Below, piece after piece: positions 1 to 64,000 of a stretch of 64,000 nucleotides of DNA (position 1 is its first letter; every line of letters begins with the position of its first letter). Position numbers and translations under genes: made by a program. The stretch spans positions 124,001 to 188,000 of the forward strand of contig CANJUF010000001.1 of assembly GCA_947477745.1 (NCBI GenBank), written 5' to 3'. The notes below the pieces were generated by a model. It saw only the letters and a list, made by a program, of their open reading frames with translations, made no database searches and had not been told where the DNA came from. Source of the DNA: Sphingomonadaceae bacterium. Lineage in GTDB: Bacteria; Pseudomonadota; Alphaproteobacteria; Sphingomonadales; Sphingomonadaceae.

Positions 1-1
1 C

Positions 2-1066
2 GTGCTATGCCGGGACCGGAACAACTTCTGCCTGCATTACACCTGCCATCCCGCTTATCGCCGCCCGGACGGAACCGGCGTTCCGGGGTGCCGGTTCTAT
101 GGCGAGAATCCGGACGCGGTTTACCGGTGGGGCGGGCTCGATCCCGACCGGCGCTATACCCTGACCTGCTGGGAGACCGGGCCCGCGCCGGTCGATGCAT
201 CGTTCACGCTGATGGGCACCTATGGCGGCACCACGCCGGGACAGGCCATCGACCTGCATGACCTGTCGCGCAGTCCTGACGGCGGCTTCGTCATCACGCT
301 CGATGCCGATCCCGCGAATGGGCGCGCCAACCACCTGACCCTGACCACCAAGACCAGGCTGCTGCTGATCCGCGAGTTCCTCGGTGACTGGTCTGCAGAT
401 ACGCCTTTCGCAATGACGCTGGAGGCAGAGGGCGTCACACGCGGCGGATCATGGGACGAAGAACTTGCGCTCGACGAAATCTGCCACTTCGCGATCGAGG
501 AGCTCTACCTCTACTTCTGGATGAACCACATTTATCGCAACCTGCCGCCCAACGGGATCACGCCCGCGCAATCGGCGGCAGCGATGGGCGGAAGCGCCAG
601 CATGGCGACCGCGCAAGGCTATTTCGAGCTGAGAGAAGACGAAGCCGCCTTGATCGAATGGGATCCTGCCGGTGCGCGGCTCTCGGGACTTTCTGTGCTC
701 GACTGGTGGTACTTGCCGATCGACAGCCACCGCCTGTCATCGACGCTCAACAACCATCAGGCCCAGCCCAATGATGACGGCTCGGTGACGGTGGTGCTGT
801 CGCGCAGCGATCCCGGGGTAGCGAACTGGCTCGATTGCCGCGGGCTCAGGCATGTGCTGATGACCGCCCGCTGGCAGAACCTGCCCGAGCAGCAGCTGCG
901 CGGCGGTCCGCAGATCAGGAGCCGGATCGTCAAACTGGCTGAACTGGACGCCCATCTCCCCGCTGGCATGGCGCGCTGCAATGCCGCGCAGCGACAGGCT
1001 TTGAATACGGCGCGCCTCGAGGCCTACACGCGCCGCACTGGCAGCTTGAACAACATGCTGTCTTAA
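2..1066 (+). CDS. DUF1214-like hypothetical protein, 5' end truncated by the window edge
   Basis: ORF open at the window start; C-terminal 'DPGVANWLDCRGL...RW' resembles DUF1214-type proteins. Confidence 0.6.
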   Translation: MLCRDRNNFCLHYTCHPAYRRPDGTGVPGCRFYGENPDAVYRWGGLDPDRRYTLTCWETGPAPVDASFTLMGTYGGTTPGQAIDLHDLSRSPDGGFVITLDADPANGRANHLTLTTKTRLLLIREFLGDWSADTPFAMTLEAEGVTRGGSWDEELALDEICHFAIEELYLYFWMNHIYRNLPPNGITPAQSAAAMGGSASMATAQGYFELREDEAALIEWDPAGARLSGLSVLDWWYLPIDSHRLSSTLNNHQAQPNDDGSVTVVLSRSDPGVANWLDCRGLRHVLMTARWQNLPEQQLRGGPQIRSRIVKLAELDAHLPAGMARCNAAQRQALNTARLEAYTRRTGSLNNMLS

Positions 1067-2469
1067 TCGCTCTTGGGCGCGGTCTCACTCGTGGTCCACT
1101 TGTCCCACAACTTGTGGAAATGGCGGATCTTGGTCGCCTGATAGACGCCCAGCATCGCGCCGCGACCAAGGTGCATCAGGTTGTGCAGGCCTTTCTGGAC
1201 TTCGGGAATGTTGAATTCGTCCTGATCGAAAATCCGCGCAGCCCTCCCGAGCAGGTCGCTGGCTTCGAGATGCGACTGGTCCAGCCCCAGCCAGCGCGTG
1301 GCAGCCGGCCTCGGACGCTCGCCCTTGAACGGCTTGAGCAGATAAGTCTCCATCAGGCACATTTCGGGATCATCGCCCCAAGGCCTGAAGCGGTAGGCCA
1401 GCTCGTCGTAGGCCCACCACGGATGGAAGTTCGGGAACACGGTGAAATAGCCGCCGCCGAACACCTCGAAATCGGTGAGATCGTCGACCTTGTCGCCGAT
1501 CGTCTCGCGCAAGACCTTGCGGCGCACTTCAAGCTCGTATTCAATCAGTTCGCGGTCCTGGCCCTCGGCCGGATAGTCCTGAAGCACGCGTTCGACCGGT
1601 TCCTGGTTGCCTACCCCGGGCAGGGCATCAAGCCGCTCGTCGGGAGTTGGAATGAAGGCGAGCGGCAAGTCGGCGGTCCCCTGCCCCAGCGCCCGCGAGT
1701 AATTGCCCATCGGATCGTATTGCCCGCTGTCGGACGCCATCCCGCCGAAGTAGACGCCAAATTGCGAATGGGTTGAATAGTTGTGGTAGGCCTCCATGAA
1801 GGCCTCCTGCGCGACCTTCCAGTTGGCCGGGAAAATCTTGCAGATGTGGCCGGCGATGCAACGCTCTTCGAGCGGGAATTTCTCCCAGTGCATCGCCAGG
1901 TCGCCGAGATAGCTTTCCAGCGCCTCGCAGTCAGGGTCCATGTTGATGAAGACGAACCCGCCCCAGCGCCCGGTCTTCACTTCGACCAGACCGAAATTGT
2001 CCTCATCGAGCTGCGGGAAATCCCACCGCGACGGGCAGGATTTGAACTTGCCGTCTATCGTCCAGGTGAAGGCATGGAATGGGCAGCGCAGTTCCTTCCT
2101 GTGACACGCCCCGTCCACCAGCCGCCGACCCTGATGCAGGCAGACGTTGTGGAACGCGCGGATTTCATCTGGCGCGCTGCGCACCAGCAGGATCGAGATG
2201 TCGCAGATCTCATAAGTGACGATATCGCCGACCTCGGGGATTTCCTCTTCCCGGCAGGCCATCTGCCAGACGCGCTTCCAGATGCGTTCCTTTTCCAACT
2301 CATAGGCTTCGCGGGTTATGTACCTGTCGGCCGGAATGTCCTCGTCGCCAAGCCATTCGGACTTGTCGATCAGCAGGTAGTCCGGGACCGGATGCTTGTC
2401 GTAGGCCTTGAGGATGTCGATGAAATTGAGGCCGGGCGCGCGCGGGGTCTTGCGGATTTGGTCCATCAT
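1063..2469 (-). CDS. Aromatic ring-hydroxylating (Rieske) oxygenase alpha subunit
   Basis: 'VWQMACREEEIPEVGD', Rieske ligands CLH...CPFH, mononuclear-iron region 'EAYHNYSTHSQ'; start chosen at MMDQIRK, 4-bp overlap with the upstream small ORF. Confidence 0.88.
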   Translation of the reverse strand: MMDQIRKTPRAPGLNFIDILKAYDKHPVPDYLLIDKSEWLGDEDIPADRYITREAYELEKERIWKRVWQMACREEEIPEVGDIVTYEICDISILLVRSAPDEIRAFHNVCLHQGRRLVDGACHRKELRCPFHAFTWTIDGKFKSCPSRWDFPQLDEDNFGLVEVKTGRWGGFVFINMDPDCEALESYLGDLAMHWEKFPLEERCIAGHICKIFPANWKVAQEAFMEAYHNYSTHSQFGVYFGGMASDSGQYDPMGNYSRALGQGTADLPLAFIPTPDERLDALPGVGNQEPVERVLQDYPAEGQDRELIEYELEVRRKVLRETIGDKVDDLTDFEVFGGGYFTVFPNFHPWWAYDELAYRFRPWGDDPEMCLMETYLLKPFKGERPRPAATRWLGLDQSHLEASDLLGRAARIFDQDEFNIPEVQKGLHNLMHLGRGAMLGVYQATKIRHFHKLWDKWTTSETAPKSD

Positions 2470-2681
2470 TCTTCCCCTGCCCGTGCCGCGCAATCCGTTG
2501 CTATAAGCTCCCCCGTCACCCAGCGGCAGAAGATCGGGTCGGCGTGGCGCAATGGCCCTTCCAGCCAGGTGCCGTTGCGATCGAACTCTCCCCACTCGCC
2601 GCTGTCGCCTTCCACGCGCACCCGGTCCTTCGCAAGGGCTGCGTAGCGCGCAGGGTAATAGGGATGGCGGCAGAACTTCAT
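2466..2681 (-). CDS. Small hypothetical protein (71 aa) overlapping the Rieske gene start
   Basis: ORF MKFCRHPYYPARYAAL...; its TGA overlaps the Rieske ATG (ATGA). Confidence 0.6.
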   Translation of the reverse strand: MKFCRHPYYPARYAALAKDRVRVEGDSGEWGEFDRNGTWLEGPLRHADPIFCRWVTGELIATDCAARAGEE

Positions 2682-2817
2682 CGGTTAGTTACGTAAGCGT
2701 AGCTAAGTTGAAGATCAAGCTTTGGGCGGGGGCGATTGCACCCGGCCGCCTAAAATTCCGCTTGAGGAGAAACCTACGGGGTCGTAGTTTTCACACGGGC
2801 ATAGAGGAAACTGGATC

Positions 2818-4998
2818 ATGCGCGAGAAGAAATCGTTCTGCCGGATCTGCAATACCCATTGCGGGATGGTCCTGACGCTCGACGAGGAGGATCGGATCAC
2901 CGCGATCCGGCCCGACAAGGACGATCCGGTCAGCGAGGGCTTCGCCTGCTTCAAGGGCCTTCAGGCGGTCGAATCGCACGATCCCGAAAACAGGGTCCGC
3001 CATCCGCTCAAACGCATGGCAGACGGCAGTTTCGAACGCATCGGTATAGAACAGGCGCTCGACGAAATCGCCGAAAAGCTCTCCGCCATCATCGAGCGCG
3101 ACGGACCGGAAGCGGTCGGCGGCTATCGCGGAACCGGCTCGGGCTTCAATGCGGTCGGCTGCTTCATCATGGATACGCTGTTCGAGCAGATCGGCACGAA
3201 GAAGATTTTCTCCGCCTCTACCATTGATCAGACCGCCAAGAACGTCGCGGTCGAGCGGATCGGTTTTTGGCAGGCGGGCCTGCATCACGTCATCGGCAGC
3301 GACGTCACCCTGCTGATCGGGACCAACCCGCTGGTTTCCTTCGCCCTGACCTTCATCGTCATGAACCCGCTCAAGCACCTCAAGGAGGAGAAGGCGAAAG
3401 GGATGAAGCTGCTGGTCATCGATCCGCGCGAGACCGAGACCGCGAAGTTTGCCGACATCCATGTCCAACCGGTACCCGGCGAAGACGCGACGATCCTTGC
3501 CGGCATGATCCGGCAAATCCTGAAGAACGGATGGGAGGACAAGGAGTTCGTCGCGAAGTATGTCGATGGGCTGGAAGAACTGCGCGCCCGCGTCGAGCCG
3601 TTCACGCCCGATTATGTCGCCGAGCGCGCGGGGATCGACAAGGCGGATTTCCTCTCGATAACCAGGACATTCGCAACTGCAAAGCGCGGCAAGGCGATGA
3701 CCGGGACGGGCGCCAACATGGGGCCGCATTCCAATCTTGTCGAACACCTGCTCAATTGCCTCAACATCATTTGCGGGCGCTGCGTGCGCGAGGGCGAGCG
3801 CATCGCCTTCCCCGGCGCGCTGATGCAAGGCTATCCTCCGCTGGCGCAGGTCGCCCCGGCGATGCGATCGTACGAAACGAGCTACAAGAGCCGGATCGGC
3901 GGATACAGCCAGATCCCCGTTATCGTCCCGGAACTGCCGACCGGGATCATGGCTGACGAGATTCTCCAGCCCGGACCCGGACAAGTGCGCGCATTCTTCG
4001 TGCATGGCGGCAACCCGGCCGTAATCGTCCCCGACCAGGTCAAGATGGTCTCGGCGTTCCGTTCGCTCGAACTGATGGTAGTGATCGACCCGTTCATGAC
4101 CCCGACCGCAAAGCTCGCCGACTATGTCCTGCCAACCCGGCTTCAGTACGAGCGGGCCGACCTGCCCTGCTGGCAATACGAGGGCTATTGGAAGCCCTAT
4201 ACCCGCTACACCCCGCCCATCGCCAAGCCCGCGCAGGGCATGGAGGTGGTTGCTGACGAGTACATCTTCTGGGGCCTGCTCAAGCGGCTCGGAAAGCAGA
4301 TGTCGTTCCTCGGCGGCACCATACCGATGGACAATCCGCCCGATACCCATGTTTTCCTGAGCCGCGTTGCCGAACAAGCGGGCCGATCGCTTGGCGAAAT
4401 CAGGAAGCACGAGCTTGGCCTGTTCTTCGAGGACAAGACCGTGTTCGCGCTGGTCGGCGAGAGCGATGCCAGGTTTACCCTCGCCTCGCCCGAGGTCATG
4501 GAAGAATTGACCGAACTTTCGCAGGAGCCTTTCGGGCAGCAGCCGATCACCCGCGACGGTGCCGCCGCAACGCACCGGCTGATCGTGCGGCGCCAGCGCC
4601 ACATGTTCAATTCGATCAGCCGCGAACTGCCCGGAACGCACCGCCGCGTGCCTCACAACCCTGCTTATCTCAACCCCGAGGACCTCGCCGAACTGGGAAT
4701 TGCATCAGGCGACCGGATCCGCATCACCTCCAGAACCGCGAGCGTGGAGGCAATCGCCGAAGCTGACCCCAAGCTGCGGCGCGGCTGCATATCCATGTCG
4801 CATGGCTATGGCGATCTTCCCGACGCCAATCGCTATGACGCGCACGGCGTGGCGGTAAATGCGCTGCTGACCACCGACTTCGAACTTCAGACGGTCAACG
4901 CCATGCCCAGGATGACCGCTGTGCCCGTCCACGTTTCGCCCGCCGGCCGCCTCGACAATGCCTGGGCGGACAACAGCGATGGCAGGGTGCTGCAGTAG
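2818..4998 (+). CDS. Molybdopterin-dependent oxidoreductase (DMSO reductase family)
   Basis: N-terminal 'FCRICNTHCGM...FACFKG' 4Fe-4S motif, 'GTNPLVSF', 'VHGGNPAVIVPD', C-terminal molydop-binding 'NPEDLAELGIASGDRIRITS'. Confidence 0.92.
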   Translation: MREKKSFCRICNTHCGMVLTLDEEDRITAIRPDKDDPVSEGFACFKGLQAVESHDPENRVRHPLKRMADGSFERIGIEQALDEIAEKLSAIIERDGPEAVGGYRGTGSGFNAVGCFIMDTLFEQIGTKKIFSASTIDQTAKNVAVERIGFWQAGLHHVIGSDVTLLIGTNPLVSFALTFIVMNPLKHLKEEKAKGMKLLVIDPRETETAKFADIHVQPVPGEDATILAGMIRQILKNGWEDKEFVAKYVDGLEELRARVEPFTPDYVAERAGIDKADFLSITRTFATAKRGKAMTGTGANMGPHSNLVEHLLNCLNIICGRCVREGERIAFPGALMQGYPPLAQVAPAMRSYETSYKSRIGGYSQIPVIVPELPTGIMADEILQPGPGQVRAFFVHGGNPAVIVPDQVKMVSAFRSLELMVVIDPFMTPTAKLADYVLPTRLQYERADLPCWQYEGYWKPYTRYTPPIAKPAQGMEVVADEYIFWGLLKRLGKQMSFLGGTIPMDNPPDTHVFLSRVAEQAGRSLGEIRKHELGLFFEDKTVFALVGESDARFTLASPEVMEELTELSQEPFGQQPITRDGAAATHRLIVRRQRHMFNSISRELPGTHRRVPHNPAYLNPEDLAELGIASGDRIRITSRTASVEAIAEADPKLRRGCISMSHGYGDLPDANRYDAHGVAVNALLTTDFELQTVNAMPRMTAVPVHVSPAGRLDNAWADNSDGRVLQ

Positions 4999-5188
4999 GT
5001 CTTATCGTCCGCATACTTCGCTCCCCGCGCCGTGCACCCGTTTGCTGGCTTCTCGGGTTATTCGGCTGGCAACATGCTGCAATTCGGCTACGCTCAGCCC
5101 GGTTGATGGGAGAGCAAGCCATCGAGCCGAACGGACGTTTGCTGGCAAGAGAACCGACTGGTCCGGGCTAGCCTTTGGGAGTTGGAGC

Positions 5189-5377
5189 ATGAAATTTGAC
5201 CGCATCATTGCCAATGGCATGGTTGTCGACGGCACGCGCCAATCGCGGTTCCTGGGCGACGTGGGCATCAGGGAAGGCAAGATCGCCGCGATCGGCAAGC
5301 TCGATCCTGCTGATGCGGCCGAAGTTCTCGACGCGACCGGGCTGTTCGTCGCTCCGGGTTTCATCGACCTGCATACG
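5189..5377 (+). pseudogene. N-terminal fragment of an N-acyl-D-amino-acid deacylase-like amidohydrolase
   Basis: MKFDRIIANGMVVDGT...VAPGFIDLHT matches the start of the intact amidohydrolase at 38814-40565; homology stops at the metal-binding HxH. Confidence 0.75.
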
Positions 5378-5440
5378 GGCGCGCATGGCATAGGGGCAGC
5401 GCCGAAAGCTGTAGAGGATCGGCTTATCCGTCACGCCGCT
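5373..5440 (-). pseudogene. N-terminal fragment of a glutathione S-transferase/glutaredoxin-like gene downstream of trhO
   Basis: GTG start overlapping the trhO stop; (V)TDKPILYSFRRCPYAMRARM is a typical thioredoxin-fold GST N-terminus, then homology ends. Confidence 0.65.
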
Positions 5441-6386
5441 CTGACTTGCTGGCGCCGATATGCGCAGCTCCGCGAGACCGGGCGAGCCGTTCCTGCCGGT
5501 CCCGTTCGGCATATTTCGCCCGCTGGGCATCGGTGCGCTGCGAATGGCAAGCAGGACAACTCACTCCAGCCTGATACAGAGGCGACGCGCGATCCTCCAC
5601 GCTGACCGGTCTGCGGCAAGCGCGGCACAGCTCGTGCGTTCCGAGCTTGAGGCCATGGCCGACAGCGACGCGCTCGTCGAATACGAAGCATTCCCCTTGC
5701 CAAAGACTTTGGTCGGCGGGGGCCGTCTCGAGGTACTTCAGGATTCCGCCTTGCAGGTGATACACCTCGTCGAAGCCTTCGGACTTCAGGAACGCCGTCG
5801 ATTTCTCGCATCGAATGCCGCCTGTGCAGAACATCGCGATTTTCGGCTGGTCGCCATTACTCAGCAACCGCTCGCGTTCGGCGCGGAACCAGGCCGGGAA
5901 ATCGCGGAAGCTGCCGATCATGGGATTGATTGCACCGGCGAACGTGCCGATCGCCACCTCGTAGTCGTTTCGGGTATCGATCACGATCGTGCCCGGTTCG
6001 CGGATCAATGCGTTCCAGTCCTGAGGCACGACATAGTGCCCGGTGCCGGCAAGTGGATCGACGCCGGGCTGGCCCATGGTCACGATCTCGCGTTTCACTC
6101 GCACTTTCATGCGATGATAGGGCATCGTCCCCGCCGCCGAATACTTCACGTCCAGATCGAAAAAGCCTGGAAGGTTCCGAATGAGCGCCAGGACGCAATC
6201 GATTGCCCGATCGGATCCGGCAATCGTGCCATTGATCCCTTCCGTCGCAAGCAGCAGCGTTCCCTTTACTTCCGCATCACGGCACAGTTGTGCCAGCTCA
6301 CCGCGAACAGTTTCACAATCGTCCAGCCGGGCGAACTTGTAGAGCGCGGCCACGCGGATGGGTAAACAGGAGTCTTTCACGGGCAC
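5424..6386 (-). CDS. trhO: Rhodanese-like tRNA uridine(34) hydroxylase
   Basis: 'LLLATEGINGTIAG', rhodanese 'VIDTRNDYEVAIGTF', active-site 'FCTGGIRCEKS'. Confidence 0.93.
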   Translation of the reverse strand: MPVKDSCLPIRVAALYKFARLDDCETVRGELAQLCRDAEVKGTLLLATEGINGTIAGSDRAIDCVLALIRNLPGFFDLDVKYSAAGTMPYHRMKVRVKREIVTMGQPGVDPLAGTGHYVVPQDWNALIREPGTIVIDTRNDYEVAIGTFAGAINPMIGSFRDFPAWFRAERERLLSNGDQPKIAMFCTGGIRCEKSTAFLKSEGFDEVYHLQGGILKYLETAPADQSLWQGECFVFDERVAVGHGLKLGTHELCRACRRPVSVEDRASPLYQAGVSCPACHSQRTDAQRAKYAERDRQERLARSRGAAHIGASKSERRDG

Positions 6387-6393
6387 GTGTCCT

Positions 6394-6578
6394 CAGCGAT
6401 ACTTTCTGGCATTGGTGGCCGTGAAATCGGGATCCTTGTTCGCCGCCCAATCGACGAATTTGCGCACTTCGGGATGAGCCAGCAAGTCCTGCACATCCAT
6501 CCCATAGCGCTGCAATTCGGTGCGCACCATCGGCCTGTCCATGGTGCCTCGATTCGGAGGTCCATCTATCGCGATCAT
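6394..6578 (-). CDS. Orphan short hypothetical protein, possibly a gene remnant
   Basis: 61-aa ORF MIAIDGPPNRGTMDRP...FTATNARKYR directly upstream of trhO. Confidence 0.35.
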
Positions 6579-6959
6579 CTTGGCATTGCCATGCCAAGAT
6601 CACTGTTGCCGACTGCCATAAATGATCGTGAACGCAAATGTCCGAGAGGCCGGACGATCCGGAACGGCAGCTATCGATCAAGACTATTGCGGTTCCGGTT
6701 GGTCCAGCGCGTCTATTAGTCTTCACCGTCTAGCAATACCACTTTAGTCTCTGTGTAAGACATGAGCCCTTCCCGGCCAGCAGCTCACAAGGCTCCTGCC
6801 ACTGGGGACACCGAAAATAGGCCTCAGAGAAATACCGTCAAACCGGCGACGATTGTCTCGAGAAGCCGCTCTCCGTGCTCCCCAATCATTCCACAATGGC
6901 CGCACAAAGGCGCGCTTTGACGCTCAGAGAGCGAATCCCGTGCGACATGGGAGACCGGG

Positions 6960-7045
6960 TGGTGGACAGGGCTGGATTCGAACCAACGTACGCTTGCGCG
7001 GGCAGATTTACAGTCTGCTGCCTTTAACCACTCGGCCACCTGTCC
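6960..7045 (-). tRNA. tRNA-Tyr (GTA)
   Basis: Reverse complement GGACAGGTGGCCGAGTGGTTAAAGGCAGCAGACTGTAAATCTGC...GGTTCGAATCCAGCCCTGTCCACCA; acceptor GGACAGG/CCTGTCC, long variable arm, CCA encoded. Confidence 0.95.
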
Positions 7046-7177
7046 ACACCGGCTGTCGCTTGCGGGGAAACCCGCGAGTGTCGGCACCCCGTGAGGTGCG
7101 CTGCGACCGAGAGGCCGGGCTATTGGCGAAGCGCGGCATTCCTGTCAATGGGGGCGAACACCCCGGAAGGACAACAT

Positions 7178-7984
7178 ATGAGCAAACGCAGCGATGGCGC
7201 ACCCAAACGGGCACTGCGCGGTCGCGCCGGACGCATGCAGGGCGGGCGCGGCAGCGGACGGGCCAGCACTGGCGCAGTGCGTCTGTGGGGCCGCCATGCC
7301 GTCGAAGCCGCGCTGATGAATCCCGAACGCAACCATCGCAAGCTGTGGGCAACCCGCGAGGGAGCGGAATCGCTTGGCGGCGAGCTTCCGCCGGACTTTG
7401 CAGTGGAATGGGCCTCGGGCGCCGACCTCGCGCGGCTGGTCGCACGCGATGCGCCGCATCAGGGCCTCGTGCTCGATTGCGACATGCTGCCCGATATCTA
7501 CCTGTCAGACGTGCTCGATGGCGATCCTGCGCGGCCGCTGGTCGTGCTCGATCAGGTCACCGATCCGCACAATGTCGGGGCCATCATGCGTTCTGCCGCC
7601 GCCTTCGGTGCCTGCGCCCTGCTCACGCAGGACCGCCACTCCCCCCCGGAATCGGGCACATTGGCCAAGAGCGCCTCGGGCGCGCTGGAAATCCTGCCCT
7701 GGGTACGCGTGGTCAATCTCGCCCGCGCGCTCGACGAGGTGGCCGAGGCCGGATACTGGCGCATCGGCCTTGCCGGGGAGGCTGAAGCGACGCTGGCTCA
7801 GGCCCTGCCCGCCGGCCCGGTCGCGCTGGTACTGGGCGCGGAGGGCGACGGCATGCGCCACAATATCGGGCAGCATTGCGACGCGCTGGCCCGCCTGCCG
7901 ATCAGCGAGGCGATGGAAAGCCTCAACGTCAGCAACGCCGCAGCGATCGCGCTTTATGCGGCATCCATACGCGGGGGAGAATGA
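7178..7984 (+). CDS. rlmB: TrmH/SpoU-family 23S rRNA 2'-O-methyltransferase
   Basis: 'LWGRHAVEAAL', 'DQVTDPHNVGAIMRSAAAFGA', 'LVLGAEGDGMR', 'SLNVSNAAAIALY'. Confidence 0.92.
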   Translation: MSKRSDGAPKRALRGRAGRMQGGRGSGRASTGAVRLWGRHAVEAALMNPERNHRKLWATREGAESLGGELPPDFAVEWASGADLARLVARDAPHQGLVLDCDMLPDIYLSDVLDGDPARPLVVLDQVTDPHNVGAIMRSAAAFGACALLTQDRHSPPESGTLAKSASGALEILPWVRVVNLARALDEVAEAGYWRIGLAGEAEATLAQALPAGPVALVLGAEGDGMRHNIGQHCDALARLPISEAMESLNVSNAAAIALYAASIRGGE

Positions 7985-7985
7985 C

Positions 7986-8780
7986 ATGACGACAACAGAG
8001 ACATTGCCTCGCCGCGCCGCCGCAGCGAAACGAATGCTGGGTGCTGGCGTGGTCGCGGCGCTCGCCATACTGCTGGCGGCCTGCATGCTGATCCCGGGCA
8101 AGTTCGCCTCCAGCCTTGATCTGCGCAAGGACGGGAAATTCAGCTTTGCCTACAAGGGCGAGATCCATTTCGTCTCGCCGTCCCAGCTCGACGAGAAGAA
8201 GGAAGGCAGCGAAGCCAAGCCGGACGGCAAGGCGGGCAAGGACGCGGAAGCCGCGCAAATGGAAGCCATGATGGGCGGCGGCATGAACCTGACGGACCCC
8301 AAGGCCGCGGATGAGTTTGCCCGGAAGCTCGCGCGCCAAAGCGGCTGGCGCAGCGTCAAGTCGATGGGCAATGGCCGCTTCGATGTCGATTATGCGGTGA
8401 GCGGAACGCTGAGCCACGATTTCACCTTCCCGGTGATCGACGGCTTTGCCCAGGCCAGCCCTTTCGTCCAGGTGATCCGGCGCAGCGATGGCTCGGTGCG
8501 GGTCAATGCCCCGGCCTTTTCCTCAGGCCCCGAAGGTTCCCCCTTGCGCAATCTGGCGCGAATGGGGGCGATGGACGATGCCGGGAAGGCGAAGAGCGCG
8601 AGCAAAGGCCCGAAATTGCCAGTGCTCGACGGCACCTTTGCCGTTACCACTGATGGCGCGATCCTCGCCAACAACACCGAGGAAGGCCCGCAGCCGGGCA
8701 CCGGTGGCTCGATCCTGAACTGGACGGTGAACGACAGCACCGACAGCGCGCCGACTGCGCTCATCGGTTTGACCAAGTAA
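7986..8780 (+). CDS. Hypothetical lipoprotein
   Basis: N-terminal hydrophobic segment and lipobox-like 'AILLAAC'; starts 2 bp after the rlmB stop. Confidence 0.7.
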   Translation: MTTTETLPRRAAAAKRMLGAGVVAALAILLAACMLIPGKFASSLDLRKDGKFSFAYKGEIHFVSPSQLDEKKEGSEAKPDGKAGKDAEAAQMEAMMGGGMNLTDPKAADEFARKLARQSGWRSVKSMGNGRFDVDYAVSGTLSHDFTFPVIDGFAQASPFVQVIRRSDGSVRVNAPAFSSGPEGSPLRNLARMGAMDDAGKAKSASKGPKLPVLDGTFAVTTDGAILANNTEEGPQPGTGGSILNWTVNDSTDSAPTALIGLTK

Positions 8781-8797
8781 CCGGTTCACTTGCACAC

Positions 8798-8840
8798 AAA
8801 GAAAACCGCACCAGCCAGGTGACTGATGCGGTCTCTTTTT
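8798..8840 (+). terminator. Rho-independent terminator
   Basis: 'aaaccgcaccagccaggtgactgatgcggtctcttttt' stem accgca/tgcggt plus T tract. Confidence 0.65.
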
Positions 8841-8885
8841 CGTTTCAGGCATCAGCGCTCGCTGATGCCGAAGGTTCGCAGGGTC

Positions 8886-9158
8886 TTAGTTGACCGCGTC
8901 CTTGAGGCCCTTGCCGGCCTTGAACTTCGGAAGCGTCGAAGCCTTGATCTGCATCGTTTCGCCGGTGCGCGGATTGCGGCCAGTCGAAGCCTTGCGCTTG
9001 GCAACCGAGAATGTGCCGAACCCGACCAGACGAACCTCGCCGCCCTTCTTGAGCGAACCGGTGATGGCGTCGAACACACCCTCGACCGCCTTGGTTGCAT
9101 CGCTGCGGGTAAGACCGCTCGATTCCGCTACGGCACTGATGAGATCGTTCTTGTTCAT
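8886..9158 (-). CDS. hupB: HU family DNA-binding protein
   Basis: MNKNDLISAVAESSGL...GFGTFSVAKRKASTGRNPRTGE. Confidence 0.96.
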   Translation of the reverse strand: MNKNDLISAVAESSGLTRSDATKAVEGVFDAITGSLKKGGEVRLVGFGTFSVAKRKASTGRNPRTGETMQIKASTLPKFKAGKGLKDAVN

Positions 9159-9440
9159 TCGAATTTCCCCCTAAACTCTGGATGTGGAAACGGACTTGGA
9201 AACTTGTGGAATCGCGAGCGCGAAGGCGCATTACTTGGACGATTTGGGCACTGCCTGTCAAAGGCAAATGCCCGGGTTCCGACGCATTTTCTGACGAAAT
9301 GAAGCCATTTTGGCGTGCATGACGATCAATGTGCTGCGAAGCGCGCAAAGCGCATCATCGTTTCATGGTTAATTCCCGGTAATCGGTCGAACGCTGTTCC
9401 TCGATTCGCTGCGGCGCAGCGAAAAATGGGCCCATCGGGA

Positions 9441-11879
<2,439 letters not shown>

Positions 11880-12004
11880 CGGGCAGGCCGAGACGCCTGC
11901 CGGTGGTTGGTCGCAGATATGGTATCGTGTGCCGCCTGGTGCAATGGCGAGAGCGACCGAGCCTGTGGACTCGCGGAATCGCGTGTTCCGTTTGCCGCAA
12001 AAAC

Positions 12005-12042
12005 AAAGGGCGGCCCGGACATAGCGGACCGCCCCTTTTCTT
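12005..12042 (-). terminator. Hairpin terminator, probably bidirectional
   Basis: aaagggcggcccggacatagcggaccgcccctttt between the amidohydrolase and lon genes. Confidence 0.65.
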
Positions 12043-12054
12043 GCTTATGGACCT

Positions 12055-13392
12055 TCAGGCCGGTTCGGGCTGGGACGGGGCAGACTGCCTGCCGAATTGC
12101 GCCATCACGTCGCCCGAAGTGACCGGGCGCGGCTTTTCCCCGTCTGCCAGAGGCGCGGCTCCCCCCGATGAGATCGGCGTTGTGTCGACCCCTGCTGCTT
12201 CAGCCTTCTTGCGTAGCGCACCGACCGTGACTTCTTCCTTGGGGATCATGTCGAACAGCGGAAATTTGAAGACCCGCATCGCGTTGAGGTGCGTGATCTT
12301 GTCGATCTGCGCGTCGGTCAACGGCGCGAGCGACGGCCACAGCTTTTCGGGCGCGTCGGGCCACTGCGCATCGGAATGCGGATAGTCGACCTCGTACATC
12401 ACCGAATCCTCACCGATCAGGTCGAGGTTCCTCAGGCCATAGGCATCGTCAACGAAGCAGCTGTAGAACTGGCGCCTCCACACGTCGCTGGGCTTGGCCG
12501 CGCTCAGGTACTGCTTCGAGCGGGTCCAGGTGCTGTGCTGCTCATGAGTGAAGTCGGCGCGTTCGAGCAGATAGGGAATCCAGCCGATGCCGCTCTCGGA
12601 AAAGCAGACCTTGAGGTTCGGATAGCGATTGAGCGCTTCCAAATGAATCCAGTCCGACGCGCCGGAGGAAACGGCCATCGGCATGGTCGTGATGTTGGCC
12701 TCGACCGGCGATTCGGGCGAGCAGTGCGGGGAAACGTTTCCGGTGCCGATGTGCAGGCAGATTGCTGTCTCACAATCTGTCGCCGCCTTGAAAAGCTTCT
12801 CGTAGTAGCCGGTGTGGATGCCGGGCATTCCGCCAACGGTCGGGTTCTCGCTCATGGTGACGGCGAAGCAGCCCTTGTCAGCCAGACGCCGAACCTCATT
12901 GACGGTTTCGTCCATGTCCCACAGCGGCAGGATGCCCAGCGGAATGAAGCGGCCCGGATAGGCGCCGCACCATTCGTCGATGTGCCAGTCATTGTAGGCG
13001 CGCATGTGGACGAGCGCCTGCTTCTTGTCATCAGCCTTGATGAACAGCCCGCCATCGATCCCGGCGACACTGGGGAAATTGAGGCTGGCGGCGGTGCCAT
13101 TGACATCCATGTCGCCGATGCGCGCATGGACGTCCCAGCAACCCTTGCGCAGCTGATCGAGGTGAGTCGGCTCGAAGCCGTATTCTTCCTTGACGCGCCC
13201 GGTGACCGAGTTGAGCGCCACGTTGCGCATTTTCTTGCCCTGGTATTCCCAGTAATTGGCACCGTCCTCGGCAACCTTGAGCTTGGGCGCCGTGGCGTAG
13301 GCCTCGCCAGAAAGCTGGTTGTCAAAAACCGCGGGCGGTTCGGTGATGTGATCGTCGACGCTGACAATCACCATATCTTCCATGCGCATAGC
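12055..13392 (-). CDS. Amidohydrolase family protein (decarboxylase-like metal-dependent hydrolase)
   Basis: 'VSVDDHITEPPAVFD', 'FSESGIGWIPYLLERAD', 'YEVDYPHSDAQWPD'; start approximate. Confidence 0.88.
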   Translation of the reverse strand, partial: AMRMEDMVIVSVDDHITEPPAVFDNQLSGEAYATAPKLKVAEDGANYWEYQGKKMRNVALNSVTGRVKEEYGFEPTHLDQLRKGCWDVHARIGDMDVNGTAASLNFPSVAGIDGGLFIKADDKKQALVHMRAYNDWHIDEWCGAYPGRFIPLGILPLWDMDETVNEVRRLADKGCFAVTMSENPTVGGMPGIHTGYYEKLFKAATDCETAICLHIGTGNVSPHCSPESPVEANITTMPMAVSSGASDWIHLEALNRYPNLKVCFSESGIGWIPYLLERADFTHEQHSTWTRSKQYLSAAKPSDVWRRQFYSCFVDDAYGLRNLDLIGEDSVMYEVDYPHSDAQWPDAPEKLWPSLAPLTDAQIDKITHLNAMRVFKFPLFDMIPKEEVTVGALRKKAEAAGVDTTPISSGGAAPLADGEKPRPVTSGDVMAQFGRQSAPSQPEPA

Positions 13393-13541
13393 GGTAGCTC
13401 CTCTCACCTTGGAATCGTTCGGACGATGTGATGGCTAGCACCCGGTCCGAAGACGCAAACATGACATAACGCAAATCACGCCATCAGTGCCATCGCTCAT
13501 GCGATTTCACGAGAAGGCTCCACAGGCCCGGGCGCAAGCGC

Positions 13542-13922
13542 TCAGCGCGAGGTGAGCGATCCGATCATCAGGCTGGCGAGGCGCTCGTTCTCGCGCTGGA
13601 GCATGTCGATCGCCGGGCGCTGACCTGGCAGCCAATCCGGCGTGAGCAGCAGGGCAAGCTCTGTCGCACGAGTAAGGCAGCGCCAGGTTACCTGTTCGCC
13701 GTGGGTAAGCGTCACGCGGCTGACTCGTTCGAAGGTCAGATCGACAAAGCGCAGCCGATCCGAATAGGCCCTTTCGGGCGGCATTTCGCGCGGTTCGTTG
13801 GCGCCGTCGTGGACCGAGACGCGCCAGTGGCGCTTCCGCTCGAGGTTCTTGTCGGTCAGCCCCGGAAGGGTGACGACAGTGATCGGCTCGAGAGTTTCCT
13901 CATCATGGATCACGACGCGCAT
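13542..13922 (-). CDS. Hypothetical protein
   Basis: ORF MRVVIHDEETLEPITVVTLPGL...; no recognised family. Confidence 0.55.
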   Translation of the reverse strand: MRVVIHDEETLEPITVVTLPGLTDKNLERKRHWRVSVHDGANEPREMPPERAYSDRLRFVDLTFERVSRVTLTHGEQVTWRCLTRATELALLLTPDWLPGQRPAIDMLQRENERLASLMIGSLTSR

Positions 13923-14017
13923 GGCATTCTCCTTGGTGTAAGAAACTGTATAGACGCAGCGGAATGCCGACGCAATGTACAAATGTGCACCATTTGCACG
14001 TTTATGCGCTCAAGTGT

Positions 14018-14353
14018 TCAGAACGGCAGTTTGAAACCTGGCGGCAGCTGGATCGAATGTCGGACCTTGCGCATCTCCTCCTCGGCGGCGGCGTCCGCCT
14101 TGACCCGCGCATCGTTAAAGGCTGCGGCGACCAGATCTTCCAGGATCGTCTTTTCCGATGGCGTCAGCAGGCTCTCGTCGACGGTCACGCCGTTGACCTT
14201 GCCCTTCGCCGAGCACCGGATTTTGACGAGTCCTCCGCCGGATAGCCCCTCAACCTCGATCGCGTCGAGCTTGTGCTGGGCCTCTTCCATGTGCTTGTTG
14301 ATCATGTCGCTGGCCTGCTGCGCGGCCGCCATCATGTCCTTGATATTGTCCAT
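14018..14353 (-). CDS. YbaB/EbfC family nucleoid-associated protein
   Basis: MDNIKDMMAAAQQASDM...GGGLVKIRCSAKGKVNGVTVDESLL; adjacent to dnaX. Confidence 0.93.
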   Translation of the reverse strand: MDNIKDMMAAAQQASDMINKHMEEAQHKLDAIEVEGLSGGGLVKIRCSAKGKVNGVTVDESLLTPSEKTILEDLVAAAFNDARVKADAAAEEEMRKVRHSIQLPPGFKLPF

Positions 14354-14377
14354 TCGGCTATTCGTCCTCTGTTTCAC

Positions 14378-16171
14378 TCATTCCCCGGCAGCCCGGCGCG
14401 CACCTGCGGAACTATCGACAAATTCAGCATCGGGAAACGCCGCAAGCGCAGCAGCAACCAAGGGATCGGCGCGCAGGGCGTCTTCGGCGGCGCTGGCGTG
14501 CGCGATCTGGCGTTCGAACAGCGTCGGCGCGCCGCCTGCGTCCACACGCTCGACGCTCCAACGCTCGCCGGTTGCCTGACGCAGCGCGCCGCCAAGCTCG
14601 GCGGAGATGTCTTCGCGAAATTCGGGCGGCTGCGCGTAGACGAGCCGCCCGGCTTCGATCTCGACGACGCGGACCTGGAGCCGCATCACATTGGCCGCAT
14701 GTTCGCCCGCCTTTGCCGCGACCTGCTCGACCAACGCCTCCCAGGGCGGCGCGGCGTCAGGTTGGTCTGGCGCCTCGCCCGAAGAGGTAGCAAGCGCGGC
14801 AGGGGCGCGCGCCGCCAGATCCTCGAGCTGCCGCGCCAGCGTGCCCGGATCGGGCATGTCGGCGGCATGCATTGCGCGCAGCAAGGCCATCTGCAGCGCG
14901 ATCAGCGGATCGGGCGCACTGCGCACCTCGTCATGGCCCTTGAGCAGAAGCTGCCACAAGCGGTGAAGCTGCCCCGCCCCAAGCGACCCTGACCATTTTT
15001 CAAGCGCCGCGCGTTCTTCGGCAGATGCCGCAGGAGCGGAAGAGCCGCCCACCTGCAAGACCGTGACCGCATGAACCAGTTCCATCAGGCCGTTCACCAT
15101 GGCCAGCGGCTCGACTCCCAGCGCGAACTGCTGTTCCACGCTGGCAAGCAGCGCCTTGCCGTCGCCGGCAAGCAATGTCGCCAGCACCTCACGCTGTGCG
15201 CCCTTGTCGGCAAGGCCAAGCATGTCGCGCACCTGATCGGCATGGACGCTTCCGTCCGTATCAAGATCGGCATGGGCAATCGCCTGGTCGAGGATCGACA
15301 AGCCGTCGCGAACCGAACCTTCCGCCGCCGCCGCAATCATGGCCAGCGCCTCCGGATCGGCCTCGATCCCTTCGCCGGCGCAGACATAGGCGAAATGGTC
15401 CGCGAGCAGCGGCGCGGAAATGCGCTTGAGGTCGAAACGCTGGCAGCGCGACAGCACGGTCACGGGCAACTTACCGACTTCGGTCGTCGCGAACAGGAAT
15501 TTCACGTGCGGAGGCGGTTCTTCAAGTGTCTTGAGCAAGGCATTAAAAGCATTACGCGAAAGCATGTGAACTTCGTCTATAATGTAAATCTTGTAGCGCG
15601 CCGACACGGCGGCATAGCGCACCGCCTCGATAATCTCGCGCACATCGTCGACGCCGGTATGGCTGGCGGCGTCCATCTCGATCACGTCGATGTGGCGGCC
15701 CTCGGCAATGGCGACGCAGGGTTCGCACTGTCCGCAGGGATCGATTGTCGGCCCGCCCTGCCCGTCCGCGCCGATGCAGTTCAGCGCTTTGGCGATCAGC
15801 CGCGCGGTCGAGGTCTTGCCGACGCCCCGCACGCCGGTCATCAGGAAGGCATGGGCAAGCCGGTCGCGCTTGATCGCATTGCCCAGCGTCTGCACCATGG
15901 CGTCCTGGCCGATCAGCTCGGAGAAGGTCTGCGGGCGATATTTGCGCGCGAGCACGCGGTAAGGCTGTGCCGCGGGCGCGGGCGGCTCGCGGGTGATCGC
16001 GGGGGGCTTGGGCTCCGGTACCGGCGCCTTTTGCTCGCGCACGACAGGCGCGGCAGGCTCGGGCTCGCCGAACAGCGCCGATTGCCCCGCTGCTTCAAGC
16101 TCGGCTGCGCTGGGGCCTTTTTCGCCCTCCTCATCCTGCGGATCGCCGAAAATGTCTGGTGAATCGTCCAC
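14378..16171 (-). CDS. dnaX: DNA polymerase III subunit gamma/tau
   Basis: 'YRVLARKYRPQTFSELIGQ', 'TGVRGVGKTSTARLIAKALNC', 'KIYIIDEVHMLSRNAFNALLKTLEEPP'. Confidence 0.97.
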   Translation of the reverse strand: MDDSPDIFGDPQDEEGEKGPSAAELEAAGQSALFGEPEPAAPVVREQKAPVPEPKPPAITREPPAPAAQPYRVLARKYRPQTFSELIGQDAMVQTLGNAIKRDRLAHAFLMTGVRGVGKTSTARLIAKALNCIGADGQGGPTIDPCGQCEPCVAIAEGRHIDVIEMDAASHTGVDDVREIIEAVRYAAVSARYKIYIIDEVHMLSRNAFNALLKTLEEPPPHVKFLFATTEVGKLPVTVLSRCQRFDLKRISAPLLADHFAYVCAGEGIEADPEALAMIAAAAEGSVRDGLSILDQAIAHADLDTDGSVHADQVRDMLGLADKGAQREVLATLLAGDGKALLASVEQQFALGVEPLAMVNGLMELVHAVTVLQVGGSSAPAASAEERAALEKWSGSLGAGQLHRLWQLLLKGHDEVRSAPDPLIALQMALLRAMHAADMPDPGTLARQLEDLAARAPAALATSSGEAPDQPDAAPPWEALVEQVAAKAGEHAANVMRLQVRVVEIEAGRLVYAQPPEFREDISAELGGALRQATGERWSVERVDAGGAPTLFERQIAHASAAEDALRADPLVAAALAAFPDAEFVDSSAGARRAAGE

Positions 16172-16324
16172 GCGAAAGGCTTTAGAGCATCGCGCGAATA
16201 AGTGGGAACCGGTTTTTCGCGATTAGCGATGCGACCACGAATAATAAGATTGGGCAGCGCGACTCAGATTTCACACTGCTCTTGGCGCTCAAGCCGCAAT
16301 TGTCATTAGGGAAGAGAGAACAAA

Positions 16325-16420
16325 GGAGCCGAGCGACCCGCCGCAATCCGTTGTGGCTGCTTCCTTCCGGACCTGACCAGGTTCGCGAACGCAAGCGTCC
16401 ACTCGACTCCCGCCGCGCAT
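16325..16420 (-). ncRNA. ffs: Bacterial small signal recognition particle RNA (4.5S)
   Basis: Reverse strand contains the hallmark GGTCAGGTCCGGAAGGAAGCAGCC with complementary flanks; beside dnaX; ends approximate. Confidence 0.92.
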
Positions 16421-16462
16421 ATGGCGGGAACAGAGCGATTCGGCAAGGACCAGAGCGGCAGG

Positions 16463-16741
16463 CTACCTAAAATTGTCGGCGTAGGCCTGAAGCTTGAGAC
16501 GGCGCGGCGGCGTCACGTGACTGAGCGCCTCGATGCCGTGGCGCGCGGCATAGGAAAGCGCTTCCTGTTCGCTGGCGAACGAAAGCTGCACCTGCTGCTG
16601 CGTGTCGCCGGAACCGGCCCATCCCATCAGCGGATCGGGCTGCTTGGCCTCCTGCGGCGCGAATTCGAGAATCCAGCTATCCGTGCGTGCCTTGCCGGAT
16701 TGCATCGCGTTCTTGGGGCGCTGATAAATTCGGGCGGTCAT
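16463..16741 (-). CDS. ETC complex I subunit (NDUFS4-like)
   Basis: MTARIYQRPKNAMQSGKARTDSWILEF...GW.GSGDTQQQVQLSF..EEA..YA. Confidence 0.9.
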   Translation of the reverse strand: MTARIYQRPKNAMQSGKARTDSWILEFAPQEAKQPDPLMGWAGSGDTQQQVQLSFASEQEALSYAARHGIEALSHVTPPRRLKLQAYADNFR

Positions 16742-16854
16742 TGCTTGTTTGGTCCCTCAAACGCCGGGCGGCAGGCATCCGCCCGCCTTGGCTTCGCGGC
16801 AAAAGCCGCGACGCGCATTCGCGCTTGCGGGCCTCTACCAAGCCCGGGACTAGA

Positions 16855-19290
16855 TCAACTGCCGCCCCGTGAAAAGGCGTTCTTGGTTTTCAGGCTGGGT
16901 TTTTCCGACCACGGCTCGTCGGGCCAGCGATGCTTCGGGTAGCGTCCCTTCATCTCGCGCTGAACGTCGCGCCACGATCCGCGCCAGAAGCCGGGCAGAT
17001 CGCGCGTCGTCTGGAGCGGACGGCCAGCCGGCGAAGTCAGCTTGAGCAGGAGCGGGACGCCCGGACGGCCGATCAACGGATGCTCGTCCAGCCCGAACAG
17101 AGCCTGCACCCGAACTTCGACCGAAGGACCGCCGGGATCAGCATAGTCGATGGCGTGTGAGGTTCCTGCCGGGCTTTCAAAATGGCGCGGCGCCAAACGA
17201 TCAATCGCCTGCCGCGCGTTCCAGTCGGGCAGACCAATCAGCGCATCGGCGATCTGAGTTCGCGGCAGATCAAGGTCGCGGCGTCCCTGCAACAGCGGTG
17301 CGAGCCATTGCTCGGCGCTTCCGGAGAGGTTTTGGAGGCTCAGCGCGTCGATCCCGGCATGAGCGCCGCGAGCGATCAGGCCCTGTGGCAACAGGTCGTC
17401 CAGCCGCTCGCGCGCTACACCTAGCAGAAACTCGCGCATCGCCTTGGGGTCGGGGTCCGGATCAGGCCCTGTAGCGAGCACGATCGCGCCCATGCGGCTC
17501 TCCAGCCTTGCCTCGGCGCGAGATTCGCTCTCATTCCAGCGAAGCGAGGTGCGCCGTTCGATCAGGCGCCCGAGATGTGACTGCACGTCGGCGGGATCGA
17601 GCGGCGCGGCTGAAACAATGCGCGCGCCCTTGGCCTGGCCTTGCGCGTCGCCGATCGCCAGCCACTCGGCCCGCGCCAGCGGCGAGGCAGGATCGAGCAT
17701 GTAGCCGCGCCCGCCCGCAGACAGCCATTGCTCGCCCGAGGCATCGCGCCGCCGCGCCACCATATCTGGCCGCGCCATGGCCAGAAATAGCGCAGGGCTG
17801 ACCGAATCTTTGCGGGTTTGTCCGGAAACCAGTGCCTCGGCGCGGTTCGCCCATCGGTCCGCCAACTTGCGCGCGGCATCGGCTCGCCCGCCGCGCTCGC
17901 CGTTCCAGCGATCGAGCCGCTGCAGCAGGTCGTCGCTGCGCCCGCCCAGCCCGCGCTCCTGCATGAGCAGCGCTAGCCGCGCCGCTAGCTGCGCCTGCCC
18001 GTGCCTTGCCCCGAACAGCACCATGGCCGCCTCGTCGGGAGCCATCGGCAGGTTCGCGACCTGCTTGCCGAACGGCGTGATCGCATGCTCGTCATCCACC
18101 GCGCCCAGCGCGCGCAGCTTTGCCCTCGCTGCCTCGACCGAAGCCAAGGGCGGAGAATCGAGCCAGGCCATTGCCGCCGGATCGCGCGCCCCCCAATCGG
18201 CGAGCGACACGACCAGCGAGGAAAGATCGGAAGTTTCGATCTCAGGCGGATCGAACCGAGCGCGGCCAAGGTGGCTTGCTTCCTCCCAAAGGCGGTAGGC
18301 CGTCCCCGGCCCCTGCCGCGCAGCGCGTCCCGCGCGTTGATCCGCCGAGGCCTGGCTGGCACGGTGAGTCACGAGCCGGGTCACGCCCGCCGCACGGTCG
18401 AATTCGGCACGGCGAGACAGTCCGGCATCGACGACCACGCTCACCCCATCGAGCGTCAAGGACGTTTCGGCAATCGCGGTCGCCAGCACCACGCGGCGAC
18501 GGCCCTGCGGATCGCGCCGGATCGCCTGTCGCTGCGCACCCGGTTCGCACTGGCCATGAAGCGCCAGGACGAGCGCATCGGGAAGCCGTTGCTCCAGCCG
18601 TTCGCGCACCCGCTCGATCTCGCCGACCCCGGGCAGGAACGCCAGAATGTCTCCCTGCTGTTCGCGCCATGCCGTAACCAGCGCCGAGGCCATCGAATCC
18701 TCGATCCGTATCTCTGGCCTTGCGCCCAGCCAGTGCAGGTCGAGCGGCCAGGCCTTGCCGGCGCTTTCGATCACCGGGCACTCACCCAGCAGCGAGGCGA
18801 ACCTCGCGCCGTCGATGGTTGCCGACATGAGGAGGAGACGCAGGTCGCTGCGCAGCGCCTCGCGCGCCTCGATGGCGAGCGCGAGGCCAAGGTCGGAATC
18901 GAGATGGCGCTCGTGCGCCTCGTCGAACAGGACCGCTGAAACGCCATCGAGCGACGGATCGGCGAGGATCGTGGAGACGAAGATCGCCTCGGTCATCACC
19001 ACAATCCGGGTCTTGCCCGAGCGTTTGCTGTCGAGCCGGGTAAGGTAGCCGACCGTCCCGCCAGCTTCTTCGCCCATTTCCGACGCCATCCGCTCGGCAG
19101 CGGCGCGCGCGGCCACGCGGCGCGGGCTGAGGAGGATCACGCTGCCCGTGCACCAGTCCTCGCCCAGCAAGGCAGGCGCGACCGCCGTGGTCTTGCCCGC
19201 TCCTGGCGGCGCAACCAGCACTGCCCGCCCCGCACCGTGCAAGGCGCGAAGCAGGTCTGGCAGGACGGCATGAATGGGAAGCTCGCTCAC
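16855..19290 (-). CDS. hrpB: ATP-dependent helicase HrpB
   Basis: 'APPGAGKTTAVAPALL', 'DEAHERHLDSDL', 'LATAIAETSLTLDGV', 'QRAGRAARQGPG'; GTG start chosen at VSELPIHAVLP. Confidence 0.94.
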   Translation of the reverse strand: MSELPIHAVLPDLLRALHGAGRAVLVAPPGAGKTTAVAPALLGEDWCTGSVILLSPRRVAARAAAERMASEMGEEAGGTVGYLTRLDSKRSGKTRIVVMTEAIFVSTILADPSLDGVSAVLFDEAHERHLDSDLGLALAIEAREALRSDLRLLLMSATIDGARFASLLGECPVIESAGKAWPLDLHWLGARPEIRIEDSMASALVTAWREQQGDILAFLPGVGEIERVRERLEQRLPDALVLALHGQCEPGAQRQAIRRDPQGRRRVVLATAIAETSLTLDGVSVVVDAGLSRRAEFDRAAGVTRLVTHRASQASADQRAGRAARQGPGTAYRLWEEASHLGRARFDPPEIETSDLSSLVVSLADWGARDPAAMAWLDSPPLASVEAARAKLRALGAVDDEHAITPFGKQVANLPMAPDEAAMVLFGARHGQAQLAARLALLMQERGLGGRSDDLLQRLDRWNGERGGRADAARKLADRWANRAEALVSGQTRKDSVSPALFLAMARPDMVARRRDASGEQWLSAGGRGYMLDPASPLARAEWLAIGDAQGQAKGARIVSAAPLDPADVQSHLGRLIERRTSLRWNESESRAEARLESRMGAIVLATGPDPDPDPKAMREFLLGVARERLDDLLPQGLIARGAHAGIDALSLQNLSGSAEQWLAPLLQGRRDLDLPRTQIADALIGLPDWNARQAIDRLAPRHFESPAGTSHAIDYADPGGPSVEVRVQALFGLDEHPLIGRPGVPLLLKLTSPAGRPLQTTRDLPGFWRGSWRDVQREMKGRYPKHRWPDEPWSEKPSLKTKNAFSRGGS

Positions 19291-19363
19291 GCGCGAGCGA
19301 TTACGATCTTTTTGCAGCGGAGGCCATGCGCGAGGGGACCGAAATCCCCTCGCGTCGGGGGAA

Positions 19364-20542
19364 TCAGGCGGTGACGCTCTCCTTGGAGGCGGCTGCCGGC
19401 GATCCGTCGATCTTGGCCAGTTCGGGGAGCACGAATTCGCCGAACAGTTCGAGACTGTCGCGCACGTCCTCATAAGGCTGATGCGCGTTCTGGCCCATGT
19501 TCAGCAAGTGGCCGAAGCCGCCAACCAGTTCGTTGAACGCGCAGATCTGGTCATAGACGCGCTCGGGCTCACCCCAGAACAGGATGCCCGCCTTGGCGAG
19601 ATCGTCCGCATTGGTGGCACCGCCGCCCATTCCGCCGGGGCCGGCGCCCGGCGGGGTCTGCATCATCTGGGTAATCGCCTGATAATGGGCATAGCCAGGA
19701 GGCGTGACATGCGCCGGACGCATCCGCGCGACGCTGGCGAGATAGGCGAATGCCGCGTTGACGTTGCGCTCGGTCTGGTCCTTGTCGCGCGAGCAGGCGA
19801 TCATCGCAAGGTAGGCCAGCCGGTCGGCGTGCGCGGGCTTGCCGAAGGTATCCTGATAGGTCTCGCGGTAAGCGTCGAAGGTGCCCTTCGCCGCCGGTCC
19901 GGTAAGGAACGCGGCGTTCACATAGCCCTTCGGCGCGGTCAGCTTGGCGCTGCCCGGGCTGTTGCCGGTGAACCAGATCGGCGGGTGATCCTGCTGGACC
20001 GGGCGCGGCCACAGGTTGATGCAGCGATAGTCGAAATGCTCGCCTTCCCAACTGAACGGCTCGCGCCGGGTCATCGCCGCAATGATCAGGTCATGCGCTT
20101 CCCAGAAACGGTCCATACCGCCCACCGGATTGGCGTTGGAGGCATAGAGCTCCCAGCCCGCGCCCTTGACGAGGCCCATGTCGAGACGGCCGCCCGAGAT
20201 GGAATCGACGATCGAATATTCTTCGGCGACGCGGATCGGATCGGGCCGGTTGGTAATAATCGAACCGAGGCCGAGCAACCGCGCGTTCTTGGTAATCCGC
20301 GCCAGCACCGACAGCGTCAGCGTGATCGAATTGTTCATGCAGGTCGAGGCGATGTGATGCTCGTTGACCATGACGTTCATGCCGCACTGGTCGGCCAGCT
20401 GGTACATGTCGAGGTAGCCATTGAGCAGCTTCGACGAGACCATCGGATCGCCATGTTCGTTGGGAATATCCCCGCGCAGCATGCCGTCGAACTTGCCCCA
20501 GGCGGGGTAATGCGATTGTTCCGAGAAGAAATAGACGTCCAT
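19364..20542 (-). CDS. LLM class flavin-dependent oxidoreductase
   Basis: MDVYFFSEQSHYPAW...LGLGSIITNRPDPIRVAEEYSIVDSISGGRLDMGLVKG. Confidence 0.9.
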   Translation of the reverse strand: MDVYFFSEQSHYPAWGKFDGMLRGDIPNEHGDPMVSSKLLNGYLDMYQLADQCGMNVMVNEHHIASTCMNNSITLTLSVLARITKNARLLGLGSIITNRPDPIRVAEEYSIVDSISGGRLDMGLVKGAGWELYASNANPVGGMDRFWEAHDLIIAAMTRREPFSWEGEHFDYRCINLWPRPVQQDHPPIWFTGNSPGSAKLTAPKGYVNAAFLTGPAAKGTFDAYRETYQDTFGKPAHADRLAYLAMIACSRDKDQTERNVNAAFAYLASVARMRPAHVTPPGYAHYQAITQMMQTPPGAGPGGMGGGATNADDLAKAGILFWGEPERVYDQICAFNELVGGFGHLLNMGQNAHQPYEDVRDSLELFGEFVLPELAKIDGSPAAASKESVTA

Positions 20543-20558
20543 GATAAGGGTCCCTGAC

Positions 20559-21362
20559 TTACGCGGTTTGCTTGGAGCCGACAAAGGCCTGGACGGCGCT
20601 CGCGACGGCGTCAGGCTTGTCGAGGAATGCGAAGTGGCCTGCCCCGGCGATCACCTCAAGGCGGGCATCGGGCAGTGCAGCGGCATAGTCTTGCGCATAT
20701 TGGCGATTGGCGAGCTTGTCCTGATCGCCCCACAGCACCAGCGTCGGCACGGACGCACGGTGGATGCGCCCCTTCAAGTTGCGACTGTAAAGGTAAGGCG
20801 ACCAGCCCACCTTCACGAACATCTCGCGGTTGCGCGCGGCACGCAGCGCAATGTCCCGTTCGACCGATGGCCAGTCCCGCCCGTCCATTGGCTCGCTCGC
20901 GGAGAAGAACGCGCTCCACTGCGACGGCAGGTCCTGGAAGATGTCGGGGAATTGGCGAACGGTCGGATCGGTGGTGAACCGCAGGCCCAGCGGATTGTCG
21001 AGCACCAGCCGCGCCACGCGCGGGCTTGCCTTGGTCGCCAGTTCGACTGCCGCCCAGCCGCCAAGCGAACTGCCGAGCACGGTGACATCGTTGAGATCGA
21101 GCGCCTCGATCAGGTCGAGCAGGACATAGGTCATGTCGTCGACCGACTTGATGAAGCCCGCAGTCTCGCTCGTGCCGAAGCCGGGCATTGCGGGCATGAC
21201 CACGCGGTTCGTCTTGGTCAGCGCCTTGACCAGCGCCAGATCGGGGCTCGGCCCTTCGCTGGAGTGGAGGTAAAGCACGACCGGGCCCTGGCCCTCGTCG
21301 AAATACTCGAGCTGAAGCCCGGATACGGTAATCTGCTTGGGCAAAGCGGCAGGATAGTACAT
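20559..21362 (-). CDS. Alpha/beta hydrolase
   Basis: 'LGSSLGGWAAVELA' nucleophile elbow, 'LWGDQDKLA', 'AGAGHFAFLDKPD'. Confidence 0.92.
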   Translation of the reverse strand: MYYPAALPKQITVSGLQLEYFDEGQGPVVLYLHSSEGPSPDLALVKALTKTNRVVMPAMPGFGTSETAGFIKSVDDMTYVLLDLIEALDLNDVTVLGSSLGGWAAVELATKASPRVARLVLDNPLGLRFTTDPTVRQFPDIFQDLPSQWSAFFSASEPMDGRDWPSVERDIALRAARNREMFVKVGWSPYLYSRNLKGRIHRASVPTLVLWGDQDKLANRQYAQDYAAALPDARLEVIAGAGHFAFLDKPDAVASAVQAFVGSKQTA

Positions 21363-21554
21363 CGCCTGTTTTCTCCCTTTCCCGCTTGATGGTTACGGCG
21401 ACATCGCGCCGGCGTGACTGACGTGCGGGGGCATTCTTGTGCCGGGCAAAGTGACCCAAATCGCAAGGCAAGACAACTCAAGCACCCGGATTCGGGCGAC
21501 TTCCATATATACAGAGTTTCGGTCTGGCGACTGGCGGGCGGCGACCCGGCAGGA

Positions 21555-22571
21555 TCAGTAACGCCGCGACACCGCAAACAGCGCGGCCTGCGCCATCGCA
21601 TTGCGTGCTTCGCCAGCCGGGAAGCCGGCAATTGCATCGATCGCCCGCTGCGCGAAATAGCGCGCCCGCTCGCGCGTCGCGAGCACGGCCTCGTGGCGGT
21701 TGATGAGTATGACCGCGTGAGCGAGATCCTCGTCGTCGCAGCGGAAACCGGTGATGGCATCGCGCCAGAACCCGCGCTCTTCCTCGGTGCCGCGCGCATA
21801 GGCCAGGATCACCGGCAAGGTCATCTTGCCTTCGCGGAAATCGTCGCCCTTGTCCTTGCCCGATTCGCCGCTGTCCGAATCGTAATCGATCGCATCGTCG
21901 ACAAGCTGGAAGGCGATGCCCAGGTTGCGGCCATATTCCTCGAGCGCGCGCTCCTCGGCCTCGCTGCATTCCGCGATCACCGCCGGGATGCGGGTCGCGG
22001 CGGCAAACAGCGCGGCGGTCTTGGCACCGACGATCGACAGGTAGCGCTCCTCGCTGGTCTCGATCTGGCGCTGCGCGGTAAGCTGATCGACCTCGCCCTC
22101 GGCGATCACTGCCGACGCGCCCGACAGGATCTTGAGCACGCGCAGCGACCCATCCTCGACCATCAACTCGAAGGCCCGGCTGAACAGGAAATCACCAACC
22201 AGCACCGTCGCGGGATTGCCGAAAACGATATTCGCGCTCGCCTTGCCGCGCCTGAGGTCGGAACCGTCGACGACATCGTCGTGCAGGAGCGTGGCGGTGT
22301 GGATGAACTCGACCGCCGCCGCCAGCTTGTAATGGCGAGTACCCTGATAACCGCACAACTCGGCCCCGGCGATCGTCAGCATCGGCCGCATGCGCTTGCC
22401 GCCGCCCGAGATCAGATGTCCGGCAAGCGCGGGGATGAGCGGAATTTCGCTCTGCATCCGCTCAAGGATCACGGCGTTGACCGAATTCATCCCCGCCGCC
22501 GTCAGTGACAGCATCGGTTGCAGCGAAGGTTCGCTCGCCCCGGGGCGCAATTGCACGATTTCGGCACTCAT
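21555..22571 (-). CDS. Polyprenyl diphosphate synthase family protein (octaprenyl-type)
   Basis: 'GGGKRMRPMLTI', 'LLHDDVVDGSDLRRG', 'FQLVDDAIDYD'. Confidence 0.94.
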   Translation of the reverse strand: MSAEIVQLRPGASEPSLQPMLSLTAAGMNSVNAVILERMQSEIPLIPALAGHLISGGGKRMRPMLTIAGAELCGYQGTRHYKLAAAVEFIHTATLLHDDVVDGSDLRRGKASANIVFGNPATVLVGDFLFSRAFELMVEDGSLRVLKILSGASAVIAEGEVDQLTAQRQIETSEERYLSIVGAKTAALFAAATRIPAVIAECSEAEERALEEYGRNLGIAFQLVDDAIDYDSDSGESGKDKGDDFREGKMTLPVILAYARGTEEERGFWRDAITGFRCDDEDLAHAVILINRHEAVLATRERARYFAQRAIDAIAGFPAGEARNAMAQAALFAVSRRY

Positions 22572-22704
22572 CGCCGCGTCGCATTGCGCTTTGGCAGTCC
22601 GATGGCAAGTGCAAAGGTTAATCGCCGTGCTTGCACTGCACGCAATCGGACGATGACAAAGCCGATGACAAAGCCGCCGCGCCTCTGCTAGCCGCTTGGC
22701 TGTC

Positions 22705-23007
22705 ATGACTGAGCAAGCCCCCACAATCGACCCGGTCCTCGCCGGATACCGTTCGAGCATCGACAATATCGATGCCGCGCTCATCCACATGCTGGCCGAA
22801 CGCTTCCGCATCACCAAGGCAGTGGGGGCCTACAAGGCCGAGATGAAGCTGCCGCCGTCCGATCCGGTGCGCGAGGAGCGGCAGATCGCGCGGATGCGCG
22901 GGCTGGCCGAGCTGGCACAGCTCGATCCGGAATTTTCCGAAAAGTTCCTGCGCTTCATCATCGAGGAAGTGATCCGCCATCACGAGCAGGCGCAGGACGA
23001 GGGCTGA
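22705..23007 (+). CDS. Chorismate mutase
   Basis: YRSSIDNIDAALIHMLAERFRITKAVGAYKAE...PVREERQIARM. Confidence 0.93.
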   Translation: MTEQAPTIDPVLAGYRSSIDNIDAALIHMLAERFRITKAVGAYKAEMKLPPSDPVREERQIARMRGLAELAQLDPEFSEKFLRFIIEEVIRHHEQAQDEG

Positions 23008-23010
23008 CCG

Positions 23011-23370
23011 GTGTCGCGGCCGATGGCGCGATACGATGGCTCGTGCCACTGCGGCGCGGTCCGCTTTACCATCGAGACAGATTTTCCCGAACTGACGACT
23101 TGCGACTGCTCGATCTGCCGCCGCAAGAATGCACTGATGGTCAAGGTTCCCGAGGATCGCGTGACGATCCATTCAGGCGCCGAGAACCTGACTGAATACC
23201 GCTTCCATACCGGCACGGCGCGGCATTTCTTCTGCAAGACTTGCGGCATCTATCCGTTTCACCGCAAGCGCGTGACTCCCGATTACTTCGGGGTCAACGT
23301 GTACTGTCTCGAAGAGTTCGATCCCGAAGGCATCCCGGTGCGCGCAACCGTGGGCAAGGGAATGGCCTGA
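23011..23370 (+). CDS. GFA family protein
   Basis: GSCHCGAVRF...CDCSICRRKNAL...FFCKTCGIYPFHRKR. Confidence 0.93.
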   Translation: MSRPMARYDGSCHCGAVRFTIETDFPELTTCDCSICRRKNALMVKVPEDRVTIHSGAENLTEYRFHTGTARHFFCKTCGIYPFHRKRVTPDYFGVNVYCLEEFDPEGIPVRATVGKGMA

Positions 23371-23388
23371 AAGCAGGCGGCCGAGCCT

Positions 23389-24852
23389 TCAGGCGCGCGG
23401 CAGCTTGAGCTTCACCAGCAGCCCGCCCAGATCCTCGCTCTCATCCAGTTCCGCATCGCCGCCATAGATGCGCACCACGTCGCGCACGATGGCAAGGCCA
23501 AGCCCGGCGCCCGGTTTCTCGGTATCGAGCCGCGCACCGCGATCGAAGATGCGTTCGCGCTCCTGCTCGGGAATGCCGGGGCCGTCGTCCTCAATCCAGA
23601 CTTCGCAGTAAACCGGGTTGTCGGGTTCGGCATCGATGGTCACGAATACCGAGCCGCCGCCGTATTTCGCGGCGTTCTCCATCAGATTGCCGATGATCTC
23701 GTCGAGATCCTGCCGTTCGAGCGCGACCATGGCCTCCTTGTTGCCGGCTAAGTCCAGCCGCACGTCCTCGTAGAGCCGCTCCACCGCGCGCAGCACCGCT
23801 TCGGCGCTGGTGAAGGGATTGGCGCGCGACAGCCCCGCCGAGCGCCGTCCAACCGCGCGGGCACGCGCCAGGTGGTGATCAACCTGGCGGCGCATCACTG
23901 CCGCTTCGCGGATCACCGTATCGGCCAGATCGGGCGCGTGGGCGGTCGCCGCGTTCATCACCACGGTGAGCGGGGTTTTCAGCGCATGAGCGAGGTTGCC
24001 CGCATGAGTGCGCGCCTCCTCGGCCTGCCGGTCGGTGTGTTCGAGCAGCGCATTGAGTTCCTCGACCAGCGGCTGAACTTCAAGCGGCAGCGGCTCGGTC
24101 ACCTTGTTCGATCCGGTCGCGCGCATCTCGGCAAGGCCGCGCCGGATGTGGCGCAGCGGGTAAAGCCCGTACCAGGTCTGCAGACCCGCCATCAGCAGCA
24201 GGCCAATGGCAAGGATCACGAACGAATAGACCAGAATCGAGCGCGTCTGGGCGATCTGCCGGTCGAGGTTCTCGCGGCTCGCGGCGACGGTGAAACGCCA
24301 CTGGGTATCGCTGCCCGGCAGGATTATCGAGCGCTCCAGTACGCGCAGTTCCTCGCCCTCGAACTGTTCGCTGTCGTAGACGTGCGGCTGGGCGTCGAAA
24401 TGCTCGCCATGGGTCTTCAAGGTACGGTCCCACAGCGAGCGCGAGGGGAAATCCTCGTGCCCCTTGCCGGTGATCTGCCAATAAAGACCGCTGTTGGGCT
24501 CGAGGAAGCGCTGGTCGCCCAGCGGGCGGTTGAAGAACACCTCGCCGTCCGGACCGATTTCGGCAGAGCCGATCATGCCGGTGAGCATATAGCCGAGCTG
24601 TTCGTCGAAGTTGCGGGTGATGAGCCCGGTCAGGGTGCGATCGAGCGCGAGCCCGCCGACCAGCAGCAGCACAATGATCCACGCCGAAGCGATCAGCATC
24701 ATGCGCTGCGAAAGCGAGCCGGTGTGCACCGGGGGAGCCGCAGGCAAACTGGTCGCGGCGTCGGGTGTAACTTCCGCAGGCGCAGTATCGCCGCGGCCGC
24801 CATGCACCGCGCTGCGCCCGGCATCGGCGGGAAAGGCAGTCACCTCGTTCAC
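23389..24852 (-). CDS. Sensor histidine kinase
   Basis: 'NLAHALKTPLTVV' H-box, 'NLMENAAKYG' N-box, 'DDGPGIPEQERERIFDRG', 'GAGLGLAIVRDVV'. Confidence 0.95.
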   Translation of the reverse strand: MNEVTAFPADAGRSAVHGGRGDTAPAEVTPDAATSLPAAPPVHTGSLSQRMMLIASAWIIVLLLVGGLALDRTLTGLITRNFDEQLGYMLTGMIGSAEIGPDGEVFFNRPLGDQRFLEPNSGLYWQITGKGHEDFPSRSLWDRTLKTHGEHFDAQPHVYDSEQFEGEELRVLERSIILPGSDTQWRFTVAASRENLDRQIAQTRSILVYSFVILAIGLLLMAGLQTWYGLYPLRHIRRGLAEMRATGSNKVTEPLPLEVQPLVEELNALLEHTDRQAEEARTHAGNLAHALKTPLTVVMNAATAHAPDLADTVIREAAVMRRQVDHHLARARAVGRRSAGLSRANPFTSAEAVLRAVERLYEDVRLDLAGNKEAMVALERQDLDEIIGNLMENAAKYGGGSVFVTIDAEPDNPVYCEVWIEDDGPGIPEQERERIFDRGARLDTEKPGAGLGLAIVRDVVRIYGGDAELDESEDLGGLLVKLKLPRA

Positions 24853-24874
24853 CGAAGGCGCGCCCTGCCCCGGC

Positions 24875-25552
24875 TCAGCCGCGAGGTGCGTCGGCGGGAT
24901 CGTCGAGGCTGTAACCGAGGCCGCGGATCGTGGTTATGACATCGGCGCCCAGCTTCTTGCGGATGCGCGTAACAAAGACCTCGATCGTATTGGAATCGCG
25001 GTCAAAATCCTGATCGTAGATGTGTTCGATCAGCTCGGTGCGGCTGATCACCTTGCCCTTGTGATGCAGAAGGTAGGATAGCAGTTTGTATTCCTGCGCG
25101 GTGAGCTTGACCGGCTCGCCATCGAGCGTGACCCGGCCCGACCGGGTATCGAGGCGCACGCCGCCCGCAGTCAATTCGGACGAGGTATTGCCCGAAGCAC
25201 GGCGGATCAATGCGCGCAGCCGCGCAATCAATTCCTCGGTCTGGAACGGCTTGGCGAGATAATCGTCGGCGCCGGCATCGAGGCCCGCGACCTTGTCCGA
25301 CCAGCTGTCGCGCGCGGTGAGCACGAGCACCGGGAATGTCCGGCCTTCCTTGCGCCACATGCCCAGCACCGAAAGCCCGTCGATCTCGGGCAGGCCAAGA
25401 TCGAGGATCACGGCATCGTATTCCTCGGTCGAGCCCATGAAATGCCCATCCTCGCCATCGCGCGAGAGGTCTACAGCATAGCCGGTCTGCTCGAGCGTGG
25501 TCTTGAGCTGGTTGCCGAGCGTGGGCTCATCCTCGACGATCAGGATGTGCAA
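24875..25552 (-). CDS. OmpR/PhoP-family response regulator
   Basis: LHILIVEDEPTLGNQLK...VILDLGLPEIDG...LDAGADDYLAKPF; winged-helix C-terminus; likely TTG start. Confidence 0.95.
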   Translation of the reverse strand: MHILIVEDEPTLGNQLKTTLEQTGYAVDLSRDGEDGHFMGSTEEYDAVILDLGLPEIDGLSVLGMWRKEGRTFPVLVLTARDSWSDKVAGLDAGADDYLAKPFQTEELIARLRALIRRASGNTSSELTAGGVRLDTRSGRVTLDGEPVKLTAQEYKLLSYLLHHKGKVISRTELIEHIYDQDFDRDSNTIEVFVTRIRKKLGADVITTIRGLGYSLDDPADAPRG

Positions 25553-25632
25553 TTTGGAGGTCTCCCCTTGTGAACCGCGTCCGAAATGGGCCGAAACGCC
25601 CTCAACGTCAAGCAAACCGGGCAGCCTTGTCA

Positions 25633-25938
25633 TCAGCGCGAATGGTTGAGAATTTTGGCGCTGCGCGCATCGACATCGACGAACTCGACCTTGCCGTCCT
25701 TGATGAACTTGAGCCGGTAGGCCATCGCAATCGGGTCATATTCCGGGCCGAGATACTGCATGCCCTTCATCCGGGGCAGGATGAGCTGCTCTATCTGGCG
25801 CAACGAACGTACCGAACCGGTCTTGCGCTGCTCGCGCACCTGGCCCTGTTCGTTGTTGGGCTCGGCCGGCGCCGGCACGGCGGATGCGGCAAGCAGGACC
25901 GGCAGCACGAACAGCATCGATGCGTGGTGGTGTTTCAT
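25633..25938 (-). CDS. Secreted PepSY-like protein
   Basis: Signal peptide-like N-terminus, 'YRLKFIKDGKVEFVDVDARSAKIL'; upstream of the two-component genes. Confidence 0.75.
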   Translation of the reverse strand: MKHHHASMLFVLPVLLAASAVPAPAEPNNEQGQVREQRKTGSVRSLRQIEQLILPRMKGMQYLGPEYDPIAMAYRLKFIKDGKVEFVDVDARSAKILNHSR

Positions 25939-26071
25939 TATGCCCGGTGACTAGGCCGAAAGACTTGAACATGCAGTGAATGTTGGAATCTGGTAGGTTC
26001 TTTGTCTGATCCGAAATTCCGCCAGATGCGGTTTTCGGATCGTTCGGCACTAGCCCACTCGCATAAAACTT

Positions 26072-26805
26072 TCAGCCGGTCATTTCATACTTCACCGTCA
26101 GGTTGACCCCGGTGCCGACCCGGCCCGGCTCGATCTTGGTTGCCTCGCCGCCGCGTTCCGCCGTGACCGTGATCGCCTGGGCCGAGACGGGCATCGGTCC
26201 CATCTGCTGGTAGACTTCCGAGATCTCGAGGATGCGGACGCCGCGATAGCCAGCCATCTGCGCATATTCATTCGCCTGCACCTGGGCGTGGGCAAAAGCG
26301 GCCTTGCGCGCGGCAGCCTTGGCGGCGGCATCCTTTCGAGCGTAAAATTGGGGCCATAGAGGTTGTTCGCTCCAGCCGAGACCAGCGCGTCGAGCGTCTC
26401 TCCCACCTTGTCGAGCTTGCGCAGCGTGACATTGACCGAATTGCTCGCATCATAGCCCAGCAGCACCGGCGGCTGGCTGTCGTTGCGGTACTGATACTGC
26501 GCATTGAGGCTGAAATTGGCGGTCTGGATATCCTCGCGCGCGATCCCGAGCTGGCGCAGTCGGGCAATCACCTTGTCCATCTGCTCGGCATTGCGGCGCA
26601 GTGCCTCGCTCGCGGTAGGGGCGCGCACGGTAACCCCTGCCCCGACATTGGCCGTATCGGGCGGTGACTGGACAATCTCGGTCAATGTCAGTTCGATCAC
26701 CGGGTTCTTGACTGCGATCTCGATCTGCGCGGCACCGGCAGCAACTGGCATGACGGCGCCCATTCCAATTGCGGCAAGGGCAAGGGTGCGAACTGTATTG
26801 GTCAT
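26072..26805 (-). pseudogene. SIMPL (DUF541) domain protein interrupted by a 1-nt frameshift
   Basis: First frame MTNTVRTLAL...NNLYGPNFTLE continues in the other frame as KDAAAKAAARKAAFAHAQVQANEYAQMAGYRG...VNLTVKYEMTG. Confidence 0.8.
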
Positions 26806-26918
26806 GGCAGTCCTTTCTGGGCAGGTTTATCGTCGCCACCGAAACGGCCCGGCCATCTAGGCGGTTCCACCTGAACGGCGCTTGTAAAAGCACTCGAGAA
26901 CCCCCTAAGGGCCGCGCC

Positions 26919-28751
26919 ATGGCAGTTGCACCCATTTTGAGCTGGGAAGGCCTTGGCCTGATCCAGGGATCGGGCTGGCTGTTCCAGGAGCTTGGCCTTC
27001 ACATCGGCCCGCGCGACCGGCTGGCGCTGATAGGCCGCAACGGCGCGGGCAAGACCACGCTGCTGCGCCTGATCGCGGGCCAGGTCGAGGCGGACCGGGG
27101 CCTGCGCTCGGTCCAGCCGGGGACACGGATCGTCCTGCTCGAACAGGACCCGTTCTTCACGGGCTTCGATACCCTGCTCGATTTCGCGCTCTCGGGAGAT
27201 GACGCTCCGCCCCGCCACGAGGTCGAATCCATCGCCGGCCAACTCGGCATCGACCTGTCGCGCGATGCGAACAGCGCCAGCGGCGGCGAGCGTCGCCGCG
27301 CCTCGCTGTGCCGCGCGCTCGCCAGCGAGCCGGACCTGCTGCTGCTTGACGAGCCGACCAACCACCTCGATCTGGCCGCGATCGACTGGCTTGAATCGTG
27401 GCTGGCGCGCTACAAGGGCGCGTTCGTCGTCATCAGCCACGACCGCACTTTCCTTACCCGGCTGACCAATGCGACGCTGTGGCTCGATAGGGGATCGCTG
27501 CGCCGCAAGGACGTCGGCTTCGGCGGCTACGAAGCATGGGAAGAGCAGGTCTATGCCGAAGAGGCGCGTGCCGCCGAAAAGCTCGACGCCCGGCTGAAGC
27601 TCGAGGCGCACTGGCTCGAGCGCGGCGTCACAGCGCGGCGCAAGCGCAATCAGGGCAGGCTGGAGAAGCTGTGGGAGATGCGCGCCCAGCGCGCCGCCAT
27701 GCTCAATCCAGCCGGCACTGCAAAGCTCAAGATCGTGGCCGACGACGCGAAAACCAAGTCGGTGATCGTCGCGGGACATGTGACCAAGGCGTTCGGCGAG
27801 CGCACGATCATCAAGGATTTCACGCTGCGCATCCAGCGCGGCGACCGCATCGGCATCGTCGGTGCCAATGGCTCGGGCAAGACCACGCTGCTCAAGCTGC
27901 TGACCGGCGAGATCGAACCCGATCAGGGGACGGTGACCCGCGCCAAGACCTTGACCGGCACGGTGATCGACCAGCAGCGCAGCCTGCTCTCTCCTGAAAA
28001 GCGCCTGCGCGACGTTCTCGCCGAGGGCGGTGACTGGATCGACGTTCGCGGCGTGCGCAAACACGTTCAGGGCTATCTCAAGGAATTCCTGTTCGATCCC
28101 GGCATGGTCGATGCCAAGGTCGGCACGCTATCGGGCGGCGAACGCTCGCGCCTGCTGCTCGCGCGCGAGTTCGCAAGGCGCTCGAACCTGCTGGTGCTCG
28201 ACGAGCCGACCAACGACCTTGACCTCGAAACCCTCGACCTGCTGCAGGAAGTTATCGCCGATTACGACGGCACCGTGCTTATCGTCAGCCACGACCGCGA
28301 TTTTCTCGACCGCACGGTCACCATCACGCTCGGCCTCGATGGGACCGGCCACATCGACGTCATCGCGGGCGGCTATGCCGATTGGGAAGCCAAGCGCAGG
28401 CCGCTGCCCGAAAAGAATGTTCGAAAAGCTGCCCTCCCGCTTGCGGGAGGGGCCGGGGGTGGGCCTCAGAAGTCAGACAAAACTGCACCCCAACCCGCTC
28501 CCGCAAGCGGGAAGGGGCGAGTCAAACTCACCTACAAGGACCAGCGCGACTACGACCTGCTGCCCGCGCGCATCGAGGAACTCGACGCCCAGATCGCCCG
28601 CGACGAGGCGGCGCTTGCCGATGCAGACCTCTACACCCGCGATCCGTCGCGGTTTGCCGCGCTGACCGAGGCGCTCGAGGCTGCGCGTGCCGAGAAGGAC
28701 GCGGCGGAGCAGCGCTGGCTGGAGCTCGCGGAGATGGTCGAAGGCGCATGA
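26919..28751 (+). CDS. ABC-F family ATP-binding protein (Uup-like)
   Basis: Two ABC domains ('GRNGAGKTTLLRL', 'GANGSGKTTLLKL'; 'SGGERRRASL', 'SGGERSRLLLA') plus a C-terminal coiled coil. Confidence 0.95.
   Translation: MAVAPILSWEGLGLIQGSGWLFQELGLHIGPRDRLALIGRNGAGKTTLLRLIAGQVEADRGLRSVQPGTRIVLLEQDPFFTGFDTLLDFALSGDDAPPRHEVESIAGQLGIDLSRDANSASGGERRRASLCRALASEPDLLLLDEPTNHLDLAAIDWLESWLARYKGAFVVISHDRTFLTRLTNATLWLDRGSLRRKDVGFGGYEAWEEQVYAEEARAAEKLDARLKLEAHWLERGVTARRKRNQGRLEKLWEMRAQRAAMLNPAGTAKLKIVADDAKTKSVIVAGHVTKAFGERTIIKDFTLRIQRGDRIGIVGANGSGKTTLLKLLTGEIEPDQGTVTRAKTLTGTVIDQQRSLLSPEKRLRDVLAEGGDWIDVRGVRKHVQGYLKEFLFDPGMVDAKVGTLSGGERSRLLLAREFARRSNLLVLDEPTNDLDLETLDLLQEVIADYDGTVLIVSHDRDFLDRTVTITLGLDGTGHIDVIAGGYADWEAKRRPLPEKNVRKAALPLAGGAGGGPQKSDKTAPQPAPASGKGRVKLTYKDQRDYDLLPARIEELDAQIARDEAALADADLYTRDPSRFAALTEALEAARAEKDAAEQRWLELAEMVEGA
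28429..28520. repeat. Palindromic repeat element inside the ABC-F coding sequence
   Basis: gccctcccgcttgcgggaggggccgggggtgggc ... gcaccccaacccgctcccgcaagcgggaaggggc inverted arms, each with its own hairpin. Confidence 0.8.
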
Positions 28752-29320
28752 CGCCGCTTCACCGCGAGATTGCCGCTTGCCGCGCCTGCGAAGCGCATCT
28801 TCCGCACGGCACGCGTCCGGTAGTCCAGGTCTCGGTCCGGTCGCGCCTTGCGATTGTCGGGCAGGCGCCCGGAAGCAAGGTCCACGCCAGCGGAGTTCCG
28901 TGGGACGACGCCAGCGGCGACCGCCTGCGCGAATGGACCGGTCTTTCCCGGGAGGAAATGTACGATCCCGAGTTCGTTGCGCTCGTGCCGATGGGGTTCT
29001 GCTATCCCGGAAAAGCGAGCGGCGGCGATATGCCGCCACGCAAGGAATGCGCGCCGCTTTGGCACAGCCGCGTTTGGCATGCCGCACCGCAGGTCCGCCT
29101 GACCTTGCTCGTGGGAACCTATGCGCAGGCCGCTTACCTGCCGCAGACCAGAGGTATGCCCCTGACCCGGCGCGTCCGCGCGTTCGAAACGTTCCTGCCG
29201 CGATATTTCCCGCTGCCGCATCCCGCTTGGCGCAGCACCCTGTTCATGCGCGCAAATCCATGGTTCGAGGATGAGGTTCTGCCTATCCTACGAGAGGCTG
29301 TCTCGGCCGCGTTTGCCTAA
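28748..29320 (+). CDS. Uracil-DNA glycosylase family protein
   Basis: 'CRACEAHLPHG', 'RLAIVGQAPGSKVHASGVPWDDASGDRLREW', 'LPHPAWRS'; ATGA overlap with the ABC-F gene. Confidence 0.9.
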   Translation: MTPLHREIAACRACEAHLPHGTRPVVQVSVRSRLAIVGQAPGSKVHASGVPWDDASGDRLREWTGLSREEMYDPEFVALVPMGFCYPGKASGGDMPPRKECAPLWHSRVWHAAPQVRLTLLVGTYAQAAYLPQTRGMPLTRRVRAFETFLPRYFPLPHPAWRSTLFMRANPWFEDEVLPILREAVSAAFA

Positions 29321-31167
29321 CCTTTCTGCTTTGCAATCCACGCTTTCACCCGCTTGTCGAGCATGGCGAGTGGCATCACGCCTTCCTTCAAGATCTCGTG
29401 GAACTGACGCGGATCGAACTTCGCGCCCAGTTCGCTTTCGGCCAGCTTGCGCAGCCGCACCCATTCGTTCTGGCCGATCTTGTAGCTGCACGCCTGCCCC
29501 GGCAGCACGCAGTAACGTTCGATCTCGCGCTGCGAACGACCGCGCGTGAAGCTCACGGTCGAGGCGAAATAGTCGGTCGCCTGCTCGCGGCTCCATTGCT
29601 TTGCATGGATACCGGTATCGACCACCAGCCGGGCCGCGCGGAACAGCCAGGATTGCAGCGCGCCGGCCTTCTCGATCCCGGCATAGCCGCCCATCTCTTC
29701 GGCAATGACTTCCGAATAGAGCGCCCAGCCCTCGCCATAAGCTGAGATGAAATAATTCTTGAGCAGGTCAGGCAGGTCCTTGTCGCCGATCAGGATGGAA
29801 CCATGCAGGTGATGACCGGGATTGCCCTCGTGATAGGTCAGCGAAGGCAGCGTGTACTTGGGCCAGTCTGCCGTGTCCTTGAGGTTGATCCAGTAAATCG
29901 CCGGGCGCGAACCATCGAGCGCGGCGGGATAATAATATCCGTTCGAGGCGCCGTCCTGGATCTCGACCGGCACCCGGCGCACTTCGAGCGGCGCATCGGG
30001 CACAGTGGCGAACATCTGCGGCAGTTTCTTCTGGATCGCGGCGAGATTGGCGTTGATCGAGGCAAGCAGCGCCGCCCTGCCCTTGTCGGTATTGGCGAAA
30101 ACCTGATCGGGCCGCTTGTTGAGCGCGGTCAATCGCTCGCCCACAGTGCCCTTGGTCAGCCCGGCCTTCCTGAGGATCGCATCGAGTTCGCCCGTAAGTT
30201 CGGCAACCTGTTCAAGCCCGATCTTGTGGATTTCCTCTGCCGACAAGTCGGTGGTGGTGAACTGGCGCAGCGCGGCCGCATAGATTTCGTCGCCCCGCGG
30301 CACCCGCCACAACCCGTCACCGGCACGCGTCGTGGGCGTCAAGCGCTTTACCAGGTCGTGCTGTTCGCGCAGCGCGGGATAGACCTCGTATTCGAGCAGC
30401 TTCGCCGCGCGTGCCGCCCAGTCTCCGGCAATGCCCTTTTCCTTAGTGCGCCGCGCGAGCGAGCCGACCATACCGTTGTCCGCAGGCGCGGAGGCAAATT
30501 GCGTCGCGAGTTGGCTGGCCGTCATTTCAAGCGACCAGGCGGGAGCAAGATAACCGCGCGATGCCTCCTCGGCCTGCGCTTCGCTCTCCTCCCTAAGTAC
30601 GCCCGAAAAGCCCGCCAGCCGGGCAAGATAGGCCTCGGCATCGCTGCTGCTCTCGATCGGGTGACCCGAATCGAGCAGGTCCGGCACGGTTACATAAGCG
30701 CCGTCCTGCTGGCTGAGGCGATAGGGCGAGCCGACGTCGGGTACATCGAACCGGTCGGAAACAAGCCGCTGTTCGAGCATGTCCTGGACCACATCGCGGC
30801 GGACCTGCCAGATCTCGCTCAGACCCGCCGGATCGATGGCGCGCGCCGCTTCGAGCATGGCCTTGTTATGCCTGGATGCGGCGAGGTCACCGGCCTTGCC
30901 GCCGGGACCCAATTGCGCGCGCAGCGGCGCCCGGTCGCCGACATCGAGCCCGAGCAGCGTAGCATCGAACGGACTGACCAGCAGATCGCCCGAAAGCACG
31001 CTCTCGCACAGGGCTGCGACCGCCTTGTCGTCGCCGGTCTGGGCCAGGGCGATGGCAGGAGCAAAGGAGAGAACAACGGCGCTTGCGCCTGTGCCAGCGA
31101 GAAACTGTCTGCGATTGGTGTGCAAGGTGCGACCCCCTTCTGTCTTTATCTGCGTGCCTTGTGGCAC
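29317..31167 (-). CDS. DUF885 family protein (metallopeptidase-like, Tat-type signal)
   Basis: 'NRRQFLAGTGASAVVLSF' Tat-like signal; 'YHEGNPGHHLHGSI' HExxH-like motif; start may be internal (about 31125). Confidence 0.88.
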   Translation of the reverse strand: MPQGTQIKTEGGRTLHTNRRQFLAGTGASAVVLSFAPAIALAQTGDDKAVAALCESVLSGDLLVSPFDATLLGLDVGDRAPLRAQLGPGGKAGDLAASRHNKAMLEAARAIDPAGLSEIWQVRRDVVQDMLEQRLVSDRFDVPDVGSPYRLSQQDGAYVTVPDLLDSGHPIESSSDAEAYLARLAGFSGVLREESEAQAEEASRGYLAPAWSLEMTASQLATQFASAPADNGMVGSLARRTKEKGIAGDWAARAAKLLEYEVYPALREQHDLVKRLTPTTRAGDGLWRVPRGDEIYAAALRQFTTTDLSAEEIHKIGLEQVAELTGELDAILRKAGLTKGTVGERLTALNKRPDQVFANTDKGRAALLASINANLAAIQKKLPQMFATVPDAPLEVRRVPVEIQDGASNGYYYPAALDGSRPAIYWINLKDTADWPKYTLPSLTYHEGNPGHHLHGSILIGDKDLPDLLKNYFISAYGEGWALYSEVIAEEMGGYAGIEKAGALQSWLFRAARLVVDTGIHAKQWSREQATDYFASTVSFTRGRSQREIERYCVLPGQACSYKIGQNEWVRLRKLAESELGAKFDPRQFHEILKEGVMPLAMLDKRVKAWIAKQKG

Positions 31168-31197
31168 GCGGCAGAAAGCGGCGCAATGTTGCGGCGG

Positions 31198-31668
31198 TCA
31201 GGCCAGCCGGTAGTAATCGGCGATCCGGTCCAGCGCGATCCTGAGCAACAGCTTGCCGCTGCGCACCGGCCAGCCAAGCGCCTTCTCGGCATCGGGCAGA
31301 CCCTCGCCCGCGCAGACCACGCGCCAAAGCACGTCGGAAAGATCCTTTCCGACATGGCCGACCGCACCGTGAAAGCGCGCCCGCGCGGCAAGCTGACGTT
31401 CGCCGGGGGTGAGGTCGCCGCCGCTTCCTCCCGAAACGCGGATTGGGTTCCAGGTCATCGTGATCGAAGGGGCAAGCTGCGCCCGCTCCCAATCAGCGCG
31501 TAGGCGCTCGCCAGCATCGAACTGCCGGTCGGAGATGTGCCCGCGCGAATGAAGCCAGGTGAGCGGCGATTCGGCCAGATTGACGGTGGCGCTGCGCGCC
31601 CGCTTGCGCGCCGGACGCGCGGCCGGCCCCTCGCTGGTCAGTTCGCGTTCGGCCAGGACCCGTTTCAT
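31198..31668 (-). CDS. DUF6456-like domain protein
   Basis: 'SPLTWLHSRGHISDRQFDAGERLRADWERAQLAPSITMTW...LLRIALDRIADYY'. Confidence 0.75.
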   Translation of the reverse strand: MKRVLAERELTSEGPAARPARKRARSATVNLAESPLTWLHSRGHISDRQFDAGERLRADWERAQLAPSITMTWNPIRVSGGSGGDLTPGERQLAARARFHGAVGHVGKDLSDVLWRVVCAGEGLPDAEKALGWPVRSGKLLLRIALDRIADYYRLA

Positions 31669-31773
31669 GTGCTTCTCCCCATGAGACGCGAAACTGCGAC
31701 ATGGCGCGGACTTGCCAAAGACGATAAGATGTAGGAAAGAAGAAACCGATCTGGTTAAGGGGAGTTTTCGGCG

Positions 31774-32346
31774 ATGATCAACCGCATTCGCGATGTCCGC
31801 CGCGAAAAGGGCCTCACCCTTGCCGAAGTCGGCGAGCGCTGCATCCCGCCAACCACCGCCCAAACTATCGGGCGGCTGGAAACCGGGATGCGCAACCTCT
31901 CGCTCGACTGGATGAACCGGATCGCTGCCGCGCTCGAGGTCGAACCCCAATTGCTGCTGCGCAGCGATCAACCCAGCGAACCCAAGGTCGTCGCCCGCCT
32001 TACCGAGGCCGGCGCCGAGGCACTTGCCGCGCCGCGCGATGCAGTGCTGCCCACCGCGCTCGGCGGCGGCGGCCTGTTGATGGCGCTGTCGGTCGAGGCG
32101 AGCGCGGGCGAATACCGCGCGGGCGATCAGGTCTGGCTGCGCGAGGTTCCCGCCGCCGAACATGCGCGGCTGATCAACCGCGACGTGCTCGCCCCGCGCC
32201 CCGGCGGCAGGTTCGCTTTCGGGCGCATGATAGATCGCGATTCGGCGCGCGTCGCACTATTGCCGCACGGCATGGGCCAGCGGCAGGTAGTGATCGAAAA
32301 GCCCGCGTGGCTTGCGGTTGCGGAAATGCTGGTCCGCAAGCTGTGA
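31774..32346 (+). CDS. XRE-family helix-turn-helix transcriptional regulator
   Basis: MINRIRDVRREKGLTLAEVGERC...QTIGRLETGMRNLSLDWMNRIAAAL. Confidence 0.88.
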   Translation: MINRIRDVRREKGLTLAEVGERCIPPTTAQTIGRLETGMRNLSLDWMNRIAAALEVEPQLLLRSDQPSEPKVVARLTEAGAEALAAPRDAVLPTALGGGGLLMALSVEASAGEYRAGDQVWLREVPAAEHARLINRDVLAPRPGGRFAFGRMIDRDSARVALLPHGMGQRQVVIEKPAWLAVAEMLVRKL

Positions 32347-32354
32347 TCCGCTAA

Positions 32355-33581
32355 ATGGCAAAAATGCGAGTCCTTTCGATCAGCACGCTCTTCCCCAATC
32401 CGGCGCGCCCGGCTTTCGGAAATTTCGTGCGCAACCAGATGCTTGCGGTTACCGAGCAGGACGATGTCGAGCTGACGATGGTCAGCCCGGTGGGCATCCC
32501 GCCCTGGCCTTTGTCGCTGCGCGAGCCTTACCGCAGCCTCGCCAAGCTGCCCGCAACCAGCGAGTTTCCCGGCCTGCCGGTCCACTATCCCCAGTTCCGC
32601 ACCATTCCCAAGGTCGGCGGTGACACCAATCCCGACCGCATCGTCGAAGCAGTGCTGCCGCTGGCGCGCAGGCTGCATGAGGAATGCCCGTTCGACCTGC
32701 TCGACGCCTCGTTCTTCTTTCCCGATGGCCCCGCCGTCGCGCGGCTCGCGGCCGAGCTTGGCCTTCCCTACACGGTCAAGTCGCGCGGCGCGGACATCCA
32801 TTACTGGGGCAAGCGGCCCGCCGCGCTCGCGCAAATGGTCGAAGCCGCGCAGGGCGCCTCGCTGATGCTGGCCGTATCCGAGGCGCTGAAGGCCGACATG
32901 GCCGCGCTCGGCATGCCCCGGGAACGGATTGTCGTTCACTATACCGGGCTCGACCGTGAGGCGTTCAAGCCGGTCGAGCGCAAGGCGGCGCGCGCGCTGA
33001 TTTCCGCGATTCCCAGCCTGCACGTCTGGTCGGAAGGGCCGCTGCTGGTCACGCCCGGCGCGCTGATCGTGCGCAAGGGTCAGGCATTGGTCATCGAAGC
33101 GCTCAAGGATCTGCCCAACTGCCATCTGGCGCTGGCAGGGACCGGTGAGAACGAGAACAATCTGCGCTCGCTTGTCGCATCGCTGGGTCTCAAGGACCGG
33201 GTCCAGTTCCTCGGCCACGTCAACCACGATCTGCTGCCGCAGCTGTTCAGCGCCGCCGATGCGATCGTGCTGCCCTCGGAGAGCGAAGGCCTTGCCAATG
33301 TCTGGGTCGAAGCGCTGGCCTGCGGGACCCCGATCGTGGTGCCCGATGTAGGCGGTGCACGCGAGTTGCTGACCAGCCCTGCGGCCGGACGGCTGGCGGC
33401 CCGCGATGCAGGGGCCATCGCCAGGGCAGTGAGCGAGATCCTCGCCAAGCCGCCGAAGCAGCAGGACGTCGCCGAGGTAGTTTCCGGATTCAGCTGGGAC
33501 CGTAACGGCGCGGCAATCGTCGATATATGGCAGCGCGCGGTCGTCGCAACGGGGCAGAGACCACCCCCGGATAAGCCCTAG
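32355..33581 (+). CDS. Glycosyltransferase family 4 protein
   Basis: 'FSAADAIVLPSESEGLANVWVEALACGTPIVVPDVGGARE'. Confidence 0.94.
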   Translation: MAKMRVLSISTLFPNPARPAFGNFVRNQMLAVTEQDDVELTMVSPVGIPPWPLSLREPYRSLAKLPATSEFPGLPVHYPQFRTIPKVGGDTNPDRIVEAVLPLARRLHEECPFDLLDASFFFPDGPAVARLAAELGLPYTVKSRGADIHYWGKRPAALAQMVEAAQGASLMLAVSEALKADMAALGMPRERIVVHYTGLDREAFKPVERKAARALISAIPSLHVWSEGPLLVTPGALIVRKGQALVIEALKDLPNCHLALAGTGENENNLRSLVASLGLKDRVQFLGHVNHDLLPQLFSAADAIVLPSESEGLANVWVEALACGTPIVVPDVGGARELLTSPAAGRLAARDAGAIARAVSEILAKPPKQQDVAEVVSGFSWDRNGAAIVDIWQRAVVATGQRPPPDKP

Positions 33582-33599
33582 ACAACCCCTAGACGACCC

Positions 33600-34385
33600 C
33601 TAGACCGCCTCGAGATAGACCGGGCGCGGCAGCTTGCTCCGCCAGTATTCGACCTCGTTCATGGTCTGGCCGCCGGGAAAGTGGATGTCTGCCGGCAAGC
33701 CTGCGCGAAAATTCACGAAGGCCATGCCGTTCGGCCCGGCCGTGAACGAATAGAGCGTATCTCCCGGAATGGCGATCGCCGTGCCTTCGGGAAACAACTT
33801 GCGCCCCAGCCGGATCTGGCCCGAGACGATGAAGATGATCTCGTCCTCCGAGTGCGAATGGACGCCAACGGTCAGGTCCTCGGGCGTGACCGGCTCGGCC
33901 CCCGGGAACGCATTTTCGTGCAGCCATACCTGGCAGGTCGGGCACTGCGCATCGGCGTGCATGCCGCCGCGCACGCCGGTGTCGGTCAGCGCGAGGTTGC
34001 GCGGGACATTGGCGCTGGGCAGCAAGTGGACGTGCCCGCCCGCCTCCGGCTCGAGCGGATCGCAGCTCGCGGCAAACAGCAGCACGTCAGCGGCCTCGCC
34101 GGCGCCTGTGACATCGAGCGATTGGCCGCTTTCGACGATGAAGCTCGATCCGGCCGGCAGGTCGCGCCCGCCCGCGCGCACCGCGCCGTGCCAGACATAG
34201 CCGATGCGTCCGCGCCCCAATGCGCCGATCGTCATCGTCTCGTCCGCACCGAGCCGCAATTTGTGCAGTTCGATCGGAAAGCTTTCGGGGTCGACATAGA
34301 GGCTCGATTCGCCCGAGCCGGTGCAGGCTTCGGGAAGCTGCTCGGCGTGGGTCTTTTCGGGTGGGACGACGTGAATGCGCGGCAT
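33600..34385 (-). CDS. Cupin domain-containing protein
   Basis: 'GVHSHSEDEIIFIVSGQIRLGRKLFPEGTAIAIPGDTLYSF'. Confidence 0.88.
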   Translation of the reverse strand: MPRIHVVPPEKTHAEQLPEACTGSGESSLYVDPESFPIELHKLRLGADETMTIGALGRGRIGYVWHGAVRAGGRDLPAGSSFIVESGQSLDVTGAGEAADVLLFAASCDPLEPEAGGHVHLLPSANVPRNLALTDTGVRGGMHADAQCPTCQVWLHENAFPGAEPVTPEDLTVGVHSHSEDEIIFIVSGQIRLGRKLFPEGTAIAIPGDTLYSFTAGPNGMAFVNFRAGLPADIHFPGGQTMNEVEYWRSKLPRPVYLEAV

Positions 34386-34418
34386 GGTGTCTCTCCGATT
34401 GCCGCGCTGTTCGCGGCG

Positions 34419-35396
34419 TCAGCCCTGTTCTCGTGCCAGCCGTTCCTGCCGTTCCACGTCGGTCTCGGTGGGGACGAAACTGTCTCCCGTCACCTTGAGC
34501 CAGATCAGGATAGGCGCGGCCATGTAGATCGAGCTGTATGTGCCGACGAAGATGCCAAGCGTGATCGCTGCCGTAAAGCCGAATATCACGTCCGGCCCCA
34601 GCAGCAGCAGCGCCATCAGCGTGATCAGCAGCGAGCCGGAGGTTACGATGGTCCGAGACAGCGTCTCGTTGACCGACAGATCGAGCAATTCTGGCATCGG
34701 CATGCGCCGGTATTTTTTCAGGTTCTCGCGGATGCGGTCGTAGACCACAATGGTGTCGTTCAACGAATAGCCGATTAGCGTCAGCAAGGCGGCGACGATG
34801 TTGAGATCGAATTCGAGCTGCGTCAGCGCGAACATGCCGAGCGTCAGTGTCACGTCGTGGACCAGGCTGAACAGCGCGCCGACGCCGAATTGCCATTCGA
34901 AGCGCACCCAGATGTAGATCGCGACCGCGAACATCGCGGCGAGCAGCGCCTTCATGCCGGTATCGAACAGTTCGCCCGATACCTTGCCCGAAACCGAATC
35001 GACCCCGTCGATCCGCGCGTCGGCATGGCCTTCGCGAACCGTGGCGACGATCTTCCGAGTCATTGTATCGGCAAGCTCAGGCTGGCCTTCCGACCCTTCG
35101 GGCAGCTTCATGCGGATCGAGATTTCGTTGGGCTTGCCGAACTGCTGGATGATCGGATCGCCATAGCCCAATGCGCCAACGTTCTCGCGAAGCTCCGCCA
35201 CCGGCGCGGCGGCGCTCTGCGTAAAGGTCACCCGGATCATCTGCCCGCCGACGAAATCGACGCCGAGGTTGAGCCCCTTGGTCAGCACCAGCCCCACCGA
35301 TGCCGCCATCAGCACAAGCGATATGACGTAAAACGGCACGCGCCAGCGCAGGAAGCGGATGTTGGTGTTGTCGGGAATGAGCTTGAGCAATTTCAT
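34419..35396 (-). CDS. secF: Protein translocase subunit SecF
   Basis: 'GLNLGVDFVGGQMIRV', 'LTLIGYSLNDTIVVYDRIREN'. Confidence 0.97.
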   Translation of the reverse strand: MKLLKLIPDNTNIRFLRWRVPFYVISLVLMAASVGLVLTKGLNLGVDFVGGQMIRVTFTQSAAAPVAELRENVGALGYGDPIIQQFGKPNEISIRMKLPEGSEGQPELADTMTRKIVATVREGHADARIDGVDSVSGKVSGELFDTGMKALLAAMFAVAIYIWVRFEWQFGVGALFSLVHDVTLTLGMFALTQLEFDLNIVAALLTLIGYSLNDTIVVYDRIRENLKKYRRMPMPELLDLSVNETLSRTIVTSGSLLITLMALLLLGPDVIFGFTAAITLGIFVGTYSSIYMAAPILIWLKVTGDSFVPTETDVERQERLAREQG

Positions 35397-35406
35397 CGGC
35401 CCGCTC

Positions 35407-37011
35407 CTAAATCGTGATGTCGGACGGGCGCGTCTTGCGCACCCAGCCCGCCACCCACATGCGGGTGAGGGTCACGGCGGTGAACACCGATGTCGCGATG
35501 CCGATCATCAGCACCACGGCAAAACCGCGCACCGGACCCGAGCCGAACACGAACATCAGCACGGCGGCGATGACATTGGTGATATTGGCATCGAAAATCG
35601 CGCGGCTGGCTTCCTTGTAGCCATTCTCGACCGCGGCGATCACACGCCGCCCCTTGGCCCGTTCCTCGCGGATGCGTTCGTTGATCAGCACGTTCGCGTC
35701 GACCGCCGCGCCGATCGTCAGCACGAAACCGGCAATGCCCGGCAGTGTCAGCGTGGTGTTGGCGATGGCCATGACGCCCAGGATCATCAGCACGTTGATC
35801 ACCAGCGCGACACAGGCATAAAGCCCGAAGCGGCCATAGGTCGCTACGATGAAGGCCATCAGCGCCAGGGTGCCGACCAGCATCGCGATCATGCCCTTGC
35901 GGATCGAATCGGCGCCCAGATCGGGTCCGACCGTGCGTTCCTCGACCACGGTCAGATCGACCGGAAGCGCGCCCGAGCGCAGCGAGATTGCAAGCTGGTT
36001 GGCCGAATCGACCGTGAAGCGGCCCGAAATCTGTGCGCTGCCGCCCAGGATCGGCTCGTTGATGTTGGGCGCGGAGAGCACCTTGCCATCGAGGATAATC
36101 GCGAAAGGCTTGTTGACGTTCTCGGTGGTCAGTTTGGCGAACTTGGCGCCGCCCTGCTGGTCGAAGGTGATCGAGACGACCGGCTCGTTGGTCTGCTGCT
36201 CGAAGGTCTGCATCGCATCGGTCAGGCTGTCGCCCTTGATGCCGCCGAGCCGCCGCACCGCAATCGCGGCCACGCCTTCCGAAGTTGGATCGGCATAGGG
36301 AACGATCTCGCTGCCCGGCGGGGCAATGCCCTGCGCGACGTCCGACGGAGCGGCAGCGGTATCGACCAGCTTGAACTCGAGCTTGGCGGTCTGGCCCAGC
36401 AGCGCCTTGAGCGCGCCGGGATCGTCAAGCCCGGGCACCTGGACGACGATGCGCTGCGGCCCCTGCCGGATGATGGTCGGCTCGCGCGTGCCCAGCTCGT
36501 CGATGCGCTTGCGTACCACTTCGGTCGCGGAATCCATGGCGTTCGACACGGCCTGCTCGATGCCTTCGTCGGTCGGCGTAAGCACGATCCGGTCCTCGTC
36601 GAGCACCTCGAACTTCCAGTCGCGCTGGCCGGTCAGGCCCGCGCCATACGTCAGCGGCAGCACTTCTTCGCGCGCGGCGTCGATCTGGCCGGGATCGCGC
36701 ACGGTGAAAGACAGCCTGCCGCCGCTGGATGAAATGTCGCCGATGCTGATGCGCGGCTCGGCATTGCGCAGCCGGGCGCGAACTGATTCCTCCATGTTCT
36801 CGAGCCGCTGAGCGCGCACCTGCGCGGGATCGGCTTCGAGCAGGATGTGGCTGCCGCCGGCAAGGTCGAGGCCAAGGTTGACCATCGGCGCTGGCAGCGC
36901 CTTGGGCCATTGCGCATTCGCGAGCGAAAACAGCGAAGGCAGCGCCGCAGCCATGACGGCTATGGTCAACCCCCACAGCCAGATGCGTTTCCAGGTAGGG
37001 AATTCGAGCAT
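35407..37011 (-). CDS. secD: Protein translocase subunit SecD
   Basis: 'NLGLDLAGGSHILLE', 'GAAVDANVLINERIREE'. Confidence 0.97.
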   Translation of the reverse strand: MLEFPTWKRIWLWGLTIAVMAAALPSLFSLANAQWPKALPAPMVNLGLDLAGGSHILLEADPAQVRAQRLENMEESVRARLRNAEPRISIGDISSSGGRLSFTVRDPGQIDAAREEVLPLTYGAGLTGQRDWKFEVLDEDRIVLTPTDEGIEQAVSNAMDSATEVVRKRIDELGTREPTIIRQGPQRIVVQVPGLDDPGALKALLGQTAKLEFKLVDTAAAPSDVAQGIAPPGSEIVPYADPTSEGVAAIAVRRLGGIKGDSLTDAMQTFEQQTNEPVVSITFDQQGGAKFAKLTTENVNKPFAIILDGKVLSAPNINEPILGGSAQISGRFTVDSANQLAISLRSGALPVDLTVVEERTVGPDLGADSIRKGMIAMLVGTLALMAFIVATYGRFGLYACVALVINVLMILGVMAIANTTLTLPGIAGFVLTIGAAVDANVLINERIREERAKGRRVIAAVENGYKEASRAIFDANITNVIAAVLMFVFGSGPVRGFAVVLMIGIATSVFTAVTLTRMWVAGWVRKTRPSDITI

Positions 37012-37051
37012 GGTTCAGCGCCTCGGTGCGCGGCAATCCGGAGCGGCGCGC

Positions 37052-37387
37052 TCAATCATTGGCGGGCGACGAGCCGGGAGGCAGGATAATATCGGAAATG
37101 GTAGACTTGACCGCCTTGACCTTCACGCCCTGCGCGATCTCGATTTCGGCATAGTTCTCGTCGACCTTGACCACCTTGCCCAGCAGCCCGCCGCCGGTGA
37201 GCACCTGGTCGCCCTTCTTGATCGCCGCGATCTTGGCTGCCTGTTCCTTCGCCCGCTTCATTTGCGGGCGGATGATGAGGAACCAGAAGATCAGGCCCAT
37301 CGCCACCAGCGGCATGAACTGGATCCAGGCGGGCGGAGCCTCGGCACCGGCGCCAGCCGCCAGCATTGTCAGTATCGCAGTGTTCAT
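37052..37387 (-). CDS. yajC: Preprotein translocase subunit YajC
   Basis: '[37 protein letters not shown]'. Confidence 0.95.
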
Positions 37388-37528
37388 GGTCGAAAAACGC
37401 TTCCTCTCGGCCGGGGTCCTGGCCAGTGCGCGCGACTAGCAACAAAGCGTGGGCGTGGCAACGCGGCGGTGCGAGTGCTTACGCGCTTGTCATGCAGGCC
37501 GGTGCTGCCTATAGGCGCTCCCCTCGGT

Positions 37529-37605
37529 CGGGACGTAGCGCAGCCTGGTAGCGCATCACACTGGGGGTGTGGGGGTCGGAGGTTCGAATCCTCTCGTCCC
37601 GACCA
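37529..37605 (+). tRNA. tRNA-Pro (GGG)
   Basis: cgggacgtagcgcagcctggtagcgcatcacactgggggtgtgggggtcggaggttcgaatcctctcgtcccgacca; CCA encoded. Confidence 0.95.
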
Positions 37606-37611
37606 AATAAA

Positions 37612-37640
37612 TGAGGCTCCGCAAGGAGCCTTTTTTATTT
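37612..37640 (+). terminator. Rho-independent terminator after tRNA-Pro
   Basis: ggctccgcaaggagccttttttattt. Confidence 0.75.
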
Positions 37641-37783
37641 GGGGGGGCAGGATCGAACCGGAGAAGGAGGTTTGGAGTCAGCCGTCCGGGGGACGGTTGA
37701 CCGCGAAGCGAGGCCGTCAGGCCGCGCGCAGTCCGAGCGAGTATTCGCGAGGATCGCCAGGCGCGATGAGCGCGGCTGGCGAC

Positions 37784-37803
37784 AATCCTCTCGTCCCGAC
37801 CAA
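37784..37803 (+). repeat. 20-bp exact direct repeat of the tRNA-Pro(GGG) 3' end
   Basis: aatcctctcgtcccgaccaa at 37587-37606 and again at 37784-37803. Confidence 0.85.
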
Positions 37804-37838
37804 TATACCAAAGGCCCCCCCGCGGGGCCTTTGTCGTT

Positions 37839-38786
37839 TCAGTCGCGCCGCGTGGCAGCGCGGAATCCCGCGACGATCGGCTCCATATAAGCCGTGGCAT
37901 CGTCATAATCAGCGGGCGGATCGAGCCGCACCGAAAAGTCGGTGACGCCGGCCTCGAGCATCGCGCCTACCCGCTCCATGCTCGCGGCCACATCGACCTT
38001 GCCGTCAGCGCCGGCGCGCAGCCCAAGGTTGCCGACGATCCGCATGCCCGACGTATCGCCGCCCGCCTCGGCGACAGCCTCGCGCATGCGCGGCGCGGCG
38101 TTGAGGATGTCGCCGGCGTCGGGTCCCCACGGGATCCAGCGGGCACCAAAGGTCGCAAGCCGGCGCACGGTTGACTTGCGGAACGTGCCCGAAATCCAGA
38201 TCGGCACCCCGCCCGGCTGCAAGGGCTTGGGCATCTGGTGGATATTCGCAAAGGTCAGCAGGTCGGACGAGAAGCTCGCCTGACGCTCGCGCCACAGCGT
38301 CTGGCAGACCTCGAGCGCATGATCGAGCAGAGCGCCGCGTCCTTCGAACGAGAGGCCCGCCGCTTCGTATTCCGCCGCCTGCCAGCCGACGCCGACTCCC
38401 AGCGCGAGCCGCCCGCCCGAAAGCACGTCGATGGTCGCGGCCATCTTGGCCAGCACCACCGGCCTGCGCAGCGCCGCCAGCAGGATGTTGGTCCTGAAAT
38501 CGACTCGCATGGCCTGGCCCGCGAGCCAGGCGATAGTGGTGACCGGTTCGAGCCAGTGACCGTCCGGCCCGGTCGGCTGGGTTCCGCCCTTGCTGCCGCC
38601 GACTTCGGGCTTTGCATATTCCTCAAGCTGCTCGCCGAACACGACGTGGTCGGAGATCAGCAGGCAATCGACTCCGGCCGCGTCGGCGGCGCGCGCGAAA
38701 GTCGCCATCGGGGTCCAGCCGCCCGGATCCTCGGCAGCGAAGGACATCAGCCCGGCGCAGAGCTGCGGCAGCACTTTTTCAGTCAT
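37839..38786 (-). CDS. LLM class (F420-dependent-like) oxidoreductase
   Basis: 'ADAAGVDCLLISDHVVFGEQ', 'LSGGRLALGVGVGWQAAEYEAAG'. Confidence 0.9.
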   Translation of the reverse strand: MTEKVLPQLCAGLMSFAAEDPGGWTPMATFARAADAAGVDCLLISDHVVFGEQLEEYAKPEVGGSKGGTQPTGPDGHWLEPVTTIAWLAGQAMRVDFRTNILLAALRRPVVLAKMAATIDVLSGGRLALGVGVGWQAAEYEAAGLSFEGRGALLDHALEVCQTLWRERQASFSSDLLTFANIHQMPKPLQPGGVPIWISGTFRKSTVRRLATFGARWIPWGPDAGDILNAAPRMREAVAEAGGDTSGMRIVGNLGLRAGADGKVDVAASMERVGAMLEAGVTDFSVRLDPPADYDDATAYMEPIVAGFRAATRRD

Positions 38787-38813
38787 TCGGAAAGTTCCTT
38801 CAGGCCGGCCGGA

Positions 38814-40565
38814 TCAAACCAGCTCGGCTGTTCGCATGGCATCTAGCGCGACGGTCCTGGTGTCCCGGCCCGAGCGCAGCACCGTGCCCGGAAGCTTGCC
38901 GGTATGCTCGCCGTGGCGGACGATTTCGACGCCGTTGACCAGCACATGATCGATGCCCTCGGCATCGGCGTAAAGCCGGAAATCGGTGCCGCCGGGAAGA
39001 TCGTAGCGCTGCTTGGTAGGCCCGCGCCCGACCGTGTCCTTGTCGAACACGACGACATCGGCGTGATAGCCGGGCGCCAGCAGGCCGCGATCCACCAGGC
39101 CGAAGTAAGTCGCCTGCCGGCCGGTGATCTGGTGTACCGCCTCTTCGAGCGTGATCACGCCAAATTCGCGCACCGCCTGTTGCAACAGGCTGGTGGAGAA
39201 GGCGAAGGTGTCAATCAGATCGAGATGCGCGCCCGCGTCCGATGCGCCGATCAGGGTGCGGTCATCGGCATAGACCTTGCCGCGCAAGGCGAAGGTCTTG
39301 GCGTTGTCGCTGTTGTTGTCGGGCGTGAAGACCGTGTCCAGATTGTCGGCGAGCGCCAGATCGAGCAGCACGTCGATCGGCTCCTTGCCTTCCTCGCGCG
39401 CGATGTCGCCGGTCTTGCGCCCGACGTATTTCTGGTTCTGCTCGCTGGAGACCGACGAGACCTTGAAGTTGTCGAGCCGCGCCAGCCCCTTGAGTGGCGC
39501 CTGATCCGACATGCTCGCCACGTCCTCGGCCATCTGGCGGCGCACCGCAGGATCGCGGAACTGCGCCATGCGCTCGTCCAGCGAAAGCTGGAACAGGCCC
39601 GGCCACACCCCGGGGAACGCATCGAACAGGAAACCGCTGCGCAGGTTCATGTAGGCCGCAGCGCTGCCCGGCATGGCCAGCGCGATCACCTCGCCGCCGC
39701 GTTCGCGCGCGAAGTCGGACACGGCGAGGCGTTTCGCCACGTATGCCTCGGCATCGGGGCGGCTCGATACGCCAAGCACGTTCCAGTTGACCGGACGGTT
39801 GCCAGCAATCGAAACGTCGGCGAGGAGTTCGGGCATGCCGGGGCCGAATTCGAGGTCCGGGAGCAGTTCGAGCCCGGTCCCTTCATGGTCCTTTACGACG
39901 CCCGCCAGCGCGACGATCTCCGAATGGTCCGCCCAGCGCGAGGGCACCGGATTGCCGTCGCCATCGTTGTGCGTGTTGGAAACCGTGGTCGAAAAGCCCA
40001 TCGCGCCTTCGGCAAGGCTCTTGCCCAGCAGCGCTTTCATCGCTTCGAGATCGGCCTCGCTGGCCTTCTCGCCGACCGCGCGCGTGCCCATCACGTAGCG
40101 GCGGATCGCCGAATGGCCGGCAAAGAACCCGGCATTGAGACCGACCTTGCCTTCGAAGCGATCAAGGAATTCGCCGAAGCTCGACCAGTTCCACGGCACC
40201 GCGCCTTCGAGCACCGCAAGCGGCATGCCCTCGACCCGCGCGAGCATCGGCATGAGGTAAGCGCCCGATTCGGGGCTGAGCGGCGCGATCGAGAAGCCGC
40301 AGAAGCCACCGAACACCGTAGTCACGCCGTGATAGCACGAAGGGCTGAGCGTCGGGTCCCAGAACACCTGCGCGTCGTAATGGGTGTGGCAATCGATGAA
40401 GCCGGGTGCGACCACGCGCCCCGCCGCGTCGATCGTTTCGCGCGCGTCCTCGTCGACCTTGCCCACCGCGACGATCCTGCCGTCCTTGATGCCGAGGTCC
40501 CCGACGTAACCTGGCTTGCCCGTTCCATCGACGATGGTGCCGTTAGCGATCTTCAGATCCAGCAT
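38814..40565 (-). CDS. N-acyl-D-amino-acid deacylase-like amidohydrolase
   Basis: MLDLKIANGTIVDGTGKPGYVGDLGIKDGRIVAVG...APGFIDCHTHYDAQVFWDP...GASDAGAHLDLIDTF. Confidence 0.92.
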   Translation of the reverse strand: MLDLKIANGTIVDGTGKPGYVGDLGIKDGRIVAVGKVDEDARETIDAAGRVVAPGFIDCHTHYDAQVFWDPTLSPSCYHGVTTVFGGFCGFSIAPLSPESGAYLMPMLARVEGMPLAVLEGAVPWNWSSFGEFLDRFEGKVGLNAGFFAGHSAIRRYVMGTRAVGEKASEADLEAMKALLGKSLAEGAMGFSTTVSNTHNDGDGNPVPSRWADHSEIVALAGVVKDHEGTGLELLPDLEFGPGMPELLADVSIAGNRPVNWNVLGVSSRPDAEAYVAKRLAVSDFARERGGEVIALAMPGSAAAYMNLRSGFLFDAFPGVWPGLFQLSLDERMAQFRDPAVRRQMAEDVASMSDQAPLKGLARLDNFKVSSVSSEQNQKYVGRKTGDIAREEGKEPIDVLLDLALADNLDTVFTPDNNSDNAKTFALRGKVYADDRTLIGASDAGAHLDLIDTFAFSTSLLQQAVREFGVITLEEAVHQITGRQATYFGLVDRGLLAPGYHADVVVFDKDTVGRGPTKQRYDLPGGTDFRLYADAEGIDHVLVNGVEIVRHGEHTGKLPGTVLRSGRDTRTVALDAMRTAELV

Positions 40566-40623
40566 CTCTCTCACTCCTCTTTGACGGCACAATGCCATGG
40601 CTATCGAGTCGCGCCAAACCTTA

Positions 40624-41152
40624 TCGCTTGACAATGATACACCATTGCCCGTTTTCTCGCGCGCAGTCGATCCGGGCCCGCCGGACAATGCTATGCGTCA
40701 TTTCAAGGAGAGACCCGATGACCTCTTGGCTTCGCCAATACTGCTTCCACGTCACCGACATCGAACGGTCGATCAAGTTCTACGAGGCGATCGGCCTCAC
40801 CTGCACCAGCCGGACCCAGATCACCCCTGAAATCAAGGAAGCGGTTGTCGAGAATCCCGAACGCGGCGCCTGGCTCCAGCTTGCCGAGAACTCCACGATC
40901 AAGGGCCCGATCGACATGGGCACCGCGTTCTGGAAGCTCTATGTCTATACCGACGACTGCGAAAGCATGTACAAGAAGGCGCTTGCCGCCGGCGGAACAT
41001 CGCACACCGCGCCGGTAAGGCTGGAGCGCTGGCCAACGCTGGTTGCATTCGTGACCTGCCCCGATGGCTACCTTATCGAGTTCCTCCAGCGCGACGAAAG
41101 TCCCACCGAGAACAATGCAGGCGGATCGCCGCGCGACCAGTCGGTCAATTAG
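40624..41152 (+). repeat. First copy of a 591-bp-offset tandem duplication (promoter region plus VOC gene)
   Basis: tcgcttgacaatgatacacc at 40624 and 41215; ATGs at 40719 and 41310; both offsets 591 bp. Confidence 0.9.
40719..41152 (+). CDS. VOC (glyoxalase/dioxygenase fold) protein, copy 1
   Basis: MTSWLRQYCFHVTDIERSIKFYEAIGLTCTSRTQIT...CPDGYLIEFLQRD. Confidence 0.92.
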
Positions 41153-41309
41153 GCCCTGGCGAGCAAGATCGGGCCTGCCGCGCGTTTCCTCGCAGCGAGC
41201 CCTGTTCTGCAAGATCGCTTGACAATGATACACCTTTGACTGTTTCTCGCGGGCAGTCGATCCGGGGCAACCGGACCCTCGCACAGCGTCACTTCAAGGA
41301 GAGAGAAAG

Positions 41310-41744
41310 ATGACCTCTTGGCTTCGCCAATACTGCTTCCACGTCACCGACATCGAACGGTCGATCAAGTTCTATGAGGCAATCGGCCTCACCTGCACCA
41401 GCCGGACCCAGATCACCGACGAGATCAAGGAAGCGGTCGTCGAGAATCCCGAGCGCGGCGCTTGGCTCCAGCTTGCCGAAAACTCCACGATCAAGGGCCC
41501 GATCGACATGGGCACCGCGTTCTGGAAGCTTTATGTCTATACCGACGATTGCAGGGGCACCTACGAAAAGGCCCTCGCCGCTGGCGCGACCTCGCACACT
41601 GCCCCGCACCGCATGGAGCGCTGGCCGGTCGAGATGGCCTATGTGCTGTGCCCCGATGGCTACCTGATCGAATTCCTCGAACGCGACCAGACACCGAGCG
41701 AGAACAACGCAGGCGGTTCGCCGCGAGATCAGTCAGTCAACTAA
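41310..41744 (+). CDS. VOC (glyoxalase/dioxygenase fold) protein, copy 2
   Basis: Near-identical to copy 1, diverging after YTDDC. Confidence 0.92.
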   Translation: MTSWLRQYCFHVTDIERSIKFYEAIGLTCTSRTQITDEIKEAVVENPERGAWLQLAENSTIKGPIDMGTAFWKLYVYTDDCRGTYEKALAAGATSHTAPHRMERWPVEMAYVLCPDGYLIEFLERDQTPSENNAGGSPRDQSVN

Positions 41745-41764
41745 CCTTTTGACCGAGTGGAAGG

Positions 41765-41802
41765 CCCGGCGCGCCCCCTAACGCGCCGGGTTTTTCTTTT
41801 AA
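41765..41802 (+). terminator. Rho-independent terminator
   Basis: cccggcgcgccccctaacgcgccgggtttttctttt. Confidence 0.8.
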
Positions 41803-41893
41803 AGGTGCCGACCTCGCGGTTGGAACATTTTCTTTCCTACACAAACCAATTTGGTTATCCGAAATGCCTTTCCAGCATACTCGGAGAACCCTC

Positions 41894-42307
41894 ATGCCCC
41901 TTCTTGAAGCTCTGATCGGCCCGATCGTCTCGCTGATCGACAAGGTCATTCCCGATCCAGAGGCGCGCGCGCAGGCCAAGCTCGAATTGCTCAAGATGCA
42001 AGGTTCGCAGGAACTCGAACGCATCGAGGCGCAGCTATCGGCGATCGTCACCGAGGCAAGCTCGGCTGACCCATGGACCAGCCGGGCGCGGCCCACGTTC
42101 CTCTATGTGATGTATGCGCTGATCCTGTGGTCACTGCCAATGGGCCTGCTTTCGGCAATTGATGCCGATACCGCCGGCGCCATCGCCAAGGGCATGACCA
42201 GCTACCTCGGCGCCCTGCCCGAGCCGCTCTATGCCCTGTTCGGCACCGGCTACCTTGGCTATGCAGTGATGCGTCAGTGGGGCAAGATCAAGGGCTCGGA
42301 CAGGTAA
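41894..42307 (+). CDS. 3TM holin-like protein (GTA holin type)
   Basis: MPLLEALIGPIVSLIDKVIPDPEARAQAKLELLKMQ...DPWTSRARPTFLYVMYALILW...LYALFGTGYLGYAVMRQW. Confidence 0.8.
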   Translation: MPLLEALIGPIVSLIDKVIPDPEARAQAKLELLKMQGSQELERIEAQLSAIVTEASSADPWTSRARPTFLYVMYALILWSLPMGLLSAIDADTAGAIAKGMTSYLGALPEPLYALFGTGYLGYAVMRQWGKIKGSDR

Positions 42308-42378
42308 GGTGCCGCGGCCTTGCGCGCGCGCGCAGCGGGGCCTAACCGGTGCCGAGCAAACATCTTCGGGGCACTCAC

Positions 42379-42816
42379 ATGGCTGACCGGCTGGTCTACG
42401 TCCTCAACGGGCCGAACCTCAATCTCCTCGGCACGCGCGAGCCCGAGATTTACGGCCACCAGACGCTCGACGATATCGCCGCGATAATCGAGGCCCGCGC
42501 GCAAGTACTCGATATCGAGATCGACATGCGCCAGTCGAATCACGAAGGCCACCTGATCGACTGGCTGCACGAAGCAAGGGCGCAGGGCGCGCACGCCGTG
42601 CTGCTCAATGCGGCGGGATATACCCACACCTCCGTGGCGCTGCTCGATGCGATCAAGGCGGTGGAGCTGCCGGTCTACGAGGTCCACTTGTCCGATCCGC
42701 ACACGCGAGAGCCGTTCCGGCACCTGTCCTATGTCGGCATGGCCGCGCGCGAGACTTTTCAGGGCCACGGCGCGCAAAGCTATATCCTTGCGCTGGAAGC
42801 CGCAGCGAAGCTCTAG
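42379..42816 (+). CDS. aroQ: Type II 3-dehydroquinate dehydratase
   Basis: 'YVLNGPNLNLLGTREPEIYG', 'RQSNHEGHLIDWLHEA', 'LNAAGYTHTSVALLDA', 'VHLSDPHTREPFRHLSY'. Confidence 0.97.
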   Translation: MADRLVYVLNGPNLNLLGTREPEIYGHQTLDDIAAIIEARAQVLDIEIDMRQSNHEGHLIDWLHEARAQGAHAVLLNAAGYTHTSVALLDAIKAVELPVYEVHLSDPHTREPFRHLSYVGMAARETFQGHGAQSYILALEAAAKL

Positions 42817-43277
42817 TCGAGCGGCACGCCGGGAAGCTGCTTGGCGGTCCTGATCGTCAGCGAAGTCTTGACGCTGGCGACATTGGGCGCAGGCGTGAGC
42901 TTCGAGGTGAGAAATTCCTGAAACGATTGCAGATCGCGGCTGACGATCTTGATGATGAAATCGATCTCGCCGTTGAGCATGTGGCATTCGCGCACTTCGG
43001 GAAGCGAGCGCATGTGATCCTCGAATTGGCGAAGCGCGTCCTCGGCCTGGCTCTTGAGGCTGACCATTGCGAACACTGTAATGGTATAGCCGAGCTTGGC
43101 CGCATCCAGATCGGCATGATAGCCCCGGATCACGCCGCTTTCTTCCAGACCGCGCACCCGGCGCAGGCAAGGCGGCGGGGTCAGCCCGACCTTCGCGGCG
43201 AGATCGACATTGGTCATGCGCCCGTCATCCTGCAGCGAGGCGAGCAGACGCCGGTCAATATCATCGAGACTGTTCAT
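42813..43277 (-). CDS. Lrp/AsnC family transcriptional regulator
   Basis: MNSLDDIDRRLLASLQDDGRMTNVDLAAKVGLTPPPCLRRVRGLEESGVI. Confidence 0.95.
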   Translation of the reverse strand: MNSLDDIDRRLLASLQDDGRMTNVDLAAKVGLTPPPCLRRVRGLEESGVIRGYHADLDAAKLGYTITVFAMVSLKSQAEDALRQFEDHMRSLPEVRECHMLNGEIDFIIKIVSRDLQSFQEFLTSKLTPAPNVASVKTSLTIRTAKQLPGVPLD

Positions 43278-43454
43278 GCCGTTTCACTCGATGCAAAAAT
43301 TGTCACATGCGGAACATTCGCGATGCCGCGGCATTTGGAAATTGCAACGGACGACCGATAATTGTTCATAACGGCATCGTCCCGCTTTGCAACGCATGTC
43401 AAGCGCGTGCTTCATACCCCGGACCGGCCTGCTAGGTGAGGCCAGCGAATCCCC

Positions 43455-44175
43455 ATGCGTGATTTTTCGTCCCGCATGCCCCCGCGCGGAGCAGCAATGC
43501 ATTTCGACGACCGCCTGAACACCGTCCTGAAACAGCCTATTCGCGGGCATGAGATCGCGCGGGTCCAGTACGTCCAGCTGCTCGACCTTCTCGGCAAGAC
43601 CAGCGCCGACACCGCCAGCTCCGCGCTCGATCCCGCCTATGCGCGGCTTTCCGCGCTGGGAGGCGAACTGCCCGCTGCCGAGCGTGTGCGCCTGCTGCGC
43701 GATTCGGGCCTGAAGCTGCGCAATCCTGCCCTCGTCATGTTTCTCGCCGAGGACGAGACCGCATTGGCGAGCGCCGCCGTTGCCGCCGCCGATCTGGAAG
43801 AACAGCAATGGCTCGACCTTGTGCCCGCCTTGCCGGTGCGCGCGCGCGGGGTGCTGCGCCATCGCCGCGATCTTGGCGCAGCGGTCGAAGCGCGGCTCGA
43901 TCGGCTGGGCGTTGCCGACCGCGGACTGCCCGCCGCGCAGGTCATCGATGCACCCATCGCCGAGGCGGCTGACGCCGAAAGCGATGCGATCCCCCCGGCA
44001 GCCGCGCCCAGCCGCGAATCGCCGATCGGCGAGCTGGTCCGCCGGATCGAGCGCTATCGCAAGACCCGGCCCGAGCCCGTCGGTGGGCCAAGCGAGGCTG
44101 CGCCGCGAGCAAGCGGTGCTGGTGCTTGAATTGCCCTCAAGCACGGATGTTTCAGCGAATATTAGGAGCCGCTGA
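43455..44175 (+). pseudogene. Truncated sensor histidine kinase (N-terminal region only; probable out-of-frame C-terminal tail)
   Basis: ORF 43455-44129 ends after SPIGELVRRIERYRKTRPEP; adjacent frame ends RLRREQAVLVLELPSSTDVSANIRSR, resembling a kinase C-terminus. Confidence 0.5.
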
Positions 44176-44189
44176 GCTAAGCATCCGCC

Positions 44190-45212
44190 GTGATGCACGC
44201 CATGCTTGATACTACCAACATCCTCGAACGGCCCGATTCGGACCGGGCGGCGGCGTTTGCCCCGTCGTTCAGGCAGCGCTTCCTTGTCTCGATCGATACC
44301 GAGGAAGAGTTCGACTGGAACGCGCCGGTCAGCCGCGAAAGCCATGCTGTTTCCGCTGCTTCGCGTATCGCCGAATTCCAGCGCTTCAGCGAGGCGCGCG
44401 GCGTCGTGCCGCTATGGCTGGTGGATTGGCCGATCGCCCATTCGGCGCAGGCCGCCGAGATCCTGCGTCCGGCCGCCGCCGCCGGAAAGGCGGAGATCGG
44501 CCTGCACTTACACCCCTGGGTCAATCCGCCGTTCGATGAGGAGGTGAGCCAATTCAACAGTTTCGCCGGCAACCTTCCCGCCGCGCTCGAGCGCGAGAAA
44601 TTCGTTCGCCTGCATCAGGCAATCGAGACGAACCTGGGGGTTCGCCCGGTCGTTTACCGCGCAGGCCGCTACGGCGCGGGACCGGCAACCGCACGCCTGC
44701 TCACGGACATGGGCTATGCGATCGACACCTCGGTACGCGCCAATTTCGACTATTCGCAGGAACATGGCGCACCCGACTATCACGCCCATCCGCTGACGCC
44801 CTATTGGCTCGATTCGCACCAGAGCCTGCTCGAATTGCCGGTCACGACGGTGTTCACCGGACTGCTGCGCCGGCTGGGGCCAAGGCTGCTGCCGCGCGCC
44901 GCGCGCGTGCCGAGGCTGCCGGGAGTGCTCGCGCGCACCCGCCTGCTCGAGCGCATCCCGCTCACGCCCGAGGGCGTACCCGTGCGCGAGGCGCTGCGCG
45001 CCATCGATGCGGCCGTGGCGCAAAAGCTGCCGGTCTTGATGTTCTCGTTCCACAGCCCTTCGCTTGCCGTGGGTCACACGCCTTATGTGCGCAGTCTTGA
45101 CCAGCTCACACGGTTCTACGATTGGTGGGAGCGCGTGCTCGACCATCTGGCAAAGCGCGGCGTCGCCCCGGCAACAATTGCCGAGGTGATCCGCGCGGCG
45201 CATCTTGCTTAG
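44190..45212 (+). CDS. Polysaccharide deacetylase-family (WalW-like) protein
   Basis: 'FLVSIDTEEEFDWNAPVSR', 'AEIGLHLHPWVNPPFDEE', 'VYRAGRYGAGPATARLL', 'LPVLMFSFHSPSL'. Confidence 0.85.
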   Translation: MMHAMLDTTNILERPDSDRAAAFAPSFRQRFLVSIDTEEEFDWNAPVSRESHAVSAASRIAEFQRFSEARGVVPLWLVDWPIAHSAQAAEILRPAAAAGKAEIGLHLHPWVNPPFDEEVSQFNSFAGNLPAALEREKFVRLHQAIETNLGVRPVVYRAGRYGAGPATARLLTDMGYAIDTSVRANFDYSQEHGAPDYHAHPLTPYWLDSHQSLLELPVTTVFTGLLRRLGPRLLPRAARVPRLPGVLARTRLLERIPLTPEGVPVREALRAIDAAVAQKLPVLMFSFHSPSLAVGHTPYVRSLDQLTRFYDWWERVLDHLAKRGVAPATIAEVIRAAHLA

Positions 45213-45294
45213 CGGCGGCAGGCAAGCTAACGCGCTGCCTTCCGGCCGGCTGGATATTCAGACGGACGGGCAAAGCGCACAAGCGATGAATTGC

Positions 45295-45371
45295 GGGCCT
45301 GTAGCTCAGTTGGTTAGAGCTGGCCGCTCATAACGGCTAGGTCGCGGGTTCGAGTCCTGCCGGGCCCACCA
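45295..45371 (+). tRNA. tRNA with CAT anticodon (Ile2 or Met)
   Basis: gggcctgtagctcagttggttagagctggccgctcataacggctaggtcgcgggttcgagtcctgccgggcccacca. Confidence 0.93.
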
Positions 45372-45394
45372 TCGCCTTACGCCGGAACCAGGGT

Positions 45395-45471
<77 letters not shown>

Positions 45472-45849
45472 ATCTTTTCAATGGTTTAATGCAAATTTTT
45501 GCTCTGTTAATTGGACGCCGGGTTACGCCTCGGGTTTCACCTTTAAGGCATGGTGGAAACGCACTCGGCGAAGGTTCGCATTGCGCGTAGCGCGAATCGG
45601 GCGGCTCCTCGCTTTGCTTAACAAGTCGCGAACGTCCGAGATTCGAATGCTCACCGGCCGCGATAGCAACAAAATCTGCTTGATCTCACCGAGCAATCCG
45701 GTTCTTGAACGCGTTCCGTCAACAAAGCGGTGCGGCCTGACGTCAAATATGGTCTGGCATCTTCCATGCAGTGGGCCGCCTCGAGCGACATAAGATCGAT
45801 GAAGTGCTTCCGTTCTCACTGTCAATTTCGATCTTTCCTGCAATTGACG

Positions 45850-46385
45850 TGCTCCCCTGAAATGTGACCGATTTTGGGTAGAGTCCGACGCAAAGGAGTC
45901 GGACGAAAATGAAGCGCAGCAGGTTCAGCGAAGAGCAGATCATCGCGATTTTGAAGGAACAGGAAGCGGGCATGGCGACGGCAGATGTTTGCCGCCGCCA
46001 CGGGATCAGCTTGGCGACGTTCTACAAATGGAAGTCGAAGTATGGCGGTCTGGAGGTCTCCGATGCACGGCGCCTGCGGACGCTCCAGGAGGAGAACGCC
46101 CGGCTGACGAAGCTGTTGGCCGAAGCGATGCTCGACAATGTGGTGCTGAAGGATCTGGCATCAAAAAAATGGTGACGCCCGGCGCTAAGCGTGAAGCTGT
46201 CGCTCATGCCCGCCAACATCACGGGCTGAGCGAGCGTCGGGCGTGCAACCTGGTGGGCGTGAGCCGGCGGGTGATCCGGTATCGATCATCGCGGCCAGAC
46301 GATGGTCCGCTGCGGCAACGGCTGCGAGAGCTAGCGGCAGAGCGTCGCCGGTTCGGCTATCGCCGTCTGGGCTACGCGCATTGCG
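45850..46385 (+). mobile_element. IS3-family insertion sequence remnant (orfA intact, orfB truncated)
   Basis: orfA-like protein followed by the start of orfB, which stops at FGYRRLGYAHCAGWT; left end near tgctcccctgaaatgtgacc; boundaries approximate. Confidence 0.8.
45909..46175 (+). CDS. IS3-family transposase OrfA (HTH)
   Basis: MKRSRFSEEQIIAILKEQEAGMATADVCRRHGISLATFYKWKSKYGGLEVSDARRLRTLQEENARLTKLLAEAMLD. Confidence 0.93.
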   Translation: MKRSRFSEEQIIAILKEQEAGMATADVCRRHGISLATFYKWKSKYGGLEVSDARRLRTLQEENARLTKLLAEAMLDNVVLKDLASKKW

Positions 46386-46399
46386 CGGGTTGGACTTGA
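46172..46399 (+). pseudogene. IS3-family transposase OrfB, truncated
   Basis: VTPGAKREAVAHARQHHGLSERRACNLVGVSRRVIRYRS...RRRFGYRRLGY then unrelated sequence. Confidence 0.8.
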
Positions 46400-46503
46400 G
46401 CATCGTCGTTGACATAAATTCAACGCGCGGATGGATATTGGCAGTCATGAGGATTGCTCCTTGCAAACGGGAGCATCCCATCTATCGGCGCGACGCCGGC
46501 GCG

Positions 46504-47238
46504 CTAAGGACAATAAATCGGAATATTCGGCTCAAATGCTTCAAGCCGGTAACCTCGCCGCAACGTGATTCCGCAATCCCGATCAAAGCTGGCTCCATAC
46601 AACGGAAAGAGATCGGAGAACCGAAGCGGTTTGCCAGCGTATTCCTTCCTTATCCTGCGCACGCTGTCGACCAGCCGGGTCACGGTGAGAGTTTCGTCGA
46701 GATCCTGAAAAAATAACGGCACCACCTGACTCACCCCGTCTGCGAAATGAGGATCGTAGACGCTGTCGCGACATTTTCTGGCGAGTACTGGCCTTCCGGT
46801 GACTTCCTGTGCAAGCGCCATGACTCCTGACACTTGTAGATCGAGGAAAGCGTCATCTGGTCGACCTCTGCGCGGTCGAAGCAGCTCCACCGTCTTTGCG
46901 GCTGCCAACTGGATATGCCGCTGGCTCACCGCGACGTTTTCTGCGTTCGCCATCGCCCGTGCATGGTGAGAAATCACCATCTCGATTTCAGGATGGATCC
47001 TGTCCCCTCGACGTTTCGCAGGATACTTGCGCGCAAGTCTGCGACGAAGCCGCTCCAGCGAGGCGTTGAAAGCGACATTGTCGCCGGCGTGAGCCGCTCT
47101 CCCGATCAGAAAACTGTGCTTCAGATAAGCGAGACGCTTCTGGAACTCGACCACCAGCAAGGCTTCGCGAGCAGGATCTGAGACCAGATTGATCGCCGCT
47201 GGCAAATTGGAGGGGTCGTTTGTACGGGGGCGTGGCAC
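46504..47238 (-). CDS. Hypothetical accessory protein
   Basis: 244-aa ORF MPRPRTNDPSNLPAAINLV...; no recognised domain; in a lower-GC region next to the IS remnant. Confidence 0.6.
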   Translation of the reverse strand: MPRPRTNDPSNLPAAINLVSDPAREALLVVEFQKRLAYLKHSFLIGRAAHAGDNVAFNASLERLRRRLARKYPAKRRGDRIHPEIEMVISHHARAMANAENVAVSQRHIQLAAAKTVELLRPRRGRPDDAFLDLQVSGVMALAQEVTGRPVLARKCRDSVYDPHFADGVSQVVPLFFQDLDETLTVTRLVDSVRRIRKEYAGKPLRFSDLFPLYGASFDRDCGITLRRGYRLEAFEPNIPIYCP

Positions 47239-47289
47239 CAGAACTCCTTTGCAATTTCAACCTAGCAGAACGTGCTCCGCAGTGCCAGT

Positions 47290-47442
47290 TTCCCTCAGTG
47301 CTTCCCTGCAGGTTCCCTGTTCCATCGAGCAGGGAAAATCTGAATAAATCTGGCGCAATTCTGCCGGTTTATCGTAGCAGTTTGTTCCAAAGCCCGGCGC
47401 AAATGCCGTTTTTCCGTGTAGATTGCCTGCCTATCAGGGAAA
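47290..47442. repeat. Cluster of TTCCCT / AGGGAA repeats
   Basis: TTCCCT at 47290, 47302, 47313; inverted AGGGAA at 47331 and 47437. Confidence 0.7.
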
Positions 47443-47645
47443 GCGGAAGTGAGAGACGTTTGCTCCGGACTGCGCCGCGCACCAGGCAGTCCTGAATACC
47501 TCCCCCTTGTGGGGCACTCGCGGTTATGTCCGCGACAAGTGACGCATGCCGGATTTGGCATTGCTCCCAGATACGCATGGCAATAGGCTGAACTCCCTTT
47601 TCAAGCGCCCAAAACGGGTGACGCGAAGGGCGAGAGGACGGCGTC

Positions 47646-48839
47646 ATGGAAATTCCGGAAAATGTCCCGGCTGACCGGGTCATAGATCTGGACGTTTATA
47701 ACCCAGCGCCCGAACTCGATGATCCGGCACAGGCCTGGAAGGCGCTTCATGCCCGCGACGAGGCGCTGCTCTGGACGCCGCGCAATGGCGGGCACTGGGT
47801 GGCGACGCGCGGGAGCTCGATCCGCGCGATCCTCGAAGATCACGAGAGCTTTTCATCGAACGTGCTGATGGTTCCGAGGGAGCGCGGCCTTTCCAATCTT
47901 CTGCCCACGGCTGCCGACCCGCCGCGCCACCGCCCGTTCCGGATGGTGATCCAGCAGGCCTTTACGCCCGCCTCGGTCCGCAGCCGCGAGGAGGGCATCC
48001 GCGCACTCAGCCGCGATCTCATCGCCCGGATCGCGCCGCTTGGGCAGGCGGATTTCATGCGCGATTTTGCCTCACGGCTGCCCACCGGCGTGTTCCTGCA
48101 GATCGCCGATCTTCCGACCGAGCATTTCGACCTGCTCTACGGCTGGATGGAAGCGGTGATGCGGCCCGACGGTTCGGCCGATCAGGGTGAACTGATGCAG
48201 CGCTTTGCCGATTACCTGTTGCCGATTCTGACCGAGAGGAAGGCCAACCCGGGCGGCGACGTGATCAGCGCGATTGCCACGGCCCGGATCGAAGGGCAGC
48301 CGATCACGCAGGACGATGCCGTCAACATGGCGACGACGCTGCTGCTGGGCGGGCTCGATACGGTGGCCGCGCTGATGTCGTTCGTGTGGGATCATCTGGC
48401 GCGCGATCCAGCGCTGCAGCGCTTGCTTGCCGACAGCCCCGAGCGCATCCGCGACGCGGTCGAAGAATTCTGCCGCCGCTTTCCGGTCGGCACCAATACC
48501 CGCATCACGGCGCGCGACACCGAAATCGACGGGGTGACGATCCACAAGGGCGATCTGGTCACCACCCCGCAAATCCTCCATGCGCTCGACGAGCGCGAAT
48601 ATCCTGACCCGCTGAGGTTCGACATCGACCGCCAGACCGGCGGCTATTCGTCGTTCGGCCACGGTGTCCACCGCTGCCCCGGCTCGTTCCTCGGCAAGAT
48701 GGAACTGCGCATCGCGCTGGAGGAATGGCTTGCCGCGATCCCCGCGTTCGGGATCGCGCCGGGCGCGCGTGTCAGGGTGACGCCGGGCGTGACGGCGGGC
48801 ATATTCAGCCTGCCGCTTACCTGGCCGGCAGCTGCCTGA
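47646..48839 (+). CDS. Cytochrome P450
   Basis: 'LLGGLDTVAALMSF' I-helix, 'EFCRRFPVG', heme-binding 'FGHGVHRCPGSFLGKMEL'. Confidence 0.96.
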   Translation: MEIPENVPADRVIDLDVYNPAPELDDPAQAWKALHARDEALLWTPRNGGHWVATRGSSIRAILEDHESFSSNVLMVPRERGLSNLLPTAADPPRHRPFRMVIQQAFTPASVRSREEGIRALSRDLIARIAPLGQADFMRDFASRLPTGVFLQIADLPTEHFDLLYGWMEAVMRPDGSADQGELMQRFADYLLPILTERKANPGGDVISAIATARIEGQPITQDDAVNMATTLLLGGLDTVAALMSFVWDHLARDPALQRLLADSPERIRDAVEEFCRRFPVGTNTRITARDTEIDGVTIHKGDLVTTPQILHALDEREYPDPLRFDIDRQTGGYSSFGHGVHRCPGSFLGKMELRIALEEWLAAIPAFGIAPGARVRVTPGVTAGIFSLPLTWPAAA

Positions 48840-50203
48840 TGGGGTTCGATGCCGAAGGCGCGCGGGGCATGGCCGATGTCTGCGCCATCCTTGCCGGAGA
48901 CACGGTGCCGCCGCCGCCCGAGTATTTCGACAGCGGCAGCGAGAACCCCGGCAGCGAGCCGGTTTCCAAGCACTGCATGATCAGCCCGGACTATGCGCGC
49001 GCCGAGGCGCGGCACCTGTGGCGCAAGGTGTGGCAGATGGCCTGCCGCGAGCGCGCCATCCCCGAGGTCGGCGATTACACGGTCTATGACATTCTCGATC
49101 AGTCGGTGATCGTGGTGCGCACCGGGCAGCAGGAATTTTCCGCCTATCACAATGTCTGCCAGCACCGCGGCATCCGGCTGGTGACCCAGGCCGGAAAGCT
49201 CGGCGAGCGCGGCCAGTTCATGTGCCCGTTCCACGGCTGGTGCTACGACCGGCAAGGCAAGCTCAAGGCCCTGCCGCGCGCATGGGACTTCCCCTCGCTC
49301 GATCCTGCGAAGGTCGCGCTGCCTGCGCTAAAGGTCGATTGCTGGGACGGCTGGGTCTTCGTCAATTTCGATCCCGATGCGGCGCCGCTCGCCGACTACC
49401 TTGGCGACATGCTGCCGCGCCACTTCGCGCTTTGGCCGCAGGCCGAGCGGCACCTCGTCAGCCACGCGGCCAAGATCATCCGCTGCAACTGGAAAGCCGC
49501 CTTCGAAGCTTTCCTCGAGGTCTACCACGTGCCCGTCACTCACCCGACGGGCGGGCAGTTTGCGACCGACATCGCCACGAAATACGACGAGTTCGGCTCG
49601 CATGGCCGGATGCATCTGCTGAAATTCCACGCACCCAAGGGGGTTTCGGAGCAGGATCTCGTCGATCACTGGATCGGCATGGGACTGGCGGCGGGCAAGG
49701 ACGATATCCCGCAGGTTCCGCAGGGCCGCCGCGCGCGCGGGGTGCTCGCGGACTATCAGCGTAATCAATATTCCCGGCGGACCGGGCGCGATTTCAGCCG
49801 GTTCAGCGATGCCGAGATGCTCGATACGCTCGAGTACTTCGTGTTCCCCAACTTCGCGCCCTGGGGCGGCTTCGGCACCAACCTTGCCTACCGTGTCCGT
49901 CCCAACCGCGAAGATCCCGACTCGTGCCTGTTCGAGGTGATGGTGACCGCGCCGGACCCTGCTGGCGAGAAACCGGCCGATGCGCCGCCGACCCTGCTGG
50001 CCGAAGGCGCGTCGTGGATGGAAGCGCCGGGCATGAGCGGCCTAGGCAAGATTCTCGACGAGGACGTGGCGAACCTCGAACGGGTGCAGCAGGGCCTGCA
50101 TTCGGACGGCTACCACACGATGCATTTTGCCCGCTATCAGGAGCGGCTGATCCGCCACTTGCACCGCACCGTCGATGCGTACCTGGCGGCAGGCGAGAGC
50201 TGA
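48839..50203 (+). CDS. Aromatic ring-hydroxylating (Rieske) oxygenase alpha subunit
   Basis: 'CQHRGIRLV...CPFHGWCYDRQGKLK', 'EAFLEVYHVPVTHP'; 1-nt overlap with the P450. Confidence 0.93.
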   Translation: MGFDAEGARGMADVCAILAGDTVPPPPEYFDSGSENPGSEPVSKHCMISPDYARAEARHLWRKVWQMACRERAIPEVGDYTVYDILDQSVIVVRTGQQEFSAYHNVCQHRGIRLVTQAGKLGERGQFMCPFHGWCYDRQGKLKALPRAWDFPSLDPAKVALPALKVDCWDGWVFVNFDPDAAPLADYLGDMLPRHFALWPQAERHLVSHAAKIIRCNWKAAFEAFLEVYHVPVTHPTGGQFATDIATKYDEFGSHGRMHLLKFHAPKGVSEQDLVDHWIGMGLAAGKDDIPQVPQGRRARGVLADYQRNQYSRRTGRDFSRFSDAEMLDTLEYFVFPNFAPWGGFGTNLAYRVRPNREDPDSCLFEVMVTAPDPAGEKPADAPPTLLAEGASWMEAPGMSGLGKILDEDVANLERVQQGLHSDGYHTMHFARYQERLIRHLHRTVDAYLAAGES

Positions 50204-50204
50204 A

Positions 50205-50534
50205 TTGGTCAGGGTCACCTTCACCGATCAGCTCGGCCATTCGGTCTCTATCGACCATCCGCCGGAATGCAGCCTGATGGAAGCAGCGGTCGAGAACGAA
50301 ATCACCGGCATCGAGGCGCAGTGCTACGGAGCAGCCGTGTGCGGCACCTGCCATGTCTATGTAGGTCCGCAGTGGCTCGAGGCGGCAGGCGAGAAAAGCG
50401 AATGGGAGCAGGCCATGCTCGATGCCCTGCCACTCGCGCGCGCAGAATCGCGGTTGTCCTGCCAGATCGTGCTTTCAGACCGGATCGACGGCGCAGGCTT
50501 TATCCTGCCCGAACGGCAGGAGTCGCTCGAATGA
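50205..50534 (+). CDS. 2Fe-2S ferredoxin
   Basis: 'CYGAAVCGTCHVYVG...RLSCQIVL'; likely TTG start. Confidence 0.92.
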   Translation: MVRVTFTDQLGHSVSIDHPPECSLMEAAVENEITGIEAQCYGAAVCGTCHVYVGPQWLEAAGEKSEWEQAMLDALPLARAESRLSCQIVLSDRIDGAGFILPERQESLE

Positions 50535-51490
50535 CAGAACAACTCCGCTTTGACGGGCGCGTGGCGCTGATCACCGGGGCTGGGCGCGGAATGGGCCGCG
50601 AGCATGCGGAGTTCCTTGCCGGGCGCGGGGCAACCATAGTGGTTGCCGACCTTGGCACCGCCACCGACGGCAGCGGCAAGGACGAAGCGGTGGCAGTGCA
50701 AACTGTCGAGGTCATCCGTTCCGCTGGCGGCAAGGCGAGCGCGTGGACCGGCGATCTCGCCACCGAAGCGGGCGCGCGCGGCGCGGTCCGCCATGCTCTT
50801 TCCGAGCATGGGCGTCTGGACATTATCGTGCACAACGCTGGCTTCTCGCGCAGCGTGCCGTTTGCACAGGCCAAGATCGCTGACCTCGACGATCTCTATG
50901 CCATCAATACCCGCGCCGCCGCATTGATGGTCAGCGAAGCCTGGCCGGCGATGACCGCGCAGGGGCACGGCCGCATCGTCTTTGTCGGATCGACCGCAAT
51001 GTACGGGATGTCCGATGCGGTCTATTATTCAGCGATCAAGGCGTCCTATCTCGGCCTGACCCGAAGCCTCGCCGAAGCGGGGCGGGATCACGGTATCGCC
51101 GTGAACCTGATCGGGCCAAGCGCCGTCAGCCGCCTTGCCGACACGATCGAGGAATCCGAATTCAAGCGCTGGTTCTTCGAGACCATGAAGCCCGAACTGG
51201 TAACCGCGCTGGTCGCCTATCTCGTGCACGAGGATGCGACGGTGAACGGAGAGAGCTTTGCCGCTGCCGGCGGGCGCGTAGCGCCGATCCTGATGGGCGA
51301 GGCATATGGCTTCATCGACCGGGAATTGACCCCCGAGGGGATCGGCAAGGCGATCGCCCGGATCCGTGACCAATCGAGCTTCGAGCCATTTGCCGATTAT
51401 GTAACTTCGGCGGCGCGGTTGATGGAGCTTCTGGGCTATTCGCCGAGCCAGCCGCTCGGTCCGCTTACTTTTCATGAGCCGGACCGCTAG
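50531..51490 (+). CDS. SDR family oxidoreductase
   Basis: 'ALITGAGRGMGREHA', 'IIVHNAGFS', 'YYSAIKASYLGLTRSLA'; ATGA overlap with the ferredoxin. Confidence 0.94.
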   Translation: MTEQLRFDGRVALITGAGRGMGREHAEFLAGRGATIVVADLGTATDGSGKDEAVAVQTVEVIRSAGGKASAWTGDLATEAGARGAVRHALSEHGRLDIIVHNAGFSRSVPFAQAKIADLDDLYAINTRAAALMVSEAWPAMTAQGHGRIVFVGSTAMYGMSDAVYYSAIKASYLGLTRSLAEAGRDHGIAVNLIGPSAVSRLADTIEESEFKRWFFETMKPELVTALVAYLVHEDATVNGESFAAAGGRVAPILMGEAYGFIDRELTPEGIGKAIARIRDQSSFEPFADYVTSAARLMELLGYSPSQPLGPLTFHEPDR

Positions 51491-51496
51491 CGCGCC

Positions 51497-52492
51497 TCAA
51501 ACCAGCCGTTCGATAAGCCAGTAGCTCGCCGTCATGCCGATGCCGTAAGTCGAGATGCGAATTGCCGGTGCGACGGCCACAGCGGCAATGCGCCTCACCC
51601 CCTCGATGGCGGCAAGACAGGCGAAAACGATCAGCAACTGCCCCGCCTCGACCCCGAGATTGAAGGCAAGAAGTGCGGCGGGCACGTCGCTTTCGGGCAG
51701 GCCTATCTCGCGCAGCGCGCCCGCGAAGCCGAAACCGTGGAGCAGCCCGAAGACGAAGGCGGCGATCCACGGCGCACGCTCCGTCAGTCCCTTTCGGTCA
51801 GGCCTCTGCTTCACGATCTCGAGCGCGAGAAACACGATCGACAACGCGATCAGCGCCTCGACCGGCTCCTGCGGCAGGCCGATCAATCCCAGCGTCGTCC
51901 CCACCAGAGTAATCGAATGGGCCGCAGTGAAGGCGGTTGCGGCCTTGGCGACTGCCCATGCACGGCGCAGCAGCAGGACCAGTGCAATCACGAACAGCAG
52001 GTGGTCATAGCCCAGCACGATGTGCTCGATGCCGGTCACGAAATAGGTGCGGGCAACCTGCCATGAACTGGCCCGGGCGCGGATCTCGGTCGTTGGCTCG
52101 GCCGCCGTCAGCCGCGAGGCCTGGACCGGACGGCCGAGCGGCGCAACCCGCACCAGGACGTCGCTGCGGGCCGCGGCAAGACCGGACAGGCCGATCCGCG
52201 ATCCCGCGACATTGCCGGTGCAGGTCATTTCGTAGCGCGATACCAGCGCCCGGTCGGCGATTTCGCGGCGCGGTTCGCCCCCCGCCTTGCACGGCTCTGG
52301 CAGAACCGGTTCAATCCGCGCAGGCATTCCGGCAACCAGCGGCGCCTTCCAGACCAGCGACCAGCGCGCCGCATCCTTCTGCGTTAACTCGAGGTATCCG
52401 GGCCGCAGCTCGTCAGCCGCGCCGGGCGCGGGAAGAGCCAGCAGAAGCGCGCCGAGCAGCGCGTCAAACCAGCGCCGCAAAACCGTGCTCAC
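51497..52492 (-). CDS. HupE/UreJ-like membrane protein
   Basis: 'GIEHIVLGYDHLLFVIALVL', 'FTAAHSITLVGTTLG', 'FGLLHGFGFAGAL', 'FNLGVEAGQLLIV'. Confidence 0.9.
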   Translation of the reverse strand: MSTVLRRWFDALLGALLLALPAPGAADELRPGYLELTQKDAARWSLVWKAPLVAGMPARIEPVLPEPCKAGGEPRREIADRALVSRYEMTCTGNVAGSRIGLSGLAAARSDVLVRVAPLGRPVQASRLTAAEPTTEIRARASSWQVARTYFVTGIEHIVLGYDHLLFVIALVLLLRRAWAVAKAATAFTAAHSITLVGTTLGLIGLPQEPVEALIALSIVFLALEIVKQRPDRKGLTERAPWIAAFVFGLLHGFGFAGALREIGLPESDVPAALLAFNLGVEAGQLLIVFACLAAIEGVRRIAAVAVAPAIRISTYGIGMTASYWLIERLV

Positions 52493-53334
52493 GGCTTTTC
52501 AATCGTGATTGCATAGCTATCGAGCAGCGCCTGATAAGCAGCGGCTTCGCGCGCTTCGATGGTAGCGGCGCGCCAGTCGTTCTCGACTTGCTGGCGAACC
52601 TCGGCGAGCCGGGGCGGTCGCGGCGCACTCGCGGCGCGCAGGCGCACCAGATGCATGCCATAGCCCGAAGGCACCGGCCCGCGCCACGCGGGCGAAGGCT
52701 TGCCCGCCAGAACCGCCAGTTCATCGGCAAACTGGTCGCCGAACTCGCGTTCGATCTCGCTTCGGCTCGCGCGCTCCATCGCGCGGGGCACCGAAAGCGG
52801 ATCGCCCAGCTTTTGCCAGTCGGCACCCTGGCCAAGCCGAGCAAGCACATCCCTTCCGCGTTCGCGGGCTTCGGCTGGATCGTGCTGGCCAAGATAGACC
52901 TGATCGAAGCTGATCACCGCGCTGCCGCCATATTTCGACGGATTGGCGCCGATCATCTTCTGCAGTTCGGCATCGCCCGGCTCTTCGCTCTCGACGCTGG
53001 AGCGGGCGAAGTATTCCATCTTCTGGCGCAGCCGCTGGCGGATCACCTCGTCTCCCTGATCGAGACCGAGCCGCCGCGCCTCGCGATAGTAGACCTCATC
53101 CTTGATAAAGTCGCGGATCAGGCCGTCTACCTCGCGCGGACTGGGCGCCCGCCGGAAGGTCTGGGCGAACTGCGCGGCAAGGCCTTCGACCTGCGCCCGC
53201 TCGATGACGATCGTGCGACCTGCTGGATCGACCTCGGTGCCGCGCCAGGCGAAGAACACGAAGATCGCAAGACCGCCCAGAAGGAAATGGACCAGCGGCT
53301 CGCGGCGCAGGCCCCACAATCGATCCCCTATCAT
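52489..53334 (-). CDS. Membrane-anchored PpiC-type peptidyl-prolyl isomerase
   Basis: N-terminal TM 'LVHFLLGGLAIFVFFAW', SurA/PpiC-like 'AWRGPVPSGYGMHLVRL'. Confidence 0.85.
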   Translation of the reverse strand: MIGDRLWGLRREPLVHFLLGGLAIFVFFAWRGTEVDPAGRTIVIERAQVEGLAAQFAQTFRRAPSPREVDGLIRDFIKDEVYYREARRLGLDQGDEVIRQRLRQKMEYFARSSVESEEPGDAELQKMIGANPSKYGGSAVISFDQVYLGQHDPAEARERGRDVLARLGQGADWQKLGDPLSVPRAMERASRSEIEREFGDQFADELAVLAGKPSPAWRGPVPSGYGMHLVRLRAASAPRPPRLAEVRQQVENDWRAATIEAREAAAYQALLDSYAITIEKP

Positions 53335-53342
53335 CACCGGGA

Positions 53343-55235
53343 TCAACCTTGCGGCTTGTACCAGATCGGCGAAGTGTAGGCGCGCTCCTGATGGACCTTC
53401 TGGATATCCTTGCCCAGCTTGGCGCCATGCCGCAGCGCATCGTAAAGCACCCAGCGCGGCGTTGGGATTTCGATCACGCGCAAGTAGTAAAATGCACTCT
53501 GCGCCGGGTCGAAAGCCGGATCGCGCCACACGCTTGTCAGTTCGGCAGCCCCGATCGTGTTGGCGTATGTTGCCTTCGCCTCATCCACGGTATTGCCCAC
53601 CGCAGGCACCTTGCCCTGCGCGTTGACCTTGCGCTTGCCCATGTCGCTCCACACGACATCGTAGACCTTCTCGTGGCTGTTGCCGCTGGCATCGATCCAG
53701 CCCTTGATGACCTGCACCCGGTCGAGATTGGCGCCGATCGGATCCTTGAGCGCCGAAACGATGAATGTCGGCGCGCGTCCCGGCCGCTTGTGCAGTTCGC
53801 CGCCCATTGGCACCCCGCGGCCATAGCCTTGCCTGACCCAGTCGCCCTTGAGGTCGCGCCGCGTGAAGTCCCAGCCGCCGAACAGGCGCACGCGCATGCG
53901 CGGCCCGGTGGTTGCATAGACCTCGCGGCGCATCATCGCGTCGAACAGGGCCTCGCGCGTGTTGGACGTGGCCCAGACGGCGGCGTAACCGCTCGCCAGG
54001 AAATTCCAGCCGATCCGTCCTTCGCCGCCCCCAAGGTTCATCGGCTCCATCGCGCGGATGGAATTCGGCTCGTTGCCGGTGTGCTTGCCGAGAAAATTAT
54101 CGTCGTCGGCCGTCGCGAGCGAAGTATGGCTGTCAGTCGATCCGATCATGCCCAGCCGGTAAGGATTGACGCCGGTCCGCGCCTCGATCTCCAGCCCGCG
54201 CTTGAGCGCCTCGCGCACATATTCCCCGGCGAACATCGCATTGCTCTTGGGCAAGGTGAAAGGCAGGTTGCCAAGCTCCCAGCCGGCAACGCCATAACCG
54301 GCAAATTCGTCATTGGGCGACAGGAATGGATGCGCCTCGCTGTCGCCCTTGATCTGCGTCGCCTCGACCAGCGGCTCGCGCGAGATGCGGCGGCGCGCGT
54401 AAGCGGCAGTCATCGGCCCGCCATCCGGGCCGACCAGTTCGAACATGAGGCCATTGGACACGTTGCTGTTGTGCGGAATGGCAAGCGCGCGGCCGCCAGT
54501 CGTGCGTTCGTAGCGGTCCATGTAATCCCACAGCTTGTCGACGCTGGCGCCGCCGAACTGCGAACCGAAGGGCAGCACCTGGTCGGCCTTGTCCTTGCCG
54601 TCCCGGAAGATGACCACGCGGTGCAAGTTGTTGCCCTTGGGCTGCAGCGAATATTCGAAACCCATGAAAGCGGTGAACTTGCCCGGCTGGTTATACCGCT
54701 CGACGATCGCGGTGTGCTCATGCCAGATGCCGCGCGCAGATTCCTCGTTGCCGAGATCGTAATAGGCTTTGGGGATGGTGCCGTTGGCGCCGTGCACCAT
54801 CAACTCGCCGATGATCTTCTGCGACTCCCGTGGCCCCTGCTTCATCAGGTCCTGCCAGTGCCGCAGGACCGGATCGGTCACCTGCGACGCGGGCATATCA
54901 TAGAGCCGCCTCGTCGAGCCAAGGCTGTCGCTGTGATCGGCGATCACCAGGAAATCGAGCGGCCGGCCGAGCTGCGCCGCAAGGCCGGTGGACGATGTGA
55001 CTTTCTCGCCCCTGGCGAAACGCAGCGCCGCCTCGGGGCCGAGCCGGTTGCCAAACGCGAAGGCGTCAAGCGAATTGGAGGTGTGAAGGTGCGTATCGCC
55101 CCAGAAGACCTGTTCGGGATAGGCCGTCTGCACGGCGGGCTGCTTGCCGGTCACGCTCGCCACAGCCACGCTTTGCTGCGGTGTGGGCGACGCCAGCGCC
55201 GCCATGGCCAGAGCCGCGCCTGCCAGTTTCTTCAT
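53343..55235 (-). CDS. DUF3604 protein, exported, PHP-like metal motifs (copy 1)
   Basis: Signal peptide; 'FWGDTHLHTSNSLDAF', 'LDFLVIADHSDSLG', 'ALAIPHNSNVS', 'GMIGSTDSHTS'. Confidence 0.92.
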   Translation of the reverse strand: MKKLAGAALAMAALASPTPQQSVAVASVTGKQPAVQTAYPEQVFWGDTHLHTSNSLDAFAFGNRLGPEAALRFARGEKVTSSTGLAAQLGRPLDFLVIADHSDSLGSTRRLYDMPASQVTDPVLRHWQDLMKQGPRESQKIIGELMVHGANGTIPKAYYDLGNEESARGIWHEHTAIVERYNQPGKFTAFMGFEYSLQPKGNNLHRVVIFRDGKDKADQVLPFGSQFGGASVDKLWDYMDRYERTTGGRALAIPHNSNVSNGLMFELVGPDGGPMTAAYARRRISREPLVEATQIKGDSEAHPFLSPNDEFAGYGVAGWELGNLPFTLPKSNAMFAGEYVREALKRGLEIEARTGVNPYRLGMIGSTDSHTSLATADDDNFLGKHTGNEPNSIRAMEPMNLGGGEGRIGWNFLASGYAAVWATSNTREALFDAMMRREVYATTGPRMRVRLFGGWDFTRRDLKGDWVRQGYGRGVPMGGELHKRPGRAPTFIVSALKDPIGANLDRVQVIKGWIDASGNSHEKVYDVVWSDMGKRKVNAQGKVPAVGNTVDEAKATYANTIGAAELTSVWRDPAFDPAQSAFYYLRVIEIPTPRWVLYDALRHGAKLGKDIQKVHQERAYTSPIWYKPQG

Positions 55236-55371
55236 CGCCGTTCTCCTCTCCCGTGGACCGACTATCGCCCGAGCTACCGCCGCTGTCCATCCCCGCGCCT
55301 TGCGTTGACGCAAGGGCAGGATCGTGCACATTGCCGCAATGCCGGCGGCGAGACCGGCCCGGAGAGAAGAT

Positions 55372-57324
55372 ATGAAGGCATTGCCCTGGATCGCAGGCCT
55401 AGGCGGGGCGGCTTTGCTGGCTGCGGCGGCCCTGATGCAGCTGAATGGCGATCCCGCGAAGGCGGCTGAAGTGGAGCCGCCAGACTGGGCGGCCGCCGAA
55501 GGTGCGGTTCCGGCCAATCCCCTGAAAGACGCCTATTTCGGCGAGCTTCACCTGCACACCAACCATTCGTTCGACAGCTTCATCTTCGGCAACCCTTTGG
55601 GGCCGGACGAGGCCTACCGCTTCGCCCAGGGCGAGCCGGTGAAATTCTATGGCGGGCAGATGCGCAGGCTCGACCGCCCGCTCGATTTCGTGGCAGTCAC
55701 CGACCATGCCGAGTTCCTCGGCGAACTTAGGCTTTGCACCACGCCCGGCTCCGAGGTCTACGAGACCGAGATGTGCGCCTCGATGCGCGCCAACAACATG
55801 GCCGCATTCTCCAAGCTCGCAACCAGCGTTACCGCGCGCAAGCGCATGGCGGATGTCTGTCACGAAGACGGAGAGCTGTGCGTGGCGACAGCAGATACCC
55901 TGTGGACGCAAGTGCGCCTCACCGCCAACCGCTATTACAAGCCCGGCAAATTCACCACGCTGATCGGCTACGAGTTTTCCGCCAACGCGCCGACGGCCAG
56001 GTTCACCAACATGGACAACAAGACCAAGGCCGACGTGCCCGGTATGCTTCACCGAAACGTGATCTTCCGCAGCGACGCGGTGCCCGACAGGGCCTTCAGC
56101 GCCTATGACGGCACCGGCGAAGATATGCACACGTGGATGGAAGCGAACTGCACCGGCGCCTGCCGGGTGCTCGCGATCCCGCACAACATCAACTATTCGT
56201 GGGGCCGGTTCTTTTGGGACGGAAAGAACTCTGACGGCTCACCGTGGACCAGGGAGATACTCGAGCGCCGCGCCCGGATCGAGCCGCTGATCGAGATTTT
56301 CCAGATCAAGGGCTCGTCCGAATGCATGGCCGGGGTCGGCCTCACTGACGAAGAATGCGGCTTCGAGAACGCGGTGGCCGCTTGCCCGGCAGGCGAGGAA
56401 GACGGCTGCGCCAGCGGCAATGCCTTCGTGCGCACCGGCCTCGTCAAGGGGTTGAAGATCGAAGACGAAATGGGGGTCAATCCGTTCAAGTACGGGATCA
56501 TCGCGGCGACCGATTCGCACAACGGCAATCCGGGCGACACGCGCGAGAGCAGCTATGCCGGACACCTCGGCGGACAGGATTCGACCCTTGGCAAGCGGCT
56601 CGGCTATCTCGACGCGCCCGGACCCGATGGCAGGCACGAGAAGGCGCGCAAGTTCGGCTTCACCATGTACAATCCCGGCGGGCTTGCCGGCGTCTGGGCG
56701 CCGAGGAACACGCGCGGCGCGATCTGGGATGCGCTGCACAGCCGCGAAACTTTCGGCACCTCGGGCACGCGCATTCGCGTGCGCTTCTTCGGATCGTTCG
56801 CTTATCCCGCTGATCTTCATCGCAGGCCCGGCATGCTGACGGCCGCCTATGCCAGGGGCGTGCCGATGGGCGGCGACCTGAAACGTGCGGGCAAGGTCAA
56901 GGCCCCGCGTTTTGTCGTCCAGGCCTTGCGCGATCCCGAGAGCGCACCTTTGCAGAAGATCCAGATCATCAAGGGCTGGACCGAAAATGGCGAGCTGAAA
57001 TCGCGCACATTCGATGTCGTCTGTTCCGATGGGATCAGGCCCGACCTCAGGACCGGCATGTGCGCCGACAATCGGGCTTCGGTCGATATGCAGACCTGCG
57101 AGCCCGCCAAGGGCAAGGGCGCGGCGCAGCTTGCCGCGACATGGACCGATCCCGGTTTCGATGCTTCGAAGCGCGCGATCTATTATGTGCGCGTCCTTGA
57201 AAATCCGACCTGCCGGTGGAGCACGCGCGATTCGCTGAGGCTCGGCGTGCCGCACGATCCGAAATGGAGCGCCGCGATCAGGGAACGGGCGTGGACCTCG
57301 CCGATCTGGTATTCCCCTAACTGA
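55372..57324 (+). CDS. DUF3604 protein, exported, PHP-like metal motifs (copy 2)
   Basis: Signal peptide or TM; 'YFGELHLHTNHSFDSF', 'LDFVAVTDHAEFLG', 'VLAIPHNINYS', 'GIIAATDSHNG'. Confidence 0.92.
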   Translation: MKALPWIAGLGGAALLAAAALMQLNGDPAKAAEVEPPDWAAAEGAVPANPLKDAYFGELHLHTNHSFDSFIFGNPLGPDEAYRFAQGEPVKFYGGQMRRLDRPLDFVAVTDHAEFLGELRLCTTPGSEVYETEMCASMRANNMAAFSKLATSVTARKRMADVCHEDGELCVATADTLWTQVRLTANRYYKPGKFTTLIGYEFSANAPTARFTNMDNKTKADVPGMLHRNVIFRSDAVPDRAFSAYDGTGEDMHTWMEANCTGACRVLAIPHNINYSWGRFFWDGKNSDGSPWTREILERRARIEPLIEIFQIKGSSECMAGVGLTDEECGFENAVAACPAGEEDGCASGNAFVRTGLVKGLKIEDEMGVNPFKYGIIAATDSHNGNPGDTRESSYAGHLGGQDSTLGKRLGYLDAPGPDGRHEKARKFGFTMYNPGGLAGVWAPRNTRGAIWDALHSRETFGTSGTRIRVRFFGSFAYPADLHRRPGMLTAAYARGVPMGGDLKRAGKVKAPRFVVQALRDPESAPLQKIQIIKGWTENGELKSRTFDVVCSDGIRPDLRTGMCADNRASVDMQTCEPAKGKGAAQLAATWTDPGFDASKRAIYYVRVLENPTCRWSTRDSLRLGVPHDPKWSAAIRERAWTSPIWYSPN

Positions 57325-57447
57325 TCCGATCGACGGTCTCGTAATGGCCCGGTCTTGCCTTTGACAGCGCCTGCGTCCGGGCTTACCCGCGTTCGCAGAG
57401 CAGCGTTCGGCCTGATGGAGACCGGACCGCCGGAGGAGAGAAAATTC

Positions 57448-58308
57448 ATGTCGAGAACCAGGAAGCGCGCTTTCGTAACCGGCGCGAGCCGCGGTGTGGG
57501 CAAGGGCATTGCCGTTACGCTTGCCAAGCACGGTTTTGACGTCGCGATCACCGCGCGCACCGTCAACGAGGGGGAGGAGCGCGAGCACTCCTCGACCGTC
57601 ACCAAGTCCGATACTTCGGCCCTGCCGGGCAGCCTCTCGTCCACTGCAGACCTGATGCGTGCCGAAGGCGCCGAAGTGCTGGTGCTGCCGGCCGATCTGC
57701 TTGACCGCGCCTCGCTGGGCGCTGCGGCGACCACGGTGCTGGAGCGCTGGGGCGGGGTGGACCTGGTGGTGCACAATGCCCGCTTCATCGGCCCGGGGCA
57801 CATGGACATGATGCTCGACACGCCGATCGACATTCTCGAAAAGCACGTCAACGGCAACGCGTTCGCGCCCTTCGTGCTCAACCACTATTTCCTGCCCTCG
57901 ATGATCAAGCAGGGCGGCGGCACGGTGATCTACATCACATCGACCTCGGCCTACGACCTGCCCAGCCGCAAGGCAGGCACCGGTGGCTACGGCCTGTGCT
58001 ACGGCATGTCGAAGGCGGCCGGGCATTCGATCGCCGGCTTCCTCGCGCTCGAATACGGCGACCAGGGCATCCGCTCGTTCAACGTGCAGCCCGGCCCGAT
58101 CAAGACCGAGCGCTTGCTGCAGGACATGAAGGCTTTCGGTTTCAACGCCGAAGACTGGACCCCGCCCGAAGTCATCGGCGAAGTCTGCAACTGGCTTGCG
58201 ACCTCGAAGGACGCCGACAAATATGCCGGTCAGTGCGTGCAGGGCCAGGAACTGTGCGACGAACTCAACCTGCTGCCCGGCTGGTCGCTGAAGCCGATCG
58301 CGGTCTGA
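57448..58308 (+). CDS. SDR family oxidoreductase
   Basis: 'AFVTGASRGVGKGIAVTLA', 'DLVVHNARFIGPGHMDM', 'GYGLCYGMSKAAGHSIAGFLALEYGDQGI'. Confidence 0.93.
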   Translation: MSRTRKRAFVTGASRGVGKGIAVTLAKHGFDVAITARTVNEGEEREHSSTVTKSDTSALPGSLSSTADLMRAEGAEVLVLPADLLDRASLGAAATTVLERWGGVDLVVHNARFIGPGHMDMMLDTPIDILEKHVNGNAFAPFVLNHYFLPSMIKQGGGTVIYITSTSAYDLPSRKAGTGGYGLCYGMSKAAGHSIAGFLALEYGDQGIRSFNVQPGPIKTERLLQDMKAFGFNAEDWTPPEVIGEVCNWLATSKDADKYAGQCVQGQELCDELNLLPGWSLKPIAV

Positions 58309-58391
58309 CGGGGCTGCCCCGCGAAGCTGCGGCGCGGCGGGCCTGATGTCATGTCGGGTCCGTCCGTCCCGCTTCGCCGGCGCTCGGCAAT

Positions 58392-58922
58392 TCAATCTGC
58401 CAACGAGACCTGGTAAACCCGCCCTGCGCTGTTGAGCGGATAGAGCGCGGAGGCAAACTCGCCTTCGATATAGGCTGCCTTTCCGCCGCTGCGCGCGATG
58501 TCGTCGCGCACTTCTTCGGGAAGGCAGGCCCAGCGGCCCCGCGCCTTGAGCGTGTCAGCGTCAACAAATTTCGCGGTCAGTTTCCGGCAGGGTTCGCCAT
58601 TCCAGACCGCCGGCTGATCGACCGCGCCCTTGTAGCGAAGCTCGAAGGCGCAGGCCGGCTTTCCCGAAACGACATCGTCCCTCTGACTAACGAAAACCGA
58701 TTCTGCCGTTTCCACCGGCTCTTCGTCGATGGTGAGGGGAAGGGAATCGGCAGCGCCGAACACCGCAGACTCCTCGCTTGCGGCCTGAACCGGCCCAGCC
58801 CGATCGCCAGTCGGTGAGGTAGTAGACGCCGCGTCCGGCTTGCCCGTATCGGCTGGCGCAGGTTCGCTGCGGCGTTGATCACAGGCTCCGGCTAGAACGG
58901 CCAGCAGCAGGCTCGCTGCCAC
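58392..58922 (-). CDS. Hypothetical lipoprotein
   Basis: Lipobox-like 'LLAVLAGAC' followed by a low-complexity spacer; start uncertain (GTG proposed). Confidence 0.55.
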   Translation of the reverse strand: MAASLLLAVLAGACDQRRSEPAPADTGKPDAASTTSPTGDRAGPVQAASEESAVFGAADSLPLTIDEEPVETAESVFVSQRDDVVSGKPACAFELRYKGAVDQPAVWNGEPCRKLTAKFVDADTLKARGRWACLPEEVRDDIARSGGKAAYIEGEFASALYPLNSAGRVYQVSLAD

Positions 58923-58971
58923 AGGCCAGACGCGAATTGCGCATCGGCCTGCATTCGGCCGCGCCTCGCAA

Positions 58972-60174
58972 TCAAGCCGGATCGAATTCGACGTGGAGGT
59001 GATTGTTCGAGGCATTCTCGAAAATCTCGAAGATGACATCGTATCCGCTTCCGATCTCTGCCTGCACCGATTCGGCGAACTTGCGGCCGACTGACACCAG
59101 AACATTGTTGCCCCGGGAATCAAGCGCACGTCCGTCATAATGGAGCGATCCCTTCTTGTGCGTGGAATCGTTACCCGAGGTTATGACCGGCGTGGGCAGG
59201 TCCATGGTCTTCGCCAGCTTGGCGACTGCGGTGATCGCGATCCCCATGGCAGGGTCGAGCTGCGAGATCTTCACAGCCGCGCTCCTTACCAGCACTCCGT
59301 TGGCGGCAGCCACCGCGTTTCCATCGATCGTCGCGGCTGCCGCGCCAGGCTGCACCGACTTGATGATCACGGGGCCAGCAGCATCGAGCATTTTCAGGGC
59401 ATCGGCGAGTTCTGCGGGATACCTGTTCTTGGTAATGCTGATCAGTTGGTTTCTCTGCCCCTTTGGGAGCTTGGTATTGGCGGCGACCCCCAGCACGTAG
59501 TCGGTCCGGCGGGCATAGATAGCCTCGATCAAGCGGCGGTCGTATTTGGCCGAAGTCCTCGCCTCGCCCTTGTCGCAGGCGTTGACTGCATCGATGAGGA
59601 TGACGGCAGCCTTGCTGTGCTGGACCGCCACCGACCAGCACGCATCGCGCACGCCGTCGTGGCGCGCATCGAGGTCGAGGCCCTTCGCGGCAAGCACTGC
59701 GGCGACTGCGGTGCGATAATGCGTGCGTTCGATGAAGGTATGCTGGGCATCGCCGAAGGCCTGCGTCTGCGCCGCCGCAATTTCTTTCCAGATTCGTGAG
59801 AAATCGGCGGAGCCCGGCGTCGACGCACCGAATCTATCTGCCCAGGGCTTGCCCTCGGCCTTGAGGAAAGCGGTCAATGTCCCCGCGGCCGACGACAGCT
59901 GATAGGTGCCGTAGGAAACTCCGCCGGGATCGGAGACGCCGGTCGAGACCGCTCCCGGTCCTTCCTTGGCGCTTTCGTATTTCTGCGAGAGCGCGCCGAG
60001 CCGGTGCGCGCTTGCGGCGGACGGCGCCGACTTGGGCTTGGCCGGTTCGGGAGCTGGCAGCGGCACCGCCGCTTCCGCCAGATCGCAGGCAAGATCCAGC
60101 GCCTGCACATGCTTTTTGGTAAGACGCCCGCCAAGCAGGATCCTGACGGCATCGAAAATCGGCTTCCTGTTCAT
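58972..60174 (-). CDS. Predicted two-domain cell-wall hydrolase (lysozyme/chitosanase-like plus M15 peptidase-like)
   Basis: 'SDPGGVSYGTYQLSSAAGTLTAFL...' VgrG-related/lysozyme-like region; C-terminal 'STHKKGSLHYDGRALDSRG...NNHLHVEF' M15-like metal motif. Confidence 0.7.
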   Translation of the reverse strand: MNRKPIFDAVRILLGGRLTKKHVQALDLACDLAEAAVPLPAPEPAKPKSAPSAASAHRLGALSQKYESAKEGPGAVSTGVSDPGGVSYGTYQLSSAAGTLTAFLKAEGKPWADRFGASTPGSADFSRIWKEIAAAQTQAFGDAQHTFIERTHYRTAVAAVLAAKGLDLDARHDGVRDACWSVAVQHSKAAVILIDAVNACDKGEARTSAKYDRRLIEAIYARRTDYVLGVAANTKLPKGQRNQLISITKNRYPAELADALKMLDAAGPVIIKSVQPGAAAATIDGNAVAAANGVLVRSAAVKISQLDPAMGIAITAVAKLAKTMDLPTPVITSGNDSTHKKGSLHYDGRALDSRGNNVLVSVGRKFAESVQAEIGSGYDVIFEIFENASNNHLHVEFDPA

Positions 60175-60518
60175 CGGCTCCCAGCCCCCTGTTCGTCTGG
60201 CTTCGAGACAGACCCTTTTCGAAGGCCGCTCCGAAGAACAACTGCACTTGCGAATTGGACTGTTCAAATTAATTCTTCTTAACTGGCAATGTAGAGCAAC
60301 AGTTGAAGTTGGAATGGGGAAGCCGTGTTGGTTGCCATTGCGCCGTTATGGACATGCGCCCGGTCCTGCCTGTTCGCTTGGCGATGGCTGGCGGACCTGC
60401 AAACCGGGACGGATTCGTTTTTCCGCATTCCGCTTGATCGCGGCGCGCAGATGAACGAAGCTGTGCGGCACAGTCTTTGGCGATCCGCAAACAGGGTCGC
60501 AGCGCGGGAGGCGCCGAG

Positions 60519-61433
60519 ATGGCAACCACAGCGGCGGTGCAAGGCCCCGCCATCGAAACCGGGTCCGGCGGCTGCAACGCGGTCCAGCGCGGCCGTCCGG
60601 CCCGCCTGACCTTCGAGCCGCTCGACGCGCCCTTCGGCGTGGTGGTGCGCGGCATCGAATGGAGCGACACCCCGCCAGAACCCGAGGTGGTCGCCGAGCT
60701 CACCCGCGCGATGCGCCGCCATCTGCTGCTGGTGCTGCGCGGACAGAGCTCGCCCAGCCATGAGCAGTCCAACCTGTTCTGGGGCGCGTTCGGGCCGCTT
60801 GTGATGGAAACGCTCGACGGACAGTTTCACTACAACCGTTTCAGCACCGAGAAAGCGGTCAACAACGTGATGCGCAGCAAGGAGGGCGGCAACCTCGTCG
60901 TCGCCGGCGATGACGGCATGATCGAGCTGGGGTGGCATTCAGACCAGTCACACAAGCCCCAGTTCAAGACGATCTCGCTGCTGGAGAACGTGCGCTTCGG
61001 GCCGGGCGCGGTGCCGACCGCGTTCCGCGACATGTACACCGTGTGCGAATTGCTGCCGCGCGAGATCAAGGCTCGGTTGGAGGGCAAGCAGGGCATTTTC
61101 CTCGATCCGCGCCTGCCCGGCCCCGACAAGCTGCCGCGCCTGTGCGACGCCATGCATCCGATCATCGCGTCGCATCCGGTCAGCGGCCGCAAGGCGATAT
61201 TCGGCAGCAACTGGACGATCCACCGGATCGCCGGGATGAACGCCGAAGACAGCGCCGAGACAGTCGCCATGCTGCGCGACTTCGCTTTGGATAACGCGCC
61301 CTACTACGAGCATTTCTGGCAGGAGGGCGACATCTGCGTGTGGGACAATTTCGGCCTTCAGCACCGCCGCGAATTCCAGCCGCCGGGAGTGGAGCGGACC
61401 ATGCGCCTGTTCGAGGGCGTGGCCGAAGGTTGA
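60519..61433 (+). CDS. TauD/TfdA family dioxygenase
   Basis: 'LTFEPLDAPFGVVVRGIEWSD', 'GWHSDQSHK', 'CVWDNFGLQHRRE'. Confidence 0.92.
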   Translation: MATTAAVQGPAIETGSGGCNAVQRGRPARLTFEPLDAPFGVVVRGIEWSDTPPEPEVVAELTRAMRRHLLLVLRGQSSPSHEQSNLFWGAFGPLVMETLDGQFHYNRFSTEKAVNNVMRSKEGGNLVVAGDDGMIELGWHSDQSHKPQFKTISLLENVRFGPGAVPTAFRDMYTVCELLPREIKARLEGKQGIFLDPRLPGPDKLPRLCDAMHPIIASHPVSGRKAIFGSNWTIHRIAGMNAEDSAETVAMLRDFALDNAPYYEHFWQEGDICVWDNFGLQHRREFQPPGVERTMRLFEGVAEG

Positions 61434-61440
61434 TACCCGC

Positions 61441-62403
61441 ATGACCGATGAGCTGCGCTTCGACGAGCGCGTCGCGCTCGTCACCGGCGCGGGCCGGGGC
61501 ATGGGGCGCGAGCATGCACTGCTGCTCGCCCGGCGCGGGGCCAGGGTGGTCGTCGCCGATCGCGGGGTCGGGCTCTATGGCTCGGGGAGCGATTCCGCTC
61601 CGGCCGACGAAACAGTTGCGCTGATTTGTGACGAGGGCGGCGAAGCAGTCGCTTACACCGAGGACCTGAGCGACACGCGAGGCGCCAGCAATGCCGTTGC
61701 AGCTGCCTTGCAAATCTACGGCAGGCTCGATGCACTGGTGCACAACGCCGGGTTCACGCTGGGTTCGATGGATTTCGGCAGCGAGCAGATAGACCGCCTC
61801 GATGCGCTGCTGGCGATCAATGCGCGGGCGGCCTTCACCCTGTGCCGCGAGGCCTGGCCGGCGATGCAGGCGCATGGCTCGGGGCGAGTGGTGCTGGTCG
61901 GCTCGACCGCGATTTACGGCATTGCCGGATCGGTCTCCTATTCCGCCGCCAAGGCCGCCTATATCGGCCTCACGCGCGCCTTGGCTGCAGCGGGAGAATC
62001 GAACAATATCAAGGTCAACATGGTCAGCCCGGCCGGCGCAACGCGCATGGCCGAGAACATGGCGGAGGGCGAGTTTCGCGACTGGTTCCTCAAGACCTGC
62101 CGCGCCGAACTTGTGTCGCCGCTGGTGGGCTTGCTGTGTCACGAGACATGCCCGGTCAGCGGCGAACTGTTCGTCGCGGGCGGCGGGCGCGTCGCGCGCA
62201 CGGTCATCGGCGAAACGGCGGGCTGGACCGATCCCGACATGACCGTGGAGCAACTCGCCCAGGCCATGCCGCAGATCATGGCGCAGGAGCCAGTGGCAAA
62301 TCCGCGCACCACCGGCGAGGCGCTGGCGCTGTTCATGGAAACGATGGGCTTCAGCCCCAGCGAGCCCGCTTCCGGGCTTGGAGCAGTCAAGCCGAAGAAT
62401 TGA
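61441..62403 (+). CDS. SDR family oxidoreductase
   Basis: 'ALVTGAGRGMGREHALLLARRGARVVVAD', 'YSAAKAAYIGLTRALA'; paralogous to 50531-51490. Confidence 0.94.
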   Translation: MTDELRFDERVALVTGAGRGMGREHALLLARRGARVVVADRGVGLYGSGSDSAPADETVALICDEGGEAVAYTEDLSDTRGASNAVAAALQIYGRLDALVHNAGFTLGSMDFGSEQIDRLDALLAINARAAFTLCREAWPAMQAHGSGRVVLVGSTAIYGIAGSVSYSAAKAAYIGLTRALAAAGESNNIKVNMVSPAGATRMAENMAEGEFRDWFLKTCRAELVSPLVGLLCHETCPVSGELFVAGGGRVARTVIGETAGWTDPDMTVEQLAQAMPQIMAQEPVANPRTTGEALALFMETMGFSPSEPASGLGAVKPKN

Positions 62404-63661
62404 GGATCGCCCCGCTGCGGCGCAGTTCCTCCACGTCGATGCCCGCTTCGGCCAGCACCTCATCGGTGTGTTCGCCCAGCATCGGCGCGACTCGCGACAG
62501 CCGCCACGGGCTTGCCGGCAAGGCATAGGGCGCGCCGGGATAGAGCACTTTGCGCCCAAGCTGCGGCTGGTCCATCTCGACCTGGAAGCCGCGATGCTTG
62601 TAATGCGGATCTTCGAAGGCTTCGTCAGGAGAATAGATGATCCCCACCGGGATGTTGGCCTTCTGCGCGCTTTCGAAGAAATCATAGGCCGTCATCTGGC
62701 TGCTGGCATAGGCCAGCGCCTCGCGCGCCGCGCCGAAGATCGCGGTGATCTCATCGTCTATGCCGACCCGCGAGATGTCGAGCACCGGGTGGTGCGTGCC
62801 CATTTCCAGGAAGACGGTCTCGGGAAAGTCCTTGTCGAAGCCATGCTGGCGAAACCATTCCAGCATCAGCGTGTACTGCTTGGCGGTGCGCGGCGGCAAG
62901 CCGGTGTTGACGTAGCGGCCGTCCTTGCAGCGGTACTGGGTCGGCATCGATGGATTGGTGCCCGCGTGGCGCCCGGTCTGGCGCTGCACTTGCTCCTGCG
63001 CCACCAGCCAGGTGTAGCTCGACAGCTCAGTGGTGACATTGGCTGCGGCATTCAGGGAAACGTCGATCTTCTGGCCTTGGCCGCCCGCCTCGCGAAAAAT
63101 CAGCGCCGTCAGCGCGGCCTGCACCGCGAAATGCTCACCCATCGCATAGCCGTGATCGCCCATCGGCCGGATCGGCGGCAGGTCGTGGTCGTCATAGCCG
63201 CACACGGCCGTGACCCCGCCGCTGGCCAGGATCGTGAGGTCCGTCGCCTGCTCCGAAGCGCGCGGACCATCCGGGCCGAACGGCGTGATCGACACATGGA
63301 TGAGCCTTGGCATCGCGCCCGTCAGCGCATCGTCGCCAAGCCCGGCCGCCGCGAGCACACCGGGGTCTTCAGCCTCGAGCAGCAGGTCCCCGCCGGCGAT
63401 CAAGGTCAGCAAGGCTTCCCGGCCCTGCGGCACGTTCCAGTCGAGCGCCATGCCGCGCTTCGATGTGTTGTAGTGCCACCAGTGGAGGCTGCGCTCGGGA
63501 TCGGGCACGTCGCCCGCGAAGGGCGCGTATCGGCGCGCGGCAGCACCCGCCAGCGGTTCGATAACGATCACATCCGCGCCCATGTCGGCAAGCAGCTTGC
63601 CAGCCAGAGCGCAGCGCTCGTGCGCCAGCTCGATCACGCGGATCCCGGCAAGCGCGCTCAT
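62387..63661 (-). CDS. CaiB/BaiF CoA-transferase family protein
   Basis: 'IRVIELAHERCALAGKLLADMGADVIVIEP', 'YNTSKRGMALD', 'VPVGIIYSPDEAFEDPHYKHRGF'. Confidence 0.94.
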   Translation of the reverse strand: MSALAGIRVIELAHERCALAGKLLADMGADVIVIEPLAGAAARRYAPFAGDVPDPERSLHWWHYNTSKRGMALDWNVPQGREALLTLIAGGDLLLEAEDPGVLAAAGLGDDALTGAMPRLIHVSITPFGPDGPRASEQATDLTILASGGVTAVCGYDDHDLPPIRPMGDHGYAMGEHFAVQAALTALIFREAGGQGQKIDVSLNAAANVTTELSSYTWLVAQEQVQRQTGRHAGTNPSMPTQYRCKDGRYVNTGLPPRTAKQYTLMLEWFRQHGFDKDFPETVFLEMGTHHPVLDISRVGIDDEITAIFGAAREALAYASSQMTAYDFFESAQKANIPVGIIYSPDEAFEDPHYKHRGFQVEMDQPQLGRKVLYPGAPYALPASPWRLSRVAPMLGEHTDEVLAEAGIDVEELRRSGAILNSSA

Positions 63662-64000
63662 ATCACGCCCTCCTCGCGCAGCGCCGCGACAGCCTTTGCG
63701 TCCATGCCCAGAAGACCGGTGAGCACCTGCTCGGTATGTTCGCCGAGGCACGGTGCGCCGCGTTCGATCACCGGCGGGGTGCGCGACATGCGCAGCGGCA
63801 GGCCGTCAACCTGCACCTCGCCCATCGCGCTGTGCGTGACCTTGGGCCACAGGTTGAAATGCTCGTTGGCGGGATCGAGGTCGATCCGCTCGCGCGCGTC
63901 GAGCACGGCGGCGGCGGCGATCCCGGCCTGCTGGAGGCGTTGGTGCAGCACGAACTTGTCATGCCGCGCGCACCACGCGTTCAACTGCCGGTCAAGCTCG
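63658..64000 (-). CDS. CaiB/BaiF CoA-transferase family protein (C-terminal part; continues beyond window)
   Basis: 'LQQAGIAAAAVLDARERIDLDPAN', 'GLPLRMSRTPPVIERGAPCLGEHTEQVL'; ATGA overlap with 62387-63661. Confidence 0.88.
   Translation of the reverse strand, partial: ELDRQLNAWCARHDKFVLHQRLQQAGIAAAAVLDARERIDLDPANEHFNLWPKVTHSAMGEVQVDGLPLRMSRTPPVIERGAPCLGEHTEQVLTGLLGMDAKAVAALREEGVI

Follow-up and report, generated by a model that had tools for sequence, protein, structure and literature searches.

It is largely an open question how the right metal reaches metalloenzymes whose folding takes place beyond the cytoplasm, and the question is raised by a compact locus in the 64,000-nucleotide stretch of Sphingomonadaceae DNA analysed here (the window), where two DUF3604 proteins are encoded together with a HupE-like membrane protein and a parvulin-like protein. 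We know of no activity assigned to DUF3604. An earlier note on this DNA had read the locus as encoding two exported metal-dependent hydrolases, served by a folding factor and by a membrane protein dedicated to handling metal. All coordinates of its gene layout were verified: three minus-strand genes are packed together, with a 4 bp overlap between H and P and an 8 bp gap between P, which starts at the ATG at 53334, and D1, while the second DUF3604 paralogue, D2, diverges across a spacer that had been put at about 136 bp and is 136 bp long.

51497..52492, minus strand: H, 331 aa, signal peptide, predicted periplasmic ZrgA-like domain and HupE/UreJ_2 membrane domain (PF13795 at 165.5 bits, AF2, Foldseek)
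52489..53334, minus strand: P, 281 aa, predicted membrane-anchored SurA/PrsA-type parvulin (profile of 20 relatives against the PDB; adjacent to H in 47/47 loci)
53343..55235, minus strand: D1, 630 aa, predicted exported DUF3604 protein with a PHP-like fold (PF12228 at 787 bits, AF2, Foldseek)
55236..55371, no strand: divergent intergenic (promoter) region of D1 and D2, 136 bp, containing the palindrome CTTGCGTTGACGCAAG
55372..57324, plus strand: D2, 650 aa, second predicted exported DUF3604 protein, a deep paralogue with all motifs kept (PF12228 at 621 bits)

D1 and D2, which are 34% identical, are exactly the two DUF3604 genes of the whole genome. The promoter palindrome was considered as a regulator site and rejected, as it occurs only once genome-wide and is not conserved in L040, a 90% identical relative.

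Both D proteins are full-length DUF3604 members by their Pfam scores (cut-off 20.4), and their N-termini, read by eye, resemble export signals, as the earlier note had described. The four ordered motifs it had listed were also found in D1 and D2, along with two more, a GxE motif and NLHR. The candidate ligand residues were invariant in 97/97 full-length relatives, and in D1 the motifs lie as follows.

55065..55091, minus strand: motif I, HLHTSNSLD (H49, H51, D57), invariant 97/97
54933..54938, minus strand: motif II, DH (D100, H101), invariant 97/97
54654..54656, minus strand: E194 in GFE (the GxE motif), invariant 97/97
54621..54623, minus strand: H205 in NLHR, invariant 97/97
54471..54473, minus strand: H255 in IPHN, invariant 97/97
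54126..54134, minus strand: motif IV, D368-S-H370, D and H invariant 97/97

The nine candidates (H49, H51, D57, H101, E194, H205, H255, D368 and H370) follow one another as the ligands of the PHP trinuclear site do, H-x-H, D/H, H, E, H, H, D-x-H. The ligands mutagenised in PolX have the order His-His, His, Glu, His, His, Asp-His (PMC6616362); eight of the nine positions are named for PolX there, in identical order. An AF2 model of D1 from an 83-sequence alignment (pLDDT 92.3, pTM 0.91) placed the candidates at or close to strand ends in the predicted secondary structure. Comparison with PHP phosphoesterases, a check that the earlier note had proposed, gave a PHP domain as the nearest solved fold: the best Foldseek match in the PDB, and the only one under 0.001, was the PHP domain of RNase AM (7ug9, E 6.4e-4, prob 1.00), at a TM score of merely 0.48 by target length.

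D did not match the Pfam PHP family PF02811, scored 17.3 bits against a cut-off of 80 for the CehA/McbA metallohydrolases (NF038032), and found no match in a PDB sequence search; CehA/McbA matches were weak and came in 8 of 13 cases (best relative E 1e-4), and hhalign of D against CehA-type PHP proteins fell short of significance (probability 26%). Because these sequence-profile links to PHP are weak, we call D PHP-like by motif and predicted fold, not by sequence score. In nine-ligand order and predicted fold, D resembles the PHP superfamily phosphoesterases (RNase AM, PolX, YcdX and Sb-PDE) and the CehA/McbA hydrolases; unlike them, DUF3604 does not match PF02811, is longer (630 aa) and has a beta-rich C-terminal half. 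Sb-PDE is itself an exported PHP enzyme of a sphingomonad that contains zinc and acts on phosphodiesters (PMC5460133), and D is likewise predicted to be exported. D1 and D2 are predicted to be exported and are probably metal-dependent enzymes. In a tree of D proteins, D2 falls in a deep, supported clade of 6 members, all from loci with several D genes that carry P-H.

Gene neighbourhoods, which the earlier note had also suggested comparing, were followed across Sphingomonadales, Pseudomonadota, Bacteroidota and 80 named DUF3604 loci of the GTDB collection, and the families proved to co-occur across phyla. P and H were both present in 47/80 loci, with P at a contig end in one further locus, and in all 47 they were adjacent on a common strand, in most with the 4-bp overlap. 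The scripted module order was D-P-H in 34, P-H-D in 12 and another arrangement in 1. These loci span nine phyla (Pseudomonadota, Bacteroidota, Thermodesulfobacteriota, Myxococcota, Verrucomicrobiota, Acidobacteriota, Cyanobacteriota, Campylobacterota and Krumholzibacteriota). The layout is special neither to the source genome nor to Sphingomonadales.

Neighbour clustering and a Pfam tally around D loci found no conserved family besides P and H. Only DUF1214 and DUF1254 recurred, and weakly (5/125 and 4/125), and neighbourhood families were therefore rejected as a clue to substrate; the P450, Rieske and SDR genes beside the module in the window were rejected as partners, not being conserved across loci. 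As a separate observation, a search for plasmid carriage of the module gave one weak match only.

In 101 Sphingomonadales genomes, D was present in 27 (plus one fragmentary match) and P in 29 that included all 27; in the two with P and no D, one P has an internal stop and one genome is 66% complete. Fisher values for this association, which ignore relatedness save for a collapse to genera, were 1.6e-22 for genomes and 1.5e-9 for genera. The 249 Pseudomonadota genomes held 16 strong P genes (at least 210 bits, with the next match at 77) in 13 genomes, every one with DUF3604, and 16/16 had a D no further than about 2 kb away, one of these D a truncated remnant; in this set D lacked P clearly in G220 and, as a weak case, in G130. 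Among 248 Bacteroidota, D and P were in the same 3 genomes. P-H and D thus co-occur far beyond chance, and DUF3604 is rarely found without the P-H pair, in at least nine bacterial phyla.

Where a D locus had no P, 26/31 genomes carried P elsewhere and the other 5 were all metagenome assemblies, the count of unlinked loci being an upper bound since some D loci end near contig edges. The P profile behind these counts was built from D-linked proteins, with a wide score gap; most unlinked P proteins scored 220-345 bits and seven scored 100-161. A tree of 83 D proteins implies at least 15 changes in linkage to P-H, and one genome (G371) has three D and one P. Because genomes in which D does not adjoin P usually encode P at another site, P-H looks like a dedicated accessory that would act in trans.

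The module is real, widespread and assembled from known superfamilies, and it is apparently undescribed: searches of the openly accessible literature found no description of DUF3604 with P-H, and a search there on DUF3604, PF12228 or HupE with PPIase gave one passing mention, in a Chlamydia transposon table.

What the partners might contribute was approached through their own families. P scored 26.2 bits to PF13145 (Rotamase_2), just below the cut-off of 27, and a profile of 20 relatives matched parvulins in the PDB, with Cbf2 (3rfw) best at E 6e-13, SurA at 4e-9 and PrsA also matched. The match to these extracytoplasmic proteins covers most of P; unlike them, P is essentially confined to genomes with DUF3604, and in most cases Gln replaces the first of the two active-site histidines expected of parvulins in general. 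The second (H228) is invariant, and the first is Gln in the window protein and in 37/47. The description of P as a membrane PPIase and folding factor therefore holds for the domain homology and falters on one catalytic position, and because that histidine is replaced in most P proteins, P may have chaperone activity in place of isomerase activity.

H matched the Pfam family PF13795 (HupE_UreJ_2) and has the His motifs on which its earlier assignment to a metal-transporter family was based. That assignment was incomplete, as the AF2 model (pLDDT 91) also contains a predicted periplasmic domain, a beta domain at about 32-136 between a signal helix and a helical membrane domain.

52073..52414, minus strand: H residues 27-140, predicted periplasmic beta domain with Asp at the mature N-terminus (strands 32-136 in the model)
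51503..52066, minus strand: H residues 143-330, HupE-type membrane domain with ligand candidates H157, D163, H164, H192 and H252

The two best Foldseek matches of H, and its only ones with a probability near 1, were apo and zinc-bound Vibrio cholerae ZrgA (8ezw/8f1b; E 4.5e-4 and 3e-3, prob 1.00). ZrgA binds zinc and shares its fold with the periplasmic domain of H at 13% sequence identity; its partner is an ABC transporter (PMC9820375), whereas the H domain is fused to a HupE permease. The closest precedent for this plan is the anglerases, which combine a periplasmic beta-sandwich with a C-terminal HupE/UreJ_2 membrane domain and for which Cu and Ni binding was measured and metal capture and uptake proposed (PMC12537917, Nat Commun 2025). 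Ang-1 and H also have ZrgA as their common nearest solved structure. The neighbours of anglerase genes are mostly of unknown function, and the main text of that paper names neither DUF3604 nor a PPIase (PMC12537917). Ang-1 and Ang-2 differ from H in having a mature His1 in 100% of cases and a linker at residue ~176, H having His or Asp at position 1 and a periplasmic domain of ~115 residues; RbAng-1a (9GCE) was not matched in the structure search or the PDB sequence search with H. With the cleavage site judged by eye, position 27 of H, the mature N-terminus, is His in 25/48 and Asp in 23/48. H thus has the beta-sandwich before the HupE domain by the model and the ZrgA match, but we do not class it as an anglerase because the mature N-terminal His is absent from the window protein, which has Asp.

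All five permease ligand candidates are kept in 44/48 H sequences. In the other four (L072, L073, L080 and L105) the HupE ligands or the whole domain are lost while D and P are retained, and three of these lineages have a different C-terminal domain bearing a conserved His-rich motif. In L105, from Carboxylicivirga, P-H is separated from D by genes for an ABC/permease pair and a ZnuA protein, and ArsP/DUF1980-type genes adjoin P-H. HupE is known as an importer into the cytoplasm, and import alone would not metallate a periplasmic enzyme. Because four H proteins have lost the permease metal ligands, simple metal import is not secure, and these degenerate sequences are the main warning against it.

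Together, the P-H pattern points to an undescribed envelope system that loads or folds DUF3604 enzymes. In our proposed model, D1 and D2 would be Sec-exported PHP-fold hydrolases whose metal site binds two or three divalent ions. P would be a membrane-anchored SurA/PrsA-type chaperone assisting D folding after secretion, and H would capture a transition metal, most likely zinc and possibly Ni or Cu, through its ZrgA-like domain. The HupE domain would then deliver the metal to the inner membrane or through it, and D would thereby become correctly metallated in the envelope; one P-H pair would serve every D paralogue of a cell, linked or not. Action in trans is suggested because the presence pattern is strict, the P-H pair is invariant, it persists independently of linkage and several D can accompany one P-H. 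The earlier reading of the locus is partly supported, and its core came through both of its own refuting conditions to the extent covered here: the families are associated in many phyla, and the fold predicted for D resembles that of a PHP domain, the candidate ligands lying at strand ends. Catalysis by D, its folding by P, its metal supply by H, the identity of the metal and the direction of flow are what we infer, guided by the folds and by known cases (HupE nickel permeases, anglerases and Sb-PDE). The HupE/UreJ nickel systems likewise link a metalloenzyme to a HupE-type permease and helpers, but D is predicted to be exported and belongs to neither the hydrogenases nor the ureases.

A metal role is favored by the ZrgA fold of H, Cu/Ni binding by anglerases, ZnuA in L105 and zinc in Sb-PDE. 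Weighed against the model were the four degenerate H proteins, the mature His missing in about half of H, the non-significant comparison of D with CehA-type proteins (26%), the parvulin His missing in 37/47 P proteins and the lack of a substrate clue from neighbourhoods. On balance, exported PHP hydrolases with P-H as a dedicated folding and metal-supply pair is a reading we consider evenly poised between right and wrong. Its broader form, in which P-H would be machinery devoted to metallating and folding, outside the cytoplasm, a whole family of exported PHP hydrolases, acting in trans in at least nine phyla, is more tentative, and we lean slightly against it. The almost one-to-one pairing of DUF3604, in many phyla, with a particular chaperone and a particular metal-capturing membrane protein makes maturation a directly testable hypothesis. 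It also provides partners for HupE/UreJ_2 proteins from an uncharacterised part of that family, and it places DUF3604 in a first biochemical frame.

The same components could instead form a metal uptake module, in which D is a secreted metal-binding or chelate-cleaving PHP protein that feeds H, with P as the folding factor of either of the two. The ZrgA-like domain with its permease and the ZnuA and ArsP/DUF1980-type genes adjoining P-H in L105 are consistent with this, and several D per P-H would also be expected of binding proteins using one permease. We consider it unlikely, as all 97 D proteins have a complete, catalytic-type set of nine PHP ligands, H variants without permease ligands retain D and P, and zinc-uptake neighbours are missing from most D loci in the Pfam tally.

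Retention of P and D beside degenerate HupE domains in L072, L073, L080 and L105 also fits a metal-independent membrane complex that assembles or anchors D, with the HupE fold as a scaffold and any metal incidental, as does Asp in place of the mature N-terminal His in 23/48 H. Conservation of five membrane ligand candidates in 44/48 H is hard to explain without metal, however, and the periplasmic domain has the ZrgA fold, making a scaffold improbable next to the maturation model.

Finally, H could be a detoxification or metal-sensing module with a regulatory coupling to D, which would hydrolyse a phosphorus or ester nutrient outside the cytoplasm, but this is very unlikely: a HupE-like gene other than the module H is the most nickel-induced gene in Sphingobium ba1 (PMC5557971) and the exported Sb-PDE acts on phosphodiesters (PMC5460133), yet no regulator is conserved among neighbours at D loci and the strict P-H-D presence pattern is unlike that of resistance genes. 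The source genome of the window also encodes a second HupE, which lacks the periplasmic domain.

The module, in which a membrane-anchored parvulin (P) and a ZrgA-like/HupE protein (H) accompany the exported DUF3604 protein (D), is adjoined in the window by genes of the kind usually found in clusters for ring or terpenoid/steroid catabolism, and a Rieske/LigXa-type gene is also found near the module in L040, the closest relative locus. Another protein encoded in the window ends in a VgrG3-like domain (149 bits to PF21277) but does not obviously belong to a T6SS locus.

47646-51490, P450, Rieske oxygenase, 2Fe-2S ferredoxin and SDR genes
58972-60267, VgrG3-like protein

The Carboxylicivirga cluster around P-H and D (L105:731-8806) is zinc-type, with the gene order ArsP_1 permease, DUF1980-like/fasciclin protein, P, H, ABC ATPase, MacB-type permease, ZnuA and D. 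Its H belongs to a set of variants, from four compared loci, that have lost the HupE metal ligands or the entire HupE domain.

L072, 11752-12825, H variant
L073, 4197-6587, H variant
L080, 3000-4115, H variant
L105, 3703-5976, H variant

A C-terminal domain bearing an H-x-x-H-x-H-type motif is common to the variants of L072, L073 and L105; Pfam returned no match for this domain.

Module loss is apparently still under way in genome G257, where a P gene adjoins a truncated DUF3604 remnant containing an internal stop.

G257:C12:455144-456335, P gene and DUF3604 remnant

A solitary DUF3604 gene also occurs on an IMG/VR contig, where a phage GpA terminase gene lies ~3 kb away and a DNA methylase is close by; the DUF3604 gene is possibly prophage cargo or host flank.

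L120:4791-11769, lone DUF3604 gene region

In the obligate intracellular pathogen Chlamydia trachomatis, the conserved 622-aa protein CT_425 is annotated as DUF3604 (PMC11925237).
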